Positions 1-64,000 of a DNA stretch of 64,000 bases are shown piece by piece. The number at the start of each line of letters is the position of its first letter. Position 1 is the first letter of the stretch. Under the pieces are notes generated by a model that was not told the DNA's origin, ran no database searches, and was given only the letters and a program-made list of their open reading frames with translations. Made by a program: the position numbers and the translations under genes. Source of the stretch: Draconibacterium mangrovi (GTDB lineage: Bacteria; Bacteroidota; Bacteroidia; Bacteroidales; Prolixibacteraceae); the NCBI RefSeq assembly GCF_010586825.1, contig NZ_JAAAGB010000001.1, forward strand, positions 1 through 64,000, given 5' to 3'.

Positions 1-1215
1 TTCAACCCGTGCGCGGTTCCAGCTGTTTATGCCGTTAAATCGTTTCTGCTGGAGATTTGGATCATAAAACTTTCCGTTGGCCGGAATCAGATCGTAAAGC
101 GACGCCAGTGTGCGGTTGCCCAGCACTCCTTTTTTTGCATCGGGGTGTTTTTTGTCGTCAAGGATCTGGAATTCGCACCCAATTGCCGAACCTTCTCCTT
201 TGTTCAGATTGCCTTGTACAAAATATTTTATTCCGCTGTTGGCTCCTTCAGTCAGGTTAAAATCAACTTCCAGAACAAAGTTTTTATACATTTTTTCGGT
301 AACGATATCACCGCCATTTCCTGATTCTGCTCCATCGGCTTTTTCAACCACCAAAGTGCCGTCTTCAATGTGCCAGCCTCGTTGCGGGAAGTTATCCAGT
401 TTTACTCCGCGCCAGCCTTTTGTGGTTTTCCCATCCCAAAGCAATTTCCAGCCATTGCTCTTTTCTTTTTCGGTAAGCGTATTGGTTAAATAACTCACTT
501 CCCGAACTCCTTCCGGCATTGGCATACGGACGCTTTCCAGGTTTTCGGTTTTAATTCGGATATTTTTCCAGCGAATGGTTTTGCCTTCCTTTTCTGTACT
601 GTTTCCGATTGAGTGCACCTGAAGTGCGATAAAACCTTCGGCAGTTAAATCGTCAACCAGGTTGGCAACCGGCTGTCCGTTTATCCAGGTGCGGATGGTA
701 TTGCCAATGGCTTCCACACGGTATTTATTCCATTCGCCGTTTTTGTAGGCTTTTTTTGCCGGCTGGTTGTATTCCAGCGGGTAAAGCCAGCCGCGGCGTG
801 CCTCATCGTAAATTCCTCCCGACCAGCGTCTTTCTGAATCGTCGCACTCTACCTGGTAGCCGTGAACGCGGCCATCTCTGTAATCTTTCAGACTGTTGCT
901 TCGGATTTGCACTCCTGAATTCAATCCGGCTTCCATTTTCATTTCGTATTCCAAAATAAAATCGCCGTAGTTTTTTTCAGTAGCTAAAAATGTGTTTGGA
1001 GTACCTGCTTTACTGGTGCCGATTATCTCGCCATCTTCAATTTTATACTCGGCTGTTCCGTTTAATACTTTCCAGCCTTTTAATGTTTTGCCATCGAATA
1101 GTTGTTTCCATTCGTTGGATGATTTGTTAGTATAAGCATTTCCTAACAAGGAAAGCACCACTAGCAAACCAGATAATACGAATACTCTCATTGGTTCTTT
1201 TTTTACAATATTCAT
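1..1215 (-). CDS. Exported DUF1080 (3-keto-disaccharide hydrolase-like) protein, C-terminus cut by window edge
   Basis: The minus frame stays open from an ATG at 1215 to the left edge, giving at least 405 residues. A hydrophobic signal peptide (core [15 protein letters not shown]) precedes two tandem DUF1080 (beta-jellyroll, LamG-like) domains. The first begins near [11 protein letters not shown] and the second near [11 protein letters not shown]. In-frame ATGs lie at 1215 and 1191; 1215 is chosen because it gives a positively charged n-region. DUF1080 proteins are periplasmic or surface glycan-associated proteins, and some members hydrolyse 3-keto-glycosides. It follows the sulfatase gene in the same direction, with about 65 bases between, so it is probably the distal part of the PUL operon. 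The exact substrate is unknown and the C-terminus is not visible. Confidence 0.85.
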
Positions 1216-1279
1216 TATACTTTTTTAATTCATTAAGGTTCGTATTCTAATACATTGTCCTATTGTCCGGAGTTATTTA

Positions 1280-2890
1280 CTACTTCTCAGGTGCCGGAAA
1301 TTCGCGCATTGGACTGTATCGAATATACGAATCAAAAACTTCCTTATCCGGCCCTACAACACGCGGATCGCCTGATTTCTTCAATTCACTCATCAGCGCA
1401 TCTTTCATTTCCTGTTCTATGGCCGAATATTCCGGATTCCCTGCCAGATTGCTCAGACAATACGGGTCGTTTTTTATGTCGAAAAATTCAACTTCAGGCC
1501 TTTTTGCAACCGCCAGATTAAAATAAGGTTGAATTTCGGACTCATCGTAATGTTCCACAGTGTACGATTTTGTGGGACACGCATCAATGTCGGTAAATGC
1601 CCAGTCGGAATGGTGCTGTCCATCTTCATCAATTCCATACATCGGCAATAATTCATCCTCTGTTCCGGGTTTTATTCGCTGAGGAGCACCGGCAGGCCAA
1701 CGTTCGGGTTTAATGTTCCAGATGTACAGAAAATCTTTGCTGCGAATCATTCGCTGCGGGTACCCCCGGTTTTCATAACGTGAAGACGAGTGTCTTTCAC
1801 GCCCTGAAAATACATACTTTTTGGAAGGATCGACAATTCCCTGTTTCTTCGATTCAAGAATATTAATCATACTTTCTCCCGACATGGAAAGCATGCCTTC
1901 GGAACCGGTTTTTGTAATAGAAAGAATGGTTGGAGCAAGGTCGGCAAAACTTACAGGAACGTCGACTACACGCCCTCCGGGAAAGTCTTTTGGAAACCGA
2001 ATGGCCATAGGAACATGTATACCATAATCGTACCCATTGGCTTTTGCCCGTGGGAACGGCATTCCATTGTCGGCCGTAACAATTACTATGGTATTTTCCA
2101 GTTCGCCAATTTCATCAAGATACTGGAGCATTCGTTGCAAATGCAAATCAAACCATTCTATTTCAACTGCATAATCAAGCATATCTCCCCGTATAATGCC
2201 GTTATCCGGGAAAAACTCAGGTACCTTTTTTATGTCATGCTGATTTTTGTTGTTTCGTTTCCATGAATCCTCTTCGTAACCACGGTGTGGCTCTTTAGCG
2301 CCATACCAGAAGAAAAATGGTTTATCGCCCTTAACATTTTCAAGAAAAAATTTGAAATTTTCGAAGTAGTTGATGTCGCTAATTCCGTTGGCGGTTCGTT
2401 CATCGCCAGGCGTTCCTTTTTTGTATACAATATGGCTATGTTCGATACCCGCCGCATTGGTCGATCGCCAAAGTGAGTCATTTGATGAACGGGCATACTG
2501 GAATGGATCGACACCTTTCCCGGTTCTGCCGGTGGCATAACCGTTAGCTTCGAGCAAATCAACGAATGGAATGTGTTTTTTCATCCATGAAGAAGCGTGT
2601 TGCCCCGATTGCTCATTTTGCCAGTGGTGGCGGCCTGTAACAATCGAACTGCGGCTTGGCGCACATCCCGGAGATCCGGCAATACAATTGCTAAAATAAA
2701 CACCTTCACGAGCCACCCGGTCGAAGCCCGGAGTATTTACAAACTTGCAACCTGCAAAGCTTGTGTGTGCAAATGATTGGTCGTCGCTGATCGCAAAAAA
2801 GATATTTGGCCTGTTATCTTTTCTGTTTGCCGATGATACAAACGAAAATAACAGAATTAATATGAATAAACCAGACTTTATTTCCTTCAT
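1280..2890 (-). CDS. Exported sulfatase (S1 family, arylsulfatase/sulfohydrolase type)
   Basis: The 536-residue protein has an N-terminal signal peptide (about residues 1-21). The sulfatase signature CAPSR is at residues 76-80, where Cys76 would be converted to formylglycine, followed by the second part IVTGR. Asp36/Asp37 in FFAISDDQS and a later TADNGMP segment are the expected calcium-binding residues. Family S1 enzymes remove sulfate esters from glycans in the periplasm. The protein resembles the N-sulfoglucosamine sulfohydrolase-like branch but the linkage cannot be read from sequence. It sits in a PUL beside GH105 and GH43 enzymes, which suggests that the target glycan is sulfated. It needs an anaerobic or aerobic sulfatase-maturing enzyme, not seen in this window. 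Confidence 0.93.
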   Translation of the reverse strand: MKEIKSGLFILILLFSFVSSANRKDNRPNIFFAISDDQSFAHTSFAGCKFVNTPGFDRVAREGVYFSNCIAGSPGCAPSRSSIVTGRHHWQNEQSGQHASSWMKKHIPFVDLLEANGYATGRTGKGVDPFQYARSSNDSLWRSTNAAGIEHSHIVYKKGTPGDERTANGISDINYFENFKFFLENVKGDKPFFFWYGAKEPHRGYEEDSWKRNNKNQHDIKKVPEFFPDNGIIRGDMLDYAVEIEWFDLHLQRMLQYLDEIGELENTIVIVTADNGMPFPRAKANGYDYGIHVPMAIRFPKDFPGGRVVDVPVSFADLAPTILSITKTGSEGMLSMSGESMINILESKKQGIVDPSKKYVFSGRERHSSSRYENRGYPQRMIRSKDFLYIWNIKPERWPAGAPQRIKPGTEDELLPMYGIDEDGQHHSDWAFTDIDACPTKSYTVEHYDESEIQPYFNLAVAKRPEVEFFDIKNDPYCLSNLAGNPEYSAIEQEMKDALMSELKKSGDPRVVGPDKEVFDSYIRYSPMREFPAPEK

Positions 2891-3047
2891 GAAACTTACA
2901 TTTTGACTATTGAATTATTGTCATTTCAGTACATTTTTTTTTGTTCTTCCCCACTTCAAATAGTGATATGAAACTACACTAACAGCAGGATCAGAATATT
3001 CACTTTTTTCGTTCATTAGCTCGTGATAATTTTTGAAGCGAAGCTGC

Positions 3048-4154
3048 CTATTTCTCTAAAAGAGCATTTACACACCATATATATGGAGCCTGTCCATGAA
3101 AATCTCCGACAGGGCGTGGACGATCATAATAATATTGTTTATCGTTCTTTTTACCTGTTCCAATACAAACTTCGGTTACGTTACCCTGTTCATCAATATA
3201 CGGTACCATGGCTAACCAGGCCTGACGTGCCGCCGGACCATACTCTTCAGCATCAAGCCAACCATGTTTAACGCCCATGATAAATGCGTAGGTAAACATT
3301 GCTGTTCCTGATGTTTCGGGCCAAAAATCCGGTTCATCAATGAGTTGATTCCACATACCACCTGGGCTTTGATACGCTTTAAGACTTTTCATCATAGCTA
3401 AGTAACCTTCCATAATACGTGGACGATCCTTGTGATTCTCAGGCAAATCATAAAGTAAATCGGCCATTCCTACTGCCATCCACCCATTTCCTCTCGCCCA
3501 GTAATAAGGCACATCAGGAGCGTGATAGAAAAGTCCGTTGGGACGTTGTATTTCATCCAGATAAAGCACCATTTCATTTGCCGCCCGATCAATATATTTC
3601 GGATCACCGGTTACTTTATATGCCTGATTCTGTACAACTGTGATCATATACATATCGTCGATCCAAAGGCGGGTTTGCCATGAATATCCTTGTTCATGCC
3701 ATTTGCGTTCTTCTTCGTTTGCATTGGGTGGAAGCATCCACTGCGAATCAGCATAAGGCAATCCAAGTTCGAGGTAACGTTCATCTTTGGTCATGGTATA
3801 TAATCTCAAAGGCAGGCTGCCAAACATATTCTGATCGACATGAATCGGCGGAGGAAGAAGGTCTTTTTCGATATGAAACAATAATTCAAAACGTGTTCTC
3901 AGCTCCTTTAATAATTTTTGATCGTTGGTAAGTTCGGCAAATTTAAGCGCCCCGTACCAGGTGCAAACTTCAGCATAATGAATACCTCGGTCGCCATAAA
4001 GCTGGTGTTTACTCTCCAGAAATCGTTTGCTTAGCTTATCGCCAACAGTTTTGGGATTTGCCATTACAGGAAAATCATCAAAATAATTTTGAGCTACGCA
4101 AATATTAGTCAACAACAGTGCAACTGCCAGTAATAAATAAGTTGATAGTTTCAT
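3048..4154 (-). CDS. GH105 unsaturated uronyl hydrolase, exported
   Basis: This 368-residue protein has a signal peptide ending near AQ (residue 22) and an (alpha/alpha)6-barrel sequence of family GH105. The motif WIDDMYM (residues 164-170) carries the catalytic aspartate, and YYWARGNGW forms the conserved sugar-binding segment. GH105 enzymes remove the 4,5-unsaturated uronic acid left by pectate, rhamnogalacturonan or ulvan lyases, so the enzyme implies lyase products as substrate. The C-terminal 90 residues are repeated, in decayed form, in the pseudogene immediately upstream (4326-4985). Its start is preceded by a hydrophobic leader and a plausible own promoter at 4256-4263. Confidence 0.93.
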   Translation of the reverse strand: MKLSTYLLLAVALLLTNICVAQNYFDDFPVMANPKTVGDKLSKRFLESKHQLYGDRGIHYAEVCTWYGALKFAELTNDQKLLKELRTRFELLFHIEKDLLPPPIHVDQNMFGSLPLRLYTMTKDERYLELGLPYADSQWMLPPNANEEERKWHEQGYSWQTRLWIDDMYMITVVQNQAYKVTGDPKYIDRAANEMVLYLDEIQRPNGLFYHAPDVPYYWARGNGWMAVGMADLLYDLPENHKDRPRIMEGYLAMMKSLKAYQSPGGMWNQLIDEPDFWPETSGTAMFTYAFIMGVKHGWLDAEEYGPAARQAWLAMVPYIDEQGNVTEVCIGTGKKNDKQYYYDRPRPVGDFHGQAPYIWCVNALLEK

Positions 4155-4255
4155 TTTTTGATAGATTTATTCAAAGTTTAGATTGGTTTCAAAGTAAAGG
4201 TTGAAAATAACAGTTATGATGTACTTTTCATAGTACAATTGTTCTTTTTTAAAGA

Positions 4256-4263
4256 CAAATATA
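4256..4263 (-). promoter_or_regulatory. Possible -7 element upstream of GH105
   Basis: On the minus strand this reads TATATTTG, a match to the Bacteroidetes -7 consensus TAnnTTTG. It would start transcription near 4249, about 95 bases before the GH105 start. No clear TTG element is seen at -33. A 6-bp hairpin (4220-4237) lies in the predicted leader. It may be an internal promoter of the PUL created or exposed by the decay of the gene upstream. Confidence 0.35.
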
Positions 4264-4325
4264 CTTTAGACCTTTGACAGGCAGCTCACCATACATATTG
4301 ACATTCTTTTCGAATGTACTGTCTT

Positions 4326-4985
4326 CTATTCTTCCAAAAGCGCATTCAAACACCAAAGGTACGGAGCCTGCCCGTGATAATCTCCTTTTCTTCGTGGACG
4401 GTCGTAATAGTATTGCTTATCATTTTTTTTGTTGGTGCCAACACAAACTTCCGCTACTGCCCCATTTTCATCAACGCACGGAACCGGAGCCATCCAGGCT
4501 TTGCGGGCTACGGGTGCATACTCTTCAGCATCGAGCCAGCCATGTCTAACACCTATAATAAAAGCATAGGCAAACATAGCTGGCCCCTGATTTCCTTTGT
4601 CAAAAATCGGATGAACCATCAAATCAGTAAAAGTTCCTTTTGGATTATCGATAACGGCTACACCAAATCTGAAACTATACGGTTCTCTGGTTGGATATTA
4701 GCGCCAACCAGTACAAAACAGCGGACAAACTTACGATCGTCTTCCTACACCTCCGGAGCCCGGAAATTGACAATATTCCACGTATCGATAGTATTGTCCT
4801 GATAAATATGGCCATCCTCCTTGAAGTTTTGCAAGTAGGAAGATGAATACATTTTAAAGTCGTCTTTTACGCGACCGGTTCCGATCATGTAATAAATTCC
4901 ATCCCACGCTTTCAAAATATATCGATTTCCAGACTTTGCAGCAGAGGATTATCAATTTTCTAATCTGAAGGTCAGGCTGGTACGC
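4326..4985 (-). pseudogene. Chimeric remnant: GH43 N-terminal part fused to GH105 C-terminal part
   Basis: Read on the minus strand, 4985-4600 encodes pieces of a GH43-like propeller: LKAWDGIYYMIGTGRV, then FRAPEV followed at once by a stop codon, and after a frame change EPYSFRFGVAVIDNPKGTFT. At about 4590 the same frame switches without a break to a GH105 C-terminus, running from MFAYAFIIGVRHGWLD to APYLWCLNALLEE. That part closely parallels the last 90 residues of the intact GH105 next door, which has MFTYAFIMGVKHGWLD. The simplest reading is a deletion that joined two adjacent genes, GH43 and a second GH105, followed by stop and frameshift decay. No intact start is present. The longest open piece is 4326-4622. 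Confidence 0.8.
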
Positions 4986-5063
4986 CTTAAAAAAAAGCAA
5001 CAATTGCGATGAGGAAAATATAAAATCACCTGCTAATTATCTCTCGTTAAAAATTTAGTAAAA

Positions 5064-6161
5064 CTATTCTACGCCGGTTAAACTTTTAATTGCATCAACC
5101 TCTTCATGGCTGTAAGGTGTTCCATCTGGGTGGAAAATCTCGTGAAACCAAAGTGCGGGCTCCGATCCATCCGGAATAGGTTCGTCCCATGCATATTTAG
5201 TGTTCGATTTTCCTGCTACCAATCCCCAGTTAATTGCTCCTATATTTTCTTTGTGAAGAATCGGCATTATATTCTGGAAATAACTGTTGTTGCGGCGCGC
5301 CATATACTCGGTACAAACCATTGGCAGATCTCTTGTTTTCAATGTATCGATTGCAGCCTGATGTTGTTCAGGACCTTCATAATTGTGATAAGTGATAATA
5401 TCGGAATTTTCCAGCTGAAATTTATTCAGATCTGTTAAAGAAGCATTCCAAACACCTACCGAAACCGGTTGTGACGGGCGGATTTCCCAGGCCCAGTTAA
5501 ATACATTTTGTAATAAAGGCATGGAACGGTTACCGTAACCAGAGTTACCAGGCTCGTTATATAGATCCCAAATTGCAATCCTGTTATCGTTGTTGAAAGT
5601 TGTTAAAACATCTTTTACGTAGGCTTCTAAAGTTGTTACCAATTCAGGATCTTCAAAAATTAAATCACCTGGATCGCGTACCCATCCTGAGTTATGAACG
5701 CCCGGTTTAGGATCGGGTTGTTTACCGGCCTGGTAAGTTGCATTCCAGCAATCATCGAAAAACACAAAAATGGTTTTTATTCCGTGGCTGTCTGCAATTT
5801 CAAGATACTGACTCATTCGTTTCTTGAAACCTTCCTTATCTACTTCCCAGGCAACGTGGTGCAGATACACCCGCATACAATTCATACCAATCTCTTCGGC
5901 CCAGCCCAACTCACGATCGATGGTTTCCGGATCGAAACTTTCTGCCTGCCAGGTTTCCAACTGATTAATTGCTGTACTCGGATTAAAATTACAACCCCGA
6001 AGCCAGCCGTGCTCATCACCCCAGGCTTTAGCTTGTTCCACAGTCCATATCTTGGCAACAGGTTCTGTTTTTACTATCTTTTCTTCAGCATTTTTAGTTT
6101 TAGTCTGACAAGCTGAAAATGCTACAACAGCTACAAGCATAAAAAAAACTACTCGTTTCAT
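5064..6161 (-). CDS. GH5-like (clan GH-A) glycoside hydrolase lipoprotein
   Basis: The 365-residue protein starts with a lipoprotein signal peptide whose lipobox ends at Cys18 (AFSAC). A TIM-barrel cellulase-type domain follows. Glu203 in YNEPGNSGYG fits the clan GH-A acid/base, and Glu285 in CTEYMARR fits the nucleophile. Related Bacteroidetes proteins are annotated as cellulase-family or 1,4-beta-xylanase proteins. The exact GH family is uncertain because the sequence is not a typical GH5 cellulase. It is 31 bases downstream of the BNR/CBM9 gene and clearly in the same operon. It probably acts at the cell surface or periplasm as an endo- or exo-acting enzyme on the PUL substrate. Confidence 0.85.
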   Translation of the reverse strand: MKRVVFFMLVAVVAFSACQTKTKNAEEKIVKTEPVAKIWTVEQAKAWGDEHGWLRGCNFNPSTAINQLETWQAESFDPETIDRELGWAEEIGMNCMRVYLHHVAWEVDKEGFKKRMSQYLEIADSHGIKTIFVFFDDCWNATYQAGKQPDPKPGVHNSGWVRDPGDLIFEDPELVTTLEAYVKDVLTTFNNDNRIAIWDLYNEPGNSGYGNRSMPLLQNVFNWAWEIRPSQPVSVGVWNASLTDLNKFQLENSDIITYHNYEGPEQHQAAIDTLKTRDLPMVCTEYMARRNNSYFQNIMPILHKENIGAINWGLVAGKSNTKYAWDEPIPDGSEPALWFHEIFHPDGTPYSHEEVDAIKSLTGVE

Positions 6162-6192
6162 TTCTGTATTGATTTATTTAAAGTTGATATTT

Positions 6193-7935
6193 CTATTTAA
6201 TTATTGCCAGACACCAGGTGTAAGGGCTGTTTTCTTCGCAATTCGCCAATGGTTCATCCACTCTGCCAGTTGTTGCCTGATACGTCAACACAAAGTTCAC
6301 CCCTATTTCGTCAGGCAGAATATTGTTGAACATTTGCAATGGTATAGCCAATTCGAGTTGACTTTTACTGCCAACATTTTTCACCACACATTGCAAATCT
6401 GCCGGCACACTTTCTTCTTCCCAGCCACCATAGCTTCCCTGTTTGATATCCAATTGTCCATCGAATCCACATTCAAACGAATAAATACCTTCATGAGGTT
6501 TTTCGTATCCGGTTCGATGCGTATCAATCCGGAAAGTAACTTTATTACTGTTGATGTATTCAGCCAACAGGTTACTTACTTTCATCCCTACGTACAAAAA
6601 ATGCTCATCAATACATAGCGATGCGGACAAATTCGTATTGCTTTCGTGCCCAACAAAATATGGCCAATCCTTCTGCCAGCATTCTTCAGCAAAAGCTCCA
6701 TCAACTGCTGCTGTCCCTGACTTTATTTCGTATTCAGGAATTACATGGCCTTTAATCATCCACACTTCGGTTGCACTGTACGAATAGGCATTGGTTGAAG
6801 TGAGGGCAACCGGAACTGAACCATCTTCGATAACTGAAACTGAGTTCCACAGTCCCCATTTTGACAGTGGAATTTTAAAGGGTACACTTCTGTTTTTGAA
6901 TTGCCTTCCTGAGTCATTTCCAATCTCAATATGCTGGCATGAACGATCCCACAAATCGCTGCGGTTCCATGTTGACTGATAGGAAAGTAAAACTTCACCG
7001 GTTTTTAACCTGGCCAAATAAGGGCCGCCAGCATAAACAGCCTCATCAAATGGATCCTCCAGCGGATGGTAATCCCTGCGAACATCATCAGCAGTTACAT
7101 AGCCATCCGTCCAGTTATCCGGTATCTTCTCATGATAAATACCGGGTTTAAATTGTCCAATCTTGTTGTCTTCAATAGCTACAATTATCTCCCCTTTATC
7201 TTCAAGCACAAGTGGAGCCGGCATACCATCGCGGCGTCCCTGTCTGAATCCGACAATTTCCGGCTCTTCCGTCCAATTATCCCCGTTATCCGTTGATCTT
7301 AGAACCGAAATATTTTGTTCGTCGGAAGAAGTATAAATTCCTTCGTTCGAGAAAAACAATTGCACCTCACCATCGGGCAACTGGGCAAATGAAGGCTCCC
7401 AACACCCATTGTTAAAAGTTGACTGCGCTTCATAAAGTAATTGTTCATCGAACCAATTTTCACCGCCATCAGTGCTTTTTCTTACTTTAATTCCAAATTT
7501 TCGATCATCAGAATACGGTTCAAGAGGACGTGGGTTGCAGGCAATCAGTAACGAATGATCACTCAATTCAATTAGATCAGGCACTGCCATATTGATGTTA
7601 TTCTCTTTTGCAAAAATAATTTGCGGAACGCTCCATGTCAGCCCCAAATCATTACTGAATACCAGCTCAACATTGCCCGCCGAGGTTTCGTACACACAGG
7701 CCAATCGATTATTGTTTAACTGTATCAGTCGCGAATATCCGCAATAAGCTATTGTGCGGCCATCGGCAGGAGCAATTTTTACCATGCTGCTATAATCCCA
7801 TGCAATTCTGGTCCCATTAATATTTTGTTTAATGGACGGAACTTCCCGTTCCTCTGCAATCCCGTCCTCTTTATTGCAGGCCATAAAAAAAACGATACAG
7901 TAAAGAAATCCTGTTATGAATAATATTCTGCTCAT
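6193..7935 (-). CDS. BNR-repeat (sialidase-like) beta-propeller lipoprotein with C-terminal CBM9-like domain
   Basis: This 580-residue protein has a lipobox at Cys20 (FFMAC). Residues about 45-390 form a propeller with Asp-box repeats (SNDLGLTW, STDGGENW, STDNGDNW), as in exo-sialidases and related glycosidases. Residues about 400-580 resemble a CBM9/DOMON-type beta-sandwich, including the stretch VDGAFAEECWQKDWPYF. The fold is clear but sialidase chemistry is not: in a PUL with GH43, GH105 and sulfatase the substrate is more likely a plant or algal glycan than sialic acid. It lies 4 bases downstream of the GH43 gene and 31 bases upstream of the GH5-like gene, so it is cotranscribed with both. 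Confidence 0.8.
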   Translation of the reverse strand: MSRILFITGFLYCIVFFMACNKEDGIAEEREVPSIKQNINGTRIAWDYSSMVKIAPADGRTIAYCGYSRLIQLNNNRLACVYETSAGNVELVFSNDLGLTWSVPQIIFAKENNINMAVPDLIELSDHSLLIACNPRPLEPYSDDRKFGIKVRKSTDGGENWFDEQLLYEAQSTFNNGCWEPSFAQLPDGEVQLFFSNEGIYTSSDEQNISVLRSTDNGDNWTEEPEIVGFRQGRRDGMPAPLVLEDKGEIIVAIEDNKIGQFKPGIYHEKIPDNWTDGYVTADDVRRDYHPLEDPFDEAVYAGGPYLARLKTGEVLLSYQSTWNRSDLWDRSCQHIEIGNDSGRQFKNRSVPFKIPLSKWGLWNSVSVIEDGSVPVALTSTNAYSYSATEVWMIKGHVIPEYEIKSGTAAVDGAFAEECWQKDWPYFVGHESNTNLSASLCIDEHFLYVGMKVSNLLAEYINSNKVTFRIDTHRTGYEKPHEGIYSFECGFDGQLDIKQGSYGGWEEESVPADLQCVVKNVGSKSQLELAIPLQMFNNILPDEIGVNFVLTYQATTGRVDEPLANCEENSPYTWCLAIIK

Positions 7936-7939
7936 ACTT

Positions 7940-8914
7940 CTATTTCAATTTCGGTATGATATAATCCGGGCCAATACTCATTGTTTTCTTTCCTCCTACA
8001 GTGGTAAACTCTACAGTGGTGATATACATATGACGAGGATGAATATTGGTTTGGCTATTGTGAGCATGAAATACTTTTCGAAGGTTTCCGTCCTTATCCG
8101 TAAACAGGGCACTATGTCCCACACCTACCAAATCTCCCGGTTTCTGATAAACCGGATTATTTTCATATTTCACCCATGGCCCATTAATATCTGACGCCGT
8201 TGCAACACCAATTCCATAAAACTGGCTTTCGTAGCTGTTGGCCGAATAGGTCATATAATAGGTACCATCGTGTTTTATCACGAATGCACCTTCGTTTACC
8301 CGCGGCCATACTTCTTCCCAAGCCTGAGAAACGTTAATGCATTTTGTCATGGTTTCTGTTTTTATCGTCGTCAAGTCGTCCTCCAACTCTGCCACCCAAA
8401 TATTCAGGCCATCGTTAAAACGATCGAAAAATAAATATGGCTTGCCGTCGTCGTCAATAAACAACGAGTTATCGATACACTTTTCACCTTCAATCATTGG
8501 CTTGTAAACATCTTGTGTAAACGGTCCTAAAGGACTGTCGCTTGTTGCAACACAAATATGCTCGTCGGCCGAATAGTACATGTAAAACTTTCCGTTTACA
8601 TGATAAACTTCTGGCGCCCAAAACCACCGGTCGGCCCATACATCCATTTTATTTAGTGCCAAACCTCTATCGGCGCCCTCCGGAATACTCCAGGTTAACA
8701 AGTCGTCTGAAACAAAGACTGCAATACCGTCATTCAAATACGTTCCGTAGGCATAATAAGAACCCTCCCAAAGCATAATAAAAGGATCGCCTAAAGGTAC
8801 TTTTGCAATTTTCGGTTCGGGGTCTATCCCGGGATCTTCAGGTTGCGACTCACTACACGATGAAAACGGTAACAAGAATAATATTGCCACACAATACAAG
8901 AATATATTTTTCAT
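7940..8914 (-). CDS. GH43 family glycosidase lipoprotein
   Basis: The protein is 324 residues with a lipoprotein leader (FSSC, Cys20). It is a five-bladed propeller of family GH43. Asp43 in GDPFI is the likely general base, the Asp in CIDNSLFID the pKa-modulating residue, and the Glu in NEGAFVIK the proton donor. The APEV motif typical of the family is present. GH43 enzymes are alpha-L-arabinofuranosidases, beta-xylosidases or arabinanases; sequence alone does not settle which. Only 4 bases separate it from the next gene, which indicates a shared transcript. Confidence 0.92.
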   Translation of the reverse strand: MKNIFLYCVAILFLLPFSSCSESQPEDPGIDPEPKIAKVPLGDPFIMLWEGSYYAYGTYLNDGIAVFVSDDLLTWSIPEGADRGLALNKMDVWADRWFWAPEVYHVNGKFYMYYSADEHICVATSDSPLGPFTQDVYKPMIEGEKCIDNSLFIDDDGKPYLFFDRFNDGLNIWVAELEDDLTTIKTETMTKCINVSQAWEEVWPRVNEGAFVIKHDGTYYMTYSANSYESQFYGIGVATASDINGPWVKYENNPVYQKPGDLVGVGHSALFTDKDGNLRKVFHAHNSQTNIHPRHMYITTVEFTTVGGKKTMSIGPDYIIPKLK

Positions 8915-9206
8915 ACTTTATTTAATTTTTACGATCGTAACAGATCAGGTTTTTAAAAACACCAGCTGTTTGTTTTTGAAACCTTACAACCGGTTCTTTT
9001 GTCATCCTTCCAGGAATTTAGTTTCCGGTGAAATAAAAGTTCTGATATCTTCTTCCCATAACTTATGGGTATCCGACTAACAAAAAACTTCATTCCTGGA
9101 AAATAGTTCGGGGGGGATAATCGTACGTCAGAATTAGCCGGAGCCTGCCAATTGAGACCAACTACAGGCTGCCTTCAAACGATGTCCTTCAATAAAAACT
9201 GGCCGT
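8915..9206. other. Intergenic segment with inverted repeats inside the PUL
   Basis: This 292-base gap holds no credible gene. It has a run of seven G at about 9110-9116, a 15-base palindrome-like element at 9055-9069 (CCCATAA, one base, TTATGGG), and a 10-base inverted repeat TTCCAGGAAT (9008-9017) and ATTCCTGGAA (9092-9101) flanking it. The nesting suggests a structured RNA or a degenerate mobile or repeat element between two GH43 genes. There is no strong terminator tail on either strand. Confidence 0.4.
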
Positions 9207-10190
9207 TTATTTTTCTGCCACTACCGGCACAATAATTTTACCGGGTTCAACGGTGAACTTATACAGGCCAGAGCTGGCGTCCCACTCTTTTTTTACAGGA
9301 ACTATTCTTGTTCTTCTAGGACTAACCTGATTATTACTAAAGTGAACATGATACACATAATACAACTGTCCGTTTGGTCCTTCAAAAAAGTCGCCGTGCC
9401 CCGAGCCGTTTTCATCTACTATGGAACGATGAATAATTGGGCTGTTCTTTTGCTTTATCCATGGTCCAAATGGCGAATCGGCAACCGCATAACCAACCGC
9501 ATAATCGATATTTTTGAAGTGATTGGCTGAATAAAACAGATAGTATTTGTCTTTTAATTTGAAAACTGTTGGCCCCTCCATAATTGGTGCTGATTCGAAA
9601 TTTGGAGTAGCTTCCCAGGGCTCGGTCTGATCAAAACATTTTTTCAATGTTTCCGGCTTTATTTTACCTTTTTCCATATCGAACTCAGCCACCCACAAGT
9701 AATTGCCGTTATTAAAGCGCACGTGATAAAGGTAGTACCTGCCATCTTCATCCTGAAAGATGAACGAGTCAATATTCTTCTCAGAACCGTCAATCGGAGC
9801 AACTTTATCTTGCTTGTAAGGCCCCATTAAGGAGTTTGATTTTGTCAATACGGTTTGCTCGTTGGCCGTGTACGACAAATAATAAGTTTCATTAACTCTG
9901 AATATCTGAGGAGCCCAGAAACCACTTTCTCCAAAAGCCTGATTTCCTTTTTTCATGATCATATGAATCCCGTTTGTTGAACCTGCCGGCGAATTCCAGG
10001 TTTTCAGGTCTTTGGATTCCAACATCGAGAATCCTGATGGTCCTACCCGGTGCCCTCCGGTTCCAGTCAAATAAAACGTATCTCCCTCCACATAAATCGT
10101 GGGATCAGCATAAAATATTTCCTGGATTTTCTGTGCCGCTACTTGTGTGGCAAAGAATAATATGAGCGAAAAGATGATTATTAATTTCAT
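9207..10190 (-). CDS. GH43 family glycosidase, exported
   Basis: The 327-residue protein has a type I signal peptide ending near VAAQ (residue 20). Mature residues begin almost directly with the GH43 core. Asp29 in YADPTIY is the base, Asp in NIDSFIFQ the second acidic residue, and Glu in IMEGPTVF the acid. The WAPQIF motif lies between them. It is a second GH43, clearly different from the lipoprotein GH43 at 7940-8914, and is soluble-periplasmic rather than lipid-anchored. Such pairs usually split arabinose- or xylose-containing side chains. Confidence 0.92.
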   Translation of the reverse strand: MKLIIIFSLILFFATQVAAQKIQEIFYADPTIYVEGDTFYLTGTGGHRVGPSGFSMLESKDLKTWNSPAGSTNGIHMIMKKGNQAFGESGFWAPQIFRVNETYYLSYTANEQTVLTKSNSLMGPYKQDKVAPIDGSEKNIDSFIFQDEDGRYYLYHVRFNNGNYLWVAEFDMEKGKIKPETLKKCFDQTEPWEATPNFESAPIMEGPTVFKLKDKYYLFYSANHFKNIDYAVGYAVADSPFGPWIKQKNSPIIHRSIVDENGSGHGDFFEGPNGQLYYVYHVHFSNNQVSPRRTRIVPVKKEWDASSGLYKFTVEPGKIIVPVVAEK

Positions 10191-10294
10191 TATTAAGTTA
10201 TTTAACGTCCATTCCTGTTTTTACGGCTTCATTATAATAGAGTAAAGGCGCTGCCGAGCATTATGTATTCCCTCATGTAAACACCAATGTGATG

Positions 10295-11323
10295 TTATTC
10301 CGTTACAATGCCAAAATGATTCACTAATCGATCGTATTCTTCTTTTGAAATAGTAATCATGCATCCATGCCTAACCGATGAAGGAAGACTGTATTTATCC
10401 CAATCACTGAAAAAGGTGTAACCCGATGCCTGGTACCATGGTCCATTCATGTTATCAGCGATAGAAAGACCATATGAAACACCTGGGTATTGCTCGTAAT
10501 AGAGGTACCAGATTTTATTGTTTGGCGATGGAACAAGCATAGGTGCTTCCCTGAAATTAGGGCTTATTGATGGACCTGGCTCGGAATAGGGCCCGAGTAA
10601 AGATGGTGCCTTCGAAATTCGGATAGTTTTACCGGTAGTCCAGTAAAGCGTTGGGTAAGTTTCATCCTTTATTACCGCATAATAGTCGTCGCCAATTTTC
10701 CGTATAAAAACATCTATAGTTCCCATATCCCATTCGAACAATCGTGTTGGGTGATCAGAAAAAGTCTTCAAATCTTTCGACAATACATAAAGCGTTCTTT
10801 GGCTTGCCCAATAGGTTTCTCCTCCTTCTTTATGAGGCGTATGCCAGGTTACCACATACTGTTTTGAATCCTGATCGAAATAAATTTTTGGAGCTCCGAT
10901 TCTTTGAAGTGCATACGAATAATCGGGAGTGCTTTTTAAATCAGGAGTAAGGGTACTGTATTTTTCCCAGTTAATTAAATCATCAGAAACCCAGAAGTTG
11001 ATATCGGGTGACCCATCTCCCGTATTTCCTGCAATGTAATAACGACCGTCGTGCCCTTTACAAATATCGGGGTGTCCATGATAATCATCAAACACCCGCT
11101 TACGATCATTCAATGCGTGCCAATGCAAACCATCGAGACTAACCGAATAGTACAACTCGCCATAATCCTGATGGGTCATGTGTGCGAACAAGTAGGCTTC
11201 GTTTACGGGTTGCTCACCTTCTTTTACCTGGCCTGGCGGATCGGGCTGCTGCGCGTTTAAGCTTAACACACCAAACACCTGAAAAAAAAGAAAAAAGATA
11301 GTTACAAACTGCTTCGTTTTCAT
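10295..11323 (-). CDS. GH43-like five-bladed beta-propeller glycosidase, exported
   Basis: This 342-residue protein has a signal peptide (residues 1-24). The propeller is related to GH43 and its clan. Acidic candidates are the Asp in HGHPDICKG, the Asp in MGTIDVFIR and the Glu in NFREAPMLV, which match the spacing of the base, modulator and acid of GH43. It is more distant from the other two GH43 proteins and could belong to a different subfamily or a related GH family. It is the first enzyme gene after susCD and lies just beyond an intercistronic hairpin (11351-11388). Confidence 0.8.
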   Translation of the reverse strand: MKTKQFVTIFFLFFQVFGVLSLNAQQPDPPGQVKEGEQPVNEAYLFAHMTHQDYGELYYSVSLDGLHWHALNDRKRVFDDYHGHPDICKGHDGRYYIAGNTGDGSPDINFWVSDDLINWEKYSTLTPDLKSTPDYSYALQRIGAPKIYFDQDSKQYVVTWHTPHKEGGETYWASQRTLYVLSKDLKTFSDHPTRLFEWDMGTIDVFIRKIGDDYYAVIKDETYPTLYWTTGKTIRISKAPSLLGPYSEPGPSISPNFREAPMLVPSPNNKIWYLYYEQYPGVSYGLSIADNMNGPWYQASGYTFFSDWDKYSLPSSVRHGCMITISKEEYDRLVNHFGIVTE

Positions 11324-11350
11324 TGTAGGTAGGGTTTTAAAAAGTGAAAA

Positions 11351-11388
11351 AATCTACAAGACCTTTGAGTACAAAGGCCCTGTAGATT
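11351..11388 (-). terminator. Terminator-like hairpin between susD and the enzyme genes
   Basis: The outer stem pairs AATCTACA (11351-11358) with TGTAGATT (11381-11388), and the inner stem pairs CCTTTG (11362-11367) with CAAAGG (11372-11377). On the minus strand the hairpin is followed by TTTTTTCACTTTTT, a U-rich tail. This has the form of a rho-independent terminator or attenuator inside the operon. It would lower expression of the glycosidases relative to susCD. A role in protecting the susCD mRNA 3' end is an alternative. Confidence 0.7.
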
Positions 11389-11400
11389 CCTATACAAAAA

Positions 11401-12951
11401 TTAATACATAGGATTTTGATCCAAATTTGGATTATTATCAATTTCTGTTTGAGGAATAGGCATACGGCTTGACTTTCCTACAACAAAATTGCTAAAGTCC
11501 TGGTCGCGGCTTATCAATTCATTTAAACCTTCGCTTGATTCCCACAAATTCCATCTTTTCAGGTCGGCCCAACGCACACCTTCCAGACAAAGCTCCAGTG
11601 AACGTTCCATTTGCAAACGTTTTAGGAAATCATCTTTTGATGTAACAGCCGAAGCGTACAACGTACTATTTTCGAGTTTTGGAAGATTTGCACGTTCCCT
11701 AACCCTGTTAACACATTCGACTGCCAATGCAGGAGGTGTACCGCTTGAAAGCTCGGTCAAACATTCAGCATATAAAAGCAGCACATCGGCATAACGGATT
11801 ACACGGAAATTTATAGGCGAGTAATAGTCTTCATGGTTCCTGTAGTAGTCGCCCTGATATTTCCTGAAGAAACAGTCGGTTCCCCATCCTGCTTGCCAGT
11901 CACGACCATAAATTTTTTCATCCGGATAATCTGTCTGTAGCTCCGGATAAAAAATACTGGCACGTAAACGAGGATCGATTTGTCCGTCGGTGGTTGATTC
12001 TTTTTTATACTCATCAACCAACCATCTTCTGGGTTGTCCATCGCACCAGCCAATACCTCTTGGAGCAAAAAACTGAGCCCTGTTTGATCCAACGTTTTGG
12101 TTAGGCACATCGCCGTCACCCCTTGGATTTACATCAGAGAACTGGATTTCAAAAACCGATTCGATATTATTCTCGGTGGTATGCATAAAATTGTCTTTGT
12201 AGTTAGCTACCAGGTCGTAATAACCGGCTCCGCCTCCTTCAACCAACCACGAAAGAGCATCTTTAGCCTCCTGCCATTCGTGCATCTGCATATGAACTTT
12301 TCCGAGAAGTGCCAATGCTGCACCTTTAGTCGGGCGTCCAAGATTGCTGTTGTCCCATTGATCAGGCAAACCATTTACTGCATCCTGAAGATCGAGTTTG
12401 ATTTGATCATAAACCTGTGCTTCTGAAACTTGTTCAGGAATATCGTCAGGTTGGGAAGCGTTAAGCACCAAAGGAACATTATCAAACATCAGTGCAAGGT
12501 TGTAATAGTAAAATGCCCGAAGGAATTTAGCCTGTGCCAGTATGGCATCTTTGTCGGCCTGGTTGCTGAATTCTATTTCAGGAACATAGTCAAGCACCTG
12601 GTTGCAACGGAAAATAGCTTTATAGTGATCACGCCACATCCACCGGTTACCTTCCCAGAAGTTGTAGTTGAAATAAATAAACCGGGTCCACTCCTTCAAT
12701 TCGTTCCACGGACTTTGACTGTATCCTTCGTCTGATGTCAGATCGAAGCGAAAATAGATCCAGCGTGTCCAACTGCCTGGTTTATAAAACATGGTATATA
12801 CCGCATCCAGGCCCAATTGGGCATCTTCAGGGCTTTTCCAAAAAGTAGCCGTTGTTGGAAAGTTTGGGTTCTCTATATCAATAAGGTCTTCGGAGCAAGA
12901 CATTGCCGAGAAAACCAGTACTAATAGGCTGTATATAAATATCTTTTTCAT
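11401..12951 (-). CDS. SusD/RagB-family glycan-binding outer-membrane lipoprotein
   Basis: The 516-residue protein has a lipobox at Cys19 (SAMSC) and the all-helical SusD/RagB architecture. This includes the N-terminal ENPNFPTTATFWKSPEDA stretch and the C-terminal WADLKRWNLW and MPIPQTEIDNNPNLDQN motifs typical of the family. SusD caps the SusC barrel at the cell surface and binds oligosaccharides for import. It begins 12 bases after susC ends, so the pair is co-translated. Its length is normal for the family. Confidence 0.97.
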   Translation of the reverse strand: MKKIFIYSLLVLVFSAMSCSEDLIDIENPNFPTTATFWKSPEDAQLGLDAVYTMFYKPGSWTRWIYFRFDLTSDEGYSQSPWNELKEWTRFIYFNYNFWEGNRWMWRDHYKAIFRCNQVLDYVPEIEFSNQADKDAILAQAKFLRAFYYYNLALMFDNVPLVLNASQPDDIPEQVSEAQVYDQIKLDLQDAVNGLPDQWDNSNLGRPTKGAALALLGKVHMQMHEWQEAKDALSWLVEGGGAGYYDLVANYKDNFMHTTENNIESVFEIQFSDVNPRGDGDVPNQNVGSNRAQFFAPRGIGWCDGQPRRWLVDEYKKESTTDGQIDPRLRASIFYPELQTDYPDEKIYGRDWQAGWGTDCFFRKYQGDYYRNHEDYYSPINFRVIRYADVLLLYAECLTELSSGTPPALAVECVNRVRERANLPKLENSTLYASAVTSKDDFLKRLQMERSLELCLEGVRWADLKRWNLWESSEGLNELISRDQDFSNFVVGKSSRMPIPQTEIDNNPNLDQNPMY

Positions 12952-12963
12952 AATTTTTCTAAA

Positions 12964-15900
12964 TTAGAATTGGAATGAAAGTGAAAAAACAACTGATTTC
13001 GGCGACGGATAAGCAGCATCATCCTGTCCTTTAACCCAGATATCGGGTGACTTAAATTCAGGATCGAGACCAGTATAATTAGTAATCGTAATAAGGTTTT
13101 GTCCTGTTACAGATACACGCATATTATCAAACACATTAAGCAGCTGTGCTTCAGGGAATGTATACCCCAACGTCATTTGTCTGATTTTGAAATACGATCC
13201 CTTTTCAATCCAGCGATCCTGATCACCACGTGCATTTCTGTTATCGGCATATATTACCCTTGGATTTTCTGTATTTGGATTTTCCTCGGTCCATCCTTTA
13301 TATCCTGAAAGGTGGTTTGTATTGTCCGAGAATCCGCCCATCCAACTGGCAGCTCCATTAAATACATCCTGACCAAATGAGCCAAAACCGGCAAAACTGA
13401 AGTCGAAGTTTTTATAACTCACCTGACCATTTAATCCGATCTCAAATTTTGGCCATGGATTTCCGGTTATCGTTCTGTCCTCATTGTTAATTTGGCCATC
13501 GTCATTTACATCCACGTAGCGGATATCACCGGGTTTTGCATTGGGTTGAATAACGGTTCCGTCCGAATTTTTATGGGCCAGAACTTCGCCTTCATTCTGG
13601 AAAAGGCCATCTGTTTTAATCGTATAGAACATGGCTAACGGTTCACCAATTTCGGTTTTTGTTATCCAGGTATATTGCTCTACTTTTCCATAACCAAATT
13701 CCAGCACTTCATTTCTTAAACGCGTAAATGTTGCTCCCAGAGAATACTTAAATCCTCCTTTTGTATCTCTCCACGATCCTGAAAACTCAAATCCCTTGTT
13801 TCGTAAGCTTGCTGCATTAACATATGGATTTCCTCCATCATTTCCCGTTGTCAACAAAATTGGCATTGGTGTTAGTACATCTTTAGTTGTCGAGATGAAA
13901 TACTCTGCACTAATTTGCAATTTACTATCAAGGAAAGCGGCATCAAGACCAAAGTTTTCCTGGGTTTGCTCTTCCCATTTAAGATCTGAATTTACCAGTT
14001 TTATTTGGGTCATACCATTTTCCAAATGCTGATCTGATCCAAAAACTGCAACCGGGAACGAGTTAAGAACTGCCACATAGTCCCAGTTACCAATGTTTAC
14101 ATTACCCAGTGTACCGTGACTGTATCTTAACTTTAAATCGTTAATCCACGGAACGTTAAAGAAATTTTCTTTACTTATTCTCCACCCTGCAGAAACCGAT
14201 GGAAAGAATCCCCATTTATTATCGGGTGCAAATTTTGAAGAACCATCGTAACGGAATGTTGCACTCAATAAGTACTTTTCTGCATACGTGTAGTTCAATC
14301 GTCCGAAATACGAAATTAACGACGATTCGCCGATATTTCCCCAGGCATTCGGATCGGTGGTACCCGCATCAATTACATCAAAATAACGCTCGCCTACCTG
14401 AACCAGATTTTTCTTTTCGGCAGCAATCATTTCATAGTATGTATTCTGGTAAGAGTTACCGACAACTGCGCTAATATCGTGTTTACCAAACTGGTTTTTA
14501 TAAGTTAAAGTATTCTCAATTAACTTATTTTCGAATTTGGCTTTATTTTCATATCGGGTAGAAGGCTCGTATGGTTGATTAAGCGTGAAATTTCCTTCTT
14601 TCCTTAACCATTTATGATTATCACGGCTTGTTTCGTAACCCAGGTTTAACTTATACTGAAAGCCTTTAAAAAGGTCAAGTGTGGCATAAAGATTACCCCT
14701 GATCCTCAGGTTCTCATCACTGTTATACATTAAATCTTCTGTAGCTATCGGATTCGATCCGAATGTTCTTGCCGTTGCTTCGTTCCCATATCCATAACCG
14801 CCAAAATTGTTTTCGTCGTATATCGGAATGATCGGTAACATTCGAAGTACATCAATATGTTTTGAAAAGACAGAATTCTGGTTTTCTACAAAGGTGTTGC
14901 TCACAGCCAGATTTTCACCAATAGTGAAAATACCTTTACTTCCCTCTGTATTTACCCTGAAACTGTAGCGCTCCATTGAAGTACCGTAAACGGTTCCCGG
15001 ATTATCGTAATAATTCGTGGAAACCAGATACCTTCCGTCTTTGCTGCCACCTGAAAACGATAAATTATGATCCTGTACAATTGCAGTTTCAAAAACGGCA
15101 TCATTCCAGTCGGTGTTTCCATCCATCCAGTTTGGAACCGCATGAACATCAGGAACACCATCAGCGATGGCTGTTTCGTATGCCTGAGTTGTGATATCAA
15201 TCCACTCTTCGCGTCCCATTAAATCCATCATCGGAAGCTGATCAATGGAAAGTTTTCCGGTATAGTTTACTTTCATTTCGCCGGCAGCACCTTTCTTGGT
15301 CTCGATAATAATTACACCGTTGGCTGCTCTTGAACCGTAGATCGCTGCTGCAGAAGCATCTTTTAATACCTGGATTGACTCGATATCATTTACGTTAAAA
15401 TCGCGATTACCAGATGTTGGCAATCCATCGATAATATACAAAGGATTATTGTTGGTAAAGTTACCCAACCCCCTGATTTCAACTACTGGTTCGCTGCCAA
15501 TTCCGCCACTTGACCGGATGTTTACACCTGCAACAAGTCCTTGTATTGCATCGCCAACCGACAGTGCGCTAACGTTTTTAAACTCTTCAGCTTTAACAAC
15601 AGATACTGCACCGGTTAAATCGGCCTTTTTTACCGTACCGTAACCAATGGCCACTACTTCCTCAATCCCAATAGCATCAACAACCATTGAAACATTAATA
15701 CTAGTCTGTGTTCCAACTTCAATCTCCTGGGTAAGCATACCTACAAAGGAAAACTGAAGTATATCGCCTTCAGAAATATTTGTTAAGAAATATTCTCCAT
15801 CAGCATTGGTAACAGTACCTTTTGTAGTACCTTTTACCACAACAGTCACACCTGGTAATGGCTCACCACTTATATCGGTAACTTTACCGGTAATTCCATT

Positions 15901-16308
15901 TTGTTGAGATCCAATCGCTATTCCAGTAGCCAGATTATACGCTTCTGAATGTTTGACAATTATATGTCGGTCCATTAATTCGTAGGTATATTCTGTTCCT
16001 GCAAAAACTTCCGAGAGGATATCTACGATATTGGAATTTGTTTGAGTAATGGATACCCTTTTCGATAGATCAACTTGTTCACTGTCATAAAAAAAGCGGA
16101 ATTCACTGGTTTTTTCAATTTGTTCAAATAGTTCAGCTAGCCGGGCATTTTTCATGTCCAATGTTAACTTTGTTGATTGTGCATATGTAGAAGCCGAAAC
16201 CTGCACAAATGCTACTACTACAAGCAAACATGTGATCTTCATAATTTTCATTAGTTTTTTGAAATGAGGCATACAACTCTCCCCATTGCAAATGTTAGTT
16301 TTTTTCAT
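12964..16308 (-). CDS. SusC/RagA TonB-dependent outer-membrane transporter with N-terminal STN domain
   Basis: The protein has 1114 residues. After a signal peptide (ending near STYAQ, residue 44) comes an STN domain, from LTLDMKNARLAELFEQIEK to about residue 125. A carboxypeptidase-like regulatory domain (GITGKVTDISGEPLPGVTV) follows, then the plug (ADLTGAVSVVKAEEF) and a 22-stranded barrel ending in the aromatic VVFSLSFQF. SusC imports oligosaccharides using TonB energy. The STN domain is the hallmark of transporters that signal through a FecR-type anti-sigma factor, and a fecR/ECF pair lies directly upstream. The upstream ATG at 16308 is kept, but several ATGs follow within 25 codons (for example at MKIMKITC). 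Confidence 0.97.
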   Translation of the reverse strand: MKKTNICNGESCMPHFKKLMKIMKITCLLVVVAFVQVSASTYAQSTKLTLDMKNARLAELFEQIEKTSEFRFFYDSEQVDLSKRVSITQTNSNIVDILSEVFAGTEYTYELMDRHIIVKHSEAYNLATGIAIGSQQNGITGKVTDISGEPLPGVTVVVKGTTKGTVTNADGEYFLTNISEGDILQFSFVGMLTQEIEVGTQTSINVSMVVDAIGIEEVVAIGYGTVKKADLTGAVSVVKAEEFKNVSALSVGDAIQGLVAGVNIRSSGGIGSEPVVEIRGLGNFTNNNPLYIIDGLPTSGNRDFNVNDIESIQVLKDASAAAIYGSRAANGVIIIETKKGAAGEMKVNYTGKLSIDQLPMMDLMGREEWIDITTQAYETAIADGVPDVHAVPNWMDGNTDWNDAVFETAIVQDHNLSFSGGSKDGRYLVSTNYYDNPGTVYGTSMERYSFRVNTEGSKGIFTIGENLAVSNTFVENQNSVFSKHIDVLRMLPIIPIYDENNFGGYGYGNEATARTFGSNPIATEDLMYNSDENLRIRGNLYATLDLFKGFQYKLNLGYETSRDNHKWLRKEGNFTLNQPYEPSTRYENKAKFENKLIENTLTYKNQFGKHDISAVVGNSYQNTYYEMIAAEKKNLVQVGERYFDVIDAGTTDPNAWGNIGESSLISYFGRLNYTYAEKYLLSATFRYDGSSKFAPDNKWGFFPSVSAGWRISKENFFNVPWINDLKLRYSHGTLGNVNIGNWDYVAVLNSFPVAVFGSDQHLENGMTQIKLVNSDLKWEEQTQENFGLDAAFLDSKLQISAEYFISTTKDVLTPMPILLTTGNDGGNPYVNAASLRNKGFEFSGSWRDTKGGFKYSLGATFTRLRNEVLEFGYGKVEQYTWITKTEIGEPLAMFYTIKTDGLFQNEGEVLAHKNSDGTVIQPNAKPGDIRYVDVNDDGQINNEDRTITGNPWPKFEIGLNGQVSYKNFDFSFAGFGSFGQDVFNGAASWMGGFSDNTNHLSGYKGWTEENPNTENPRVIYADNRNARGDQDRWIEKGSYFKIRQMTLGYTFPEAQLLNVFDNMRVSVTGQNLITITNYTGLDPEFKSPDIWVKGQDDAAYPSPKSVVFSLSFQF

Positions 16309-16367
16309 ACATTTAACGTGTTAAAGTTCGATAATTGAGCCGATTGGCTTATTTATTGATTCTCAAA

Positions 16368-16423
16368 AGGAAACCTTAGGAGTGTTTCCTGACAGACGGG
16401 AAGTGCGGCCAGGCATTTCCCGT
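16368..16423 (-). promoter_or_regulatory. Two hairpins between the fecR-like gene and susC
   Basis: The first stem pairs ACGGGAAGTG (16396-16405) with CATTTCCCGT (16414-16423) with one mismatch. The second pairs AGGAAAC (16368-16374) with GTTTCCT (16384-16390) and is followed on the minus strand by a short T run. Together they lie in the untranslated segment before susC. They may end most of the sigma/anti-sigma transcript or form a leader for susCD. Neither has a strong U tail on the minus strand, so function is uncertain. Confidence 0.45.
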
Positions 16424-16467
16424 TTTTAGTTCATAAATTTGGTTTATTACATAGGCATTATTTTTAG

Positions 16468-17448
16468 CTATTTGTCGATATATATTTTTCCACTGTCAAA
16501 ATAGTAATCAAAGGGTTTACCCGAAGCACTTTTAAATACCTCCATAAGGGTGTAAATATTGTCATCCACACTTAAAGTACCGGTAAAAATGCGTGATTTA
16601 AGCTCTTCGTCGCCAAATATGATTTCAACATTGTAAATACGGGCAATTTTGATTGCCAGCGAATCAAATCGTTCATCCTTAAAGCTATAAATGCCTTTTT
16701 GCCAGTAATCATGAAAACCATCCGGGATGATTGATTCGTACACCTTCCCGGAGGTTTTGTCATAAACTAAACTATGCATTGGTTTTACCATAAAAGATCT
16801 GTAACTCTCTTCGGTAACACCAGATTGAATATCAAATTGAATTTTTCCTGAAACCAGTTCTGCTTTTACCTCATCGTCATCGGGGTATGCCACCACAGCA
16901 AACCTGGTTCCCAAAACTTTTATGCGGTGTTCCCCCACGTTTACAATAAAGGGATGGTCTTTATCGTGTGTTACTTCAAAGAATCCTTCTCCTTCAAGCT
17001 CCACATTTCTGAAATCTCCTACAAAATTTTCAGGATAAACCAGTCTGGTACCATTACTTAACCAAACTTTCGTACCATCGGGTAACACAATTGACGTGCG
17101 GTTTCCTTTTGGCACAAAAATCTCGTTTATAGCAATTTCATTATTAAAATCGGCATACTGAACCAAATAACCTGCAGAAACGGCCAGGATAATAATAGCC
17201 GCGTATTTTGCGATATTCAGCAGAATTGAATTCCGGTGGCCTTTAACACCTCTTTTTACTGCATTAAATCCTTGATTTATGGTTTCGTCATCCATTTCGT
17301 TACCTGTTTGCAGTAAAGCCCAAAGTGTTTTATAACGAATATATTCCCGGCTGTTCTCCCCCGATTCGTTTATATAATTTAAAAGCTCGTCTGAATCTTT
17401 CAGCGCCTTTTTTTCTGTTATCTTATGTATTAGTTTTTCTGAATCCAT
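16468..17448 (-). CDS. FecR-family anti-sigma factor
   Basis: This 326-residue inner-membrane protein has an N-terminal cytoplasmic domain (about 1-70) and one membrane helix (about residues 75-97, containing YAAIIILAVSAGYLV). A periplasmic FecR domain (IFVPKGNRTSIVLPDGTKVW) and a C-terminal DUF4974-like/STN-like domain end the protein. FecR proteins hold an ECF sigma factor and release it when the STN domain of a loaded SusC makes contact. It is placed between the sigma factor and susC, the standard PUL order. A 133-base gap separates it from the sigma gene. Confidence 0.95.
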   Translation of the reverse strand: MDSEKLIHKITEKKALKDSDELLNYINESGENSREYIRYKTLWALLQTGNEMDDETINQGFNAVKRGVKGHRNSILLNIAKYAAIIILAVSAGYLVQYADFNNEIAINEIFVPKGNRTSIVLPDGTKVWLSNGTRLVYPENFVGDFRNVELEGEGFFEVTHDKDHPFIVNVGEHRIKVLGTRFAVVAYPDDDEVKAELVSGKIQFDIQSGVTEESYRSFMVKPMHSLVYDKTSGKVYESIIPDGFHDYWQKGIYSFKDERFDSLAIKIARIYNVEIIFGDEELKSRIFTGTLSVDDNIYTLMEVFKSASGKPFDYYFDSGKIYIDK

Positions 17449-17581
17449 TTTGCGATTGTTACTAGTTAAATGACTAAACTTGCTTTTACCCTATTAATAA
17501 AAACATCATTTTTTTACTGCCCGGGCAATAAAAATTATAAAACACTGACTAACTGCACACTTAGCAGAACCGTATTTTTCT

Positions 17582-18172
17582 CTATTTAATGCTAAAAAGC
17601 AGCCAGGCAACTAATGGGAGATAATCTTTAAGTGAGATTCTGAGGGTTTTAAGGGCTTTGGTAATCTGGGCTTCAACTGCCTTAACTGAGATATCTAAAT
17701 CTTCAGCCACCTCTTTGTTTTTCTTTCCTTCCATACGGCTTAAAATAAAAACCTCGCGACAACGCTCCGGTAGTTCCAAAAGCGTTTTCTGAATTATAGT
17801 TTCTATTTCCTGAAAAGTTACGGTGGAAGTATCGAGATCCGATAAAGCTTCTGTATAAACTTGATTTTGTTTTTGAAGAACTGCCTCTGAACGGTATTTT
17901 TTCTTCACTTTTTCGTGACGCAAATACATCAGGCAATTGTTCTTTACGTTGGTGTACAGATAGCTTTGAAGTTGTGTTTCGTTTAAAAACTGTGGTTTTT
18001 TATCCCACATGGCAATAAATGCATCCTGAACAAGGTTCTTTGATTCCCCTTCAGGAACAAATTCTTTTGCAAAATAAACAAGGCGAGGATAATACAATTT
18101 AAAAACCACTTCAAAAGCAGCCTCTTGCTTATTATTCAAAAGTTGTAGTATCTCGTTAGTTAGCGACTTCAT
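17582..18172 (-). CDS. ECF sigma-70 factor controlling the PUL
   Basis: Region 2 (AFEVVFKLYYPRLVYFAKEF, then LVQDAFIAMWDKK) and region 4 with a helix-turn-helix (LSRMEGKKNKEVAEDLDIS) identify an ECF-type sigma-70 factor. The start at 18172 (MKSLTNEI) is preferred over an in-frame ATG at 18196, because the domain begins soon after and the eight extra residues do not resemble the family. That gives 196 residues. The hydrophobic C-terminal tail (LPLVAWLLF) is common in Bacteroidetes ECF factors. With the FecR protein and the STN-bearing SusC it forms a trans-envelope switch that senses the imported glycan. Confidence 0.94.
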   Translation of the reverse strand: MKSLTNEILQLLNNKQEAAFEVVFKLYYPRLVYFAKEFVPEGESKNLVQDAFIAMWDKKPQFLNETQLQSYLYTNVKNNCLMYLRHEKVKKKYRSEAVLQKQNQVYTEALSDLDTSTVTFQEIETIIQKTLLELPERCREVFILSRMEGKKNKEVAEDLDISVKAVEAQITKALKTLRISLKDYLPLVAWLLFSIK

Positions 18173-18319
18173 CTGTCCGTGAAAATTCAATTGCAATGAT
18201 AATCAAAAAAATACAAAACTGTATTTTCTTATGTTGAAACAGACTTTTGAATACATTTAAAATTGCAGCTCACTTAAAAGCAAATCATCTGTACTTTGAT
18301 GAGTTGCATTCTTATTTTG

Positions 18320-18772
18320 CTATAACCCCGGCAACAAATACAACACCCCAATACTAATAATGGTTAGTGTTGATATTCCCACCGGGAACCACACCGGGGC
18401 AATCCACGGACGTGGAATTAGGAATAAAACATCGATAGTAGTGAGCTTTGGCGGCCATTTTATCAGCACATACAACGATACGTAATAAAACAAATCCCAG
18501 AAAGCAAATGTCCAAAGGAAAACCATTGCCCGGTCAAGCCATGAATTACCAACCAGTAATGCCAGTGTTACCAACATAATAATGGTTGCGGCCTCGCGCG
18601 TCATTTCAATCTTTATCGTTCGCTTTGGAACCTTCTCCAGTAATTCTTTATTTCCCGCTTCCGAATCAGCATCCAACAGTCCGATGGCTTTTCGGAGATA
18701 AACCACCACCACTCCCTCGAAATGTGCCATGGCGATACCAAAAACAGCAAGCAATACATATTGTGTAAGCAT
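18320..18772 (-). CDS. Small integral membrane protein of unknown function
   Basis: The 150-residue protein has about four hydrophobic segments: residues 3-25, 63-80, 82-104 and 125-148. The loop after the first helix is charged and contains RKAIGLLDADSEAGNKELLEK. I recognise no family or catalytic motif. It is a single gene on the minus strand, upstream of the sigma gene but separated by about 120 bases, so it is probably not part of the PUL. Codon use looks like that of its neighbours. Confidence 0.75.
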   Translation of the reverse strand: MLTQYVLLAVFGIAMAHFEGVVVVYLRKAIGLLDADSEAGNKELLEKVPKRTIKIEMTREAATIIMLVTLALLVGNSWLDRAMVFLWTFAFWDLFYYVSLYVLIKWPPKLTTIDVLFLIPRPWIAPVWFPVGISTLTIISIGVLYLLPGL

Positions 18773-18971
18773 AACAAGTCGGTTTTTATCGGTTCTTTTA
18801 TTTGATTTAAGTTACGCATATCTGCCGAAAAACACAATGCAGGCTTGTACCTCCCCTTCTTTTACTATTTCATATCCTATTTAAGTTATTTCACTTCGCG
18901 GACAATCTTTCCTATAAAAATGCGTAATTTTTATCCTAAAAATGAATGAAAAGGAAGCCAATCCTGAAAAC

Positions 18972-19009
18972 AAAAAGCCCCGGCAACTTTAAAGTTGCCG
19001 GGGCTTTTT
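18972..19009. terminator. Perfect bidirectional rho-independent terminator
   Basis: Two 19-base arms form a perfect inverted repeat: AAAAAGCCCCGGCAACTTT at 18972-18990 and its exact complement at 18991-19009. The strong GC stem is flanked by A and T runs on either side. It ends the minus-strand lipoprotein gene that stops at 19019, 10 bases away. Confidence 0.93.
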
Positions 19010-19018
19010 TCATGTTTA

Positions 19019-19480
19019 CTACTTATTATCTTCAAAGAAGGCCGCAACACTTTCCTTAAAATTTTCGGTGTCGTACTGTACTTCTTCTTTAAATTCGTCC
19101 CAGGTTTCTTCTCCCTGGTCCTTCATTTCATCAACCCTAACGGTTAACGAGTCGCTTTTAATCTTTAGCTCCTCGATTAAATCTTTCGTCTCTGTATTTA
19201 CCTGCTTGGTACCTTTTCTTAACTCATCTTCATAATCGTAAAGCTTTTCGTTAAAATCGGCAATAGCAGAGTCAATTTCCATTTTTAACTCCTTTTTATC
19301 CTTTTCCAGAATAGCATTAACATCCTGTTTTACTTCCTGCAGGTCTTCAGCCAATTCTTCTTTGTTCTCGTTTTGTTTGTTCGAAGAATTACACGAAAGA
19401 ACAGCGGTAGAAAGTAATAGGATAAAAATCCAGTTCATCCGTTTTTTAAATGCTTTCATTGTGATGTTTTTCATTTTCAT
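19019..19480 (-). CDS. Coiled-coil lipoprotein of unknown function
   Basis: The protein has 153 residues with a lipobox at Cys30 (TAVLSC), followed by a charged, heptad-like helical region, residues about 37-150, rich in Glu and Lys. Translation could begin at ATG 19480 or at a later ATG (residue 8 or 15). The composition resembles stress-induced envelope or YtxH-like lipoproteins that form long helices in the periplasm. No enzyme motif is seen. It may belong functionally with the LapA-like and CsbD-like genes that follow on the other strand, which is inference from position only. Confidence 0.75.
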   Translation of the reverse strand: MKMKNITMKAFKKRMNWIFILLLSTAVLSCNSSNKQNENKEELAEDLQEVKQDVNAILEKDKKELKMEIDSAIADFNEKLYDYEDELRKGTKQVNTETKDLIEELKIKSDSLTVRVDEMKDQGEETWDEFKEEVQYDTENFKESVAAFFEDNK

Positions 19481-19837
19481 GTTACTTGTTTTTAATTCAA
19501 CAGTAGAATTCGGTGAAAATACTATGCCATGCGCACAGTTGGCTGTTTATCCTTCAAACACGCCTTTTTAAGTGAAGTTTTTCCACACTATTCTCTAAAA
19601 TTCTACAACCGGAAACCTGCACAGCAATAGTATCTGCTCGCAGTCCATCTATCAAAAGCGCGTACCTGCTGCATTTTCCGGTGAATAAACATTATTAAGA
19701 ATGCCGGGCACGTATGTTGCCTTATGAACGGTGTAACAGGCTGATTGAAACACTGAGCACTAAACGAAATAATGTTTTCACCCGGACAAATCCCCGCCTA
19801 CATTGATTTTGAGAATTAGGAATAAAAATAAATAGCC
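19481..19837. other. Divergent intergenic region, no gene seen
   Basis: The 357 bases separate the minus-strand lipoprotein gene and the plus-strand LapA-like gene, so they must carry both promoters. I found no exact TAnnTTTG element, RNA gene or conserved repeat in it. Confidence 0.4.
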
Positions 19838-20167
19838 ATGCAAAAAACATTTATAGGAATACTACTCGTTATACTGGCTGTTGTTTTGTTTGCATTAAAC
19901 AATTCGGCAGTAGTTTCTATTAATTTCTGGGAATGGAGCATCGAGTCCAATTTGTCGTTGGTAATAATTGTAGCCGTTACGTTTGGCGCCATGACCAGCT
20001 TTATTTTATCGCTGCCCTATCGTGCAAAAAAGAATCACGAAATTAAAAACAGAGACAAATCGATTAAACAGCTAGAGAATCAGGTTCGTCAATTGGAAAA
20101 CAAAATCGAATTTGCGGTAAACGATAAAAGCAAGGAACATAAAGTACCAAATGAGATGGTAGACTAA
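19838..20167 (+). CDS. LapA-domain (DUF1049) membrane protein
   Basis: This 109-residue protein has two membrane helices (about residues 5-22 and 41-62) separated by the short segment NNSAVVSINFWEWSIESN. A cytoplasmic coiled coil (IKQLENQVRQLENKIEF) follows. This is the layout of LapA/YciS-type proteins, which in enterobacteria act in lipopolysaccharide assembly control. Here the role is inferred only from the family. It precedes CsbD-like and copper-ATPase genes, suggesting an envelope-stress setting. Confidence 0.85.
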   Translation: MQKTFIGILLVILAVVLFALNNSAVVSINFWEWSIESNLSLVIIVAVTFGAMTSFILSLPYRAKKNHEIKNRDKSIKQLENQVRQLENKIEFAVNDKSKEHKVPNEMVD

Positions 20168-20446
20168 GGGCTTGTTCACACTGCATTTTGGAGACAATTG
20201 AACACCGCATTAATTTGTCGGTTTTCTGCACAATTGGCAACACTGTGAATTGTGCTTTTTTTCCGCAAAATGTGACATCTTTCCACACTGATCAGCTAAC
20301 TGATTATTGCACTACAAGTTGCGCAAAGCCACTTAAGTTCTGGCAAATTAGCAAAACGGCACCAACTTCGTAATAATACCTGCAAAAAGTGTTTCGTGGC
20401 ACGTTTCTGGCCAAACTAAAGCTGTAACGATTTAAAACAATTAGTT

Positions 20447-20662
20447 ATGAGAACAAACAATCCAATAAAAAACAACTGGTCGTTTATCAAACTTGGGCTA
20501 AAAGAAAAATATCCACAGTTATCAAAAAATGACCTTACGTATGTTGACGGCTATGAGAATGAATTTCTGCATAATCTGGAGCTAAAATTGGGAATGAACA
20601 GAGAGCAGTTAACAACAATTCTTTACAGCCTTATTCCCAGCGAAAGCACCGAGAATTTATAA
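20447..20662 (+). CDS. Small CsbD-like stress protein
   Basis: The protein has 71 residues. The order of elements (NWSFIKLGLKEKYPQLSKND, an acidic turn LTYVDGYENEFL, then LKLGMNREQL) follows the CsbD/YjbJ pattern of short, helical, hydrophilic general-stress proteins. The match is one of layout rather than strong identity. It starts with ATG, a short A-rich leader upstream, and lies 55 bases before the P-type ATPase, so they may share a transcript. Confidence 0.7.
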   Translation: MRTNNPIKNNWSFIKLGLKEKYPQLSKNDLTYVDGYENEFLHNLELKLGMNREQLTTILYSLIPSESTENL

Positions 20663-20717
20663 AATTCATACCGAAAATATAGCTCCCAAATAACTGTTCA
20701 TCAAAAAACACATAGCT

Positions 20718-22733
20718 ATGAACTCACACCACGAAAAACATAAGCACTCGAATCATGACCACCATGAAGGGGGGCAGCACAATCATACCGAACATCATAA
20801 ACACATGATCGCTGATTTTCGCAAACGGTTCTGGATTTCGCTGGTACTAACAATTCCAATACTTGTTTTATCGCCGCTTATTCAGCAAATAATTGGTTAC
20901 GAAATTCAGTTCAGTTTCGATAAATACATCCTGTTTACTTTATCAGCAATCATTTTCTTTTATGGCGGATGGCCTTTTCTTACCGGCTTAGCCGACGAAT
21001 TGAAGAAAAAACAACCGGGAATGATGACCTTAATTGCGGTAGCCATTACCGTAGCTTTTGGTTACAGTACGGCCACAACTTTTGGATTAAAAGGCGTTTC
21101 CTTTTTCTGGGAGCTGGCCACATTGATCGATATTATGCTGGTGGGCCACTGGATAGAAATGAAATCGGTGGTAAATGCTTCAGAAGCGCTGCAAAGTTTG
21201 ATTGATTTAATGCCCGGCGAGGCACACTTAATTGAAGGTGACGATACCCGCGATGTAAAAATTGATGAACTAAAAGCAGGCGACACCGTGCTGGTTCGCC
21301 CCGGAGAGAAAATTCCGGTGGACGGAAAAATTATTGAAGGGAAAAGTAATATAAACGAATCGATGGTAACCGGAGAATCACAACCGGTGAGCAAATCGAA
21401 AGATGATGAAGTAATTGGCGGAACGGTGAATGGAACCAATTCGCTAAAAATTACCGTTGAACAGGTGGGTGAAGAAGCTTATCTGAATAAAGTAATTCAG
21501 ATGGTTCGCGAGGCACAAAGTAAAAAATCGAAGACACAACATCTTGCCGATAAAATTGCATTTTGGCTCACCATTATTGCTTTAACGATTGGTTTTGGAA
21601 CACTCACAACGTGGCTGGTGCTGGGCAAATCGTTTGTTTTTGCGCTCGAGCGTATGGCAAGTGTGATGGTAATTACCTGCCCGCACGCACTTGGACTTGC
21701 AGTGCCGCTGGTGGTAGCTATCTCTACATCGGTATCGGCTAAACAGGGGCTGCTCATTCGTAACCGGACTGCTTTCGAAAATGCACGAAAAGTTTCGGTT
21801 GTTGTATTTGACAAAACCGGAACGCTAACCAAAGGAAACTTTGGGGTAACACGTTTTAAAAGCTTGTCCGACTCTTATTCCGACGAACAAATTCTGGCAA
21901 TGTCAGGAGCTTTGGAATCCGAATCGGAGCACCCGTTGGCCGAGGGAATTCTGCGTAAAGTGAAAGATGAAGGTATTGAAATTCCGAAAGTTTCGGATGT
22001 TGACACCATTACAGGAAAAGGAATTGAAGGGAATGTAGATGGCACACAAGTTAAAGTTGTTAGTCCCGGATACCTGGAAGAGAGCAACATTGACATTCCG
22101 GAAGAAGTAGACACCGACAGCCAGGAAACTATTGTTTTTGTTGTGGCAAACGACAAGCTGGCCGGAGTTATCGCTCTTGCCGATGAGATTCGGAAAGAAT
22201 CTTTTGAAGCGGTAAAAATGCTAAAAAAACAAGGAATTAAAATCTATATGATGACCGGCGACAACGAAAACGTTGCAAAAGCAGTTAGCAACAAGCTGCA
22301 ACTCGACGGGTACTTTGCCGAATTGTTGCCCGATCAGAAACTGGATAAACTTAAGATGATCCAGGATAGAGGCGACTTTGTGGCCATGACCGGCGACGGA
22401 ATAAACGATGCTCCGGCACTTGCAGCTGCCGACGTTGGAATTGCCATAGGATCGGGTACCGATGTGGCCGCAGAAACAGCTGATATTGTTTTGGTGAACA
22501 GTAATCCGAAAGATATTTCGGCTCTGCTGCATTTCGGAGAGAAAACCCACCGGAAAATGATACAGAATTTTATTTGGGCTACCGCTTATAATGTAGCTGC
22601 TATTCCGCTGGCTGCCGGAGTACTGATCGGTTATGGAATAATGATCAGCCCGGCGTTGGGAGCAGTGCTAATGAGTTTAAGTACCATTATTGTTGCCATA
22701 AATGCGCAACTATTAAAAAAAGGAATCAAGTAA
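20718..22733 (+). CDS. copB: CopB-type P1B-3 heavy-metal ATPase (copper/silver export)
   Basis: The protein has 671 residues. The N-terminus is His-rich (about residues 4-29, with HHEKHKH and HDHHEGG) and has no CxxC heavy-metal-associated domain. The membrane metal motif is Cys321-Pro322-His323, which defines subclass P1B-3, linked to Cu(II)/Ag export. Asp365 in DKTGTLTKG is phosphorylated, and TGES and [10 protein letters not shown] are present for dephosphorylation and hinge functions. The length is normal for CopB. It acts in the inner membrane. The upstream small stress gene and the downstream SpoIIAA-like gene (18 bases away) may be cotranscribed. Confidence 0.94.
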
Positions 22734-22751
22734 CATTTAAAAGTAAAAGCT

Positions 22752-23108
22752 ATGTTTAAAATAATTGATATTACAAAAGAAGAGTTGATTGCTCTTGAAG
22801 TTGAAGGAAAACTGACAGAGGAAGACTACAACAAAATTACTCCGTTGATTGAAAAGGCGGTTAAAGATTTTGGAAAGGTAAAATTGTATGTCCAGCTAAA
22901 TTATGTGGACGGGATTTCACCAAAAGCCTTTTGGGAAGACGTAAAAACCTACCTGAAACATTTTAACGACATGAAAAAGATTGCTGTTGTTGGAAAGTCG
23001 CGTTGGGAAAAATTGTGGTCGGAACTAGCTGCTCCATTTATTTCCGGCGAAGTAAAATATTTTGAGTTTACCGATATTGACAAAGCCCGGGAGTGGGTTA
23101 AGGATTAA
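22752..23108 (+). CDS. SpoIIAA-like (STAS-fold) protein
   Basis: The protein has 118 residues with a single soluble alpha/beta domain. The sequence ITKEELIALEVEGKLTEEDY, the central KLYVQLNYVDGISPKAFWED and the C-terminal FTDIDKAREWVK match the SpoIIAA-like/DUF3478 family. These proteins have a STAS-related fold and are found next to transport and stress genes. Their ligands are poorly known. It starts 18 bases after the CopB-type ATPase, so it is probably in that operon. Confidence 0.85.
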   Translation: MFKIIDITKEELIALEVEGKLTEEDYNKITPLIEKAVKDFGKVKLYVQLNYVDGISPKAFWEDVKTYLKHFNDMKKIAVVGKSRWEKLWSELAAPFISGEVKYFEFTDIDKAREWVKD

Positions 23109-23270
23109 TTATAACCTGAATTCGAATTTAAAATAGCTCACAGCTTTAGCTATTTTTAGACAGAAACTTTCAACGGTTTTCGAAGTACTATCGGGATAAT
23201 ACAAGAAAATTGTTGGAAGTTTATGGCAAAAAGAGCAAAGCCATGAATGGAAAGTCCTTCTCACGCCATC

Positions 23271-23327
23271 TTTCCATTTAGAATTCTTTAAAATAACCCG
23301 TTATTTCTGCATAATTCTAAATGGAAA
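23271..23327. repeat. 15-base perfect inverted repeat with 27-base spacer
   Basis: TTTCCATTTAGAATT at 23271-23285 is exactly complementary to AATTCTAAATGGAAA at 23313-23327. The arms are AT-rich with no U-run beside them, so this is not a typical terminator. A second copy of GAATGGAAAG lies nearby at about 23245. It could be a protein-binding site, a small mobile-element end or a structured 3' region. Confidence 0.55.
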
Positions 23328-23404
23328 TCTGACGCAATTATGACTTTCTGTGATAATATTTTAAAATCGAACTCAGGTTTATACATCAATACTAATTGTT
23401 GTTT

Positions 23405-23441
23405 AACCGGTTGCGGCATTCAGTTGCCCAACCGGTTTTTT
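23405..23441 (+). terminator. Rho-independent terminator
   Basis: AACCGGTTG (23405-23413) pairs with CAACCGGTT (23429-23437), and six T follow at 23436-23441 on the plus strand. It can end transcripts from the CopB/SpoIIAA-like genes, although it lies about 300 bases past the last stop codon. Confidence 0.7.
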
Positions 23442-23497
23442 CATGTAAGCACTTATAATTTAGGCTAATATTTTTTTTTCGTATGCGCAGCTTTAAA

Positions 23498-24913
23498 CTA
23501 CATGTTCTTATTTACTGTTACATTCGGACGGGTCATTTCTGCGGGTTTTACCCATTCATCAAACTGTTTTTCGTCTACCAGTTCTAATTCTGTGGCAGCT
23601 GCTTTTAAACTGCATTTGTTTGCATGCGCATATTTGGCAATTTGTGCGGCTTTGTCGTAGCCAATATGCGGCGTAAGCGAAGTCACCAACATCAACGAAT
23701 TATTTACATGCGCATCAATTTTTTCAGTATCGGGTGTTATTCCTTGCAAACAATTTTTATTGAACGATACACATGCATCTGACAGCAATGTAGCCGACTG
23801 TAAAAAATTGGCAATCAACACAGGTTTAAAAACATTTAGTTGAAAATGCCAGTAGGAATTTGCCACCGAAATGGTTGTATCGTTACCCATTACCTGGGTA
23901 CAAACCATTGAAAGTGCCTCGATTTGAGTTGGATTCACTTTTCCCGGCATAATCGACGAACCGGCTTCGTTGGCAGGAATATTCAATTCGCTGATTCCGG
24001 CTCGCGGCCCCGAAACCATTACCCGCAAATCATTTACAATTTTCAGTAAACTAACGGCCAGTTGCTTTATTGCACTGTGTGATTGCACAAAAGCATCGTG
24101 CCCGGCAATCAATGCAAACTTATTTTTGGCTTTTGTAAACGGCAGTCCTGTTTCGTGGCTTATTTCATTTACAATTTCGTCGTCGAAACCTGTCGGAGAA
24201 TTTAATCCTGTTCCCACAGCAGTGCCTCCCAATGGCAACTCCTGCAAATCGGGCAAGGTATTTTTTAATGCATTAATTCCTTTTTCAATTTGGGTAAAAT
24301 AGGCCGAAAATTCCTGGCCTAAAGTAATCGGAACGGCATCCATAAAATGCGTTCGGCCAATTTTGACGATTGCCGAAAATTCATCCGATTTTTTGTTAAA
24401 AGTATCATGCAGTTCTTTCAGTGCCGGCAACAAAGAAACTGTTAGCGTTTTGTATGCTGCAATGTGCATGGCTGCCGAAAATGTATCGTTTGATGACTGC
24501 GATTTATTCACATCGTCGATAGGGTGAAGCTCGATATTTTCCCACTGAAAATCGTTTTCTACAATTTGTTTTACCCGGTTGACGATCACCTCGTTGCAAT
24601 TCATATTAGTGTGCGTGCCCGAACCGGTTTGCCAAATTACCAACGGAAAATGTTGCCCTAACTTTCCGGCTAAAATTTCGTCGCAAGCGGTTTCTATTAA
24701 CTGCTTTTTGTTTGTAGAAAGTATTCCCAGTTTATGATTACTACGGGCTGCTGCTTTTTTTATAATCGCAAAAGACTCAATTATTTCCTTTGGCATTGAA
24801 GCCTCCGGGCCAATCCTGAAATTCTCCAGCGACCGCTGTGTATGCGCTCCCCAAAGTTTTTTCTCAGGTACATTTATTTCTCCCAGTGTGTCTTTTTCAA
24901 CGCGATAATTCAT
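23498..24913 (-). CDS. fumC: Class II fumarate hydratase
   Basis: The protein has 471 residues and interconverts fumarate and malate in the TCA cycle. The superfamily signature GSSIMPGKVNP is present, with the FumC-type segments GSGTHTNMNCNEV and HPIDDVNKSQSSNDTF, and TAVGTGLNSPTGFD. These favour fumarase over aspartate ammonia-lyase. It is a cytoplasmic tetramer in the family. The start has an unusually good ribosome site for this genome: minus strand AAAGGAGGAG just before ATG. The pterin dehydratase gene lies about 70 bases upstream in the same direction. Confidence 0.95.
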   Translation of the reverse strand: MNYRVEKDTLGEINVPEKKLWGAHTQRSLENFRIGPEASMPKEIIESFAIIKKAAARSNHKLGILSTNKKQLIETACDEILAGKLGQHFPLVIWQTGSGTHTNMNCNEVIVNRVKQIVENDFQWENIELHPIDDVNKSQSSNDTFSAAMHIAAYKTLTVSLLPALKELHDTFNKKSDEFSAIVKIGRTHFMDAVPITLGQEFSAYFTQIEKGINALKNTLPDLQELPLGGTAVGTGLNSPTGFDDEIVNEISHETGLPFTKAKNKFALIAGHDAFVQSHSAIKQLAVSLLKIVNDLRVMVSGPRAGISELNIPANEAGSSIMPGKVNPTQIEALSMVCTQVMGNDTTISVANSYWHFQLNVFKPVLIANFLQSATLLSDACVSFNKNCLQGITPDTEKIDAHVNNSLMLVTSLTPHIGYDKAAQIAKYAHANKCSLKAAATELELVDEKQFDEWVKPAEMTRPNVTVNKNM

Positions 24914-24982
24914 AACTCCTCCTTTACTTCTGTTCTATTGTTTTCAGTTCTTTCGTCTTCTAAGTGTTGCTAAAGTTCGGCT

Positions 24983-25309
24983 CTAAATAGCATCAATTTT
25001 GGCAGCCAGAATAAAGTCGTTTGGAGATAAGCCACCAATGTTGTGCGTGCTGATTTCAACCTCAACCGAACCATAATGCACACCCAAATCGGGGTGGTGA
25101 TCTTCTTCATCGGCCAGCACAGCAATTTTTTGGGCAAATGCAATGGCTTCGTTAAAATCCTTGACAGAAAAACTTTTCCAAATCTTTTTGTTATCCACTA
25201 CTTTCCAATCTTCATCTATTTTCGCCTTATAATGCTTAATCTCTTCAGCATTTAGCGGTGTTGTTTCTTTTTTGCACGGTGTACAGTGCTTTTCTTTTAA
25301 TTCACTCAT
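24983..25309 (-). CDS. phhB: 4a-hydroxytetrahydrobiopterin dehydratase (PCD/DCoH)
   Basis: The protein has 108 residues and regenerates tetrahydrobiopterin-type cofactors by dehydrating the 4a-carbinolamine. The catalytic region EEDHHPDLGVHYGSVEVEIS carries the His-His pair and the later His of the family, followed by STHNIGGLSPNDF. The N-terminus is longer than the minimal domain and includes HCTPCKKE, with two Cys. No aromatic amino acid hydroxylase gene is nearby, so the partner is unknown; the family also acts as a molybdopterin-related or moonlighting protein. Confidence 0.94.
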   Translation of the reverse strand: MSELKEKHCTPCKKETTPLNAEEIKHYKAKIDEDWKVVDNKKIWKSFSVKDFNEAIAFAQKIAVLADEEDHHPDLGVHYGSVEVEISTHNIGGLSPNDFILAAKIDAI

Positions 25310-25587
25310 AATCTGTATATTTTATTTGCAGGAAAATGCCTGTATAAATCATTTATGAAAATAATGTACCACAACGTAATTCATTGACTACAAGCCCGAA
25401 CGTTAACATTATACGGGTGCAATTTCCACAAGTTGTGAAATGAAACCACAACTTTTAAATCCCGGCAAAGCTGTTTTCTCCTTGTTCCAAATCCCCCCTA
25501 TAAAAACGAACAATAGCGTTTACGTTTTGTTTCTAATTCAGTAACTTAAACCCGATTTCTATTACCAATTAAATCTGAACTTTGATC

Positions 25588-26547
25588 ATGAAAGAAAAAT
25601 TCAACAAAGAGAATCCTCAAAAAGAAATGAAGCGCCGCGAGTTTATCCGCGCAAGTGCCACTTTTGCTGTCGGTGCCGGAATTCTGGGGCTGAGCAGTTC
25701 CAAAGCGTTTGGAGTCGGCAATGACTCAGTGGCTCAAAGCACAATCGGGAACGTAAGCTTAAACAACGGGGTTCAAATGCCAATTTTAGGATTTGGAACT
25801 TTGTATCTGAATGGAGAAACGGGTGCACAATGTGTTGCCGATGCCATTTCGCTGGGCTACCGATTGATTGACACGGCCACCATTTATGGCAACGAAGAAG
25901 CTGTTGGAGCGGGCATCAAAAAAAGCGGAATCGATAGAAGAAAATTGTTTATTACCTCGAAGCTTTGGGTGGACGATTCGGGTTATGAAAAGGGCAAAGC
26001 TGCCTTCCAGACTTCGCTTGACAAACTGGGAATTGACTATCTTGATCTTTACCTCATTCACCGTCCGCGTGGCGATGTAAAAGGCTCGTGGAAAGCTATG
26101 GAAGAGTTGCACAAAGCTGGCAAGATAAAAGCCATTGGTATCAGTAATTTCGAAGATCATCAGATTGATGAACTGCTGGAGTACGCCACCATAAAACCCG
26201 CCGTTAACCAGATTGAAACACATGCATTCTTTCAGCAAAGTAAAGCACGAAAATCGCTTCTGAATTATGGTGTACAAATGGAAGCCTGGTCGCCGCTGGC
26301 TCAGGGCCGCAACGGACTGTTTACCAACGAAACGCTGGCTTCCATTGGTGAAAAATACAATAAAAACAATGCGCAGGTAAGTTTGAGGTGGCATTACCAA
26401 CGCGGTATTGTTGCCATTCCGCGCTCATCGCAAAAGGCACACATGATGGAAAACCTTAATATTTTTGATTTCGAACTCAATGATTCGGATATGAAAACAA
26501 TTGCCGCCCTGGATCTGGAAAAAACACAGTTTCCGGAGTGGGAATAG
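25588..26547 (+). CDS. Tat-exported aldo/keto reductase
   Basis: The start ATG at 25588 gives about 319 residues; an upstream in-frame TTG at 25582 adds two. A twin-arginine-type leader (KRREFIRAS, then a hydrophobic stretch) precedes the AKR domain. The active-site segments are present: Asp and Tyr in RLIDTATIYGNEE, Lys in FITSKLW, and His in LDLYLIHRP. AKRs reduce carbonyls using NADPH. An exported form is less usual, because NADPH is not present outside the cytoplasm; many such Bacteroidetes proteins carry Tat leaders, perhaps with a folded cofactor. The gene stands alone. Confidence 0.9.
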   Translation: MKEKFNKENPQKEMKRREFIRASATFAVGAGILGLSSSKAFGVGNDSVAQSTIGNVSLNNGVQMPILGFGTLYLNGETGAQCVADAISLGYRLIDTATIYGNEEAVGAGIKKSGIDRRKLFITSKLWVDDSGYEKGKAAFQTSLDKLGIDYLDLYLIHRPRGDVKGSWKAMEELHKAGKIKAIGISNFEDHQIDELLEYATIKPAVNQIETHAFFQQSKARKSLLNYGVQMEAWSPLAQGRNGLFTNETLASIGEKYNKNNAQVSLRWHYQRGIVAIPRSSQKAHMMENLNIFDFELNDSDMKTIAALDLEKTQFPEWE

Positions 26548-26932
26548 CTACCATACTACCACAACATTTATCGATAACGGGGCCGGTTTTATGGCTCCGT
26601 TCTTTTCCCAAAAGAAATTTTAGCCTCAAAATCTTTACAAGCACCTAATTTTGGCCTGTTCCCGCAACATATTCTGACTATTTATTTACCGTTTTGTTTA
26701 TTGACAAACAAGCTCTCAAACCACTTAAGTTCAGAATAATTTCCATTTTACTGAATTCATTATGGTCAATTCGCACCCCATAAATCAGCAATATCCTTTC
26801 TAATTAACAACCCCAAACTCTTTAGTTTTACATAGCGATAGTGCTCCATTAAATCAAAACGGGCTTTTACTTTTAGTAAACATTTCAAACCCAATGTTTA
26901 CCGTAAGTTGAGGATCGCAAAATAGTTCGCCT
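26548..26932. other. Intergenic region, no gene seen
   Basis: These 385 AT-rich bases separate the AKR gene and the next plus-strand gene. I see no RNA gene or long repeat. No exact Bacteroidetes -7 element was found. Confidence 0.4.
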
Positions 26933-27529
26933 ATGAAAACACTTCTATTAATCACGATTTTTAGTTTGGTTACATTGGTATCTCATGCCCAGTGGACTGA
27001 TAAGCCTTCAAGCACTACAAAACATTGTTTATACTCATCAGGAGAATATTTGGTTGGCGATCAGCAAGCCGGGAAATTAGGCATGAGTTATACCTACAAC
27101 AATAAGTATATAATAAGCGTTGGATACTCGGCTACATTTAAAACAACAGTTACGCCTTCTGATAACTTTCTGAAATCGGCTACAAACGTTACGCCTGCCA
27201 CTTCGGTTGAACCTTTCGAGAATTCGGAGAATTTGCATATGATGATGGGCCGAATTTTTAACCTGAATGAAAAAAAGAATTTACGTGTTGTTCTTCAGGC
27301 CGGCCCAGGAATTGCCACATTTCGAGAACCGGAATTTGCACTGGTTAATGCAAACAGCCAGTATAACTTTGAAACAAAAACATCAAAAAAGCTTAGTCTG
27401 GTTTTAAATCCAAAGTTTGAAATGCCTTTACACTCTACAGTTGGATGTTCTGTAGGACCGCTGGTTGTTGTAAACAGTAATCAAACTTACATCGGTGCAG
27501 GAATTGGAATTATGTATGGACTTCTTTAA
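26933..27529 (+). CDS. Exported outer-membrane-type protein of unknown function
   Basis: The protein has 198 residues, with a signal peptide ending near SHAQ (residue 20). The rest is predicted beta-rich: alternating hydrophobic segments such as YIISVGYSATFKTTV, LRVVLQAGPGIATF and a final GAGIGIMYGLL that fit a small beta-barrel. No known family motif is recognised. It precedes a two-component gene pair by about 240 bases but has no clear functional link. Confidence 0.75.
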   Translation: MKTLLLITIFSLVTLVSHAQWTDKPSSTTKHCLYSSGEYLVGDQQAGKLGMSYTYNNKYIISVGYSATFKTTVTPSDNFLKSATNVTPATSVEPFENSENLHMMMGRIFNLNEKKNLRVVLQAGPGIATFREPEFALVNANSQYNFETKTSKKLSLVLNPKFEMPLHSTVGCSVGPLVVVNSNQTYIGAGIGIMYGLL

Positions 27530-27768
27530 ACAACTAATTAATCCACACCCGTTTTTAACTTTAACCCTCAATCAGTAAACGAATTATTCACGATTTCCCT
27601 CGCTCCTGAAAAGGATCTCAGTTATTTACTTAGATTTTGTTAAGTATTTATTACCCCTACCCTTCATTCTTTCCGACAGTTTTGGTATCTTTAGACCAAT
27701 TGACGTTTGAACATTAAAACCCTATTTGATTATTTATTATGTTGGTACCAAACAATGAGATGGAATTT

Positions 27769-28812
27769 ATGAAGAAAATTCTGGCTATTGATGATAATAA
27801 CATCAATCTGGAACTTATTTCGCAGATTATAAAGGTATACTACCCCGATTTTAAATTCATTGGCGCGTTAAACGGCAAAGAGGGCATAACTATTGCACAA
27901 AACGAAAATCCCGATCTGATTTTGTTGGATATTATGATGCCTGACCTGGATGGATACGAAACCTGTAAGTTGTTAAAGAAGAACAACCGAACAAAACAAA
28001 TACCAATTATCATGGTATCGGCGCTGGGGCGCGATAGTGTTGAACGCACCAAAGGATTGAATGCTGGGGCTGATTCTTTTATTTCAAAACCGTTCGACCA
28101 GATTGAATTAAAAGCACAGATTAATGTGGCGCTACGGATAAAATCGTACCAGTTGCAGCTTAAAAAGTTAAACTCTGAAGTTACATTGGTTGAGGAGCGG
28201 GAAAGAAGGCGAATTGCTGAAAATCTGCACGACAGTTTGGGACAAACGCTGGGGCTGGCATTTATGAACCTGTCGTCGATTGACGTTGATAAATGTTCTC
28301 CCGCCATAAAAAACACCATTAAATTCACTTCAAAATTGCTCAATAAAGCCATAGAGGAATCGCGGCGGTTAACCTACGATTTAAGTCCACCAATACTATA
28401 TGAATTAGGCTTGTTGCCAGCCATTCAATGGAAACTTGAACAGTTTGAGAAAGACTTTAACATTAAAACAAATCTTATTGTTGAAAACAAGAGTACGCAA
28501 CTGAGTAAAGAGAATAATATTTTTCTGTATCGCACAGTTGGAGAGCTGCTAACAAATACATCGAAACATGCCGAAGCGACAGAGGTTACTGTAAAACAGG
28601 CAACAAACAACGGCATGTACTATATTTCGGTTGAAGACAACGGGATTGGTATAGACAAATCACCCTCGAAATCGGTATCAAACAAAGGTGGTTTTGGGCT
28701 ATTAAGTATTGAAGAGCGAATTGAAAGTTTGAATGGAACCTTTAATATTATAACCCTTGAAAAAGGGACGAAAGCCGAAATTGAAATACCGTATTCTCTT
28801 GAACAAAATTAA
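27769..28812 (+). CDS. Cytoplasmic histidine kinase with N-terminal receiver domain (REC-HisKA_3-HATPase)
   Basis: The start at 27769 (MKKILAIDDNN) is chosen because a receiver domain begins there; ATGs at 27739 and 27760 would add up to ten residues. The receiver has the phospho-acceptor Asp in ILLDIMMPD (residue 54 from this start) and KPF near its end. Next comes a HisKA_3 dimerisation region with the phospho-His in RRRIAENLHDSLGQ. The ATPase domain has GELLTNTSKHAEA (N box), EDNGIGID and GGFGLLSIEERI. No membrane helix is present, so it senses an internal signal or is itself a relay. The partner is the LuxR-type regulator at 28984. Confidence 0.93.
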   Translation: MKKILAIDDNNINLELISQIIKVYYPDFKFIGALNGKEGITIAQNENPDLILLDIMMPDLDGYETCKLLKKNNRTKQIPIIMVSALGRDSVERTKGLNAGADSFISKPFDQIELKAQINVALRIKSYQLQLKKLNSEVTLVEERERRRIAENLHDSLGQTLGLAFMNLSSIDVDKCSPAIKNTIKFTSKLLNKAIEESRRLTYDLSPPILYELGLLPAIQWKLEQFEKDFNIKTNLIVENKSTQLSKENNIFLYRTVGELLTNTSKHAEATEVTVKQATNNGMYYISVEDNGIGIDKSPSKSVSNKGGFGLLSIEERIESLNGTFNIITLEKGTKAEIEIPYSLEQN

Positions 28813-28983
28813 TCTAATAACAACAGATCTTTATAGCATATTCGTACGCTTTGCTAAGGATCTGGAAAATAAAAAGTAAATGAAACGAGCATGTAATCCG
28901 CCAACTGGCGGAACATTCAGGAAGATTATTAAAATACGTGCGAGTTCCTTATTATACCGCTAAAAACAAACAATTTTAATAAT

Positions 28984-29631
28984 ATGAAAATAAAGGTTAT
29001 AGTTGCTGACGATCACCAACTTTTCAGAGAAGGTTTAATAAACCTACTACACTCGGCCGACAACATCGAAGTAATTGCCCAGGCCGAAAACGGACAAGAT
29101 GCAATAGACAAAGTGGAAGCTTTTAAGCCCGATGTGCTTTTGGTTGATATTGCAATGGAAAAAATTAACGGCATAGAAGCCACACGGATTCTAAAAGACA
29201 AAATGCCGGAAGTAAAAATTATTGCCGTATCTATGCACTCCGACAAACAATATGTTAAGGGAATGCTGGAAGCCGGTGCCGATGGTTACCTTTTAAAGAA
29301 CTGTACCTACCGACAGCTTACCGATGCGGTAAACTCGGTGCACGACGGCAAGAAATTCCTGAGCGAAGACATTACCGAAATTGTTATTAATGGCTACCTG
29401 AATTCGCGTGCCGATGATAACGATTCCTACTCGCAATTATCCGATCGCGAAAAAGAAATATTCCTGCTGTTTGCCGAAGGAAAATCAACACGCGAAATTG
29501 GCGACAAACTTTTTATCAGCGTAAAAACGGTTGGTACACACAAACAAAATATTCTTGAAAAGTTGGATTTAAAAACCAACTCCGATCTTGTAAAATATGC
29601 CTTGAAAAAGGGGTTGATCCAACTCGACTAG
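28984..29631 (+). CDS. NarL/LuxR-family response regulator
   Basis: The protein has 215 residues. The receiver domain has acidic residues Asp9/Asp10, phospho-acceptor Asp55 and a conserved Lys in LLKNCTY. The C-terminal helix-turn-helix has the LuxR-type LSDREKEIFLLFAEGKS and ISVKTVGTHKQNILEKL. HisKA_3 kinases typically pair with NarL/LuxR regulators, and the kinase gene ends 171 bases upstream. The short intergenic gap carries a hairpin TCCGCCA/TGGCGGA (28897-28912). Target genes are unknown. Confidence 0.95.
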   Translation: MKIKVIVADDHQLFREGLINLLHSADNIEVIAQAENGQDAIDKVEAFKPDVLLVDIAMEKINGIEATRILKDKMPEVKIIAVSMHSDKQYVKGMLEAGADGYLLKNCTYRQLTDAVNSVHDGKKFLSEDITEIVINGYLNSRADDNDSYSQLSDREKEIFLLFAEGKSTREIGDKLFISVKTVGTHKQNILEKLDLKTNSDLVKYALKKGLIQLD

Positions 29632-29673
29632 CGGGATTTTCACGCATTAAACCAAAACCTAATTTAAAACCGG

Positions 29674-30801
29674 ATGAAGAAGAATGTTATTGTTTTGGGC
29701 GCCGGACTTGTAGGAAGTTCAATTGCCAAAGATTTATCGAAGAACCACCAGGTTACCAGTGTTGACTTTGACAAAAAAGCCCTAGACAAGTTTTCTGCGT
29801 TCCCCGAAATAAAATGCATTCAGGAGGATTTAAGCCAACCCGAAAATATAAAATCACTGGTTTCCGGTTACGACCTTGTAATTGGTGCAGTTCCGGGTTT
29901 TATGGGCTACCAAACCATGAAAGCGGTAATTGAAGCCGGAAAGAACATGGTTGATATTTCGTTTATGCCTGAAGATTTTCTGTCGTTAAACGGTTTGGCT
30001 AAAAAAAATAAGGTTTGTGTTGTGGCCGATTGCGGCGTTGCTCCCGGCATGGGAAATATTATTTTGGGGCATTATAACCAGCAAATTACAGTAAAATCAT
30101 ATGAATGTCTGGTTGGCGGCCTGCCCGTCATCCGCGAGTGGCCTTACGAATATAAAGCGGTGTTCTCTCCCATCGACGTAATTGAAGAATACACACGCCC
30201 TGCACGTTATATTCAAAACTACGAGCTGGTTGAAAAAGAAGCACTCTCCGATCCGGAATTAATCTATTTTGATGGAATTGGCACGCTGGAATCGTGGAAC
30301 TCCGATGGTTTACGTTCGCTGATGCAAACCATGAAGAATGTTCCCGATATGATTGAAAAAACGTTGCGTTACCCGGGATGCATCGAGTACCTTCGCGTTT
30401 TACGGGAATCGGGATTTTTCTCGTACGATCCGGTTGAAGTTAACGGGGTTAAAGTGCGGCCAATTGACGTTACGGCCAAATTACTGTTCCCAAAGTGGCA
30501 ACTAAAACCCGGAGAGGAAGACTTTACCATAATGCGCATTGTTATTAAAGGAGTTGAAAACGGAAGCGAAAAAACATTTACCTACCATTTGCTCGACAAA
30601 TACGACCGCGATACGCAAACCATTTCAATGGCACGAACAACCGGCTATGCGTGTACCTCTGTTGCAAATCTCGTTCTTGATGGAACTTTCAACACGCCTG
30701 GCGTAAATGCCCCTGAAGCTGTTGGAGCACAACCCGGAAACCTCGGTTACATCTTCCAATACCTGAAAGAACGTGGCGTAATCTACCAGCTTTCAGAGTA
30801 G
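29674..30801 (+). CDS. Saccharopine dehydrogenase-family oxidoreductase
   Basis: The protein has 375 residues. The N-terminal Rossmann motif is VLGAGLVGSSIAKDL, then the acidic strand-2 residue in SVDFDKKAL for NAD binding. The catalytic domain matches the saccharopine dehydrogenase/lysine dehydrogenase family, including VADCGVAPGMGN and a C-terminal domain about residues 130-340. Reactions of this family join or split amino acids such as lysine and glutamate or 2-aminoadipate semialdehyde. It follows the response regulator by about 40 bases, but the link may be positional only. Confidence 0.9.
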   Translation: MKKNVIVLGAGLVGSSIAKDLSKNHQVTSVDFDKKALDKFSAFPEIKCIQEDLSQPENIKSLVSGYDLVIGAVPGFMGYQTMKAVIEAGKNMVDISFMPEDFLSLNGLAKKNKVCVVADCGVAPGMGNIILGHYNQQITVKSYECLVGGLPVIREWPYEYKAVFSPIDVIEEYTRPARYIQNYELVEKEALSDPELIYFDGIGTLESWNSDGLRSLMQTMKNVPDMIEKTLRYPGCIEYLRVLRESGFFSYDPVEVNGVKVRPIDVTAKLLFPKWQLKPGEEDFTIMRIVIKGVENGSEKTFTYHLLDKYDRDTQTISMARTTGYACTSVANLVLDGTFNTPGVNAPEAVGAQPGNLGYIFQYLKERGVIYQLSE

Positions 30802-30869
30802 TTGCAACTCGCTCACTTAAAATTATTTTAACCTTAACCCAAAGCAAATCATCTTTTGTAGCAAATTGC

Positions 30870-30877
30870 TATTTTTG
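30870..30877 (+). promoter_or_regulatory. Possible promoter -7 element very close to a start codon
   Basis: TATTTTTG matches TAnnTTTG and ends 4 bases before the ATG at 30882. If it is real, the RNA would begin at or inside the first codons. Translation would then be leaderless or start at the second ATG (30888). It may also be a chance match. Confidence 0.3.
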
Positions 30878-30881
30878 CACC

Positions 30882-31277
30882 ATGGAAATGATTATTGGAT
30901 TTGGCTTTTTACTACTCACCTTTATTGGTGTTTTTCTTTTAGTAAAAGCAAATAAAAAAAGCGGGAAGACAGATAACAAACAAGAAGAAGTGGTTGCTCC
31001 ACCATCCGACTGTTGCGGTGCGCACGAGATATGTGAATTTGATCAGATGAAAATGAACGAATCGATTGTTGAATATTACGACGACGAGGAACTTGATGCC
31101 TATAAAAATATCGATGAAAATTCATACACAAACAACCAGATAGAACAGTTTCGCGAAGTTTTGTACACCTTAAAAACCGAGGAAATAAAGTTCTGGCTGC
31201 TCAGTATTGAGCGCCGGCACATTCAACTTCCGGCCATTTTAAAAAGTGAAGCCCGAATGCTAATGGCCGAAGCATAG
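30882..31277 (+). CDS. Membrane-anchored protein with Cys/His cluster, unknown function
   Basis: The protein has 131 residues. An N-terminal helix (IGFGFLLLTFIGVFLLV) anchors it, followed by a basic stretch, a cluster DCCGAHEICEFDQ (three Cys and one His that could bind a metal), an acidic part (YYDDEELDAYKNID) and a helical C-terminus. Proteins with this CCGAHE pattern occur in many Bacteroidetes and are sometimes mislabelled as phospholipases; I do not support that label. No enzyme motif is visible. Confidence 0.8.
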   Translation: MEMIIGFGFLLLTFIGVFLLVKANKKSGKTDNKQEEVVAPPSDCCGAHEICEFDQMKMNESIVEYYDDEELDAYKNIDENSYTNNQIEQFREVLYTLKTEEIKFWLLSIERRHIQLPAILKSEARMLMAEA

Positions 31278-31459
31278 TTACTTTTTCGTTGATCCCTTAA
31301 ACCTCTCCGTTAACTTTGCCTTTTTTAAGGAGCAGAATAAAACTGATTTCCTTATCAACAGGAATTATTTATATCTTCATATCATTCTTTGAAAAAAGAC
31401 GATTAATCTTTAATCCTCATTTTTTCACCCAACAAGGTTAAACCAACAATTTCAATTCT

Positions 31460-34207
31460 ATGAAAAACTTTTTTCTTCTACTTGTTCTTGTAATCAGTTC
31501 AGCAAGTTTATCGGCCCAAACAGAAAAACGACCACTTACTTTTGAAGAAATCCTAAAGTGGAACAGAATTACCGAAACCCATCTATCGAACAACGGGAAA
31601 TACATAGCCTGGAAAGAAGAACCCTGGAAAGGTGATGCGACTTTGAAAATCAGCACTCCCGATGCCACAGAAATTGCATCATTTAATTGGGGAAACAAAG
31701 CCCGGTTTACTGCTGATTCAGAATACCTGATTTTTACTGAAGTTCCACCGGCAGATACAATACGTGCATTAAAACTTAAGAAAACGAAAAAGGAAGACCT
31801 GCCTCAGAATAAACTGGTTGTTTTTAATATTGGTGAGAATAAATCCGAAAAAATTGAAAACCTGAAATCGGTGAAAGTTCCCGAAGAATGGCCGGGTTGG
31901 ATAGCCTATCAGGCGGAAGATCCAGATGATTCCACAAAAAATGAAAAGGACAAAACAGATCCGTTGCACATCAAAAACCTCAACACCGGATTAATAAAAA
32001 CATATCCTGCAGTAAGCAGTTACGAATTGGCAAAAGATCAGCCATTTATCAGTTTTATTTCGGAAGGAGACAGCACTTTTACAGCAGGAGTTTACCTGGT
32101 TGATTTACAAGCTGAAAAGGTTACCGCGATTATAGAAGCAGAAGGAAAATTCAAACAACTTTGTATTGCCGACAGTGGTGAACAACTTGCTTTTTTAGCC
32201 GATACAACCGATGCCGAAAAGCCATCGTTTGCGCTTTATTACTGGGATGGTGAGCATGAAGCTATTGTTACCGACAATTCAAACAAGGCCATTCCTGAAA
32301 ATTGGGAAATAAACGAGAATGGCAATCTTTCGTTTTCAGATAATGGCGAGCGTTTATTTTTTGGCATTGCTCCTAAAATTCCCGAAAAAGACACCACAAA
32401 ACTGGAGGAAGAAATCCCGACACTTGATGTTTGGACGTGGAACGAGGAACAGCTTCAAACCGTTCAGCTCAACAATAGAGAAAAGGATCTAAAGAAAAGC
32501 TATTTGGCAGTTGTTCATCTCGACGAACAAAAAACGGTTCAATTGGAAACAGAACTTTTTTCAGGGATACAAAAAATACAAAATGGCGATGCCGATAAAT
32601 TGCTGGCCTACAGTAACCGGCCTTACGCTGTACAAACCATGTGGGAAGGCGGCCCGTACCACAACGATTTTTATCTGGTTGACATCAATTCAGGAGAGGC
32701 TGAAAAAATTAAAACCGACTGTCGGGCCACTCCATCAGTTTCTCCCGACGGAAAATTTGTTTACTGGTACAATGCTATCGATACTACTTGGAATACCTAC
32801 GATATGGCAAGTGGCACTGAATATCAAATCACTGATCCGGCAACTATTCAAACGGCAGACGAATTAAACGATGTCCCAAATCTTCCCGGATCATATCGTA
32901 CTGCTGGTTGGCTTGAAAATGATGACGCGATACTGATCTACGATCGTTACGACCTTTGGAAAGTTGATCCGACCAATGCTGCAGCCCCCGTTAATCTCAC
33001 CCAAAATGGCAGAAATGAGAAGATCAACTACCGCCTTGTTCGTTTTAATCCTGAACCAAACACCGGTATCGATCCGTCAGAAACCGTTCTGCTGACCGGG
33101 CACAATGAAGTTTTTCGTGCTGATGCCTATTACACTTTTGACCTCAGCAAAAACAAAGTACCTGAAGTTCTTTTTGGTCAGAATTATAGCTTGGGAACGC
33201 CCAAAAAAGCGAAGGATGATGATCTGATCATTTTTACAAAAGAAGATTTTGAAACCTACCCCAACCTGATTGCAACCGACCTGCGGTTTAAAAAGGAAAT
33301 GCAAATTAGCGATGCCGCACCTCAGCAAAACGAATTTAATTGGGGAACTGCCGAACTGGTTACTTGGCGTTCGCTTGATGGCCTGGTTTTAGAAGGCACC
33401 TTACACAAACCTGAAGATTTTGATCCGGGCAAAAAATACCCGATGATCGTGAATTTCTACGAGAAAAGTTCGCAAGAGCTGTTGAGCTATCATATGCCCG
33501 AAAACCATCGCTCAACAATCGATTATCATTATTATACCAGCCATGGTTATATCGTATTTAACCCCGATGTATACTACAAAGAAGGGTATCCGGGTGAATC
33601 GGCATTTAATTGTGTGATGCCCGGCATTACAGCGCTAATCGATAAAGGCTTTGTTGACGAAGAACACATTGGTGCGCAGGGGCACAGCTGGGGCGGTTAC
33701 CAGGTAGCTTACCTCGCTACACGAACCAATATGTTTGCGGCTATAGAGTCGGGAGCTCCGGTGGTAAATATGTTTAGTGCCTACGGTGGTATTCGCTGGG
33801 GATCAGGATTAAACCGATCTTTCCAGTACGAACACACACAAAGCCGTATCGGTAAATCGATTTGGGAAGCTCCGTTGCGTTATATGGAGAATTCGCCACT
33901 GTTTACCCTTGACAAGATCAACACTCCAATTCTAATTATGCATAACGACGATGACGGTGCAGTGCCATGGTACCAGGGAATTGAATTCTTTATCGGACTT
34001 CGGCGTTTGCAAAAATCAAGTTGGTTGCTTAATTACAACGACGCTGACCACTGGCCAACTAAAATTCGTGATAAGCACGATTTCCAGATTCGAATGGCAC
34101 AGTTTTTCGACCACTACCTAAAAGGTGCACCAATGCCAAAATGGATGGACGAAGGTATTCCTGCTGTTAATAAAGGAGTGGTTATGGGCTATGAATTGGT
34201 AGAATAA
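31460..34207 (+). CDS. S9-family serine peptidase (prolyl oligopeptidase type), exported
   Basis: The protein has 915 residues with a signal peptide ending near SAQ (residue 20). Residues about 25-620 form a beta-propeller (WD40-like) that limits access. The alpha/beta-hydrolase domain carries nucleophile Ser743 in GHSWGG, an Asp near residue 831 in HNDDDGAVPW and His864 in DADHWPTK. These peptidases cleave short peptides, often after Pro or from the N-terminus, in the periplasm. It is well separated from its neighbours, and a terminator hairpin follows directly. Confidence 0.94.
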   Translation: MKNFFLLLVLVISSASLSAQTEKRPLTFEEILKWNRITETHLSNNGKYIAWKEEPWKGDATLKISTPDATEIASFNWGNKARFTADSEYLIFTEVPPADTIRALKLKKTKKEDLPQNKLVVFNIGENKSEKIENLKSVKVPEEWPGWIAYQAEDPDDSTKNEKDKTDPLHIKNLNTGLIKTYPAVSSYELAKDQPFISFISEGDSTFTAGVYLVDLQAEKVTAIIEAEGKFKQLCIADSGEQLAFLADTTDAEKPSFALYYWDGEHEAIVTDNSNKAIPENWEINENGNLSFSDNGERLFFGIAPKIPEKDTTKLEEEIPTLDVWTWNEEQLQTVQLNNREKDLKKSYLAVVHLDEQKTVQLETELFSGIQKIQNGDADKLLAYSNRPYAVQTMWEGGPYHNDFYLVDINSGEAEKIKTDCRATPSVSPDGKFVYWYNAIDTTWNTYDMASGTEYQITDPATIQTADELNDVPNLPGSYRTAGWLENDDAILIYDRYDLWKVDPTNAAAPVNLTQNGRNEKINYRLVRFNPEPNTGIDPSETVLLTGHNEVFRADAYYTFDLSKNKVPEVLFGQNYSLGTPKKAKDDDLIIFTKEDFETYPNLIATDLRFKKEMQISDAAPQQNEFNWGTAELVTWRSLDGLVLEGTLHKPEDFDPGKKYPMIVNFYEKSSQELLSYHMPENHRSTIDYHYYTSHGYIVFNPDVYYKEGYPGESAFNCVMPGITALIDKGFVDEEHIGAQGHSWGGYQVAYLATRTNMFAAIESGAPVVNMFSAYGGIRWGSGLNRSFQYEHTQSRIGKSIWEAPLRYMENSPLFTLDKINTPILIMHNDDDGAVPWYQGIEFFIGLRRLQKSSWLLNYNDADHWPTKIRDKHDFQIRMAQFFDHYLKGAPMPKWMDEGIPAVNKGVVMGYELVE

Positions 34208-34213
34208 AAAACT

Positions 34214-34253
34214 AAAAAAGCGATGTACTTCCTGTTAAGTACATCGCTTTTTT
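34214..34253. terminator. Bidirectional rho-independent terminator
   Basis: A perfect 17-base stem pairs 34214-34230 (ending GCGATGTACTT) with 34237-34253, across a 6-base loop. A and T runs are at each end. It serves the plus-strand peptidase gene (stop at 34207) and the minus-strand DUF2007 gene (stop at 34261). Confidence 0.95.
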
Positions 34254-34260
34254 GTTATTG

Positions 34261-34488
34261 TTATTTTATCGAGTCCAAAATCTCCAGGGCCTCTTCAAAT
34301 TTTTCTTCCATTACCCGGATTTCAATACCAATATTGGTAGGACTTCCGCTAAAAGTACCATCTATAGTACTTGTAATCTCGTTTACCAGCATAAAATCGA
34401 TGCCGGCTTCGTCAAGCATTTCTTTAAACAACATGTATTTCATGTCGAAATTGCTGGTGAATGTAGCAACAGTTACAGCTTTACTCAT
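34261..34488 (-). CDS. DUF2007-type small protein (putative signal-transducing)
   Basis: The protein has 75 residues. The layout KAVTVATFTSNFDMKYMLFK, then LLDEAGIDFML-like LDEAGIDFMLVNE and a C-terminal EKFEEALEILDSI, matches DUF2007: a beta-alpha-beta domain, ferredoxin-like, whose binding partner is unknown. It is soluble. It ends against the bidirectional terminator. Confidence 0.8.
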   Translation of the reverse strand: MSKAVTVATFTSNFDMKYMLFKEMLDEAGIDFMLVNEITSTIDGTFSGSPTNIGIEIRVMEEKFEEALEILDSIK

Positions 34489-34597
34489 TTGTTTTTACTT
34501 TTATTTTATGCAAAAAGGCAGGTAATCGGTCTGCCGGAAAATTATTGCAGACTGTCTTCCAGCTTTCTTTCCGGGATTTAGGTAACACTATAGAGAA

Positions 34598-35281
34598 TTA
34601 ATCATCCAGACCTTTTTTGGTCTCAATAACCACCACTCCATTTGCACCGCGTGCACCATAAATTGCGGCGCTACCATCTTTAATTATGTTGATACTTCTT
34701 ACCTGCGAAGGCACAAGCGTGCCCATAATGCTTCCATCTACCTGAACACCATCAACTATAATTAGTGCAGCACTGCTCAGGTTTATCGAATTAACTCCGC
34801 GAATAATTATATCTCCGTTACTTTGAACCTGAACACCGGCAAAACGTCCCCGCATCAGATCGTACATATTGGTATACTGCGCGAAATCAACATCATCACT
34901 TGTCATTTGGGCCAGTGCATTCAATCGTTCTCCATCTTTTACATAACCATATCCAATAGCATATTCCCTGGCTTTTTCTCCTGCTTTAAGTTTCAAATTA
35001 ACGGCAACCAGCTTTATCTGTTCCTCCAGTTTAACATTCTGGGTAATAAATCCTTTTGCAGATATTTTCAACTTATCCTCACCATTCACTTTAACTTTAA
35101 ATTGTCCCAGTGAATCAGTTTTTACAATTTCTTTGGAGCTTTTAAGCATCACTTCGGCACCAACAATAGTAATACTGTCGAACGTGGTTACTATACCTTG
35201 TACAAAACGTTCCTGAGCAATACTATTCATCGTAACTAAACAGAATAGTGCGAGAAATACGAGAGAAATTCGGGTTTTCAT
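34598..35281 (-). CDS. Exported SusC-like plug protein without a barrel
   Basis: The protein has 227 residues with a signal peptide ending near SIAQ (residue 22). A carboxypeptidase-regulatory-like domain follows (about 28-95), then a TonB plug with DLMRGRFAGVQVQSNGDI, GVNSINLSSAALIIVDGV and INIIKDGSAAIYGARGANGV. It ends in VVIETKKG, just where a normal SusC would begin its roughly 700-residue barrel. A real stop codon and the neighbouring intergenic sequence give no sign of a barrel remnant. It could be a partner that plugs or regulates another transporter, or a truncated gene that has been kept. Compare the same motif in susC at 12964. Confidence 0.85.
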   Translation of the reverse strand: MKTRISLVFLALFCLVTMNSIAQERFVQGIVTTFDSITIVGAEVMLKSSKEIVKTDSLGQFKVKVNGEDKLKISAKGFITQNVKLEEQIKLVAVNLKLKAGEKAREYAIGYGYVKDGERLNALAQMTSDDVDFAQYTNMYDLMRGRFAGVQVQSNGDIIIRGVNSINLSSAALIIVDGVQVDGSIMGTLVPSQVRSINIIKDGSAAIYGARGANGVVVIETKKGLDD

Positions 35282-35355
35282 TGTATTGGCTTTTTTGTTT
35301 TATTGTTTGTTAAAGGTAAAATAATTTAACAAAAAGCCAAGATGCCAAAATCAGA

Positions 35356-36303
35356 TTAAATATTTTCTTTAGCTGGTGCTACACGCTTCACCCGGTAAGG
35401 CTTTTTCTGTTGCGATTCGAAATAAGTTCGCATCTGTAACTCGGCGATAATACCTGTTGTAATAAACTGAATACCACCCAATACCAACAAAATACCAAGT
35501 AATAATAATGGTTTGCCCCAAATATCATTGCCCATAACTTTGAGTATAAGCAAGTAAATGTTAATCAGCACCCCAATTGCAAGCGTAAAAATACCGATTT
35601 GACCAAAAAAGTGCATCGGACGTTGCAGGTACTTCTTAAAGAAAACCATGAGTACAAGGTCGCTCATTACTCGAGTTGTACGGCTAAGATTGTATTTTGA
35701 ACTTCCAAATTCGCGTGGACGGTGGTTCACATCTACCTGAGTAATTTTTGTAGCGCCTTCGAGTGTTACCAGTGCAGGAATATAGCGATGAAGTTCGCCG
35801 TAAATATGGATGTTTTTTATGGTATCGTTAGTAAAAATTTTCAGGGTACATCCAAGGTCTTTCATATAAATTCCGGTAGCGCGGCGTATCAAATAATTGG
35901 CAATTTTTGAAGGCACTTTACGCAGAAACATACCATCTTTTCGGTTGGCGCGCACCCCTGCAACCATGTCCCATTCTTCTTCTTCGATCATTTTCAGCAT
36001 CATAGGTATATCTGCCGGATCGTTCTGTAAATCGCCGTCAATCAAGGCTACAAAATCTCCTTCCGCCTGATCAATTCCGGCCTGTAGCGCCGAACTTTGC
36101 CCGTAATTTCTTTTTAACTCCACCAATAGAAACCTGTCGTCGTTAATTTTTCTGATCTCCCGGCGTGTATTATCGGTTGATCCATCATCTACAAAAATCG
36201 CTTCGTAGTCAATTCCTTCGAGTGCTGCCTTAATTTGCTCCGATAATGGTTTAATGTTTGGCTCTTCATTCCAAACACAAATTACGAGTGAAAGCTTTTT
36301 CAT
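35356..36303 (-). CDS. GT2 glycosyltransferase, DPM1/undecaprenyl-phosphate type
   Basis: The protein has 315 residues. The GT2 domain has VDDGSTDNT and ALIDGDLQNDP (the DxD-like metal site). Two C-terminal membrane helices follow, about residues 232-255 and 265-290. This layout is that of polyprenyl-phosphate mannosyl- or glucosyltransferases (ArnC/GtrB/DPM1-like), which charge a lipid carrier with a sugar. The basic C-terminus (KKPYRVKRV) is cytoplasmic. No glycan cluster adjoins it. Confidence 0.92.
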   Translation of the reverse strand: MKKLSLVICVWNEEPNIKPLSEQIKAALEGIDYEAIFVDDGSTDNTRREIRKINDDRFLLVELKRNYGQSSALQAGIDQAEGDFVALIDGDLQNDPADIPMMLKMIEEEEWDMVAGVRANRKDGMFLRKVPSKIANYLIRRATGIYMKDLGCTLKIFTNDTIKNIHIYGELHRYIPALVTLEGATKITQVDVNHRPREFGSSKYNLSRTTRVMSDLVLMVFFKKYLQRPMHFFGQIGIFTLAIGVLINIYLLILKVMGNDIWGKPLLLLGILLVLGGIQFITTGIIAELQMRTYFESQQKKPYRVKRVAPAKENI

Positions 36304-36357
36304 GATCTGTTTTTATCTGTTTTAAGCTGCTTCAACACAACCTTGATTTTGCGATTG

Positions 36358-36365
36358 CAAAGGTA
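36358..36365 (-). promoter_or_regulatory. Promoter -7 element of the GT2 gene
   Basis: The minus strand reads TACCTTTG, an exact match to TAnnTTTG. It predicts a start near 36351 and a leader of about 48 bases. No clear -33 TTG is seen at the usual distance. Confidence 0.5.
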
Positions 36366-36386
36366 TAAATTCTGTTTTACGATAAG

Positions 36387-37286
36387 TTACTCAATTCCAT
36401 TAAGTTTCCAAATGAACGAAAAACGTACGGTTTTATACAACCAATCGTGTAATCCGTGTTGGTATTTTATTGAAATTGCTTTTTTATTGTATTCTTTCCG
36501 GAGTTCAAAATTTAGTTGCCTGGGTCGATCGCCATTATTTTTATAACCAGAATAACCCGACCACGACGGCGTAAAACGCCAGTTGTTTTTCTGAAAATCA
36601 GCACCTGCACCATAAAGGAAGGCATCGTTTTGTAAATTTAGCTCATCGTTGGTTTGCCAACTGTAAAAACCCAGCATTGCATGCGGACGAAACAATAGTG
36701 TTTCCGGCTGTCCATAATCTTTCGAGAAACTATAATCGAACGAATAAGCCGGCGTATCGGCATAACGTGCACCTTCGAAGTTAGTTCCCGATGCCGTTTT
36801 TAATATCGCCCGAAACATCGTATTTGGGAAAGCCCGGTCTTTAAAAAGCTGAATAAACGTTGAGAAACAGAAATCGCCCATTGCATAACCTTTTCCATCT
36901 TTGTCGCGCGAAAAACGTTCATCTCGTATTTCTTCGGTGTAGGCATAATGTTCAAGCAACACGCCATACATTTCAACGGCAATTTTGTTTTGTGCAAAAG
37001 GGATATAGACCCTTCCAGAAATATCTTGCGTTGGATCGCCCGAAAGAAAGTGACTCGAAACGGTAAGTTCAAACTCCGTACGTCCTTCGATAATACCTTT
37101 CTTAAGTTCCGGAACCGGCAAAGCATTTGGTCCCAGGTATGCAGGCGAAATGATCAGCCAGCTTCGCCAGCCCGGATCACCTGTTTCCCAGCCGTGCGCA
37201 TCATTCCACCACGACCAGTCTTCCTGAGCCGAAACAAATTTTAGTGTACTTGTGAATACAAGTAAAATAATAAGTAATCGTTTCAT
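36387..37286 (-). CDS. Exported outer-membrane-type protein of unknown function
   Basis: The protein has 299 residues with a signal peptide ending near VSAQ (residue 21). The mature part is Trp/Tyr-rich and alternates in the way of a beta-barrel, for example RAILKTASGTNFEGARY and ISIKYQHGLHDWLYKTVRF at the C-terminus. It shows no motif I know. Its own promoter (37355-37384) fits an independent transcription unit. The stop is about 80 bases before the GT2 start. Confidence 0.8.
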   Translation of the reverse strand: MKRLLIILLVFTSTLKFVSAQEDWSWWNDAHGWETGDPGWRSWLIISPAYLGPNALPVPELKKGIIEGRTEFELTVSSHFLSGDPTQDISGRVYIPFAQNKIAVEMYGVLLEHYAYTEEIRDERFSRDKDGKGYAMGDFCFSTFIQLFKDRAFPNTMFRAILKTASGTNFEGARYADTPAYSFDYSFSKDYGQPETLLFRPHAMLGFYSWQTNDELNLQNDAFLYGAGADFQKNNWRFTPSWSGYSGYKNNGDRPRQLNFELRKEYNKKAISIKYQHGLHDWLYKTVRFSFIWKLNGIE

Positions 37287-37354
37287 CGATGGTTTACACC
37301 TTTTTATCTTTTCCCGTGAAGAAGACCCTTTCTTCAGAAGTAGTTAAGATATAC

Positions 37355-37384
37355 CAAATGTAAACGATTTTTTAATGCAGCCAA
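37355..37384 (-). promoter_or_regulatory. Bacteroidetes-type promoter, -7 and -33 elements
   Basis: On the minus strand TTG (complement of 37382-37384) lies 19 bases upstream of TACATTTG (complement of 37355-37362). Both the elements and the spacing fit the Bacteroidetes consensus. It predicts a start near 37348 and a leader of about 60 bases for the gene starting at 37286. Confidence 0.65.
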
Positions 37385-37416
37385 TGTGCACCAAGGAAAA
37401 AGCTTTTAAAAAAAAT

Positions 37417-37443
37417 AAGCCCCTCAGGAATTCTGAAGGGCTT
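37417..37443 (-). terminator. Rho-independent terminator of the C1 peptidase gene
   Basis: The minus-strand stem pairs AAGCCCTTCAG with CTGAGGGGCTT (one mismatch) and is followed by ATTTTTTTTTT-like T-rich sequence. It is just past the stop codon at 37449. Confidence 0.85.
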
Positions 37444-37448
37444 AAAAA

Positions 37449-38654
37449 TCAAAGCTTAAGTTTTTCTCTTATACTTTGGGGTATGCCGTCTTTGTGCACC
37501 ATAATGCACATTGTTTTGTAATTTACATAAGGTTTCGAGGCGTAGAAATAACCATCGTATTTATTGTAATCGCCCCACGAGTTTTTCACTTTGTAGAATG
37601 TATGTCCTTCCTGATCTTTTGCAGTACCGATAATATGCATTCCGTGGTCGTCGGTAGTCTCGTAATCATCAAATGCTCTCTGGCGCATTTCCTGGGTTAC
37701 TACCAATTCAGGTACCGGGTTGTCCAGTTTATACAGTTCTTTTTCTTTTTCTTTTTGTGGCAGCGCCTCCCATTTTGCAATTTCGGCATCGTCCATGTTC
37801 TCTTCCGGAGCGGCCGGCAAAACAGCCACACCCTTATTACTGGTGGCAAATCCTTTTTCGCTGACATCGGCTGCCCAAGCAATGGTTAATCCATTATTCA
37901 GCGAATAATCAATAATATTCTCCAGATCTTCAAGTGGAACGTTGTACACCTGATCCCACGACCAGTTATCAGGAACTTCCAAAATAAATTTATCGTAGAA
38001 CGGATGGTGTGTATATGAAGTGATCTCTACATAATCGTTCATGTTTAATCCAACATAATCGCTGGCAAAACTTTGTGGTGTATATTGTTTTCCTTCGTAC
38101 TCAAACTTTTGTGGTAACTCACCTAAATACGAGTTCAGGGTACCTTCAATAGCTTCATGCCATACAGTGCTCAGTTTTCGGTTACCGTTTTTCACAACAG
38201 CGTCAACATGGTCTTTCAGCACATTATCCATTTCGCCATGCACATGTTTTTCTTCGCCATAGTTTAAACCATCGTAAACCGACTCCGGAACAATTCCGTA
38301 TTTCGCAATCATATTGGTAACATCGTGAAAAGCACCACCTGCCGAAAAATTCAGATTACCATGCACACGTACGTGCTTTTCGGCTTTTACTGAATAAGTA
38401 TGCCATACAACAAACATTTCTGAAAGGTCCACCTCTGGTTTTCCCAGGCGCATCATTTCCGACTCCAAAAATGATAGCCCCGAAAACGACCAGCAGGTAC
38501 CTGAACGGTATTGGTCTTTTACAGGCGTGGCCGCTAATGAAATCTCGTCTTCAAAAACATAACCGGGTTCCTCCTCCTTCTTATCATTCTCCGCAAATAC
38601 ACTAAGTGTAAATACCGCAATCAATACGGTAAAAATAAAACGCAACTTCATCAA
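37449..38654 (-). CDS. Exported C1-family cysteine peptidase (bleomycin hydrolase/PepC-like)
   Basis: The protein has 401 residues (399 if translation starts at the second Met). A signal peptide ends near VFAE (residue 21). Papain-type residues are the nucleophile Cys54 in RSGTCWSF, His in DHGMHIIG and Asn in VKNSWG, in the C1B (bleomycin hydrolase) order with a large insert between them. The Gln of the oxyanion hole is at DQY, residue 48. Bleomycin hydrolases are normally cytoplasmic aminopeptidases; Bacteroidetes often export them, where they act on peptides in the periplasm. A -7 element (TAATTTTG, 38698-38705) precedes it. Confidence 0.93.
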   Translation of the reverse strand: MMKLRFIFTVLIAVFTLSVFAENDKKEEEPGYVFEDEISLAATPVKDQYRSGTCWSFSGLSFLESEMMRLGKPEVDLSEMFVVWHTYSVKAEKHVRVHGNLNFSAGGAFHDVTNMIAKYGIVPESVYDGLNYGEEKHVHGEMDNVLKDHVDAVVKNGNRKLSTVWHEAIEGTLNSYLGELPQKFEYEGKQYTPQSFASDYVGLNMNDYVEITSYTHHPFYDKFILEVPDNWSWDQVYNVPLEDLENIIDYSLNNGLTIAWAADVSEKGFATSNKGVAVLPAAPEENMDDAEIAKWEALPQKEKEKELYKLDNPVPELVVTQEMRQRAFDDYETTDDHGMHIIGTAKDQEGHTFYKVKNSWGDYNKYDGYFYASKPYVNYKTMCIMVHKDGIPQSIREKLKL

Positions 38655-38697
38655 TTAATTATTAAATTATTACCCCTCTTTTTTTTTGAATTAGCGT

Positions 38698-38705
38698 CAA
38701 AATTA
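38698..38705 (-). promoter_or_regulatory. Promoter -7 element of the C1 peptidase gene
   Basis: The minus strand reads TAATTTTG, matching TAnnTTTG. It predicts a start near 38691 and a leader of about 36 bases. Confidence 0.45.
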
Positions 38706-38806
38706 ACAATTAATTCTTTTTAGAAAAGAGAATTTAAGGTAGACTTAATAAAAATTAGAGGTCACTTTTCAGTTTAAAAGTTATGTAACGAGTTATGTGA
38801 CTTAAG

Positions 38807-39080
38807 TTACTGAACTTCGCGGTAACGGAAGCAGTCAACCAGGTGGTCGTTTACCATTCCGGTGGCCTGCATGTGCGCATAAATTACAGTCGATCCGACA
38901 AACTTAAATCCACGCGATTTTAGGTCTTTCGATATCGCATCCGACAGTTCGGTTTTGGCCGGCAATTCAGCAAGCGTTTTAAAGCAATTTATCGTCATCA
39001 TGAAGCGGCACTCCCCATTCTTCATCGTGATATTTGATCATCAACTCGTTTTTTGTTCCCCAATCACAGCGTTTACACAT
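38807..39080 (-). pseudogene. tag: tag (3-methyladenine DNA glycosylase I) with an internal deletion
   Basis: From an ATG at 39080 the minus strand encodes MCKRCDWGTKNELMIKYHDE and EWGVPLHDDDKLL, the normal Tag N-terminus including the first Zn-ligand Cys, and then a stop. Starting two codons earlier but in another frame (from about 38985), the sequence encodes the Tag C-terminus, including NCFKTLAELPAK, SKDLKSRGFKFVGSTVIYAH and MQATGMVNDHLVDCFRY. About 100 residues between the two parts, with the rest of the catalytic domain, are missing. The join falls at GATAAATTGCTTT, where AATTG could be a short shared sequence. The gene cannot make a working enzyme. Confidence 0.85.
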
Positions 39081-39147
39081 AATTTTAGATTTAAGTCGCT
39101 ATTCGTTAAAAAACCTAACTGTTTATTACTTCCAACTATGAAAATAC

Positions 39148-39155
39148 TATTTTTG
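39148..39155 (+). promoter_or_regulatory. Promoter -7 element of the TPR gene
   Basis: TATTTTTG matches TAnnTTTG and would start the RNA near 39162, about 55 bases before the ATG at 39217. Confidence 0.5.
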
Positions 39156-39216
39156 TTTGTTTTCAAAAACAGGACGAAGTACACCTTCAAAAAAAGGGTA
39201 CGAAAGAAATACATAA

Positions 39217-41190
39217 ATGAAGAAACTTACCATACTTTTTGCACTCTTGTTATCGATGAGTTTCCTGGCCGAAGCTCAATTGAACATCAACCACTTTATC
39301 AGGGTGGGAAGAACGCGCATATCAATTGGCAACTACACGGGAGCAATCGAATATTTCAATATTGTTATTGAATTTAAACCTTATTTGGCAGAAGCTTATT
39401 TGTACCGCGGAATGGCGAAACATTCGTTGGAAGATTACCGCGGAGCAATCGCAGATTACGACAAAGCAATTGAAATAAAACCCTATTACCCGCGCGCTTA
39501 CAACAACCGCGGAATGGCATATCACAACCTCAGGCTGTACAAACGTGCTATTGAGGATTACGACCGTGCACTGGAATTTGACCCGTCCGATGAATCGATA
39601 TACAACAACCGGGGTATCGCCAAACTGGCACTGAAAGACCTGAATGGTGCTATTGAAGATTATGACAAGGCTCTTGAGGTAAACCCAAAATCGACACATG
39701 CCCTGATGAACCGAAGTAACGCCAAAATTGTAAGCGGAGACATTAAAGGAGCCATCAGCGATTTAAACCAGGTAATTATCATCAGACCGCATTATGCGGC
39801 TGCCTACTTAAACCGTGGATTGGCGCGATTTGAGCTGGAGGACTATGCATCAGCACTGCGCGACTACGACCAAAGTATTCGCTTCGATGCCACAAATGCG
39901 CTTGCTTTTAATAATCGGGGTATCGTAAAACATAAGCTGGAGGATTACGAAAGTGCCATTATGGATTACGACATGGCCATTCAGCTAAATCCGGAAATGG
40001 CCAGTGCCTATTTTAACCGCGCCATGGCCCGCGAAATATTAAACCGCCCCGGTTATGAGCAGGATTATCAAATTGCGGCCCGCCTTAATCCTCAATTTGA
40101 TTTAAGCCAACGGCGAATTGATGCCGAGCAATTGGCACAGCAGCAACAACAGCAACAAAAACAGCAGAATTCATCATCGCAGCAAAATAATAACCAGCAA
40201 AACTCGCAGGCAAATCAGCAGGCGTTGGTACAAAACAATCAGCAACAATCGTCGCAGCAAAACAATGCCACGGTTGCCGATCAGAAATCGGATGAAGAAA
40301 AGCGCAAAGAAGAAATGGAAGCTGAAAGACGCCGACGCCGGATGCGTATGGATTTGGTTATTGAAGACACCCGCGATATTCCGGAGGAAGTGGAGGAGGT
40401 TGACGATGGCCGGATTCAGAATAAAAACATTGTTATCGATCTGCAGCCCATGTTCTTTATATCGGCATTTGAGAAAAATGCGGTCGATTACGAGCGTTTC
40501 CAGTATTACAACGTGGTAATTGATGATTTAAATGCCGAGAACAACTACAATCCTTTGCTCTCTATTTCGAATAAGCCGGTAACCACTTACCAATCGGTTT
40601 TTGAGAACTTCATCCTGTTTTTTAATGAAAAAATAGAGGTGCAGGAAAATGCGCACAACTATTTAAACCGCGGTATTTTTTATAGTCTTACGGGCGATTA
40701 CAACAGTGCGTTTGCCGATTTGGATAAAGCAATAACGCTGGATGAAAAAATTTCGCTGGCCTATTTTACGCGAGCCAACACACATTACAAATTAAAAGAG
40801 CAGGTGGAACTGTTGGCCGGAGTGGGTTCAACCAATTCGCTGACATTAAACGAGGGAAAGATTAACGATAACAGCAATGAGAAGCCAACTACAGTTGAAT
40901 ACCAGGAGATTCTAGATGATTACGCGGTGACACTGTTTCTTGATCCCGATTTCTTTTTTGGCTATTACAACCGTGCGTTTATAAAACTGCGCCTGGGAGA
41001 ATATCGCAGTGCGGTGGAGGATTTAAATCATGCCATCGACCTGGAACCTGAATTTGCTGAAGCTTATTTTAACCGCGGGCTTACAAAAATTTTCCTTGAC
41101 GATATTGAAGGCGGTGCGCTGGATTTAAGCCGTGCCGGTGAGCTTGGAATCGACGGGGCTTACAACATTATTAAACGGTATTGCAACTAG
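39217..41190 (+). CDS. Exported TPR-repeat protein with Q/N-rich linker
   Basis: The protein has 657 residues. After a signal peptide ending near EAQ (residue 20) come about eight TPR units (for example AIADYDKAIEIKPYYPRAYN) to residue about 295. A Gln/Asn-rich low-complexity stretch (about 303-350) and a basic segment EEKRKEEMEAERRRRRMRMD follow. A second set of TPR-like units lies at about 475-650. TPRs hold partners together. The Q/N segment gives a flexible linker. It is probably periplasmic or surface-exposed; no partner gene is obvious. Confidence 0.92.
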   Translation: MKKLTILFALLLSMSFLAEAQLNINHFIRVGRTRISIGNYTGAIEYFNIVIEFKPYLAEAYLYRGMAKHSLEDYRGAIADYDKAIEIKPYYPRAYNNRGMAYHNLRLYKRAIEDYDRALEFDPSDESIYNNRGIAKLALKDLNGAIEDYDKALEVNPKSTHALMNRSNAKIVSGDIKGAISDLNQVIIIRPHYAAAYLNRGLARFELEDYASALRDYDQSIRFDATNALAFNNRGIVKHKLEDYESAIMDYDMAIQLNPEMASAYFNRAMAREILNRPGYEQDYQIAARLNPQFDLSQRRIDAEQLAQQQQQQQKQQNSSSQQNNNQQNSQANQQALVQNNQQQSSQQNNATVADQKSDEEKRKEEMEAERRRRRMRMDLVIEDTRDIPEEVEEVDDGRIQNKNIVIDLQPMFFISAFEKNAVDYERFQYYNVVIDDLNAENNYNPLLSISNKPVTTYQSVFENFILFFNEKIEVQENAHNYLNRGIFYSLTGDYNSAFADLDKAITLDEKISLAYFTRANTHYKLKEQVELLAGVGSTNSLTLNEGKINDNSNEKPTTVEYQEILDDYAVTLFLDPDFFFGYYNRAFIKLRLGEYRSAVEDLNHAIDLEPEFAEAYFNRGLTKIFLDDIEGGALDLSRAGELGIDGAYNIIKRYCN

Positions 41191-41541
41191 GGATTGAGGG
41201 AGATTGGTCACTGGTCATTGTATATTGCCAAATTGATAAATTGTGGAATTGTTATACTGATAAGCAGCATTACTGTATCTTGTTACCTGGATGCCTGACT
41301 CTCACTTCTTGAAACATGTAACTCGTGGCTAGTAGCTCGCAACTCGTAGCTGATTCTTTCAACTTTCTACTTTTGCCTTGCACTTTTTATTTTATACTTT
41401 TTACTTTTGCTCCCGACGCTTCGGTCGGGATTTCGCCCAGCATAACTGTTCTCAACTTTCTACTTTTGCCTTTATACTTTTACCTTGTATTTTTTTACTT
41501 TTGCCTCGTCACATTTTGACTTTATACTTTTTACTTGAATT
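41191..41541. other. Repeat-rich intergenic region upstream of rarA
   Basis: The 351 bases hold no gene. They are built of imperfect copies of ACTTTTTACTTTTGCC-like sequence, with a CCCGAC GCTTCG GTCGGG hairpin (41412-41429) and direct repeats of CTCGTAGCTCGCAACTCGTAGC-like sequence near 41324-41350. The same block recurs upstream of the SNF2 gene end at 50257-50350 (listed separately). Confidence 0.7.
41396..41470 (+). repeat. Dispersed intergenic repeat, copy A
   Basis: It contains the order TTTTTACTTTTGCTCCCGAC, then CGGTCGGGATTT, then CCAGCATAACTGTTCTCAAC. The same order, with a 24-base insertion, is seen at 50257-50350. The stem CCCGAC/GTCGGG is intact in this copy. No protein-coding sense is seen. 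Likely a small repeat family of the genome. Confidence 0.75.
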
Positions 41542-42810
41542 ATGAATCAGCCACTCGCAGAACGCTTACGACCAAAAACATTAGACGACTACATTGGGCA
41601 GGAACATCTTGTTGGGAAGGACGCTGTTTTGCGCAAACTGATTGATTCGGGCAAGATAACCTCACTTATTTTGTGGGGACCTCCGGGAGTGGGAAAAACG
41701 ACTTTGGCGCGAATAATTGCCAATACACTTGACCGGCCGTTTTACACGCTAAGCGCCATTAACTCCGGCGTAAAAGATATTCGCGATGTGATTGACAAGG
41801 CCAAAAAGCAACAGTTTTTCAGTCGCCCAAATCCGATACTGTTTATCGACGAGATACACCGTTTTAGCAAATCGCAGCAAGATTCGCTGCTGGGTGCTGT
41901 TGAAGATGGTACCATTACATTGATTGGTGCAACAACGGAAAATCCTTCGTTCGAAGTGATCTCTCCCCTGCTTTCGCGCTGCCAGGTGTATATTTTGGAG
42001 CATTTGGATAAAGCTGCTTTGCTCAAGATCATCAAAGAAGCCACAAAAAAAGACACCGTACTTAAAGAGAAAAAGATAACACTGCGCGAAGATTCGGCGA
42101 TACTTCGTTACTCAGGTGGCGATGCGCGGAAACTGCTAAACGTGCTGGAACTGGTCACCCTTGGCGAAGACAGCGATAACATTGTTATTACCAATAAAAA
42201 GGTAACCGACAAGCTGCAAAAAAACCTTTCGATATATGACAAGAAAGGTGAAATGCACTACGATATTATTTCGGCATTTATAAAAAGTATTCGTGGTGGC
42301 GATCCGGATGCTGCAGTGTACTGGCTGGCGCGCATGCTTGAAGGTGGCGAAGACGTTAAATTTATTGCCCGCCGTTTGCTGATACTTGCCGCCGAAGATG
42401 TTGGGTTGGCCAATCCGAATGGCCTGCTGATGGCACAAAATACTTTCGATGCCGTGCATAAAATAGGGATGCCCGAAGCACGTATTATCTTATCGGAATG
42501 TACCATTTACCTGGCTACCTCGCCAAAAAGTAATTCGGCCTACGAAGCCATTGATAATGCCATTGCCCTGGTAAAACAAACCGGAGACCTGCCGGTACCG
42601 CTACACATACGAAATGCCCCAACCAAGCTGATGAAAGAAATTGGCTACGGCAAAGACTACAAATATGCACACGCCTACGACGGCAACTTTGTAGAGCAGG
42701 ATTTCTTACCGAAAGAGATTAGAAACAACCGCATTTACCAGCCGCAAAATAACGCATCTGAACTGAAAATTTTGGAGCGTTTGAAGAAATGGTGGGGGAA
42801 GCGGTTTTAG
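41542..42810 (+). CDS. rarA: Replication-associated recombination protein A (RarA/MgsA AAA ATPase)
   Basis: The protein has 422 residues. The Walker A motif is GPPGVGKTT (residues 46-54), Walker B FIDEIHRF, and the C-terminal tetramerisation region includes ILAAEDVGLANP and GYGKDYKYAH. RarA acts at stalled replication forks. The N-terminus (LAERLRPKTLDDYIGQ) is typical. The start follows the repeat-rich intergenic region, so its own promoter must be embedded in repeats; none of the exact type was seen. Confidence 0.95.
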   Translation: MNQPLAERLRPKTLDDYIGQEHLVGKDAVLRKLIDSGKITSLILWGPPGVGKTTLARIIANTLDRPFYTLSAINSGVKDIRDVIDKAKKQQFFSRPNPILFIDEIHRFSKSQQDSLLGAVEDGTITLIGATTENPSFEVISPLLSRCQVYILEHLDKAALLKIIKEATKKDTVLKEKKITLREDSAILRYSGGDARKLLNVLELVTLGEDSDNIVITNKKVTDKLQKNLSIYDKKGEMHYDIISAFIKSIRGGDPDAAVYWLARMLEGGEDVKFIARRLLILAAEDVGLANPNGLLMAQNTFDAVHKIGMPEARIILSECTIYLATSPKSNSAYEAIDNAIALVKQTGDLPVPLHIRNAPTKLMKEIGYGKDYKYAHAYDGNFVEQDFLPKEIRNNRIYQPQNNASELKILERLKKWWGKRF

Positions 42811-42845
42811 TCACTCGAAATTAGATTTTAGTTTTTTGATAATTT

Positions 42846-43484
42846 CTAGCGTTTATATTTATCATTCAATCCCACCCCATCAAGAATCTGTTGTTTATAT
42901 TTTTCGATTCTTCTTTCCCGTGTTTGTGTTTGTTTGGGTTGCGAGAAATATATTATGTAACCTCTCTGACGGCCCGGCGTTAACGTGTAAAACGCATTTT
43001 TAAATAACGAATCTTCTTCAAAGGCCAGTAACAGCTCATCGGGAACGGGTTCAGGGTTCTTCTTTAATTCGATCTTTTTCCCACTTTTTTCTATTTCAAT
43101 TGCTTCCGATATATATAAGCTTAAAACGTCTTTCAGTTTCTCAATTTCTTTGGTGTTTGTAAATTTTACCAATCGGCTTGATTGTATATTTCCCTGTTGT
43201 TGCAGAATTTTATGCTTATCACTTAAAAGTACGCCTTTGAAAAAAACAATGTTGGCCGATTCTTTTAAAGTGTTTACCATCACTACGTTTTTGCCATTGA
43301 ACGTATAAACAGGAACTCCCCATTTTATTTCTTCGGTTAAACCGCTTTCCAAAACAATTTGCCGAAACAATTCAAGCTCTTCCCTCCAATCGTTTACTTT
43401 GCACTGAAGGGTTCCGCCATATTTACACCTCATACAACCGTCGATCAGGTATTTATCCACCTTCGGATTTAATTCGATTTTCAT
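42846..43484 (-). CDS. YdeI-family protein (DUF1801 + OmdA-like)
   Basis: The protein has 212 residues. The N-terminal DUF1801-type domain (VDKYLIDGC, EEIKWGVPVYTFNGKNVVM) and the C-terminal KPE-type helix (AFEEDSLFKNAFYTLTPGRQ, RGYIIYFSQPKQTQTRERRI) identify a YdeI/OmpD-associated protein. The phrase WGVPVYTF plus the PGRQRGY segment are conserved. In enterobacteria YdeI relates to cationic peptide resistance; the role here is unknown. It lies in the opposite direction to rarA and ends about 35 bases from rarA's stop. Confidence 0.88.
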   Translation of the reverse strand: MKIELNPKVDKYLIDGCMRCKYGGTLQCKVNDWREELELFRQIVLESGLTEEIKWGVPVYTFNGKNVVMVNTLKESANIVFFKGVLLSDKHKILQQQGNIQSSRLVKFTNTKEIEKLKDVLSLYISEAIEIEKSGKKIELKKNPEPVPDELLLAFEEDSLFKNAFYTLTPGRQRGYIIYFSQPKQTQTRERRIEKYKQQILDGVGLNDKYKR

Positions 43485-43726
43485 TTTTGTACTACTATTG
43501 TTTATTTATATTAAAGGAATGCAATTCAAAGTGTTCAATGGTTTGTTCGTATAATGCTTACCGTTTGCTTAAAATTCTGTGGCGATTGAAAACCGGCATG
43601 ATTATCCGATCAAAACCATAGTTTGTCAGAAGTAGAAAATTTTGAGTAACGATAATAAGTAATGGATTATTGCTGCAACGGGAAGCTGTTTTAACCTATT
43701 TCATTTCATAACACAAATAAATACCA

Positions 43727-44632
43727 TCATTCAGTTACTCCAAAAGCTTTAGCCAAACCACTTGGTCCGGTTGGTGCCATATCCTTGAAAATCCATCTTA
43801 ATCCCCGGGTATATCCCTCTGCCGCCACCCCTGTATGTCGTTCTCCTTCAATAACGTAATTTAGCAACGAGAAATTCTGGTAGTGATGACTTTCAATCTG
43901 CTTCTGTAAACGAATAATGGGAGCACGAAAAGCTGGATATTCATCTCCCCCCGCCGAAAGAAAAAGCCTGACAGGCAACTCATTGGTCAATTTAGAATAG
44001 GCACTATCTGTTAGGAATAAATAGTTCTGGCCCCACATCGCCGCCGGACTTATTGCAATATACCGTTTAAAAAGTTCCGGCTTACTATACATAGCATAAA
44101 GCGAAAAAAGGCCTCCTGCAGATTGTCCTCCCAGTGCCCGAATGGATTTATCGGCTCTGTAATTTGATTCAATAGTTGGAATAACCGATTTTTCAATAAA
44201 TTGCAGAAACCCGGGCCCATCGCCAGTATTCTGATTAAACTCATACCATTTTGTTGGCGTCAGATCACGCATTCTTAAACTGTCATAATTTACATTTTCG
44301 CCCGGATAAGATAAGCCAACCATGATCATTTCAGGAATTACATTATCATACCGTAAGTTACCGTAGATGGAATAAAGTAATGGCATATGCCAATAGCCAT
44401 CTAAAAAATAAAACACGGGATATTTTTTACTTTTTGAATGATTGTAACTGTCCGGAAGAAAAATAATCAGTTCGTGATCTCTGCCGGTTAATTCATTTTT
44501 TAATTGTACGGTCTCCGTGTTTTTAAGTACAAAATTTTGCGACTGTGCCTTAAATGCGGGTTGCAGTAATAAGCCAACCAGGGCGATTAACAGAAACTGT
44601 TTAGGCCAGGATTTGTTTGTTCCAGGTTTCAT
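43727..44632 (-). CDS. Exported esterase, alpha/beta-hydrolase (IroE/enterochelin-esterase-like)
   Basis: The protein has 301 residues with a signal peptide ending near AQSQ (residue 32). The nucleophile elbow is GGQSAGG, and LTGRDHELIIFLPDSYNHS and YPVFYFLDGYWH form the first strands. The C-terminal His is in EGERHTG. This is the esterase-D-like family of putative ester or trilactone hydrolases, found near siderophore or carbohydrate genes; here nothing nearby gives a substrate. It could also be a feruloyl- or acetyl-esterase. Confidence 0.85.
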   Translation of the reverse strand: MKPGTNKSWPKQFLLIALVGLLLQPAFKAQSQNFVLKNTETVQLKNELTGRDHELIIFLPDSYNHSKSKKYPVFYFLDGYWHMPLLYSIYGNLRYDNVIPEMIMVGLSYPGENVNYDSLRMRDLTPTKWYEFNQNTGDGPGFLQFIEKSVIPTIESNYRADKSIRALGGQSAGGLFSLYAMYSKPELFKRYIAISPAAMWGQNYLFLTDSAYSKLTNELPVRLFLSAGGDEYPAFRAPIIRLQKQIESHHYQNFSLLNYVIEGERHTGVAAEGYTRGLRWIFKDMAPTGPSGLAKAFGVTE

Positions 44633-44752
44633 ACTTCGAGATTAAATTACTGATACTTATGCTATAACAAAAACGGTTTCAAATGGGTTCAAAGGCAGGT
44701 TATACAAAGCAGGCTCTTCCTCTCCTCGTCACAAACGAGTGGTAGTAAACAA

Positions 44753-44785
44753 ATTCAGCAGGTGACTTGAAATCACCTGCTGAAT
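44753..44785. terminator. Strong hairpin near the end of the oad operon
   Basis: ATTCAGCAGGTGA (44753-44765) pairs perfectly with TCACCTGCTGAAT (44773-44785), leaving a 7-base loop. No long U tail adjoins it. It sits beyond the oad terminator on the minus strand and upstream of the esterase start; it may be a transcription roadblock or an upstream regulatory stem for the esterase. Confidence 0.55.
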
Positions 44786-44796
44786 AGCGCACAAAA

Positions 44797-44822
44797 AAGG
44801 GGAAACCTTGCGGTCTCCCCTT
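44797..44822 (-). terminator. Rho-independent terminator of the oad operon
   Basis: The minus-strand stem AAGGGGAGACC pairs with GGTTTCCCCTT (one mismatch) and is followed by TTTT. It is 25 bases past the oadB stop. Confidence 0.9.
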
Positions 44823-44846
44823 CTTCTATCAAATTCTATAATATAA

Positions 44847-46052
44847 CTACATTAAGAACGAAATAAGCACACCTGCAGCAACTGCCGAGCCAATTACACC
44901 AGAGATGTTACTGGCCATACAGTACTGTAAAATGTGGTTCTTTTTGTCGTATTTCAATGCCAGCTCGTTAGCCACACGCGACGCCATTGGCACGGCACTC
45001 AGTCCGGTTGCACCAATAAGCGGGTTAATCTTTTTCTTGCTAAACATGTTCACCAGTTTCACTGCAAAAATACCACCGGCAATCGATATCGCGAAGGCCA
45101 CAAAACCTCCAACAACAATACCCAGTGTTTTTGCCGAAAGGAAAACCTCAGCAGTCATAGTCGCTCCAACGGTAAGCCCCAGGAAAATAGTTGCAGTGTT
45201 CATGATTGGTCCTTGTGCGGCATCGGCCAAACGGCTTGTCGACGAACCAACCTCTTTAATCAGGTTACCAAACAACAACATTCCCAATAGCGGCACCGAC
45301 GACGGAACCAGAACAGCAGCCAGTGTTCCCAAAGCAATCGGGAAAATAATTTTGGCAGCTTTTATATTCTTGATCTCGTATTTTGCCGGATACTGTTTTT
45401 CCATTTGTTTCATGTTGATGGCGAACTCTTTTTTCGTGATAAACAACTTTGCAACCAATGGAATAATTACCGGTACCAGCGCCATGTACGAATAGGCCGC
45501 AATAGCGATAGGGCCAAGTAAGTGCGGAGCCAGTTTAATGGTAGTATAAATAGCGGTTGGGCCATCGGCACCACCAATAATACCCAGCGAAGCCGCTTCT
45601 TTAGGCGTAAAACCAACAGCAATGGCGCCCAGCAAAATGGCAAAAATACCAATCTGTGCAGCGGCACCAAATAAGGCCAGTTTCAGGTTACGCAACATCG
45701 GACCAAAATCGGTTAATACACCAACACCCATAAAAATTACAGGAGGCAGCAAGCCGGTTTTAATCAGCGAATAATACAGGTAATTCATAATCCCGTAATC
45801 GTGCGCAATTTCAAACAGGTTCATATACCGGTGTCCTTCCAGCTCAATCAGGTCGGAGTTTACAACTCCCATTTGCCCCCCCGGGAAATTGGCCAGCAGC
45901 ACACCAAATGCTATCGGGATAAGCAACAGTGGCTCATACCCTTTCTTTATCCCAAGATAAAGCAACACAAACGAGATCGCCCACATGATCAAAGTCTGGT
46001 AGGTGATCTCGCCAAGTGCGGTCATGTTAAACAGTTCTGATAAAATATCCAT
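44847..46052 (-). CDS. oadB: Sodium-pumping decarboxylase beta subunit (OadB/MmdB/GcdB family)
   Basis: The protein has 401 residues with about nine to eleven membrane helices. The conserved stretches GVGVLTDFGPMLRNL, GGADGPTAIYTTIKL (with the Na+ site Asp), and NTATIFLGLTVGATM are all present. OadB couples decarboxylation of the carboxybiotin to Na+ export. It is 9 bases downstream of the alpha-subunit gene, so it is translationally coupled with it. Oxaloacetate is the most likely substrate, although methylmalonyl-CoA cannot be excluded. Confidence 0.95.
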   Translation of the reverse strand: MDILSELFNMTALGEITYQTLIMWAISFVLLYLGIKKGYEPLLLIPIAFGVLLANFPGGQMGVVNSDLIELEGHRYMNLFEIAHDYGIMNYLYYSLIKTGLLPPVIFMGVGVLTDFGPMLRNLKLALFGAAAQIGIFAILLGAIAVGFTPKEAASLGIIGGADGPTAIYTTIKLAPHLLGPIAIAAYSYMALVPVIIPLVAKLFITKKEFAINMKQMEKQYPAKYEIKNIKAAKIIFPIALGTLAAVLVPSSVPLLGMLLFGNLIKEVGSSTSRLADAAQGPIMNTATIFLGLTVGATMTAEVFLSAKTLGIVVGGFVAFAISIAGGIFAVKLVNMFSKKKINPLIGATGLSAVPMASRVANELALKYDKKNHILQYCMASNISGVIGSAVAAGVLISFLM

Positions 46053-46061
46053 AAATCTGTT

Positions 46062-47939
46062 TTATGACAGTTGTATCAATACATCGTCTTCATCTACACT
46101 GTCGCCGTTGGCTTTTAAAATAGCGGCAACAGTACCATCGCTCTCAGCAACAATAGCGTTATAGGTTTTCATCGATTCGATGTAACAAACCAAATCACCC
46201 TCTTTTACTTTATCGCCAACTTTAAGCGCGGTTTCCGATGTATCTTTTGTTAACATGAATTTTCCTTCCAACGGAGCAATAACTTCAGAGGCTACACTTC
46301 CGTTTACTGCCGGAGCAGCTTCTTCTTTTGCCGGAGCAGCAGCTGCAGGAGCGGGTGCTGCGTCAACACCGTCGTAGCTAACGCCAACTTTAAATTTCTC
46401 GCCGTTTACATCAATAATCATCGATTTTGGCTCGAATGCGCCGGCAGGAACTTCAACTACCGCAGGTTTTGGCTCTTTGGCTGCTTTTTGAGCTGCAAGA
46501 TCGGCTTCGAAATCGGCTTTTGCTTTACCCGATTTGTAGGCACGGTATTGCTCAGGGTGCATAGCCAGCTCGAACAACTCTTCGTCGTCCTGACCATAAT
46601 CCCAACCGTTGTCGTCCATTTCTTTTTTGAACACATCCAGGTTATCAGGATACTGCTCTTGCGGAACACCGGTAAAGAATTCTTTTCCATTTGCTTTGGC
46701 CAGCTCAATAATCTCAGGAGCCAATTCTCCGGGAAGTTTTCCTGATTTACCAATGATCATATCCCAGATGTTATCGGCGATCATACTCCAGCGCTCGCGG
46801 CCTTTTATTACCTGAAGCACGTTCATGAGTGCCAGGTTTTTCACGTACTGACTAAATGGTGTTACCAGTGGTGGGTAACCTAACTTAGGCCATATGTATT
46901 CTACCTCATCAAACAGTTTAATCAGCAGATCGTCCTGAGTTAAGGTTGGTTTATTGCGTTTTATCAGCCATTTGTTCAGGCTCTCGAGGTTGTTACCCAG
47001 GTCGGCCATCAAACTACCCATCATTCCACCGGGAAGACCAGAACCAATCAACAACGAGTTCATGTGACGGTTTTTCGGGTTGATGTAGTAACCCAGGAAA
47101 TCGTCGATAAACTCCTGTGTCATCGAACGCACTTCCATGTAGGCTTTCATGTTCACCTCTTTTACTGCATAACCGGCATCTTTTAACATACCCTGAACGG
47201 CCAATACATCGGCGTGACCAGTACCCCACGACAGTGGCTCCATAGCAACGTCAACATAATCAACTCCTGCGCGTGCAGCCTCTAAAATACTTGCCATCGA
47301 GAAACCAGGACCAGAGTGACCGTGGTACTGAACAGTAGTTTTAGGATGTGCAGTTTTTATATTCTTGATAATTTTACCGATGAAAGCAGGACGACCGATA
47401 CCGGCCATATCTTTTACACAAATCTCGTCGGCACCCATTTCAATTAAAGTGTTGGCCAACTCGGTGTAGTATTCAACCGTATGAACTTCTGAAATAGTTA
47501 AACTCAAAGCTGCCTGCGAAATCATTCCACCTTCTTTGGCAAACTTAATCGAGTTTTCAAGGTTACGCGGATCGTTCAATCCACAGAAAGAACGGGCAAT
47601 ATCGGTACCTTGTAATTTCTTAACTTTAAACATCAGCTTACGAACGTCGGCAGGAACCGGGCTCATACGAATACCGTTTAAAGCACGCTCCAACATGTGT
47701 GTTTGAATACCGGCATCGTTAAAAGGCTGTGTCCATCTGCGGTTGGCAATGTTTGGATTTTCGCCAAACAAAAGGTTGATCTGCTCGAATCCACCTCCGT
47801 TGGTCTCGACCCTGTCGAAACATCCCATATCGATAATTGCGGGTGCTACTTTTTCAAGTTGTTCTACTTTGGGAACGTATTTCCCTGAGGATTGCCACAT
47901 ATCTCTATACAGCAAGCTAAATTTGATTTCCTTCTTCAT
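46062..47939 (-). CDS. oadA: Decarboxylase alpha subunit: carboxyltransferase plus biotin carrier domain
   Basis: The protein has 625 residues. Residues about 1-290 are a carboxyltransferase barrel, with metal-site His residues in QYHGHSGPGF and the carbamylated-Lys candidate in EICVKDMAGIG. Then comes the conserved PYC_OADA segment (about 300-460), an Ala/Pro-rich linker and a biotinyl domain whose lysine is in CYIESMKTYN. Two motifs deviate: the usual RDAHQS is RDMWQS here, and the canonical AMKM around the biotin is SMKT. The gene lies between oadG and oadB, so it is the alpha subunit of a sodium pump, most likely oxaloacetate decarboxylase. Confidence 0.92.
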   Translation of the reverse strand: MKKEIKFSLLYRDMWQSSGKYVPKVEQLEKVAPAIIDMGCFDRVETNGGGFEQINLLFGENPNIANRRWTQPFNDAGIQTHMLERALNGIRMSPVPADVRKLMFKVKKLQGTDIARSFCGLNDPRNLENSIKFAKEGGMISQAALSLTISEVHTVEYYTELANTLIEMGADEICVKDMAGIGRPAFIGKIIKNIKTAHPKTTVQYHGHSGPGFSMASILEAARAGVDYVDVAMEPLSWGTGHADVLAVQGMLKDAGYAVKEVNMKAYMEVRSMTQEFIDDFLGYYINPKNRHMNSLLIGSGLPGGMMGSLMADLGNNLESLNKWLIKRNKPTLTQDDLLIKLFDEVEYIWPKLGYPPLVTPFSQYVKNLALMNVLQVIKGRERWSMIADNIWDMIIGKSGKLPGELAPEIIELAKANGKEFFTGVPQEQYPDNLDVFKKEMDDNGWDYGQDDEELFELAMHPEQYRAYKSGKAKADFEADLAAQKAAKEPKPAVVEVPAGAFEPKSMIIDVNGEKFKVGVSYDGVDAAPAPAAAAPAKEEAAPAVNGSVASEVIAPLEGKFMLTKDTSETALKVGDKVKEGDLVCYIESMKTYNAIVAESDGTVAAILKANGDSVDEDDVLIQLS

Positions 47940-48080
47940 TTCTGTTTATTTTTGGTTTATTGGATAAAAAGATACCTTTTACTTCGTCGCCGTTTTTTTC
48001 CTTCGTTTGCTCTATTCTGTCTGGTTCGTCGAATCGCCTCCACGGAAAAGGTTTCGGAAGTTAATATCCGTTAACTACTC

Positions 48081-48329
48081 TTACATTTTCTCAACCGATG
48101 TTACCCTGCCTTTTCCTTTGGTAGTAATTTCTACAGCAGAAACAATAGCGGCCAGTTTCGATGGGTTAATCTCATTTTGCGATGTAACTGCAGAACCCGT
48201 CTGATCGACGACAACAACTGCAAAACGATTGGTTATTCGAATAATAATATTCCCCAAAACCACCACCATGATGAGGATAAAAAAGACGGTACTCATGCCC
48301 GTTAGCATCAATTTTAAAGCTTCGTTCAT
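48081..48329 (-). CDS. oadG: Sodium-pumping decarboxylase gamma subunit (OadG family)
   Basis: The protein has 82 residues, with one N-terminal membrane helix (MLTGMSTVFFILIMVVVLG) and a short hydrophilic tail. This is the OadG form: it anchors and assembles the alpha and beta subunits. It is the first gene of the operon, with a -7 element at 48368-48375. About 140 bases separate its stop from oadA. Confidence 0.85.
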   Translation of the reverse strand: MNEALKLMLTGMSTVFFILIMVVVLGNIIIRITNRFAVVVVDQTGSAVTSQNEINPSKLAAIVSAVEITTKGKGRVTSVEKM

Positions 48330-48367
48330 CTTTGTATTTTTTGTTTAAATTGATTTTTTAGAGCTTG

Positions 48368-48375
48368 CAAATATA
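48368..48375 (-). promoter_or_regulatory. Promoter of the oadGAB operon
   Basis: The minus strand reads TATATTTG, an exact TAnnTTTG. A TTTG lies about 23 bases upstream, a slightly long spacing for the -33 element. The predicted start is about 48361, giving a leader of about 32 bases to oadG. Confidence 0.6.
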
Positions 48376-48753
48376 TATTTCATTATCACATAGCGATTCA
48401 AATTGATTTCATTTTGTAAGCATTTTTAACGTTTTACTATCATTTTGAAAGTTACAATAAAGAAAGATTTCTTTTTACATATGCAAATATTTAACTATGA
48501 AGAAGTTATAGACCATCAAAAAAAATGGTTTCCGACCACCTGCTTTACAACATAAATATCAAGCACTTAACATTAAGGTTAGATTTGAAGCAATTTTTGT
48601 GTGCGAAACACACATTGATTATTAAAATGAACTTAAGACCTGAATATCCTCATTGCGTTAAAAAAAGTAACTATTTGGAAACATAAGTCGGATGGAAATC
48701 CAGCAATACCAATAAACAGTTATATCGAATTTATTTAGTGTTTAAATTTAATG

Positions 48754-48761
48754 TACCTTTG
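48754..48761 (+). promoter_or_regulatory. Promoter of the cold-shock-domain gene
   Basis: TACCTTTG matches TAnnTTTG. The start would be near 48768, giving a leader of about 160 bases before the ATG at 48927. Long leaders are common for cold-shock genes, whose mRNA structure senses temperature. Confidence 0.55.
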
Positions 48762-48926
48762 TGCCAGATTTTAGGTTTAAGAATTTTTATCTACCTCCTA
48801 TTCCCCCGCCTTAGGATATTTGACTTTTCTTTAAATCTCATCTCTTAACATTAAAAACATTTTTAATAGCTGCTGATATTTATTAAATTAGAGGTCGGTA
48901 AGCTATAATCACTATTAAAAATTTAT

Positions 48927-49379
48927 ATGGGAAGATCGAAAGAAACATTTGGTAAAAAAGAAGTACGAAAAAAACAAGCAAAGAAGAGAAAAGAAAAAGA
49001 AGCAAGAAAACAGGCTCGTAAAGAAAATGGCGGCAATTCAGGATTGGACGATATGATTGCCTATGTTGATGAGTTTGGTAACATCACCGATACTCCGCCT
49101 GATGAAACACAAAAGGAAGAAATAAACATTGAAGATATTGATGTAAGCGTACCAAAAGGCGGTTACGGAGAAGCAGAGCCTAAAGAAAAACAAGGTGTAG
49201 TGACTTTCTTTAACGAACAAAAAGGATACGGTTTTATTCGCAACCTGTCGAACAACCAAAATATTTTTGTTCACATTAATGAAGTTGATGGCACTATAAA
49301 AGAAGGAAACCGGGTTACCTACGAAGAAGGACAAGGGCCAAAAGGACCTGCGGCAATGAATGTGAAGATTTCGGGCTAA
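48927..49379 (+). CDS. Cold-shock-domain protein with Lys-rich N-terminal extension
   Basis: The protein has 150 residues. Residues about 5-33 are highly basic (KEVRKKQAKKRKEKEARKQA). A linker with acidic stretches follows, and residues about 87-150 form the cold-shock domain with RNP1 KGYGFI and RNP2 IFVHINE. It binds single-stranded nucleic acid. The extension roughly doubles the size of a normal CspA and could bind RNA or ribosomes. The NYN gene lies 47 bases downstream in the same direction, so they are probably cotranscribed. Confidence 0.92.
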   Translation: MGRSKETFGKKEVRKKQAKKRKEKEARKQARKENGGNSGLDDMIAYVDEFGNITDTPPDETQKEEINIEDIDVSVPKGGYGEAEPKEKQGVVTFFNEQKGYGFIRNLSNNQNIFVHINEVDGTIKEGNRVTYEEGQGPKGPAAMNVKISG

Positions 49380-49426
49380 TCTGTTCAACAAAACAAACGG
49401 CAACTTCTGCCAAAACAGTTTACAAG

Positions 49427-50167
49427 ATGGGAAAAGATTTAAAGTTAGCGGTACTTATCGATGGCGATAATATTCCCTCTGCATACGTTAAAGAAATGAT
49501 GGAGGAGATTGCCAAATACGGCAATCCAACCATTAAACGTATTTATGGCGACTGGACCCAGCCCGGTTTAATAAAGTGGAAAACACTTTTGCTCGACAAC
49601 GCAATTACTCCCATACAACAATACGGTTACACCACCGGAAAAAATGCTACCGACTCGGCCATGATCATCGATGCCATGGACATCCTGTACAGCGAAAAAG
49701 TAAATGGATTTTGTTTGGTATCGAGCGACAGCGATTTTACCCGGCTGGCAACACGTCTGCGTGAAGCCGGGATGCATGTAATTGGCATTGGCGAGAAAAA
49801 AACACCGAATCCGTTTATAGTTTCGTGCGACCGTTTTATTTATATCGAAATATTAAAAAGCCGCTCGAAAGAAAATGAAAGCACGACTTCGAATAAGTCG
49901 GATAAAAAAGCAGGTGTTGACAAGATAACTCCAAAGGTTATTCGCCTGATTTCGAAAACCATATCGGACCTGGCCGACGACGACGGCTGGGCTTTCCTGG
50001 GCGATGTGGGAAGTTTACTGCAAAAGAAACAACCGAATTTCGACTCGCGGAACTATGGTTTTGAAAAACTGACACCACTTATCGACTCCACCGGGATGTT
50101 TGAGATTGATCAGCGTGTAGGACAGGGGAAATACAAATTGATGTACGTGCGGAATAAAAAGCGTTAG
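49427..50167 (+). CDS. NYN-domain RNA-processing protein with C-terminal OST-HTH (LOTUS) domain
   Basis: The protein has 246 residues. The NYN (LabA-like PIN fold) domain has the acidic residues in VLIDGDNIPS and LVSSDSDFTRLA. Residues about 165-244 form an OST-HTH/LOTUS-type winged helix (SDLADDDGWAFLGDVGSLLQKK), which binds RNA in other proteins. Such proteins are predicted nucleases or RNA-silencing factors. Its neighbour upstream encodes a cold-shock-domain protein, also an RNA binder, so they may act on the same RNAs. Confidence 0.9.
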   Translation: MGKDLKLAVLIDGDNIPSAYVKEMMEEIAKYGNPTIKRIYGDWTQPGLIKWKTLLLDNAITPIQQYGYTTGKNATDSAMIIDAMDILYSEKVNGFCLVSSDSDFTRLATRLREAGMHVIGIGEKKTPNPFIVSCDRFIYIEILKSRSKENESTTSNKSDKKAGVDKITPKVIRLISKTISDLADDDGWAFLGDVGSLLQKKQPNFDSRNYGFEKLTPLIDSTGMFEIDQRVGQGKYKLMYVRNKKR

Positions 50168-50256
50168 TATAAAAAAACAGGTTTCGAGATACGAGCTACG
50201 AGTAGCGAGCGATCAACCTACATCAATCTTCACACTCACTCCCCAATCCATTCTTC

Positions 50257-50350
50257 ACTTTTTACTTTTCCTCCCTACGCTACGGTCGGGATTTGGCTAT
50301 CGCCGATTTTCAATTCGGCCAGCACAGCTGTCCTCAACTTTTGCCTCTTG
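50257..50350 (+). repeat. Dispersed intergenic repeat, copy B
   Basis: This segment has TTTTTACTTTTCCTCCCTAC, then CGGTCGGGATTTGG, a 24-base stretch not found in copy A, then CCAGCACAGCTGTCCTCAAC. Compare 41396-41470. It stops just before the end of the SNF2 gene (50359). The nearby segment 50190-50210 also has the CGAGCTACGAGTAGCGAGCG motif that flanks copy A. Confidence 0.75.
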
Positions 50351-50358
50351 CCCTGTGA

Positions 50359-53301
50359 TTAGCTAAACAGCTCCACAATTTCCTCTTGTGTAATCTGCTC
50401 AAACGGATTATTGGAATTGATAAACTTATCGGCCAACGAGCTTTTCCGTTCTTTTAGCTTTTGAATCTTTTCTTCAATAGAATTTTCGGTAATAAAACGA
50501 TACACAAAAACATGCTTATCCTGCCCAATACGATGCGCCCTGTTAATCGCCTGGTTTTCGGCTGCAGGGTTCCACCACGGATCGATAATAAAAACATAAT
50601 CGGCTTCGGTAAGGTTAAGCCCTACTCCACCGGCTTTTAATGAAATCAGAAAAATCCGGTTATCCTCATCATCCTGAAAAGCTTTAATTACTTTTTCGCG
50701 TTTTGTGGTTTGCCCGGTTAATTTGCTGTACTTCCATTTTTGTTCTCCAATTTTGCTTTCTAATAGCTCCAGGTGAGTTACAAACGATGAGAATACCAGT
50801 ACTTTATGTTTCTCAGCAACAAGGTTGCTTAACATGCGGAAAATCTCGTCGAATTTGCCCGATCGTTCCGACGCTTCATCATCCACCAGCGAGGGATGAT
50901 TGGCCAACTGACGCAATTTGGTAAGTCCCTGCAAAACCACAAACTGCGATTTTTTGAGCCCTTCCTTTTCAATGGTCGATAAAATGGTATTTCGGATAAC
51001 CGATTTTTCCTGCTCGTACAATTTTTCCTGCTCTCCTGCCATCGGGCAAATCCGCACTTCTTCCATCAACGGCGGAAGATCTTTGGCCACCTCCACTTTT
51101 TTACGACGCAAAACAAACGGACGGATCATCAGCTGCAGTTTGTCCATTTGCTCTTCACTGGCATGCTTTTCAATGGGCGTAATAAATGTCCGGCGGAAAA
51201 AAGCCAGGTTCCCCAACATTCCGGGATTCAGGAAATTCATTTGCGACCATAAATCCGACAGGGAATTTTCAATCGGCGTTCCGGTAATTACCAGTTTGTA
51301 ACGTGCTTTAATATCCATTACCGCCTTGTAGGTTTTCGAGCTTGAATTCTTTATCGACTGGCTTTCATCCAGAATCAGGTAAAAGAATTCGGTGCCCCGC
51401 AACTTATCGATATCGTTACGAACCGTTCCGTAAGTGGTAATTATAATGTCGTAGTACGATGCTACTTTACCCAATTCCTCAGCTTTTTTGCGTTGTGTTC
51501 CCACATGCTGATAAACCTTTAGCGCCGGCGTAAATTTCTTTATTTCGTTGCTCCAGTTGTGTACCAACGATGTGGGCACAACAATTAAACTGGCTGGTTG
51601 CACAGCTGTTTCCAATTTTGTTTCGCTGGCAAATAAATCGCGCTGCCCGCTGGCGTCCACAGGATTATGAATTTTAATCTCCTGTTTCAATCGTTTAAGT
51701 TTCAACAAAAGCGTAAGCGTTTGCAGGGTTTTCCCCAGCCCCATATCATCGGCAAGGCAACCACCCAGTCCGTTTCGGTACAAACCATACATCCAGTTAA
51801 AACCTTCTTCCTGGTAATTTCGCAGTTTGGCTTTTAAATTGGCAGGCAACACCGGACGCTCCATTTCGGCGTTTATCAGCTTCTCATATTTTTGTTTTAC
51901 CTCCTTGTCAACCTCCTGAATGGAGTTTTGTAACAAAGTAAAATGGTGCTTCTCAAACTTTATATGCTCGCCTTGTTGTTTGCCAAAAGGCAGAAGTCCT
52001 TTGTAGCGGGCAAACCACTCTTCGGGCAACACGGCAACTTCTCCGTTTGGCAGTTCAAACTCACGAATATCGTTTAAAATGTATTTTTTAAGTTGAATAA
52101 AAGGAATGCTGAATTCGCCAAACTTTACCACCGCATAAACATCAAACCAGTCGCCTTTTGTTTGCGTTTTCAATTCCAGTTTCTGGCTTCCGGTATAAAA
52201 CTTCTTCTCCAGCTGTTCCTGTTTTATCACAATCCCTTGTTCTTCCAGCTGTGGCCGTTTCTCGTTTAGCCAGTTCACAAAAAAGTACAGTGCATTTTGC
52301 GGCTCAAGCAGGGAAACGCCGTTTAAGGTGTACGATCCGTTATCATCCTTTAAGCCGGTCTTTTTAATAAGCTGAAGTACTTTCTTTTCCCAGGTAAAAT
52401 CGCGCGTGGTTTTGTAATACACAAAGGTGCCGTTTTGTTTTTTCACGCTGACCGCCATTTTGCGGGAAGAATCGGGCAGAAATTTTTCGTCGCCATACTC
52501 GAAGTTCAACACCAAACACGGCCGGTATTGCAGGTTATTTTCGAGCGACAACACGGCCTTTTTACCGGCCGATGCATGAACGACTTCAAAACCTTTAGCC
52601 TTTACATCATAATCGCGCACGGTATTCAGTACAAATCCTGAATAATACTTGTCTTCGATGGTGTTGGGTACCGTAACGTAATCTTTCTCGAAAAAGGGCA
52701 TCAGCTTTTTGGCATTTAGCTTTTCAAACGCTACCAACTGGTTTCGGTAAATCAATAAACACGGATCGTTGGTTACCACCTCCACCGAACGCGCCGACAA
52801 CAGCATTTCCTTTTCTTCCAAAAATATGTGCAGCCTGTAACGGGTTTGTGTTTCGGTGCGCTCGAATTCAAATTCAGGCCGGGCAAAAAACGGCGGCACT
52901 TCAAGTTGATCCTCGTCGTACAGGTTCGAATATTTAGCCTCTTTACGAAACAAACGCACCGGGCTGAGCATTAAAATGGAACACACCTGCATCATACATT
53001 TTTCGATAAAAGGTGTTACCTGTTTTTCGAAATAACCGGGGCGTAACGATGTATAAAAATCGGACACACTTGCGGCACGTGAAAACTTTTTGGTAAGCCC
53101 TTCATCGCTGTATTTTTCAATCAATTGAACCAGCTCTTTTTCGTAGGGTTTAAAAGTGTACTCCGAATCATTCAAGTCGTGCGGTTTTACCAATCGCACC
53201 ACCGAATAAAAACGCTCCTTCTTTTCGATTAAAAAAGGCTGAAAAACCAGCCCCAAAAAACGGTGCTCGGTTAAGGCTATTATAAATTCAAATCGGTCCA
53301 T
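50359..53301 (-). CDS. SNF2-family helicase-like ATPase
   Basis: The protein has 980 residues. The DNA translocase core has Walker A DDMGLGKTLQ (about residue 522), the helicase motif II as LDESQSIKN (DESQ in place of DEAH or DEAQ), and the C-terminal motif VGLNLTEADYVFIIDPWW with RAHRIGQ. The N-terminal 470 residues are a long family-specific extension of unknown fold (SNF2-associated domains). It remodels protein-DNA complexes. It ends in a repeat-rich intergenic region. Confidence 0.95.
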   Translation of the reverse strand: MDRFEFIIALTEHRFLGLVFQPFLIEKKERFYSVVRLVKPHDLNDSEYTFKPYEKELVQLIEKYSDEGLTKKFSRAASVSDFYTSLRPGYFEKQVTPFIEKCMMQVCSILMLSPVRLFRKEAKYSNLYDEDQLEVPPFFARPEFEFERTETQTRYRLHIFLEEKEMLLSARSVEVVTNDPCLLIYRNQLVAFEKLNAKKLMPFFEKDYVTVPNTIEDKYYSGFVLNTVRDYDVKAKGFEVVHASAGKKAVLSLENNLQYRPCLVLNFEYGDEKFLPDSSRKMAVSVKKQNGTFVYYKTTRDFTWEKKVLQLIKKTGLKDDNGSYTLNGVSLLEPQNALYFFVNWLNEKRPQLEEQGIVIKQEQLEKKFYTGSQKLELKTQTKGDWFDVYAVVKFGEFSIPFIQLKKYILNDIREFELPNGEVAVLPEEWFARYKGLLPFGKQQGEHIKFEKHHFTLLQNSIQEVDKEVKQKYEKLINAEMERPVLPANLKAKLRNYQEEGFNWMYGLYRNGLGGCLADDMGLGKTLQTLTLLLKLKRLKQEIKIHNPVDASGQRDLFASETKLETAVQPASLIVVPTSLVHNWSNEIKKFTPALKVYQHVGTQRKKAEELGKVASYYDIIITTYGTVRNDIDKLRGTEFFYLILDESQSIKNSSSKTYKAVMDIKARYKLVITGTPIENSLSDLWSQMNFLNPGMLGNLAFFRRTFITPIEKHASEEQMDKLQLMIRPFVLRRKKVEVAKDLPPLMEEVRICPMAGEQEKLYEQEKSVIRNTILSTIEKEGLKKSQFVVLQGLTKLRQLANHPSLVDDEASERSGKFDEIFRMLSNLVAEKHKVLVFSSFVTHLELLESKIGEQKWKYSKLTGQTTKREKVIKAFQDDEDNRIFLISLKAGGVGLNLTEADYVFIIDPWWNPAAENQAINRAHRIGQDKHVFVYRFITENSIEEKIQKLKERKSSLADKFINSNNPFEQITQEEIVELFS

Positions 53302-53374
53302 TTACTTCTTCAAAAAAAGATACGCACAGAACTTTTCAGTGTTGCCCGGCGTAGCAGTTCGAATTAAAGAACCT

Positions 53375-53382
53375 CAAATATA
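53375..53382 (-). promoter_or_regulatory. Promoter -7 element of the SNF2 gene
   Basis: The minus strand reads TATATTTG, an exact match. The start would be near 53368, about 67 bases before the ATG at 53301. Confidence 0.5.
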
Positions 53383-53464
53383 TAAAAGCTGCTCGGTAAC
53401 CTGACTTTATTCAGCAAAAATGTTTATAGAAAAATAACATCTTTACGGACATAAAACTTACAGC

Positions 53465-54118
53465 ATGAAAAATCTTACCGTTACAAAAATCGATACAACA
53501 ACTTCGCTATCAATACAGGAAGCAGCTTTGCTTTTGGAAAAAAACACTAAAACTGAAGCAATTGACATTCTGAATTGGGAAAAAGCCTTTCCATATAAAC
53601 CGGAGCTTAAATTCAGGATTGCTCACACCGGAAACGAAATATGGTTAAGATTTTACGTTCGCGAGAAAAATATTCTGGCGCAGGAAACCGAAATAAACGG
53701 CGATGTTTACAAAGACAGTACGGTTGAGTTTTTTATTTCGGTTGACGGAAAGAATTATTACAATTTTGAGTTTAACTGTATTGGCACGCCTCATGTGGGT
53801 TATGGCCCGGGACGTGGAAACCGCACCCCCATTTTGCCCGAAGTTGTAAAACAGATCGATATTGAATCGAGTCTTGGCGACCAACCTTTTGCTGAAAAGT
53901 CGGGAGATTTCTCGTGGGAAATGATGATCTGTATTCCTACGCAGTGTTTTGCTTTTGATAAAGTGCAAACTTTAAACGGCTTGGAAGCAACAGCCAATTT
54001 CTACAAGTGTGGCGATGAAACTTCTGATCCGCATTTTGTAACCTGGAATGCTGTTAACACGGAAAATCCGGATTATCATCGCCCTGAGTTTTTTGCTCCG
54101 GTTAAGTTTAATGACTGA
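53465..54118 (+). CDS. Leaderless CBM9-like carbohydrate-binding protein
   Basis: The protein has 217 residues and no signal peptide. The whole sequence matches the CBM9-like fold used by single-domain Bacteroidetes proteins: IAHTGNEIWLRFYVREKN, STVEFFISVDGKNYYNFEFN, GDFSWEMMICIP and VTWNAVNTENPDYHRPEFF. CBM9 domains normally bind the reducing ends of glycans outside the cell, so a cytoplasmic member is odd. It comes before the glycerol operon but runs as a separate gene, with about 300 bases in between. Confidence 0.85.
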   Translation: MKNLTVTKIDTTTSLSIQEAALLLEKNTKTEAIDILNWEKAFPYKPELKFRIAHTGNEIWLRFYVREKNILAQETEINGDVYKDSTVEFFISVDGKNYYNFEFNCIGTPHVGYGPGRGNRTPILPEVVKQIDIESSLGDQPFAEKSGDFSWEMMICIPTQCFAFDKVQTLNGLEATANFYKCGDETSDPHFVTWNAVNTENPDYHRPEFFAPVKFND

Positions 54119-54414
54119 TAGCAGCGTTACCGACAATTTCCAGAAATACATGCAAATTCCCCAAACGCTGTAACCTCTCCTATTTCCCGCCAATAAGCGC
54201 ACATGCTTTAAAACAGTATTCCATTTCACTACTTACCTTGTATTACTATGTATCTGTTTATACATTAGTTGGAAATTTTCTGAAACAAAATTTATGACCA
54301 ATAATAAAACAGGATTACCAATAAAGGCAATGAATAAATAGAACTTGTGAATGCCTGTTTTGAGATGATCGGTAACTCATTACTAAGAATTAAAAACTTT
54401 AAACCATAAACCTT

Positions 54415-55920
54415 ATGAATAAATACATACTTGCGTTTGACCAGGGCACAACCAGTTCGCGCGCTATTGTTTTCGATCAGCATGGAGCGATAAAATCGGT
54501 TGCCCACAAAGAGTTTGAACAGATATTTCCGAAACCGGGGTGGGTAGAACATGATCCCAACGAAATTTGGTCGTCGCAGGCAGCAGTTGCAGCCGAGGCC
54601 ATTACAAGAATTGGAATTAACGGAAAAAATATTGCAGCAATTGGTATAACAAACCAACGCGAAACAACCATTGTTTGGGACAAAGAAACCGGCGAACCGG
54701 TTTACAATGCCATTGTTTGGCAAGATCGGCGAACAGCCAAATATTGCGATGCATTAAAAGAAAAGGGATATCAGAAATTGATTCGCGCTAAAACAGGATT
54801 GGTAATTGATGCTTATTTTTCGGGTACTAAAGTGCAATGGATTCTTGAAAATGTTAAAGGTGCAAGAGAAAAAGCAAACGAAGGAAAATTGGCGTTTGGC
54901 ACCGTTGATTCGTGGTTAATCTGGAAACTTACCCGCGGCGACAAACACGTTACTGATATTACAAATGCCAGCAGAACATTGCTGTACAATATAAACGATT
55001 GCTGTTGGGATAAAGAGCTGCTGGAACTTTTTGATATTCCGGAAAGTATGCTTCCCGAAGTTTGTGCATCAAGCGAAATAGTGGGATACACCAAAACAAC
55101 AATATTTGCACACGAAATACCAATTGCCGGTATTGCCGGCGACCAGCAGGCAGCATTGTTTGGCCAGCAATGCATACACCCCGGAATGGCTAAAAATACC
55201 TACGGAACGGGTTGTTTTATGCTGCTTAATACCGGCGAAAAAGCCATCCTATCGGAAAACAACCTGGTAACTACCATTGCCTGGAAGATAAACGGAAAAG
55301 TATCGTATGCTCTGGAAGGAAGCATTTTTATTGCAGGGGCTGCCGTTCAGTGGCTTCGCGATCAACTGGGCCTGATAGACAGTGCACCGGAAATTGAAGC
55401 GCTGGCGCTTTCGGTTGAAGATAATGGTGGTGTTTATTTTGTTCCGGCATTAACCGGACTTGGAGCTCCACACTGGGACCAGTACGCCCGTGGTATTGTG
55501 GTTGGCATAACCAGGGGAACATCGAACGGGCATTTTGCACGAGCCACATTAGAAGGAATTGCCTTTCAGGTGATGGATGTGCTGAAAGCAATGGAGGCCG
55601 ACTCGGGCATTGAAATTAAAGAACTTCGTGTTGATGGTGGCGCGGCAGCAAACAACCTGCTGTTACAATTTCAGTCGGAGACACTGCAATCGCCGGTAAT
55701 CCGTCCCCGTCAACTGGAAACCACTGCTCTGGGAGCTGCTTATCTGGCAGGTTTGGCAGTTGGTTACTGGCACGATCTCAATGATTTGCAATCGCAATGG
55801 GAAAAAGACAAAACTTTTACGCCTCAAATCTCGAAAGAGGTGATGGATAAATCCATACGCAAATGGCAAAAAGCACTCACAAAAGCCAAGGAATGGATTG
55901 ACGATGATGATGATGAATAA
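54415..55920 (+). CDS. glpK: Glycerol kinase
   Basis: The protein has 501 residues. The FGGY-family N-terminus is [16 protein letters not shown], followed by [25 protein letters not shown] and the adenine-site [16 protein letters not shown]. These are all typical of GlpK, which phosphorylates glycerol to sn-glycerol-3-phosphate. The C-terminus is a short acidic tail (DDDDDE). It is the first gene of a three-gene operon for glycerol use. Confidence 0.97.
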
Positions 55921-55943
55921 ACTACTTACTAAGCCTGAAATTT

Positions 55944-57503
55944 ATGAAAAGACACAAACAACTACGGAAAGCCAAGGCCGATATTGAATGGGATATTGTT
56001 GTAATTGGCGGTGGCGCTTCAGGACTGGGAGTAGCGCTTGAATCTGCTACACGAAAATACAAAACACTGCTGCTTGAAGGTGTCGATTTTGCCAAAGGAA
56101 CCTCGAGCCGAAGCACCAAACTGGTGCACGGCGGTGTGCGTTATTTGGCACAGGGGGACATCTCGCTGGTTTTGGAAGCCCTTCGCGAAAGGGGATTAAT
56201 GCGGCAAAATGCGCCTCACCTGGTAAAAAACCAGTCATTTATTATTCCCAACTACGAATGGTGGGGAGGACCACTTTACACCATTGGCTTAAAAGTTTAC
56301 GACATGATGGCCGGGAAACTGGGGCTGGGGCCTTCAGTGCACCTCACAAAGGAAGAAACACTGGAAGCTTTACCCACCCTGAAAGAAGAAGGCTTAACAG
56401 GTGGTGTGATATACCACGACGGACAATTTGATGATGCCAGACTCTCGATAAACCTTGCGCAAACCATTATTGATTATGACGGAGTGGCCGTAAATTATAC
56501 CAAAGTTATTGGTCTGCTAAAAGATAAAGAAGGAATGATTTGCGGGGTAAAAGCTAAAGATGTTATTGATGGCGATGAATTTGACATAAGAGCCAAAGCA
56601 GTGGTAAACGCAACCGGAGTTTTTACCGACGAAATTTTACAAATGGATGAACCCGGCACCCCAAAAAAAGTTGTACCCAGCCAGGGAATTCATCTTGTTC
56701 TCGATCATGATTTTCTGAAAGGCGACCATGCCATAATGATCCCCAAAACCGATGACGGGCGGGTGCTTTTTGCCGTTCCTTGGCGCGGGAAAGTAGTAGT
56801 TGGCACTACCGACACCATGATTGAAAATGCCAGTCTTGAACCAAGAGCACTGGAAGAAGAAATTGAGTTTATATTAAATACTGCCAAACGCTACCTTACA
56901 CGCCCTCCTAAAAGAAGCGATGTAAGAAGTATTTTTGCCGGACTACGACCACTCGCTGCCCCCGAAGGAGAAGACAAACAAACAAAGGAAATTTCCCGCA
57001 GCCATAAAGTTATCATGAGCTTATCGGGACTAATTACTATAACCGGCGGAAAATGGACAACCTATCGCAAAATGGGTGAAGACACCCTACACAATGCAGT
57101 TATTTTGGCCGGCTTACCTGAACGCCCCTGCCAAACCGAAAATCTGGCAATCCATGGCTATACAAAAAACATTGATCATAACGATCATTTTTATGTGTAC
57201 GGATCGGAAGCAAAAGAAATTAAAGAGATGATTGAAAACGATCCGGAATTGGGAGAAAGACTGCATGAACGGCTTGAGTTTACAGTTGCCGAGGTTATCT
57301 GGGCTTGCAAAAAAGAAATGGCAATGACTCTTGATGATGTGCTGGCACGCCGGGTAAGAGCTTTATATCTCGATGCACGTGCAGCCGAAGAAATGGCGCC
57401 CAAAGTAGCACAAATAATGGCAAACGAGCTAAACAAAGATACTGACTGGATTAACCAGCAAGTTGAAGAATTTACCGAAATTGCCAAAGGTTATTACCTG
57501 TAA
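55944..57503 (+). CDS. glpD: FAD-dependent glycerol-3-phosphate dehydrogenase
   Basis: The protein has 519 residues. The FAD-binding start is IVVIGGGASGLGVALE, followed by GTSSRSTKLVHGGVRYLA, and the conserved GKWTTYRKMGED near residue 370. It oxidises glycerol-3-phosphate to dihydroxyacetone phosphate and passes electrons to quinone. It lies 23 bases after glpK. The length fits GlpD/GlpA-type single-subunit enzymes. Confidence 0.95.
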   Translation: MKRHKQLRKAKADIEWDIVVIGGGASGLGVALESATRKYKTLLLEGVDFAKGTSSRSTKLVHGGVRYLAQGDISLVLEALRERGLMRQNAPHLVKNQSFIIPNYEWWGGPLYTIGLKVYDMMAGKLGLGPSVHLTKEETLEALPTLKEEGLTGGVIYHDGQFDDARLSINLAQTIIDYDGVAVNYTKVIGLLKDKEGMICGVKAKDVIDGDEFDIRAKAVVNATGVFTDEILQMDEPGTPKKVVPSQGIHLVLDHDFLKGDHAIMIPKTDDGRVLFAVPWRGKVVVGTTDTMIENASLEPRALEEEIEFILNTAKRYLTRPPKRSDVRSIFAGLRPLAAPEGEDKQTKEISRSHKVIMSLSGLITITGGKWTTYRKMGEDTLHNAVILAGLPERPCQTENLAIHGYTKNIDHNDHFYVYGSEAKEIKEMIENDPELGERLHERLEFTVAEVIWACKKEMAMTLDDVLARRVRALYLDARAAEEMAPKVAQIMANELNKDTDWINQQVEEFTEIAKGYYL

Positions 57504-57559
57504 AACCAATTTACTTTAAACTAAACGAATAAGAATATTAAAATAAACCTGTAACTGAA

Positions 57560-58294
57560 ATGAATGAATTTGTAGCGGAAATAATTGCCACAATGATACT
57601 GATTCTCCTTGGAGATGGAGTTGTGGCAAATGTAGTTCTAAAAAATACCAAAGGTCACAACGGCGGATGGATCGTAATTTCACTGGGCTGGGGACTCGCC
57701 GTAATGATGGCAGTAATAGTTGCCGGCCCCATTAGCGGAGCGCACTTAAATCCTGCAGTAACACTTGGCCTCGCATTGGGCGGAATATTCCCGTGGGATA
57801 AAGTTCCGGTATATATTGCCGGCGAAATAATAGGCGCTATGCTCGGGGCCATATTGGTTTGGTTAACTTATCGCGATCATTTTAAGGCCAACACCGATAA
57901 AGACGGATTTTTAGGTGTTTTTGCCACATCGCCGGCCATCAGAAATTATAAGAACAATTTTATCACCGAACTTATCGGAACTTTTGTACTCATTTTTGTG
58001 ATCTTTTATATCACCGATATTAAGTTTGAAACCCAACAGCTGCAAACTGTTGAAGTTGGTTTAGGTTCAATTGGAGCGCTTCCTGTTGCACTTTTGGTAA
58101 CGGCAATAGGCTTAAGTCTTGGCGGCCCAACAGGTTACGCCATTAACCCTGCCCGCGATTTGGGACCACGTATCATCCATAGTTTGTTAAAAGCTCCGAA
58201 CAAAGGAAGTTCTGACTGGGCTTATGCATGGGTTCCAATCCTTGGACCAATTGCAGGAGCTGCTCTGGCTGCAGCACTGTTTTGTTTTTGTTAA
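57560..58294 (+). CDS. glpF: Glycerol facilitator / aquaporin (MIP family)
   Basis: The protein has 244 residues with six membrane helices and the two NPA-type pores SGAHLNPAVTLG and GYAINPARDLGPR. The NPA motifs and the neighbouring Asp in ARDLGPR fit a glycerol-transporting GlpF rather than a water-only channel. It lies 57 bases after glpD and completes the operon. A terminator follows. Confidence 0.95.
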   Translation: MNEFVAEIIATMILILLGDGVVANVVLKNTKGHNGGWIVISLGWGLAVMMAVIVAGPISGAHLNPAVTLGLALGGIFPWDKVPVYIAGEIIGAMLGAILVWLTYRDHFKANTDKDGFLGVFATSPAIRNYKNNFITELIGTFVLIFVIFYITDIKFETQQLQTVEVGLGSIGALPVALLVTAIGLSLGGPTGYAINPARDLGPRIIHSLLKAPNKGSSDWAYAWVPILGPIAGAALAAALFCFC

Positions 58295-58322
58295 AGCAAA
58301 TTCGCCGATACATACAATAAAG

Positions 58323-58351
58323 AAGTCACTATCAGTAAACGATAGTGACTT
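58323..58351 (+). terminator. Rho-independent terminator of the glp operon
   Basis: AAGTCACTATC (58323-58333) pairs perfectly with GATAGTGACTT (58341-58351) across a 7-base loop, and a T run follows (TTTTTTATTTT). Confidence 0.93.
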
Positions 58352-58597
58352 TTTTATTTTTAATGCACTACCTAAATATATCCATACCAATTAGTTGTTA
58401 TTTTTCTGCTCATTTCATAACTTGTATATCCAATTAATTTACAAACTCTAAAGTTGTGACCCGGAGATTGCAAACACAAACCAATGACGCATGAAAAACA
58501 ATTCGAGGCTTATATTCTTAGATACGGTTTCTTATGAAACCGCGGCTTCGATATTGCTATAGCCTAAACAAAGCTTAATATTTTTAAACCCATAATT

Positions 58598-60178
58598 ATG
58601 ACAACTTACTACGACATTCACTGCCACATTTTTAACAAAGACGTGATTATACGCAAGCTTGTAAATGTGGTTCAATCGCTACTTGCCATTAAAGACCTGG
58701 TGGACAAAGGAGTTACATCGGCCGAACTGAGATTTAAAATTGACGGTATTAACCGCACACTGGAAGAAGTTACGCAACCATCGAGCGAAGATGTGTTTGA
58801 AGCGCTCGACAAAGTGTACCAGGGAAATGTGGTTACTACTCCTTTAATGTTCGACCTGACTTATGCCGATGATAACGACGACGACGAGAACCAGAATAAA
58901 CGTTACCGCAAGCGCATAAAACGTATTTTCTGGCTGCTGTCGGTGGCACTGCCTTTTATTAAAATGCGGGTAAACCGGAAACTACAGAGCGAAGAACTGG
59001 CCGAAGCTTTCGACAAAATCAGAGACCATGTAAAACAATTTGAAGACAGTTTCGATCGGAAATCGGATGAGGAAGTGGAAATTTTCGACAATGCCAACTA
59101 TGCCCAGCAAATTGCAGATTTGGAGTACCTGGCAGGTAAATACGAAACAATAAAACCTTTTTTTAGTGTTGATCCGCGCCGTGAATACAAAGGCAACGTC
59201 AACCTGGTTGACAAGCTAAAAGAGAAGATTGTTGCCGAAGATGGTCGCTTTGCCGGTGTAAAACTGTATGCTCCGGCAGGTTTCTCTCCTACCGATCCGG
59301 TGTTAATGGGCACCCGCAACGCTCCCGGAGTTTATGCCTTATGCCAGGAGCACAATATTCCGATTACGGTGCACAATTCAAACAGCGGATTTGCCTGTTT
59401 GTCGTCGGTGCTTAAAGTGCGCGGCGATGTACTTATTAACGGAAACACCATAAAACCTAAAAAGCCACTTGTTTTCGACTACCGCTTTTTTAGCCGCAAA
59501 GTGCACAAAGCCATTGCCGAGCGGGCGAAAAAATTAAACCACCCAAAATTGTGGGAACTGGTAATGAAAAAGTATCCTGACCTGACCATTAATTTTGCGC
59601 ATTTCGGTGGCAGTGGCCAGATTATGGACTACATAAATTACAATTTCCCGGAAGAGCAAAAACGGGTAGACGAAGAAGAATTTGAAGATGCTATCATGTC
59701 GCTGTCGAACAAAGACAAGGAAATTATTCGTGCGGCCTACACTTTAAAACGTAAAAAGCGAATTCTGCGCGAAGACCTTACCATTGCCGAACGTGCCAAA
59801 GTGTGGAATGCACTTTACCGAACCGGCTTTATCGACAACTGGGCAAAGGCCATTTTCGATATCATTAAGAACCCGAAATACCCGAATGCTTATACCGACC
59901 TCTCCTGTTTTTCGGAAGGAACGGTTATTGAATCGCCAACCACTCAGGAAATGGTTTTCAGCATCCGCGAAACACTTAGCACTTTTAAAACCAGCTTCTA
60001 CGATAAACTTTCCGGCTACGAAAAATCGAAAATTCTTTATGGCTCCGATTATTACCTCACCCAGTTTTTTGGGCCGAGCATGGAACAATATTTCAACGAT
60101 TTCAAAACAGCATTTGGCGATGATTTCGACACCATTGCCAGTGTCAATCCGAAACGTTTCCTAAGTATTAACCCTTAA
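58598..60178 (+). CDS. Amidohydrolase-superfamily protein, first gene of an uncharacterised cassette
   Basis: The protein has 526 residues and no signal peptide. The N-terminal metal motif is His8-x-His10 (YYDIHCHIFN). Further histidines in ITVHNSNSG and INFAHFGGSGQ, and the Asp in LYGSDYYL near the C-terminus, complete the amidohydrolase-related site. A charged insert (about residues 95-180) separates the first strand from the rest and has no counterpart in typical members. The stop codon overlaps the next gene's start by one base, so translation is coupled. Substrate unknown. Confidence 0.85.
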   Translation: MTTYYDIHCHIFNKDVIIRKLVNVVQSLLAIKDLVDKGVTSAELRFKIDGINRTLEEVTQPSSEDVFEALDKVYQGNVVTTPLMFDLTYADDNDDDENQNKRYRKRIKRIFWLLSVALPFIKMRVNRKLQSEELAEAFDKIRDHVKQFEDSFDRKSDEEVEIFDNANYAQQIADLEYLAGKYETIKPFFSVDPRREYKGNVNLVDKLKEKIVAEDGRFAGVKLYAPAGFSPTDPVLMGTRNAPGVYALCQEHNIPITVHNSNSGFACLSSVLKVRGDVLINGNTIKPKKPLVFDYRFFSRKVHKAIAERAKKLNHPKLWELVMKKYPDLTINFAHFGGSGQIMDYINYNFPEEQKRVDEEEFEDAIMSLSNKDKEIIRAAYTLKRKKRILREDLTIAERAKVWNALYRTGFIDNWAKAIFDIIKNPKYPNAYTDLSCFSEGTVIESPTTQEMVFSIRETLSTFKTSFYDKLSGYEKSKILYGSDYYLTQFFGPSMEQYFNDFKTAFGDDFDTIASVNPKRFLSINP

Positions 60179-60855
60179 TGCAAATTGGTATGGAAGATTT
60201 ATTAAAAATAGCGTTTGCCGAGTTGGGCACCGAAGAAATTGTTGGCTCGGAACATAACCCTGAAGTTTTAAAATATGCCGAAGAAGCAGGCATTGCAGGC
60301 GTTACCACCGACGAGATTCCGTGGTGCAGCAATTTTGTAAACTGGGTGGCCATGAAAGCCGGCCTGGAATATTCGAAAAAACCCAATGCGCGTTCGTGGC
60401 TCAATGTGGGAGTAAAAACCATAAATCCCGAGCCGGGCGATGTGGTGGTTTTCTGGCGCGAAAGTCCCGAATCGTGGAAAGGGCATGTTGGTTTTTTCCT
60501 GGGTGTTTCTACCGACAAAAAGCGTGTTTACTGTTTGGGCGGCAACCAGGGCAACCGCGTATCGGTTTCGGCTTACCGCATAAATACCGTTTTGTCGTAT
60601 CAGCGATTGGCGGCACAGCAGCAACTCATTATCCCCGATCCTTTACTGCAAAAAGGCAGTAAAGGCGCGGCTGTGGTTGCCTTGCAGGATGCACTAAAAC
60701 TACTGAATATTAACGTGGGAACTTCCGACGGTGATTTTGGTCCAAAAACCGAAAACGGCGTAAAAGAGCTGCAAACACGCAAACCGGAACTGGAAATAAA
60801 CGGCGTTTACAACAACGAAACCCGCGATCTCCTGGAATCATTATTCCAGGCATAA
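60178..60855 (+). CDS. NlpC/P60-type (TIGR02594-like) amidase protein with peptidoglycan-binding domain, leaderless
   Basis: The protein has 225 residues. The N-terminal domain has Cys50 in IPWCSNFVNW and His103 in KGHVGFFLG, the Cys-His pair of the CHAP/NlpC-P60 fold of TIGR02594-type proteins. The C-terminal 75 residues form a peptidoglycan-binding-1 domain (LLQKGSKGAAVVALQDALKL, GDFGPKTENGVKELQ). It has no signal peptide, yet the domains are usually for peptidoglycan outside the membrane. The first ATG overlaps the stop of the amidohydrolase gene; a second ATG is at 60190. It could be a phage-like endolysin or a toxin kept inside the cell. Confidence 0.85.
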   Translation: MQIGMEDLLKIAFAELGTEEIVGSEHNPEVLKYAEEAGIAGVTTDEIPWCSNFVNWVAMKAGLEYSKKPNARSWLNVGVKTINPEPGDVVVFWRESPESWKGHVGFFLGVSTDKKRVYCLGGNQGNRVSVSAYRINTVLSYQRLAAQQQLIIPDPLLQKGSKGAAVVALQDALKLLNINVGTSDGDFGPKTENGVKELQTRKPELEINGVYNNETRDLLESLFQA

Positions 60856-60897
60856 CTATACATTACACATTTTACTCATCATTAAATCCAAAAAATT

Positions 60898-61398
60898 ATG
60901 ACAACAAAAGTAGCCGATCTTACTCCGGAAGAATTTGTTTTACTTCTGGACGATTTTTACGCAGAACCCAAAAAGCGTAATAAAATGACAGAAGCAGAAG
61001 TTAAAGATCTTGCCATTCGCTTAAACGAAAAAATTGATGTCCCTTTTATTAATGAAACCGGCGAAGAAAAAATCCTCGTAAAAGTGATCTTTAAAATCGA
61101 CACCTTTTTATACGACCATTTACCCAACGAATTTTACGACCTCATCCGCAGCTCGGATCATGGTATTTCAAAAAAGGAAGCCAAACGTTTGGTGCGACGT
61201 TTAACACGTCTTGCCAACGATAAAATTGACATACCCTACCTCCCGGAAATGGCCGAACATATTGCCATAAAATTTGTAATTGGGATGGTAGTTAAAGCTG
61301 CCCGTAAAAAGCTTAATTTCGACGATGTTCGTGCCAAATCAACAGAAATGCTCGTTCCAGAATCGGACGAGAACATTGAAGATTTGGTTGATGATTAA
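60898..61398 (+). CDS. Small soluble protein with an internal duplication, unknown function
   Basis: The protein has 166 residues and no signal peptide. Two related halves can be seen: MTEAEVKDLAIRLNEKIDVP with its following F-rich strand, and ISKKEAKRLVRRLTRL with NDKIDIPYLPEM. Each has a charged helix and then a KID-(V/I)-P turn. The C-terminus is acidic (DENIEDLVDD). It follows the amidase gene by 43 bases in the same direction, so it is probably cotranscribed. I recognise no family. A bound partner of the amidase is one possibility. Confidence 0.75.
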   Translation: MTTKVADLTPEEFVLLLDDFYAEPKKRNKMTEAEVKDLAIRLNEKIDVPFINETGEEKILVKVIFKIDTFLYDHLPNEFYDLIRSSDHGISKKEAKRLVRRLTRLANDKIDIPYLPEMAEHIAIKFVIGMVVKAARKKLNFDDVRAKSTEMLVPESDENIEDLVDD

Positions 61399-61646
61399 TA
61401 CGGTTTGCCCCGATGTAATTGAAAACTTTGTATCTTGGATAAAGAAAATTCCTGAAGTTGACTATTCCAGGCAGAGCCAAAGGGAAATACGCCAACTTAA
61501 TTGCCGCAAAATAGCAGAAAACCGAATTTTCTTTAGTTCACCCCTCTGTCATCCGTTAGTTGCCCGATGACATCTACCATCAACGGGGGAGAAAAAGCGG
61601 CCCCATGGCAAAGACTGGGGAATTATTAGATTTAAAAGCCAAAGTT

Positions 61647-62150
61647 ATGAGTACAATTCAATTACACCGGGGCGATATTACCCAACTTGAGGTTGATGCC
61701 ATTGTAAATGCTGCCAACAAATCGTTGCTGGGTGGTGGCGGAGTCGACGGTGCCATTCACCGGGCAGCCGGCCCCGAACTTTTAAACGAATGCCGCCAGC
61801 TTAACGGCTGCGAAACCGGCGATGCAAAAATTACAAAGGGATACAATCTTCCGGCAAAATATGTGATTCATACCGTTGGTCCGGTTTATAACGGAGGCCG
61901 ATACAACGAAGCCGAGAAACTGGCTTCATGCTACCGCAGAAGTTTGGAAGTGGCGCTGCAAAACGGTGTAAAATACATTGCTTTTCCCAACATCAGCACG
62001 GGTATTTACGGCTACCCGAAACACGAGGCTGCACAAATTGCAACACAAACGGTAAAAGACTTTTTGGCGAATGATCACGAACTTGATACGGTGATATTTT
62101 GCGTGTTTGATGAAGAGAATTACTCCATTTACAATAATTTGCTTACCTAA
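61647..62150 (+). CDS. Macro-domain protein (O-acetyl-ADP-ribose deacetylase, YmdB type)
   Basis: The start at 61647 ([14 protein letters not shown]) gives 167 residues. In-frame ATGs lie at 61605 and 61560, but the macro domain begins at IQLHRGDI, and the longer N-terminus is not conserved in kind. The motifs [19 protein letters not shown] and [12 protein letters not shown] carry the ADP-ribose-binding loops and the conserved Asn/Gly residues. It binds or removes ADP-ribose. It follows the three-gene cassette by about 250 bases in the same direction, and a repeat array lies just after it. Confidence 0.93.
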
Positions 62151-62250
62151 CCGATGCTTCTAATGGTTTACAGGGGCACCTCTCCCATACAAAAAGTAAA
62201 TTTTCATATATAAAAAACACTATTCCCTGACATTTTGTAAAATCTCCCAC

Positions 62251-62426
62251 GGGAGAACCGGATAAATGTATGGGAGAACTACGTCCAAACGTGGGAGAAC
62301 CATCCAAGACCCCGGGAGAACAGCAAAAAACCGTGGGAGAACGCCTTATTTTTATGGGAGAACGGCCGCCGGACCAAGGAAAAGTGACTTTAATCGCGGG
62401 AGAACTTACAAGCAGCGTGGGATAAC
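62251..62426. repeat. 21-bp-periodic array of the core GGGAGAAC
   Basis: The 8-base core GGGAGAAC begins at 62251, 62272, 62293, 62314, 62335, 62356 and 62398. A variant GGGATAAC is at 62419, and a decayed copy AGGAAAAG is in phase at 62377. Every step is exactly 21 bases (two helical turns). The 13 bases between cores are unrelated to one another, except that the 3-4 bases before the core are often CGT or TAT. The frame of 62266-62472 would read GRT every seven residues, but no start or ribosome site supports it as a gene, and the AGA and GGG codons never vary. It lies between the macro gene and a convergent secreted-protein gene. Confidence 0.9.
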
Positions 62427-62448
62427 TCGATATCGGGGCAGGAAGATG

Positions 62449-63138
62449 CTAATTCTCCGACGCCTTAAGTAAATGTTTCATGTTTCGGTGGTAGGTATTG
62501 GTAAGGCGGGTATGAAAATAAGGGTACAAGAAGTGGTCGCGCAAAACAGACTCACTTTTAAAATAAGTACGATGTGTAATTTTTGTGTATCCTTTTCGCA
62601 TTTTTGTAAAAGTTAATTGCTGCTTTCCATGTGTAATATTATCCTCCACGTAGCTAAATTCAATTACTTTCTTTTTGTCGTCAACAGTTGTAATCTCAAA
62701 TGCGGTGGCTAGCTTTTTAACTTTCAAAACATTCAGGTTTAAATAAATTACCTGTCCCGGATCAATTCCATCCACGTGTCCGTTCGGATAGATCATCTCA
62801 TTATTACTTTTCGAAAACAACATTGCAAATGAAAACCGCGACGCATTCCAGGCAATCGATGGATTGGTATGCACGTAAAACGACCACACTTTGGGCAGGC
62901 TGTCTTTTATAACATATTCGCGTTCGTGAAAACGAAAACCAACGGTGCTGGCTGTTGGTTCCAACGATGGTTTTACATCCGAAAAAGTTTCGGTATTGTT
63001 TTTAATCTGGATCTGCACGAAATGCTCAACTTGTTCGCAGCCCACTTTGTCGAACTCAACATCGGCCAAATACATCTGGCCAAAGCTCAAACCTGCAAAG
63101 GAGTTAATAAACAAGAACAACAGCATTAATTTTTTCAT
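62449..63138 (-). CDS. Exported protein of unknown function
   Basis: The protein has 229 residues with a signal peptide ending near FGQM (residue 20). The first half after the leader has a beta-rich, Ig-like pattern (VEHFVQIQIKNNTETFSDVK). The second half (AFEITTVDDKKKVIEFSYVE, then THGKQQLTFTKMRKGYTKIT) looks like an SRPBCC/DUF1990-type ligand-binding fold, but this is only a pattern match. It converges on the repeat array, which lies within about 25 bases of its stop. Confidence 0.75.
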   Translation of the reverse strand: MKKLMLLFLFINSFAGLSFGQMYLADVEFDKVGCEQVEHFVQIQIKNNTETFSDVKPSLEPTASTVGFRFHEREYVIKDSLPKVWSFYVHTNPSIAWNASRFSFAMLFSKSNNEMIYPNGHVDGIDPGQVIYLNLNVLKVKKLATAFEITTVDDKKKVIEFSYVEDNITHGKQQLTFTKMRKGYTKITHRTYFKSESVLRDHFLYPYFHTRLTNTYHRNMKHLLKASEN

Positions 63139-63258
63139 GAAGTTGATTAAAAGTACTACTTCTAAAAGTACCGGTTTTTTTTACCAATTTCAATTTGATT
63201 GCCATTTTTTTTATTAATTCAAACTTCAAATTCTTTTTATCGTATATCAACTGAACAG

Positions 63259-63399
63259 ATGACAACTTATAATTACAAGATGGGTCAAGGAAAAAACAAA
63301 TACAATCGTAAACTGCGAATAATTTTTTATTCGTTCTTTGCTTTTGCGATGGTTTTGTTAACCATTTGGTTCGGACTTCGCCTTATTGAGCTATTATAG
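63259..63399 (+). CDS. Small membrane protein
   Basis: From the ATG at 63259 the protein has 46 residues; the ATG at 63280 would give 39, and an upstream ATG at 63199 would give 66. A basic segment MGQGKNKYNRKLR is followed by one membrane helix (IIFYSFFAFAMVLLTIWFGL). No family is recognised. It lies between the secreted protein (opposite strand) and the DUF1460 gene. Confidence 0.55.
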   Translation: MTTYNYKMGQGKNKYNRKLRIIFYSFFAFAMVLLTIWFGLRLIELL

Positions 63400-63482
63400 A
63401 AATATGTTGCACAACGGCTGAATTAACATTTTTACAAAAAAATAATACCTTTAATTTTTAGCATCAAAAAAATGTATCTGGA

Positions 63483-64000
63483 ATGAAGAAGAAAATTTTT
63501 CTGTTAGCCGGTGCCCTGCTTTTTGGCTTTACAATGCTTTTTGCCCAGCAAAGTACCAATAATCCTGATGAGGAGATTTGTAACCACATTCTTAATGAAT
63601 TGAAACAGCACAGCGAAAAACCGACACCAGAACTTGTTGTTGAAGCCGGAAAATTACTGATGAACACACCATACGTGGCCCACACTTTAGAAACGGAGCC
63701 CGAACAATTAATCGTTAATTTGCGCGAACTGGATTGTACTACATATGCCGAAAATTGCCTGGCGTTGGCACGAACTGCCAAAACACGAAAACCCTCGTTT
63801 AAACATTTTAAAAACGAGTTGCAACTCATCCGTTATCGCGAAGGAGAGATAAACAGTTACCCTTCGCGATTACACTATTTCAGCGACTGGATTTTGGATA
63901 ACGACAAGAAGGGCACGGTAAAATCAGTTTCGCAATCGATTGGTAATACCGAATTTGATAAAACGATTAATTTTATGAGCCTACACCCCACCAGCTACAA
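63483..64000 (+). CDS. DUF1460 family protein (N-acetylmuramoyl-L-alanine amidase-like), cut by window edge
   Basis: The first 172 codons are present. A signal peptide ends near FAQQ (residue 22). The Cys-containing motif DCTTYAENCLALA and the segment SRLHYFSDWIL match DUF1460, an NlpC/P60-related family described as peptidoglycan amidase. The gene is transcribed towards the right edge and its end is not seen. A near-match promoter element (TACCTTTA) is seen about 35 bases before the ATG. Confidence 0.88.
   Translation, partial: MKKKIFLLAGALLFGFTMLFAQQSTNNPDEEICNHILNELKQHSEKPTPELVVEAGKLLMNTPYVAHTLETEPEQLIVNLRELDCTTYAENCLALARTAKTRKPSFKHFKNELQLIRYREGEINSYPSRLHYFSDWILDNDKKGTVKSVSQSIGNTEFDKTINFMSLHPTSY

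Follow-up and report, generated by a model that had tools for sequence, protein, structure and literature searches.

The 21-bp array of GGGAGAAC cores in the window, that is, the whole 64,000-nt stretch of Draconibacterium mangrovi DNA analysed here, is one copy of an intergenic element dispersed among Draconibacterium genomes. The reading that we favour, with a probability of about 0.5, is that the working part of this element is a row of helically phased docking sites on duplex DNA for a putative protein. Homologous scaffolds carry three different cores, GGGAGAAC, GTGATAAC and nGTAGGAC, placed in the same two-turn register and, in most sites, changed together in both arms of the element.

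Direct reading of the forward strand places exact GGGAGAAC cores at 62251..62258, 62272..62279, 62293..62300, 62314..62321, 62335..62342 and 62356..62363 (cores 1 to 6) and at 62398..62405 (core 8). Core 9 (62419..62426) is the one-base variant GGGATAAC; core 7 (62377..62384) has decayed to AGGAAAAG, with three changes, and reads GGGAAAAG in the G042 copy L177. An extra decayed unit, AGGAAGAT, lies in 21-bp register at 62440..62447. An earlier description made from the letters of the window (the sequence-only reading) had counted seven exact cores, one single-base variant and one decayed copy at 21 bp, all of which direct reading confirms. The array is far above chance: no exact 8-mer of the window forms a longer chain at 21-bp steps than the unbroken run of six GGGAGAAC copies, and in 60 dinucleotide shuffles of the window the longest 8-mer chain at this period was two (43 times) or one (17 times). 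At periods of 18, 19, 20, 22, 23 and 24, 8-mer chains in the window itself reach at most two. Tandem Repeats Finder, at a score of 30, did not report the array, and an Rfam search with E up to 1 gave no match overlapping the element and two elsewhere in the window, both under their cut-offs.

The feature had been taken to start at 62251, but it reaches further left, into an arm in which the cores are inverted and read on the reverse strand: TCTCCC at 62243..62248 (CTCCC at position -7 from core 1), TTCCC at 62223..62227 (-28) and CTCCC at 62182..62186 (-69). The innermost of these forms a central dyad with core 1, CTCCCACGGGAG, at 62244-62255. Judged from the comparison of occupied and empty macro sites and from the ends of the open reading frames, the whole element probably spans 62151..62448 on the forward strand, and so fills the gap between the stop codon of a macro-domain gene and that of a convergent gene. 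Both genes are flanks, outside the element: the former (Pfam Macro, start codon chosen by eye) occupies 61647..62150 on the forward strand, and the latter, encoding 229 aa with no match in Pfam, 62449..63138 on the reverse strand.

The exact paired-core GGGAGAAC pattern occurs nine times in the D. mangrovi genome, five times at the window array and four times at C11:732195-732327, an array just before a gene read as hydF (the names HydF, InfB and ABC-F are presumptive, having been assigned by reading the proteins). The two arrays have in common the leader GTAAATTTT...CCTGACATTTTGTAAA.TCTCCCAC and a near-identical first spacer, and the layout of conserved leader, array and tail recurs across copies. 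In the family-level set the exact paired-core pattern matched 10 of 140 genomes, nine from the genus itself and G084, whose match is to a different, purine-rich repeat. With a covariance model built on 14 copies, 13 of the 140 gave matches, all of them in the genus (the G057 match being counted uninspected); leaving out matches that overlap or lie on the reverse strand, each positive genome has between one and five places. At order level a triple-pattern search matched three of 393 genomes, D. mangrovi and two with other repeats, as judged from the matched letters. A scan of public genomes gave at least 119 stretches; among 13 examined of the 80 listed there was one clear relative, in Draconibacterium sediminis JN14CK-3 (L089), and the other 12, judged by eye, were not this element. 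Triple cores also turned up in viral contigs (6 and 4 stretches); all were examined by eye and are other repeats. A blastn search with window positions 62150-62450, at E up to 0.01, against 72,556 plasmid records and 50,697 phage records gave no matches; this, together with the lack of a rep gene recognisable by eye, led us to reject iterons of plasmid or phage origin.

Two further associations were observed among the copies. A gene for a 246-aa protein, MSDRQDYDACYDAF..., precedes arrays in four genomes with gene neighbourhoods that are at least partly different; the array after it has the core GGGAGAAC in three (L178, L181, L185) and GTGATAAC in the fourth (L212), and the one member searched has no Pfam match. 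Words of the ACCTTCAAGG type follow the array tails in L428, L430, L432, L212, L213 and L219, across two core families, and in several copies form a hairpin, AGACCTTCAAGGTTT...AAACCTTGAAGGTCT; these could be a terminator or a separate repeat.

Orthologous sites are found both occupied and empty. The hydF site is occupied in D. mangrovi (G000), G042, G060, G067, G070 and G037, and empty in G064, G040, G065, G068, G069 and more distant congeners. The stretch measures 92 bp when empty (G064, G040, G065) and 416, 416, 395, 374 or 312 bp when occupied, corresponding to inserts of 324, 324, 303, 282 and 220 bp with size steps of 21, 21 and 62. The macro site was classed in nine genomes, with seven more printed but unclassed: it is occupied in G000 and G042 (373 bp each), G040 (352 bp), G065 (289 bp) and G070 (371 bp), and empty in G064, G060, G067 and G069 (82-85 bp). 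Length differences between orthologous copies are mostly 21-bp steps. The left flank of the hydF site ends in TTTTTTTATG in G000, G042, G060 and G067, as it does in empty sites, in an alignment that misplaces the left end of the G070 copy and leaves out G037. Occupied sites show no certain duplication of the target, the best candidate, at hydF, being imperfect and T-rich. On a hydF gene tree of 20 rows, occupancy requires five changes, of which well-supported branches force only one. Because sites can be empty, no single copy is essential. The tie to the macro-domain or convergent gene proposed in the sequence-only reading is not upheld, the element being dispersed and the macro site empty in some congeners. 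Absence from relatives, with the spacing lost, had been named as grounds for doubting an array of binding sites: the array is indeed absent at single sites, but its spacing is kept wherever it is present.

Constraint within the element falls on the core and the step. Of the 93 spacers between cores in 15 arrays, 87 measure 13 nt and the other six 12 nt, every one of these at unit 5. When units other than the first are taken (77 distinct ones), the information is 1.6-2.0 bits at core positions 1-7 and 0.9 at position 8, and 11 of the 13 spacer positions lie under 0.5 bit. Orthologous copies at the hydF site differ at 34/782 core sites and 297/1083 spacer sites (leader 292/1325, tail 166/920, flanks 1765/9981), and those at the macro site at 34/476 and 165/660 (leader 220/944, flanks 831/7161), all as pooled and hence non-independent pairwise counts. 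Overall, cores change at about 4-7% and spacers at about 25-27%, making cores 3.5 to 6 times slower, a core rate lowered somewhat by construction because cores at both sites were labelled by likeness to GGGAGAAC (at most three changes in eight). The expectation that constraint would lie on core and spacing, and not on the spacer, is thereby borne out. The accompanying description of the spacers as unrelated goes too far: the spacer of unit 1 is strongly conserved from copy to copy, and others can be recognised as homologous by position.

The core word itself is exchanged between homologous scaffolds. The weaker covariance-model matches, in G035, G037, G040 and G070, are homologous elements with the core GTGATAAC, whose paired pattern is present in five of the 140 family genomes, all of the genus, and one G035 copy (L293) mixes GGGAGAAC with GTGATAAC. 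The third type, GTAGGA, came from the survey of periodic loci described below, at C11:842022-842211 in D. mangrovi. Matches to its triple-core pattern come from 15 of the 37 genus genomes, and those in G038 and G059 look like other repeats when judged from the matched letters. When 13 GTAGGA loci from 13 of these genomes were set in register, 12 had the dyad or a close variant, and in 11 of those 12 the first spacer was AAGACAAATGTAA or close to it, as in GGGAGAAC copies; the G037 locus lacks this likeness. As homologous elements have GTGATAAC or GTAGGAC instead, GGGAGAAC itself is dispensable. A reading of GTTATCACC as a DnaA box was dropped because it mismatches that box, TTATNCACA.

Most of the left arm follows the change of word. 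The 100 nt to the left of core 1 were surveyed for exact 5-mers in three core families. Inverted CTCCC stands at -7 in 15 of the 17 GGGAGAAC copies, at -28 or -29 in six and at -69 or -70 in five; inverted ATCAC occurs at -28 in all seven GTGATAAC copies, at -48 in five and at -69 in three; and the 11 GTAGGAC copies have inverted CCTAC at -9 and -30 (seven each) and at -51, -72 and -93 (two each). The family's own word accounts for 26/28, 15/16 and 20/22 of the left-arm matches, respectively. Words foreign to their family are few: two GGGAGAAC copies have ATCAC, in register at -69/-70; a single CTCCC is found at -67 among the GTGATAAC copies, and ATCAC appears twice at -74 among the GTAGGAC copies. 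In GTGATAAC copies the left-arm site nearest the centre is unswitched, remaining GGAGAGA-like (TCTCTCC, or TATCTCC in L223) and adjoining GGTGATAAC. The two arms largely change core together, at most sites and not at all of them. Of the dyad cells in 14 aligned copies, 89.9% pair, compared with 36-59% after sliding, and no pair of the 5' dyad is altered in both its members; in the GTGATAAC copies compared, the inner dyad is non-complementary.

Loci with other cores tend towards the same periods. The survey listed every locus where a 6-mer stood in step five times or more, or an 8-mer four times or more, at periods of 12 to 90. Over 1.264 Mb of the D. mangrovi genome it gave 12 loci, with periods of 21 (three), 41 (two), 42 (five), 84 (one) and 12 (one), so that 11 of the 12 fall at 21, 41-42 or 84; three first-order Markov resamples gave none. 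These loci are not all independent, because two 42-bp arrays have the common core TTTGGGA; three of the 11 in the first 864 kb lie within long open frames, and a 14-residue protein repeat in an open frame gives a period of 42. One locus was found in 400 kb of G067, at 42, one in 380 kb of G068, at 12, and none in 150 kb of E. coli K-12; the dense clustering is therefore a finding for one genome only.

Several arrays outside the family were recorded along the way. In G000:C11, 42-bp arrays have the palindromic cores TTTGGGAGTACTCCCAAAGC at 646959-647225 (L353) and TTTGGGAATACTCCCAAAG at 960819-961036 (L389), and further arrays of period 41-84 bp lie at 836314-836500, 636489-636658, 209060-209193 and 694142-694649, the last within a long open frame, with cores ATCGTACTGAGTACG, GCAAAATG, TGCGATAGG and CTTTCGTA. 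Arrays of 21 bp with palindromic-looking units also occur in unrelated bacteria, in a Spirochaetaceae MAG (L088) and a Tannerella MAG (L072 and L120), which surfaced only through the GGGAGAAC pairs that they contain.

A constrained word with a free spacer and a constrained step, present in both orientations and exchangeable with the step kept, fits a duplex read by a protein that contacts its neighbours. Each 8-bp core would then be one docking site, and the 13-bp spacer would serve only to set a distance of two helical turns between sites, placing bound subunits on one face of the helix, within reach of their neighbours; with inverted sites in the left arm, an assembly might grow in both directions from the central dyad. 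The three homologous cores may be bound by related proteins that differ in specificity, or by a single protein whose specificity has shifted over time. Any role that we infer for the element is most likely architectural or regulatory, as a local filament, insulator or decoy between genes. The constant register, the slow cores beside fast spacers, and the inverted cores in register all argue for docking sites, the last because an inverted copy is the same site on duplex DNA and a different one on a transcript. The lack of two-sided dyad changes in the 14 copies, the non-complementary inner dyad of GTGATAAC copies, and the clustering of loci with various cores at periods of 21, 41-42 and 84 point the same way. 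Against docking sites, co-switching arms would pair in a transcript too, most dyad cells do pair and folding slightly exceeds that of shuffles; switching is incomplete (the innermost left GTGATAAC site, and ATCAC at -69/-70 in two GGGAGAAC copies); the labelling of cores trims their rate of change; the fixed step could reflect the way in which the array is copied; some of the periodic loci lie in long open frames; and individual sites can be empty. The array of binding sites proposed in the sequence-only reading survives as the best account, of candidate sites with DNA likelier than RNA, and its RNA version is retained as a rival.

A bolder extension, which we regard as improbable on present evidence, would make the element part of a chromosome-wide modular phasing system, in which the recognised word would have changed on at least two occasions, at the majority of sites in both arms, with the two-turn register fixed. 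Were this so, geometry would be inherited as specificity changes, a co-evolving family of DNA-binding proteins would polymerise along phased sites to organise or insulate the Draconibacterium nucleoid, and there would be an explanation of why unrelated bacterial repeats keep to 20-21 nt (or 41-42, perhaps 52) despite differing sequences.

One alternative, to which we give a minor share of belief, is a small RNA: the element would be transcribed, and its repeated words or paired arms would titrate a protein that binds RNA, in the manner of CsrB/RsmZ and CsrA. The conserved leader and a dyad that pairs in most copies are consistent with this, as is the position of the hydF-site copies, by eye after an apparent terminator stem of the upstream gene. 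Folding is slightly better than that of shuffles, with z about -2 (-1.98 and -1.82; 7 and 12 of 200 shuffles equally good), and the accessible text of two papers reports 52-nt Bacillus repeats to be transcribed (PMC8161180, PMC8625621). Inverted cores on one transcript would, however, be different ligands, the dyad has no compensatory changes in 14 copies, and no Rfam family matched the element. Pairing within units (79 distinct units) yielded no coherent helix, the top excess (z 3.9, spacer positions 4 and 9) being equalled by deficits (-3.9). A CsrA sponge in particular was rejected, CsrA having been detected in none of the 37 genus genomes by a search whose control gave a signal in 3 of the 14 genomes known to have it.

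A mobile element that is non-autonomous, MITE-like and similar to BrickBuilt in layout, its cores serving as transposase-binding sites, is possible rather than probable as a full account. Copies at one to five places per positive genome, cleanly occupied and empty sites, and the leader, array and tail suit it. A 17-copy 21-bp array of another core, CTTCNGAAG, directly adjoins a Y1 (RAYT-type) transposase gene in G067 (L323:2238-2596), a further point in its favour. Y1 transposases are, however, present in 35 of 37 genus genomes and so do not discriminate, and no core array adjoins the four Y1 genes of D. mangrovi, where a REP/RAYT test found only one paired core, about 2 kb from one gene (L319). 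No transposase was recognised by eye adjoining six copies, no terminal repeat could be defined, and target duplication is at best the imperfect one at hydF. Cores are also conserved between same-site copies, which suggests selection after insertion. A mobile origin is compatible with docking sites; alone, it leaves the conservation of cores at fixed sites unexplained.

A neutral satellite, whose repeats would stay in step through replication slippage or unequal exchange, would account for length changes in mostly whole units, but slippage should homogenise the spacers as well, and the cores evolve several times more slowly, a difference that their labelling by GGGAGAAC likeness somewhat enlarges; we consider it very improbable. 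Coding of the arrays is also disfavoured by the reading frames. The sequence-only reading had seen a single open frame and argued from it for selection on DNA or RNA over protein; over the window array two frames in fact have one stop each and the third two. Counted over 17 copies, the whole array is free of stops in the GRT frame in three, in the GGA frame in nine and in the third frame in two, and a 20-nt unit that shifts the frame is present in seven. A translated repeat peptide, for instance from the 68-codon GRT frame at 62266-62472, can call on these open frames, the GGA frame above all, yet with no frame open in every copy it is hardly credible.

Guide arrays of the CRISPR or TIGR type were rejected, as no nuclease gene was recognised by eye in six neighbourhoods and the spacers here are inherited and homologous by position rather than newly acquired. 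Porphyromonas gingivalis is a member of the Bacteroidota. Its BrickBuilt, a MITE with a minisatellite, described by Klein et al. (PMC4596501), is in the accessible text similarly intergenic, present in several copies and built of leader, tandem array and tail, with a repeat number that varies between strains and a unit of conserved and less conserved parts. It differs in a 23-nt unit without spacer, against 21 nt here, in small terminal inverted repeats, in target duplications at three of four copies examined, and in having had promoter activity tested; the same text makes no mention of core variants on one scaffold (PMC4596501). The TAACTGA heptamer arrays of MacGregor (PMC4679880), found in five Bacteroidetes too, are also short conserved words repeated in intergenic DNA, but as far as the accessible text goes they are direct 7-mer repeats with no 21-bp phasing mentioned, in the main genome mostly just before start codons.

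Among the closest likenesses is that to the tandem repeats of 20-21 nt, constant in size, variable in sequence and of unsolved function, described by Subirana and Messeguer (PMC8161180). In the portion of that work available, the repeats carry a short characteristic signal (TCGCGG in Bacillus weihaiensis, for example), some are related to repeats of 40-41 nt, and the authors remark on the match to two turns of the helix and suggest, by way of explanation, a protein that polymerises or a small RNA. The present arrays agree in length (87/93 intervals of 21 nt, 6/93 of 20 nt) and in having several families per genome, here GGGAGAAC and GTAGGA at 21 bp and others at 41-42 bp. Those repeats are in general non-coding; here no frame is open in all 17 copies, and one is open in nine. 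Conservation is confined here to about 8 of 21 positions, and Tandem Repeats Finder misses the window array. A mirrored left arm, spacers homologous by position, empty orthologous sites and core switching are features of the Draconibacterium elements that find no mention in the accessible text of PMC8161180. The literature searched, which covered few subscription papers, contains no account of core switching on a constant scaffold, nor any of these Draconibacterium elements; the class of repeat is known, and core switching on one scaffold is without an earlier description in the sources as far as they were accessible. To a catalogue of repeats without assigned function (PMC8161180), the elements described here add orthologous sites both occupied and empty, a constrained core set against a free spacer, and natural exchanges of the core on a constant scaffold.
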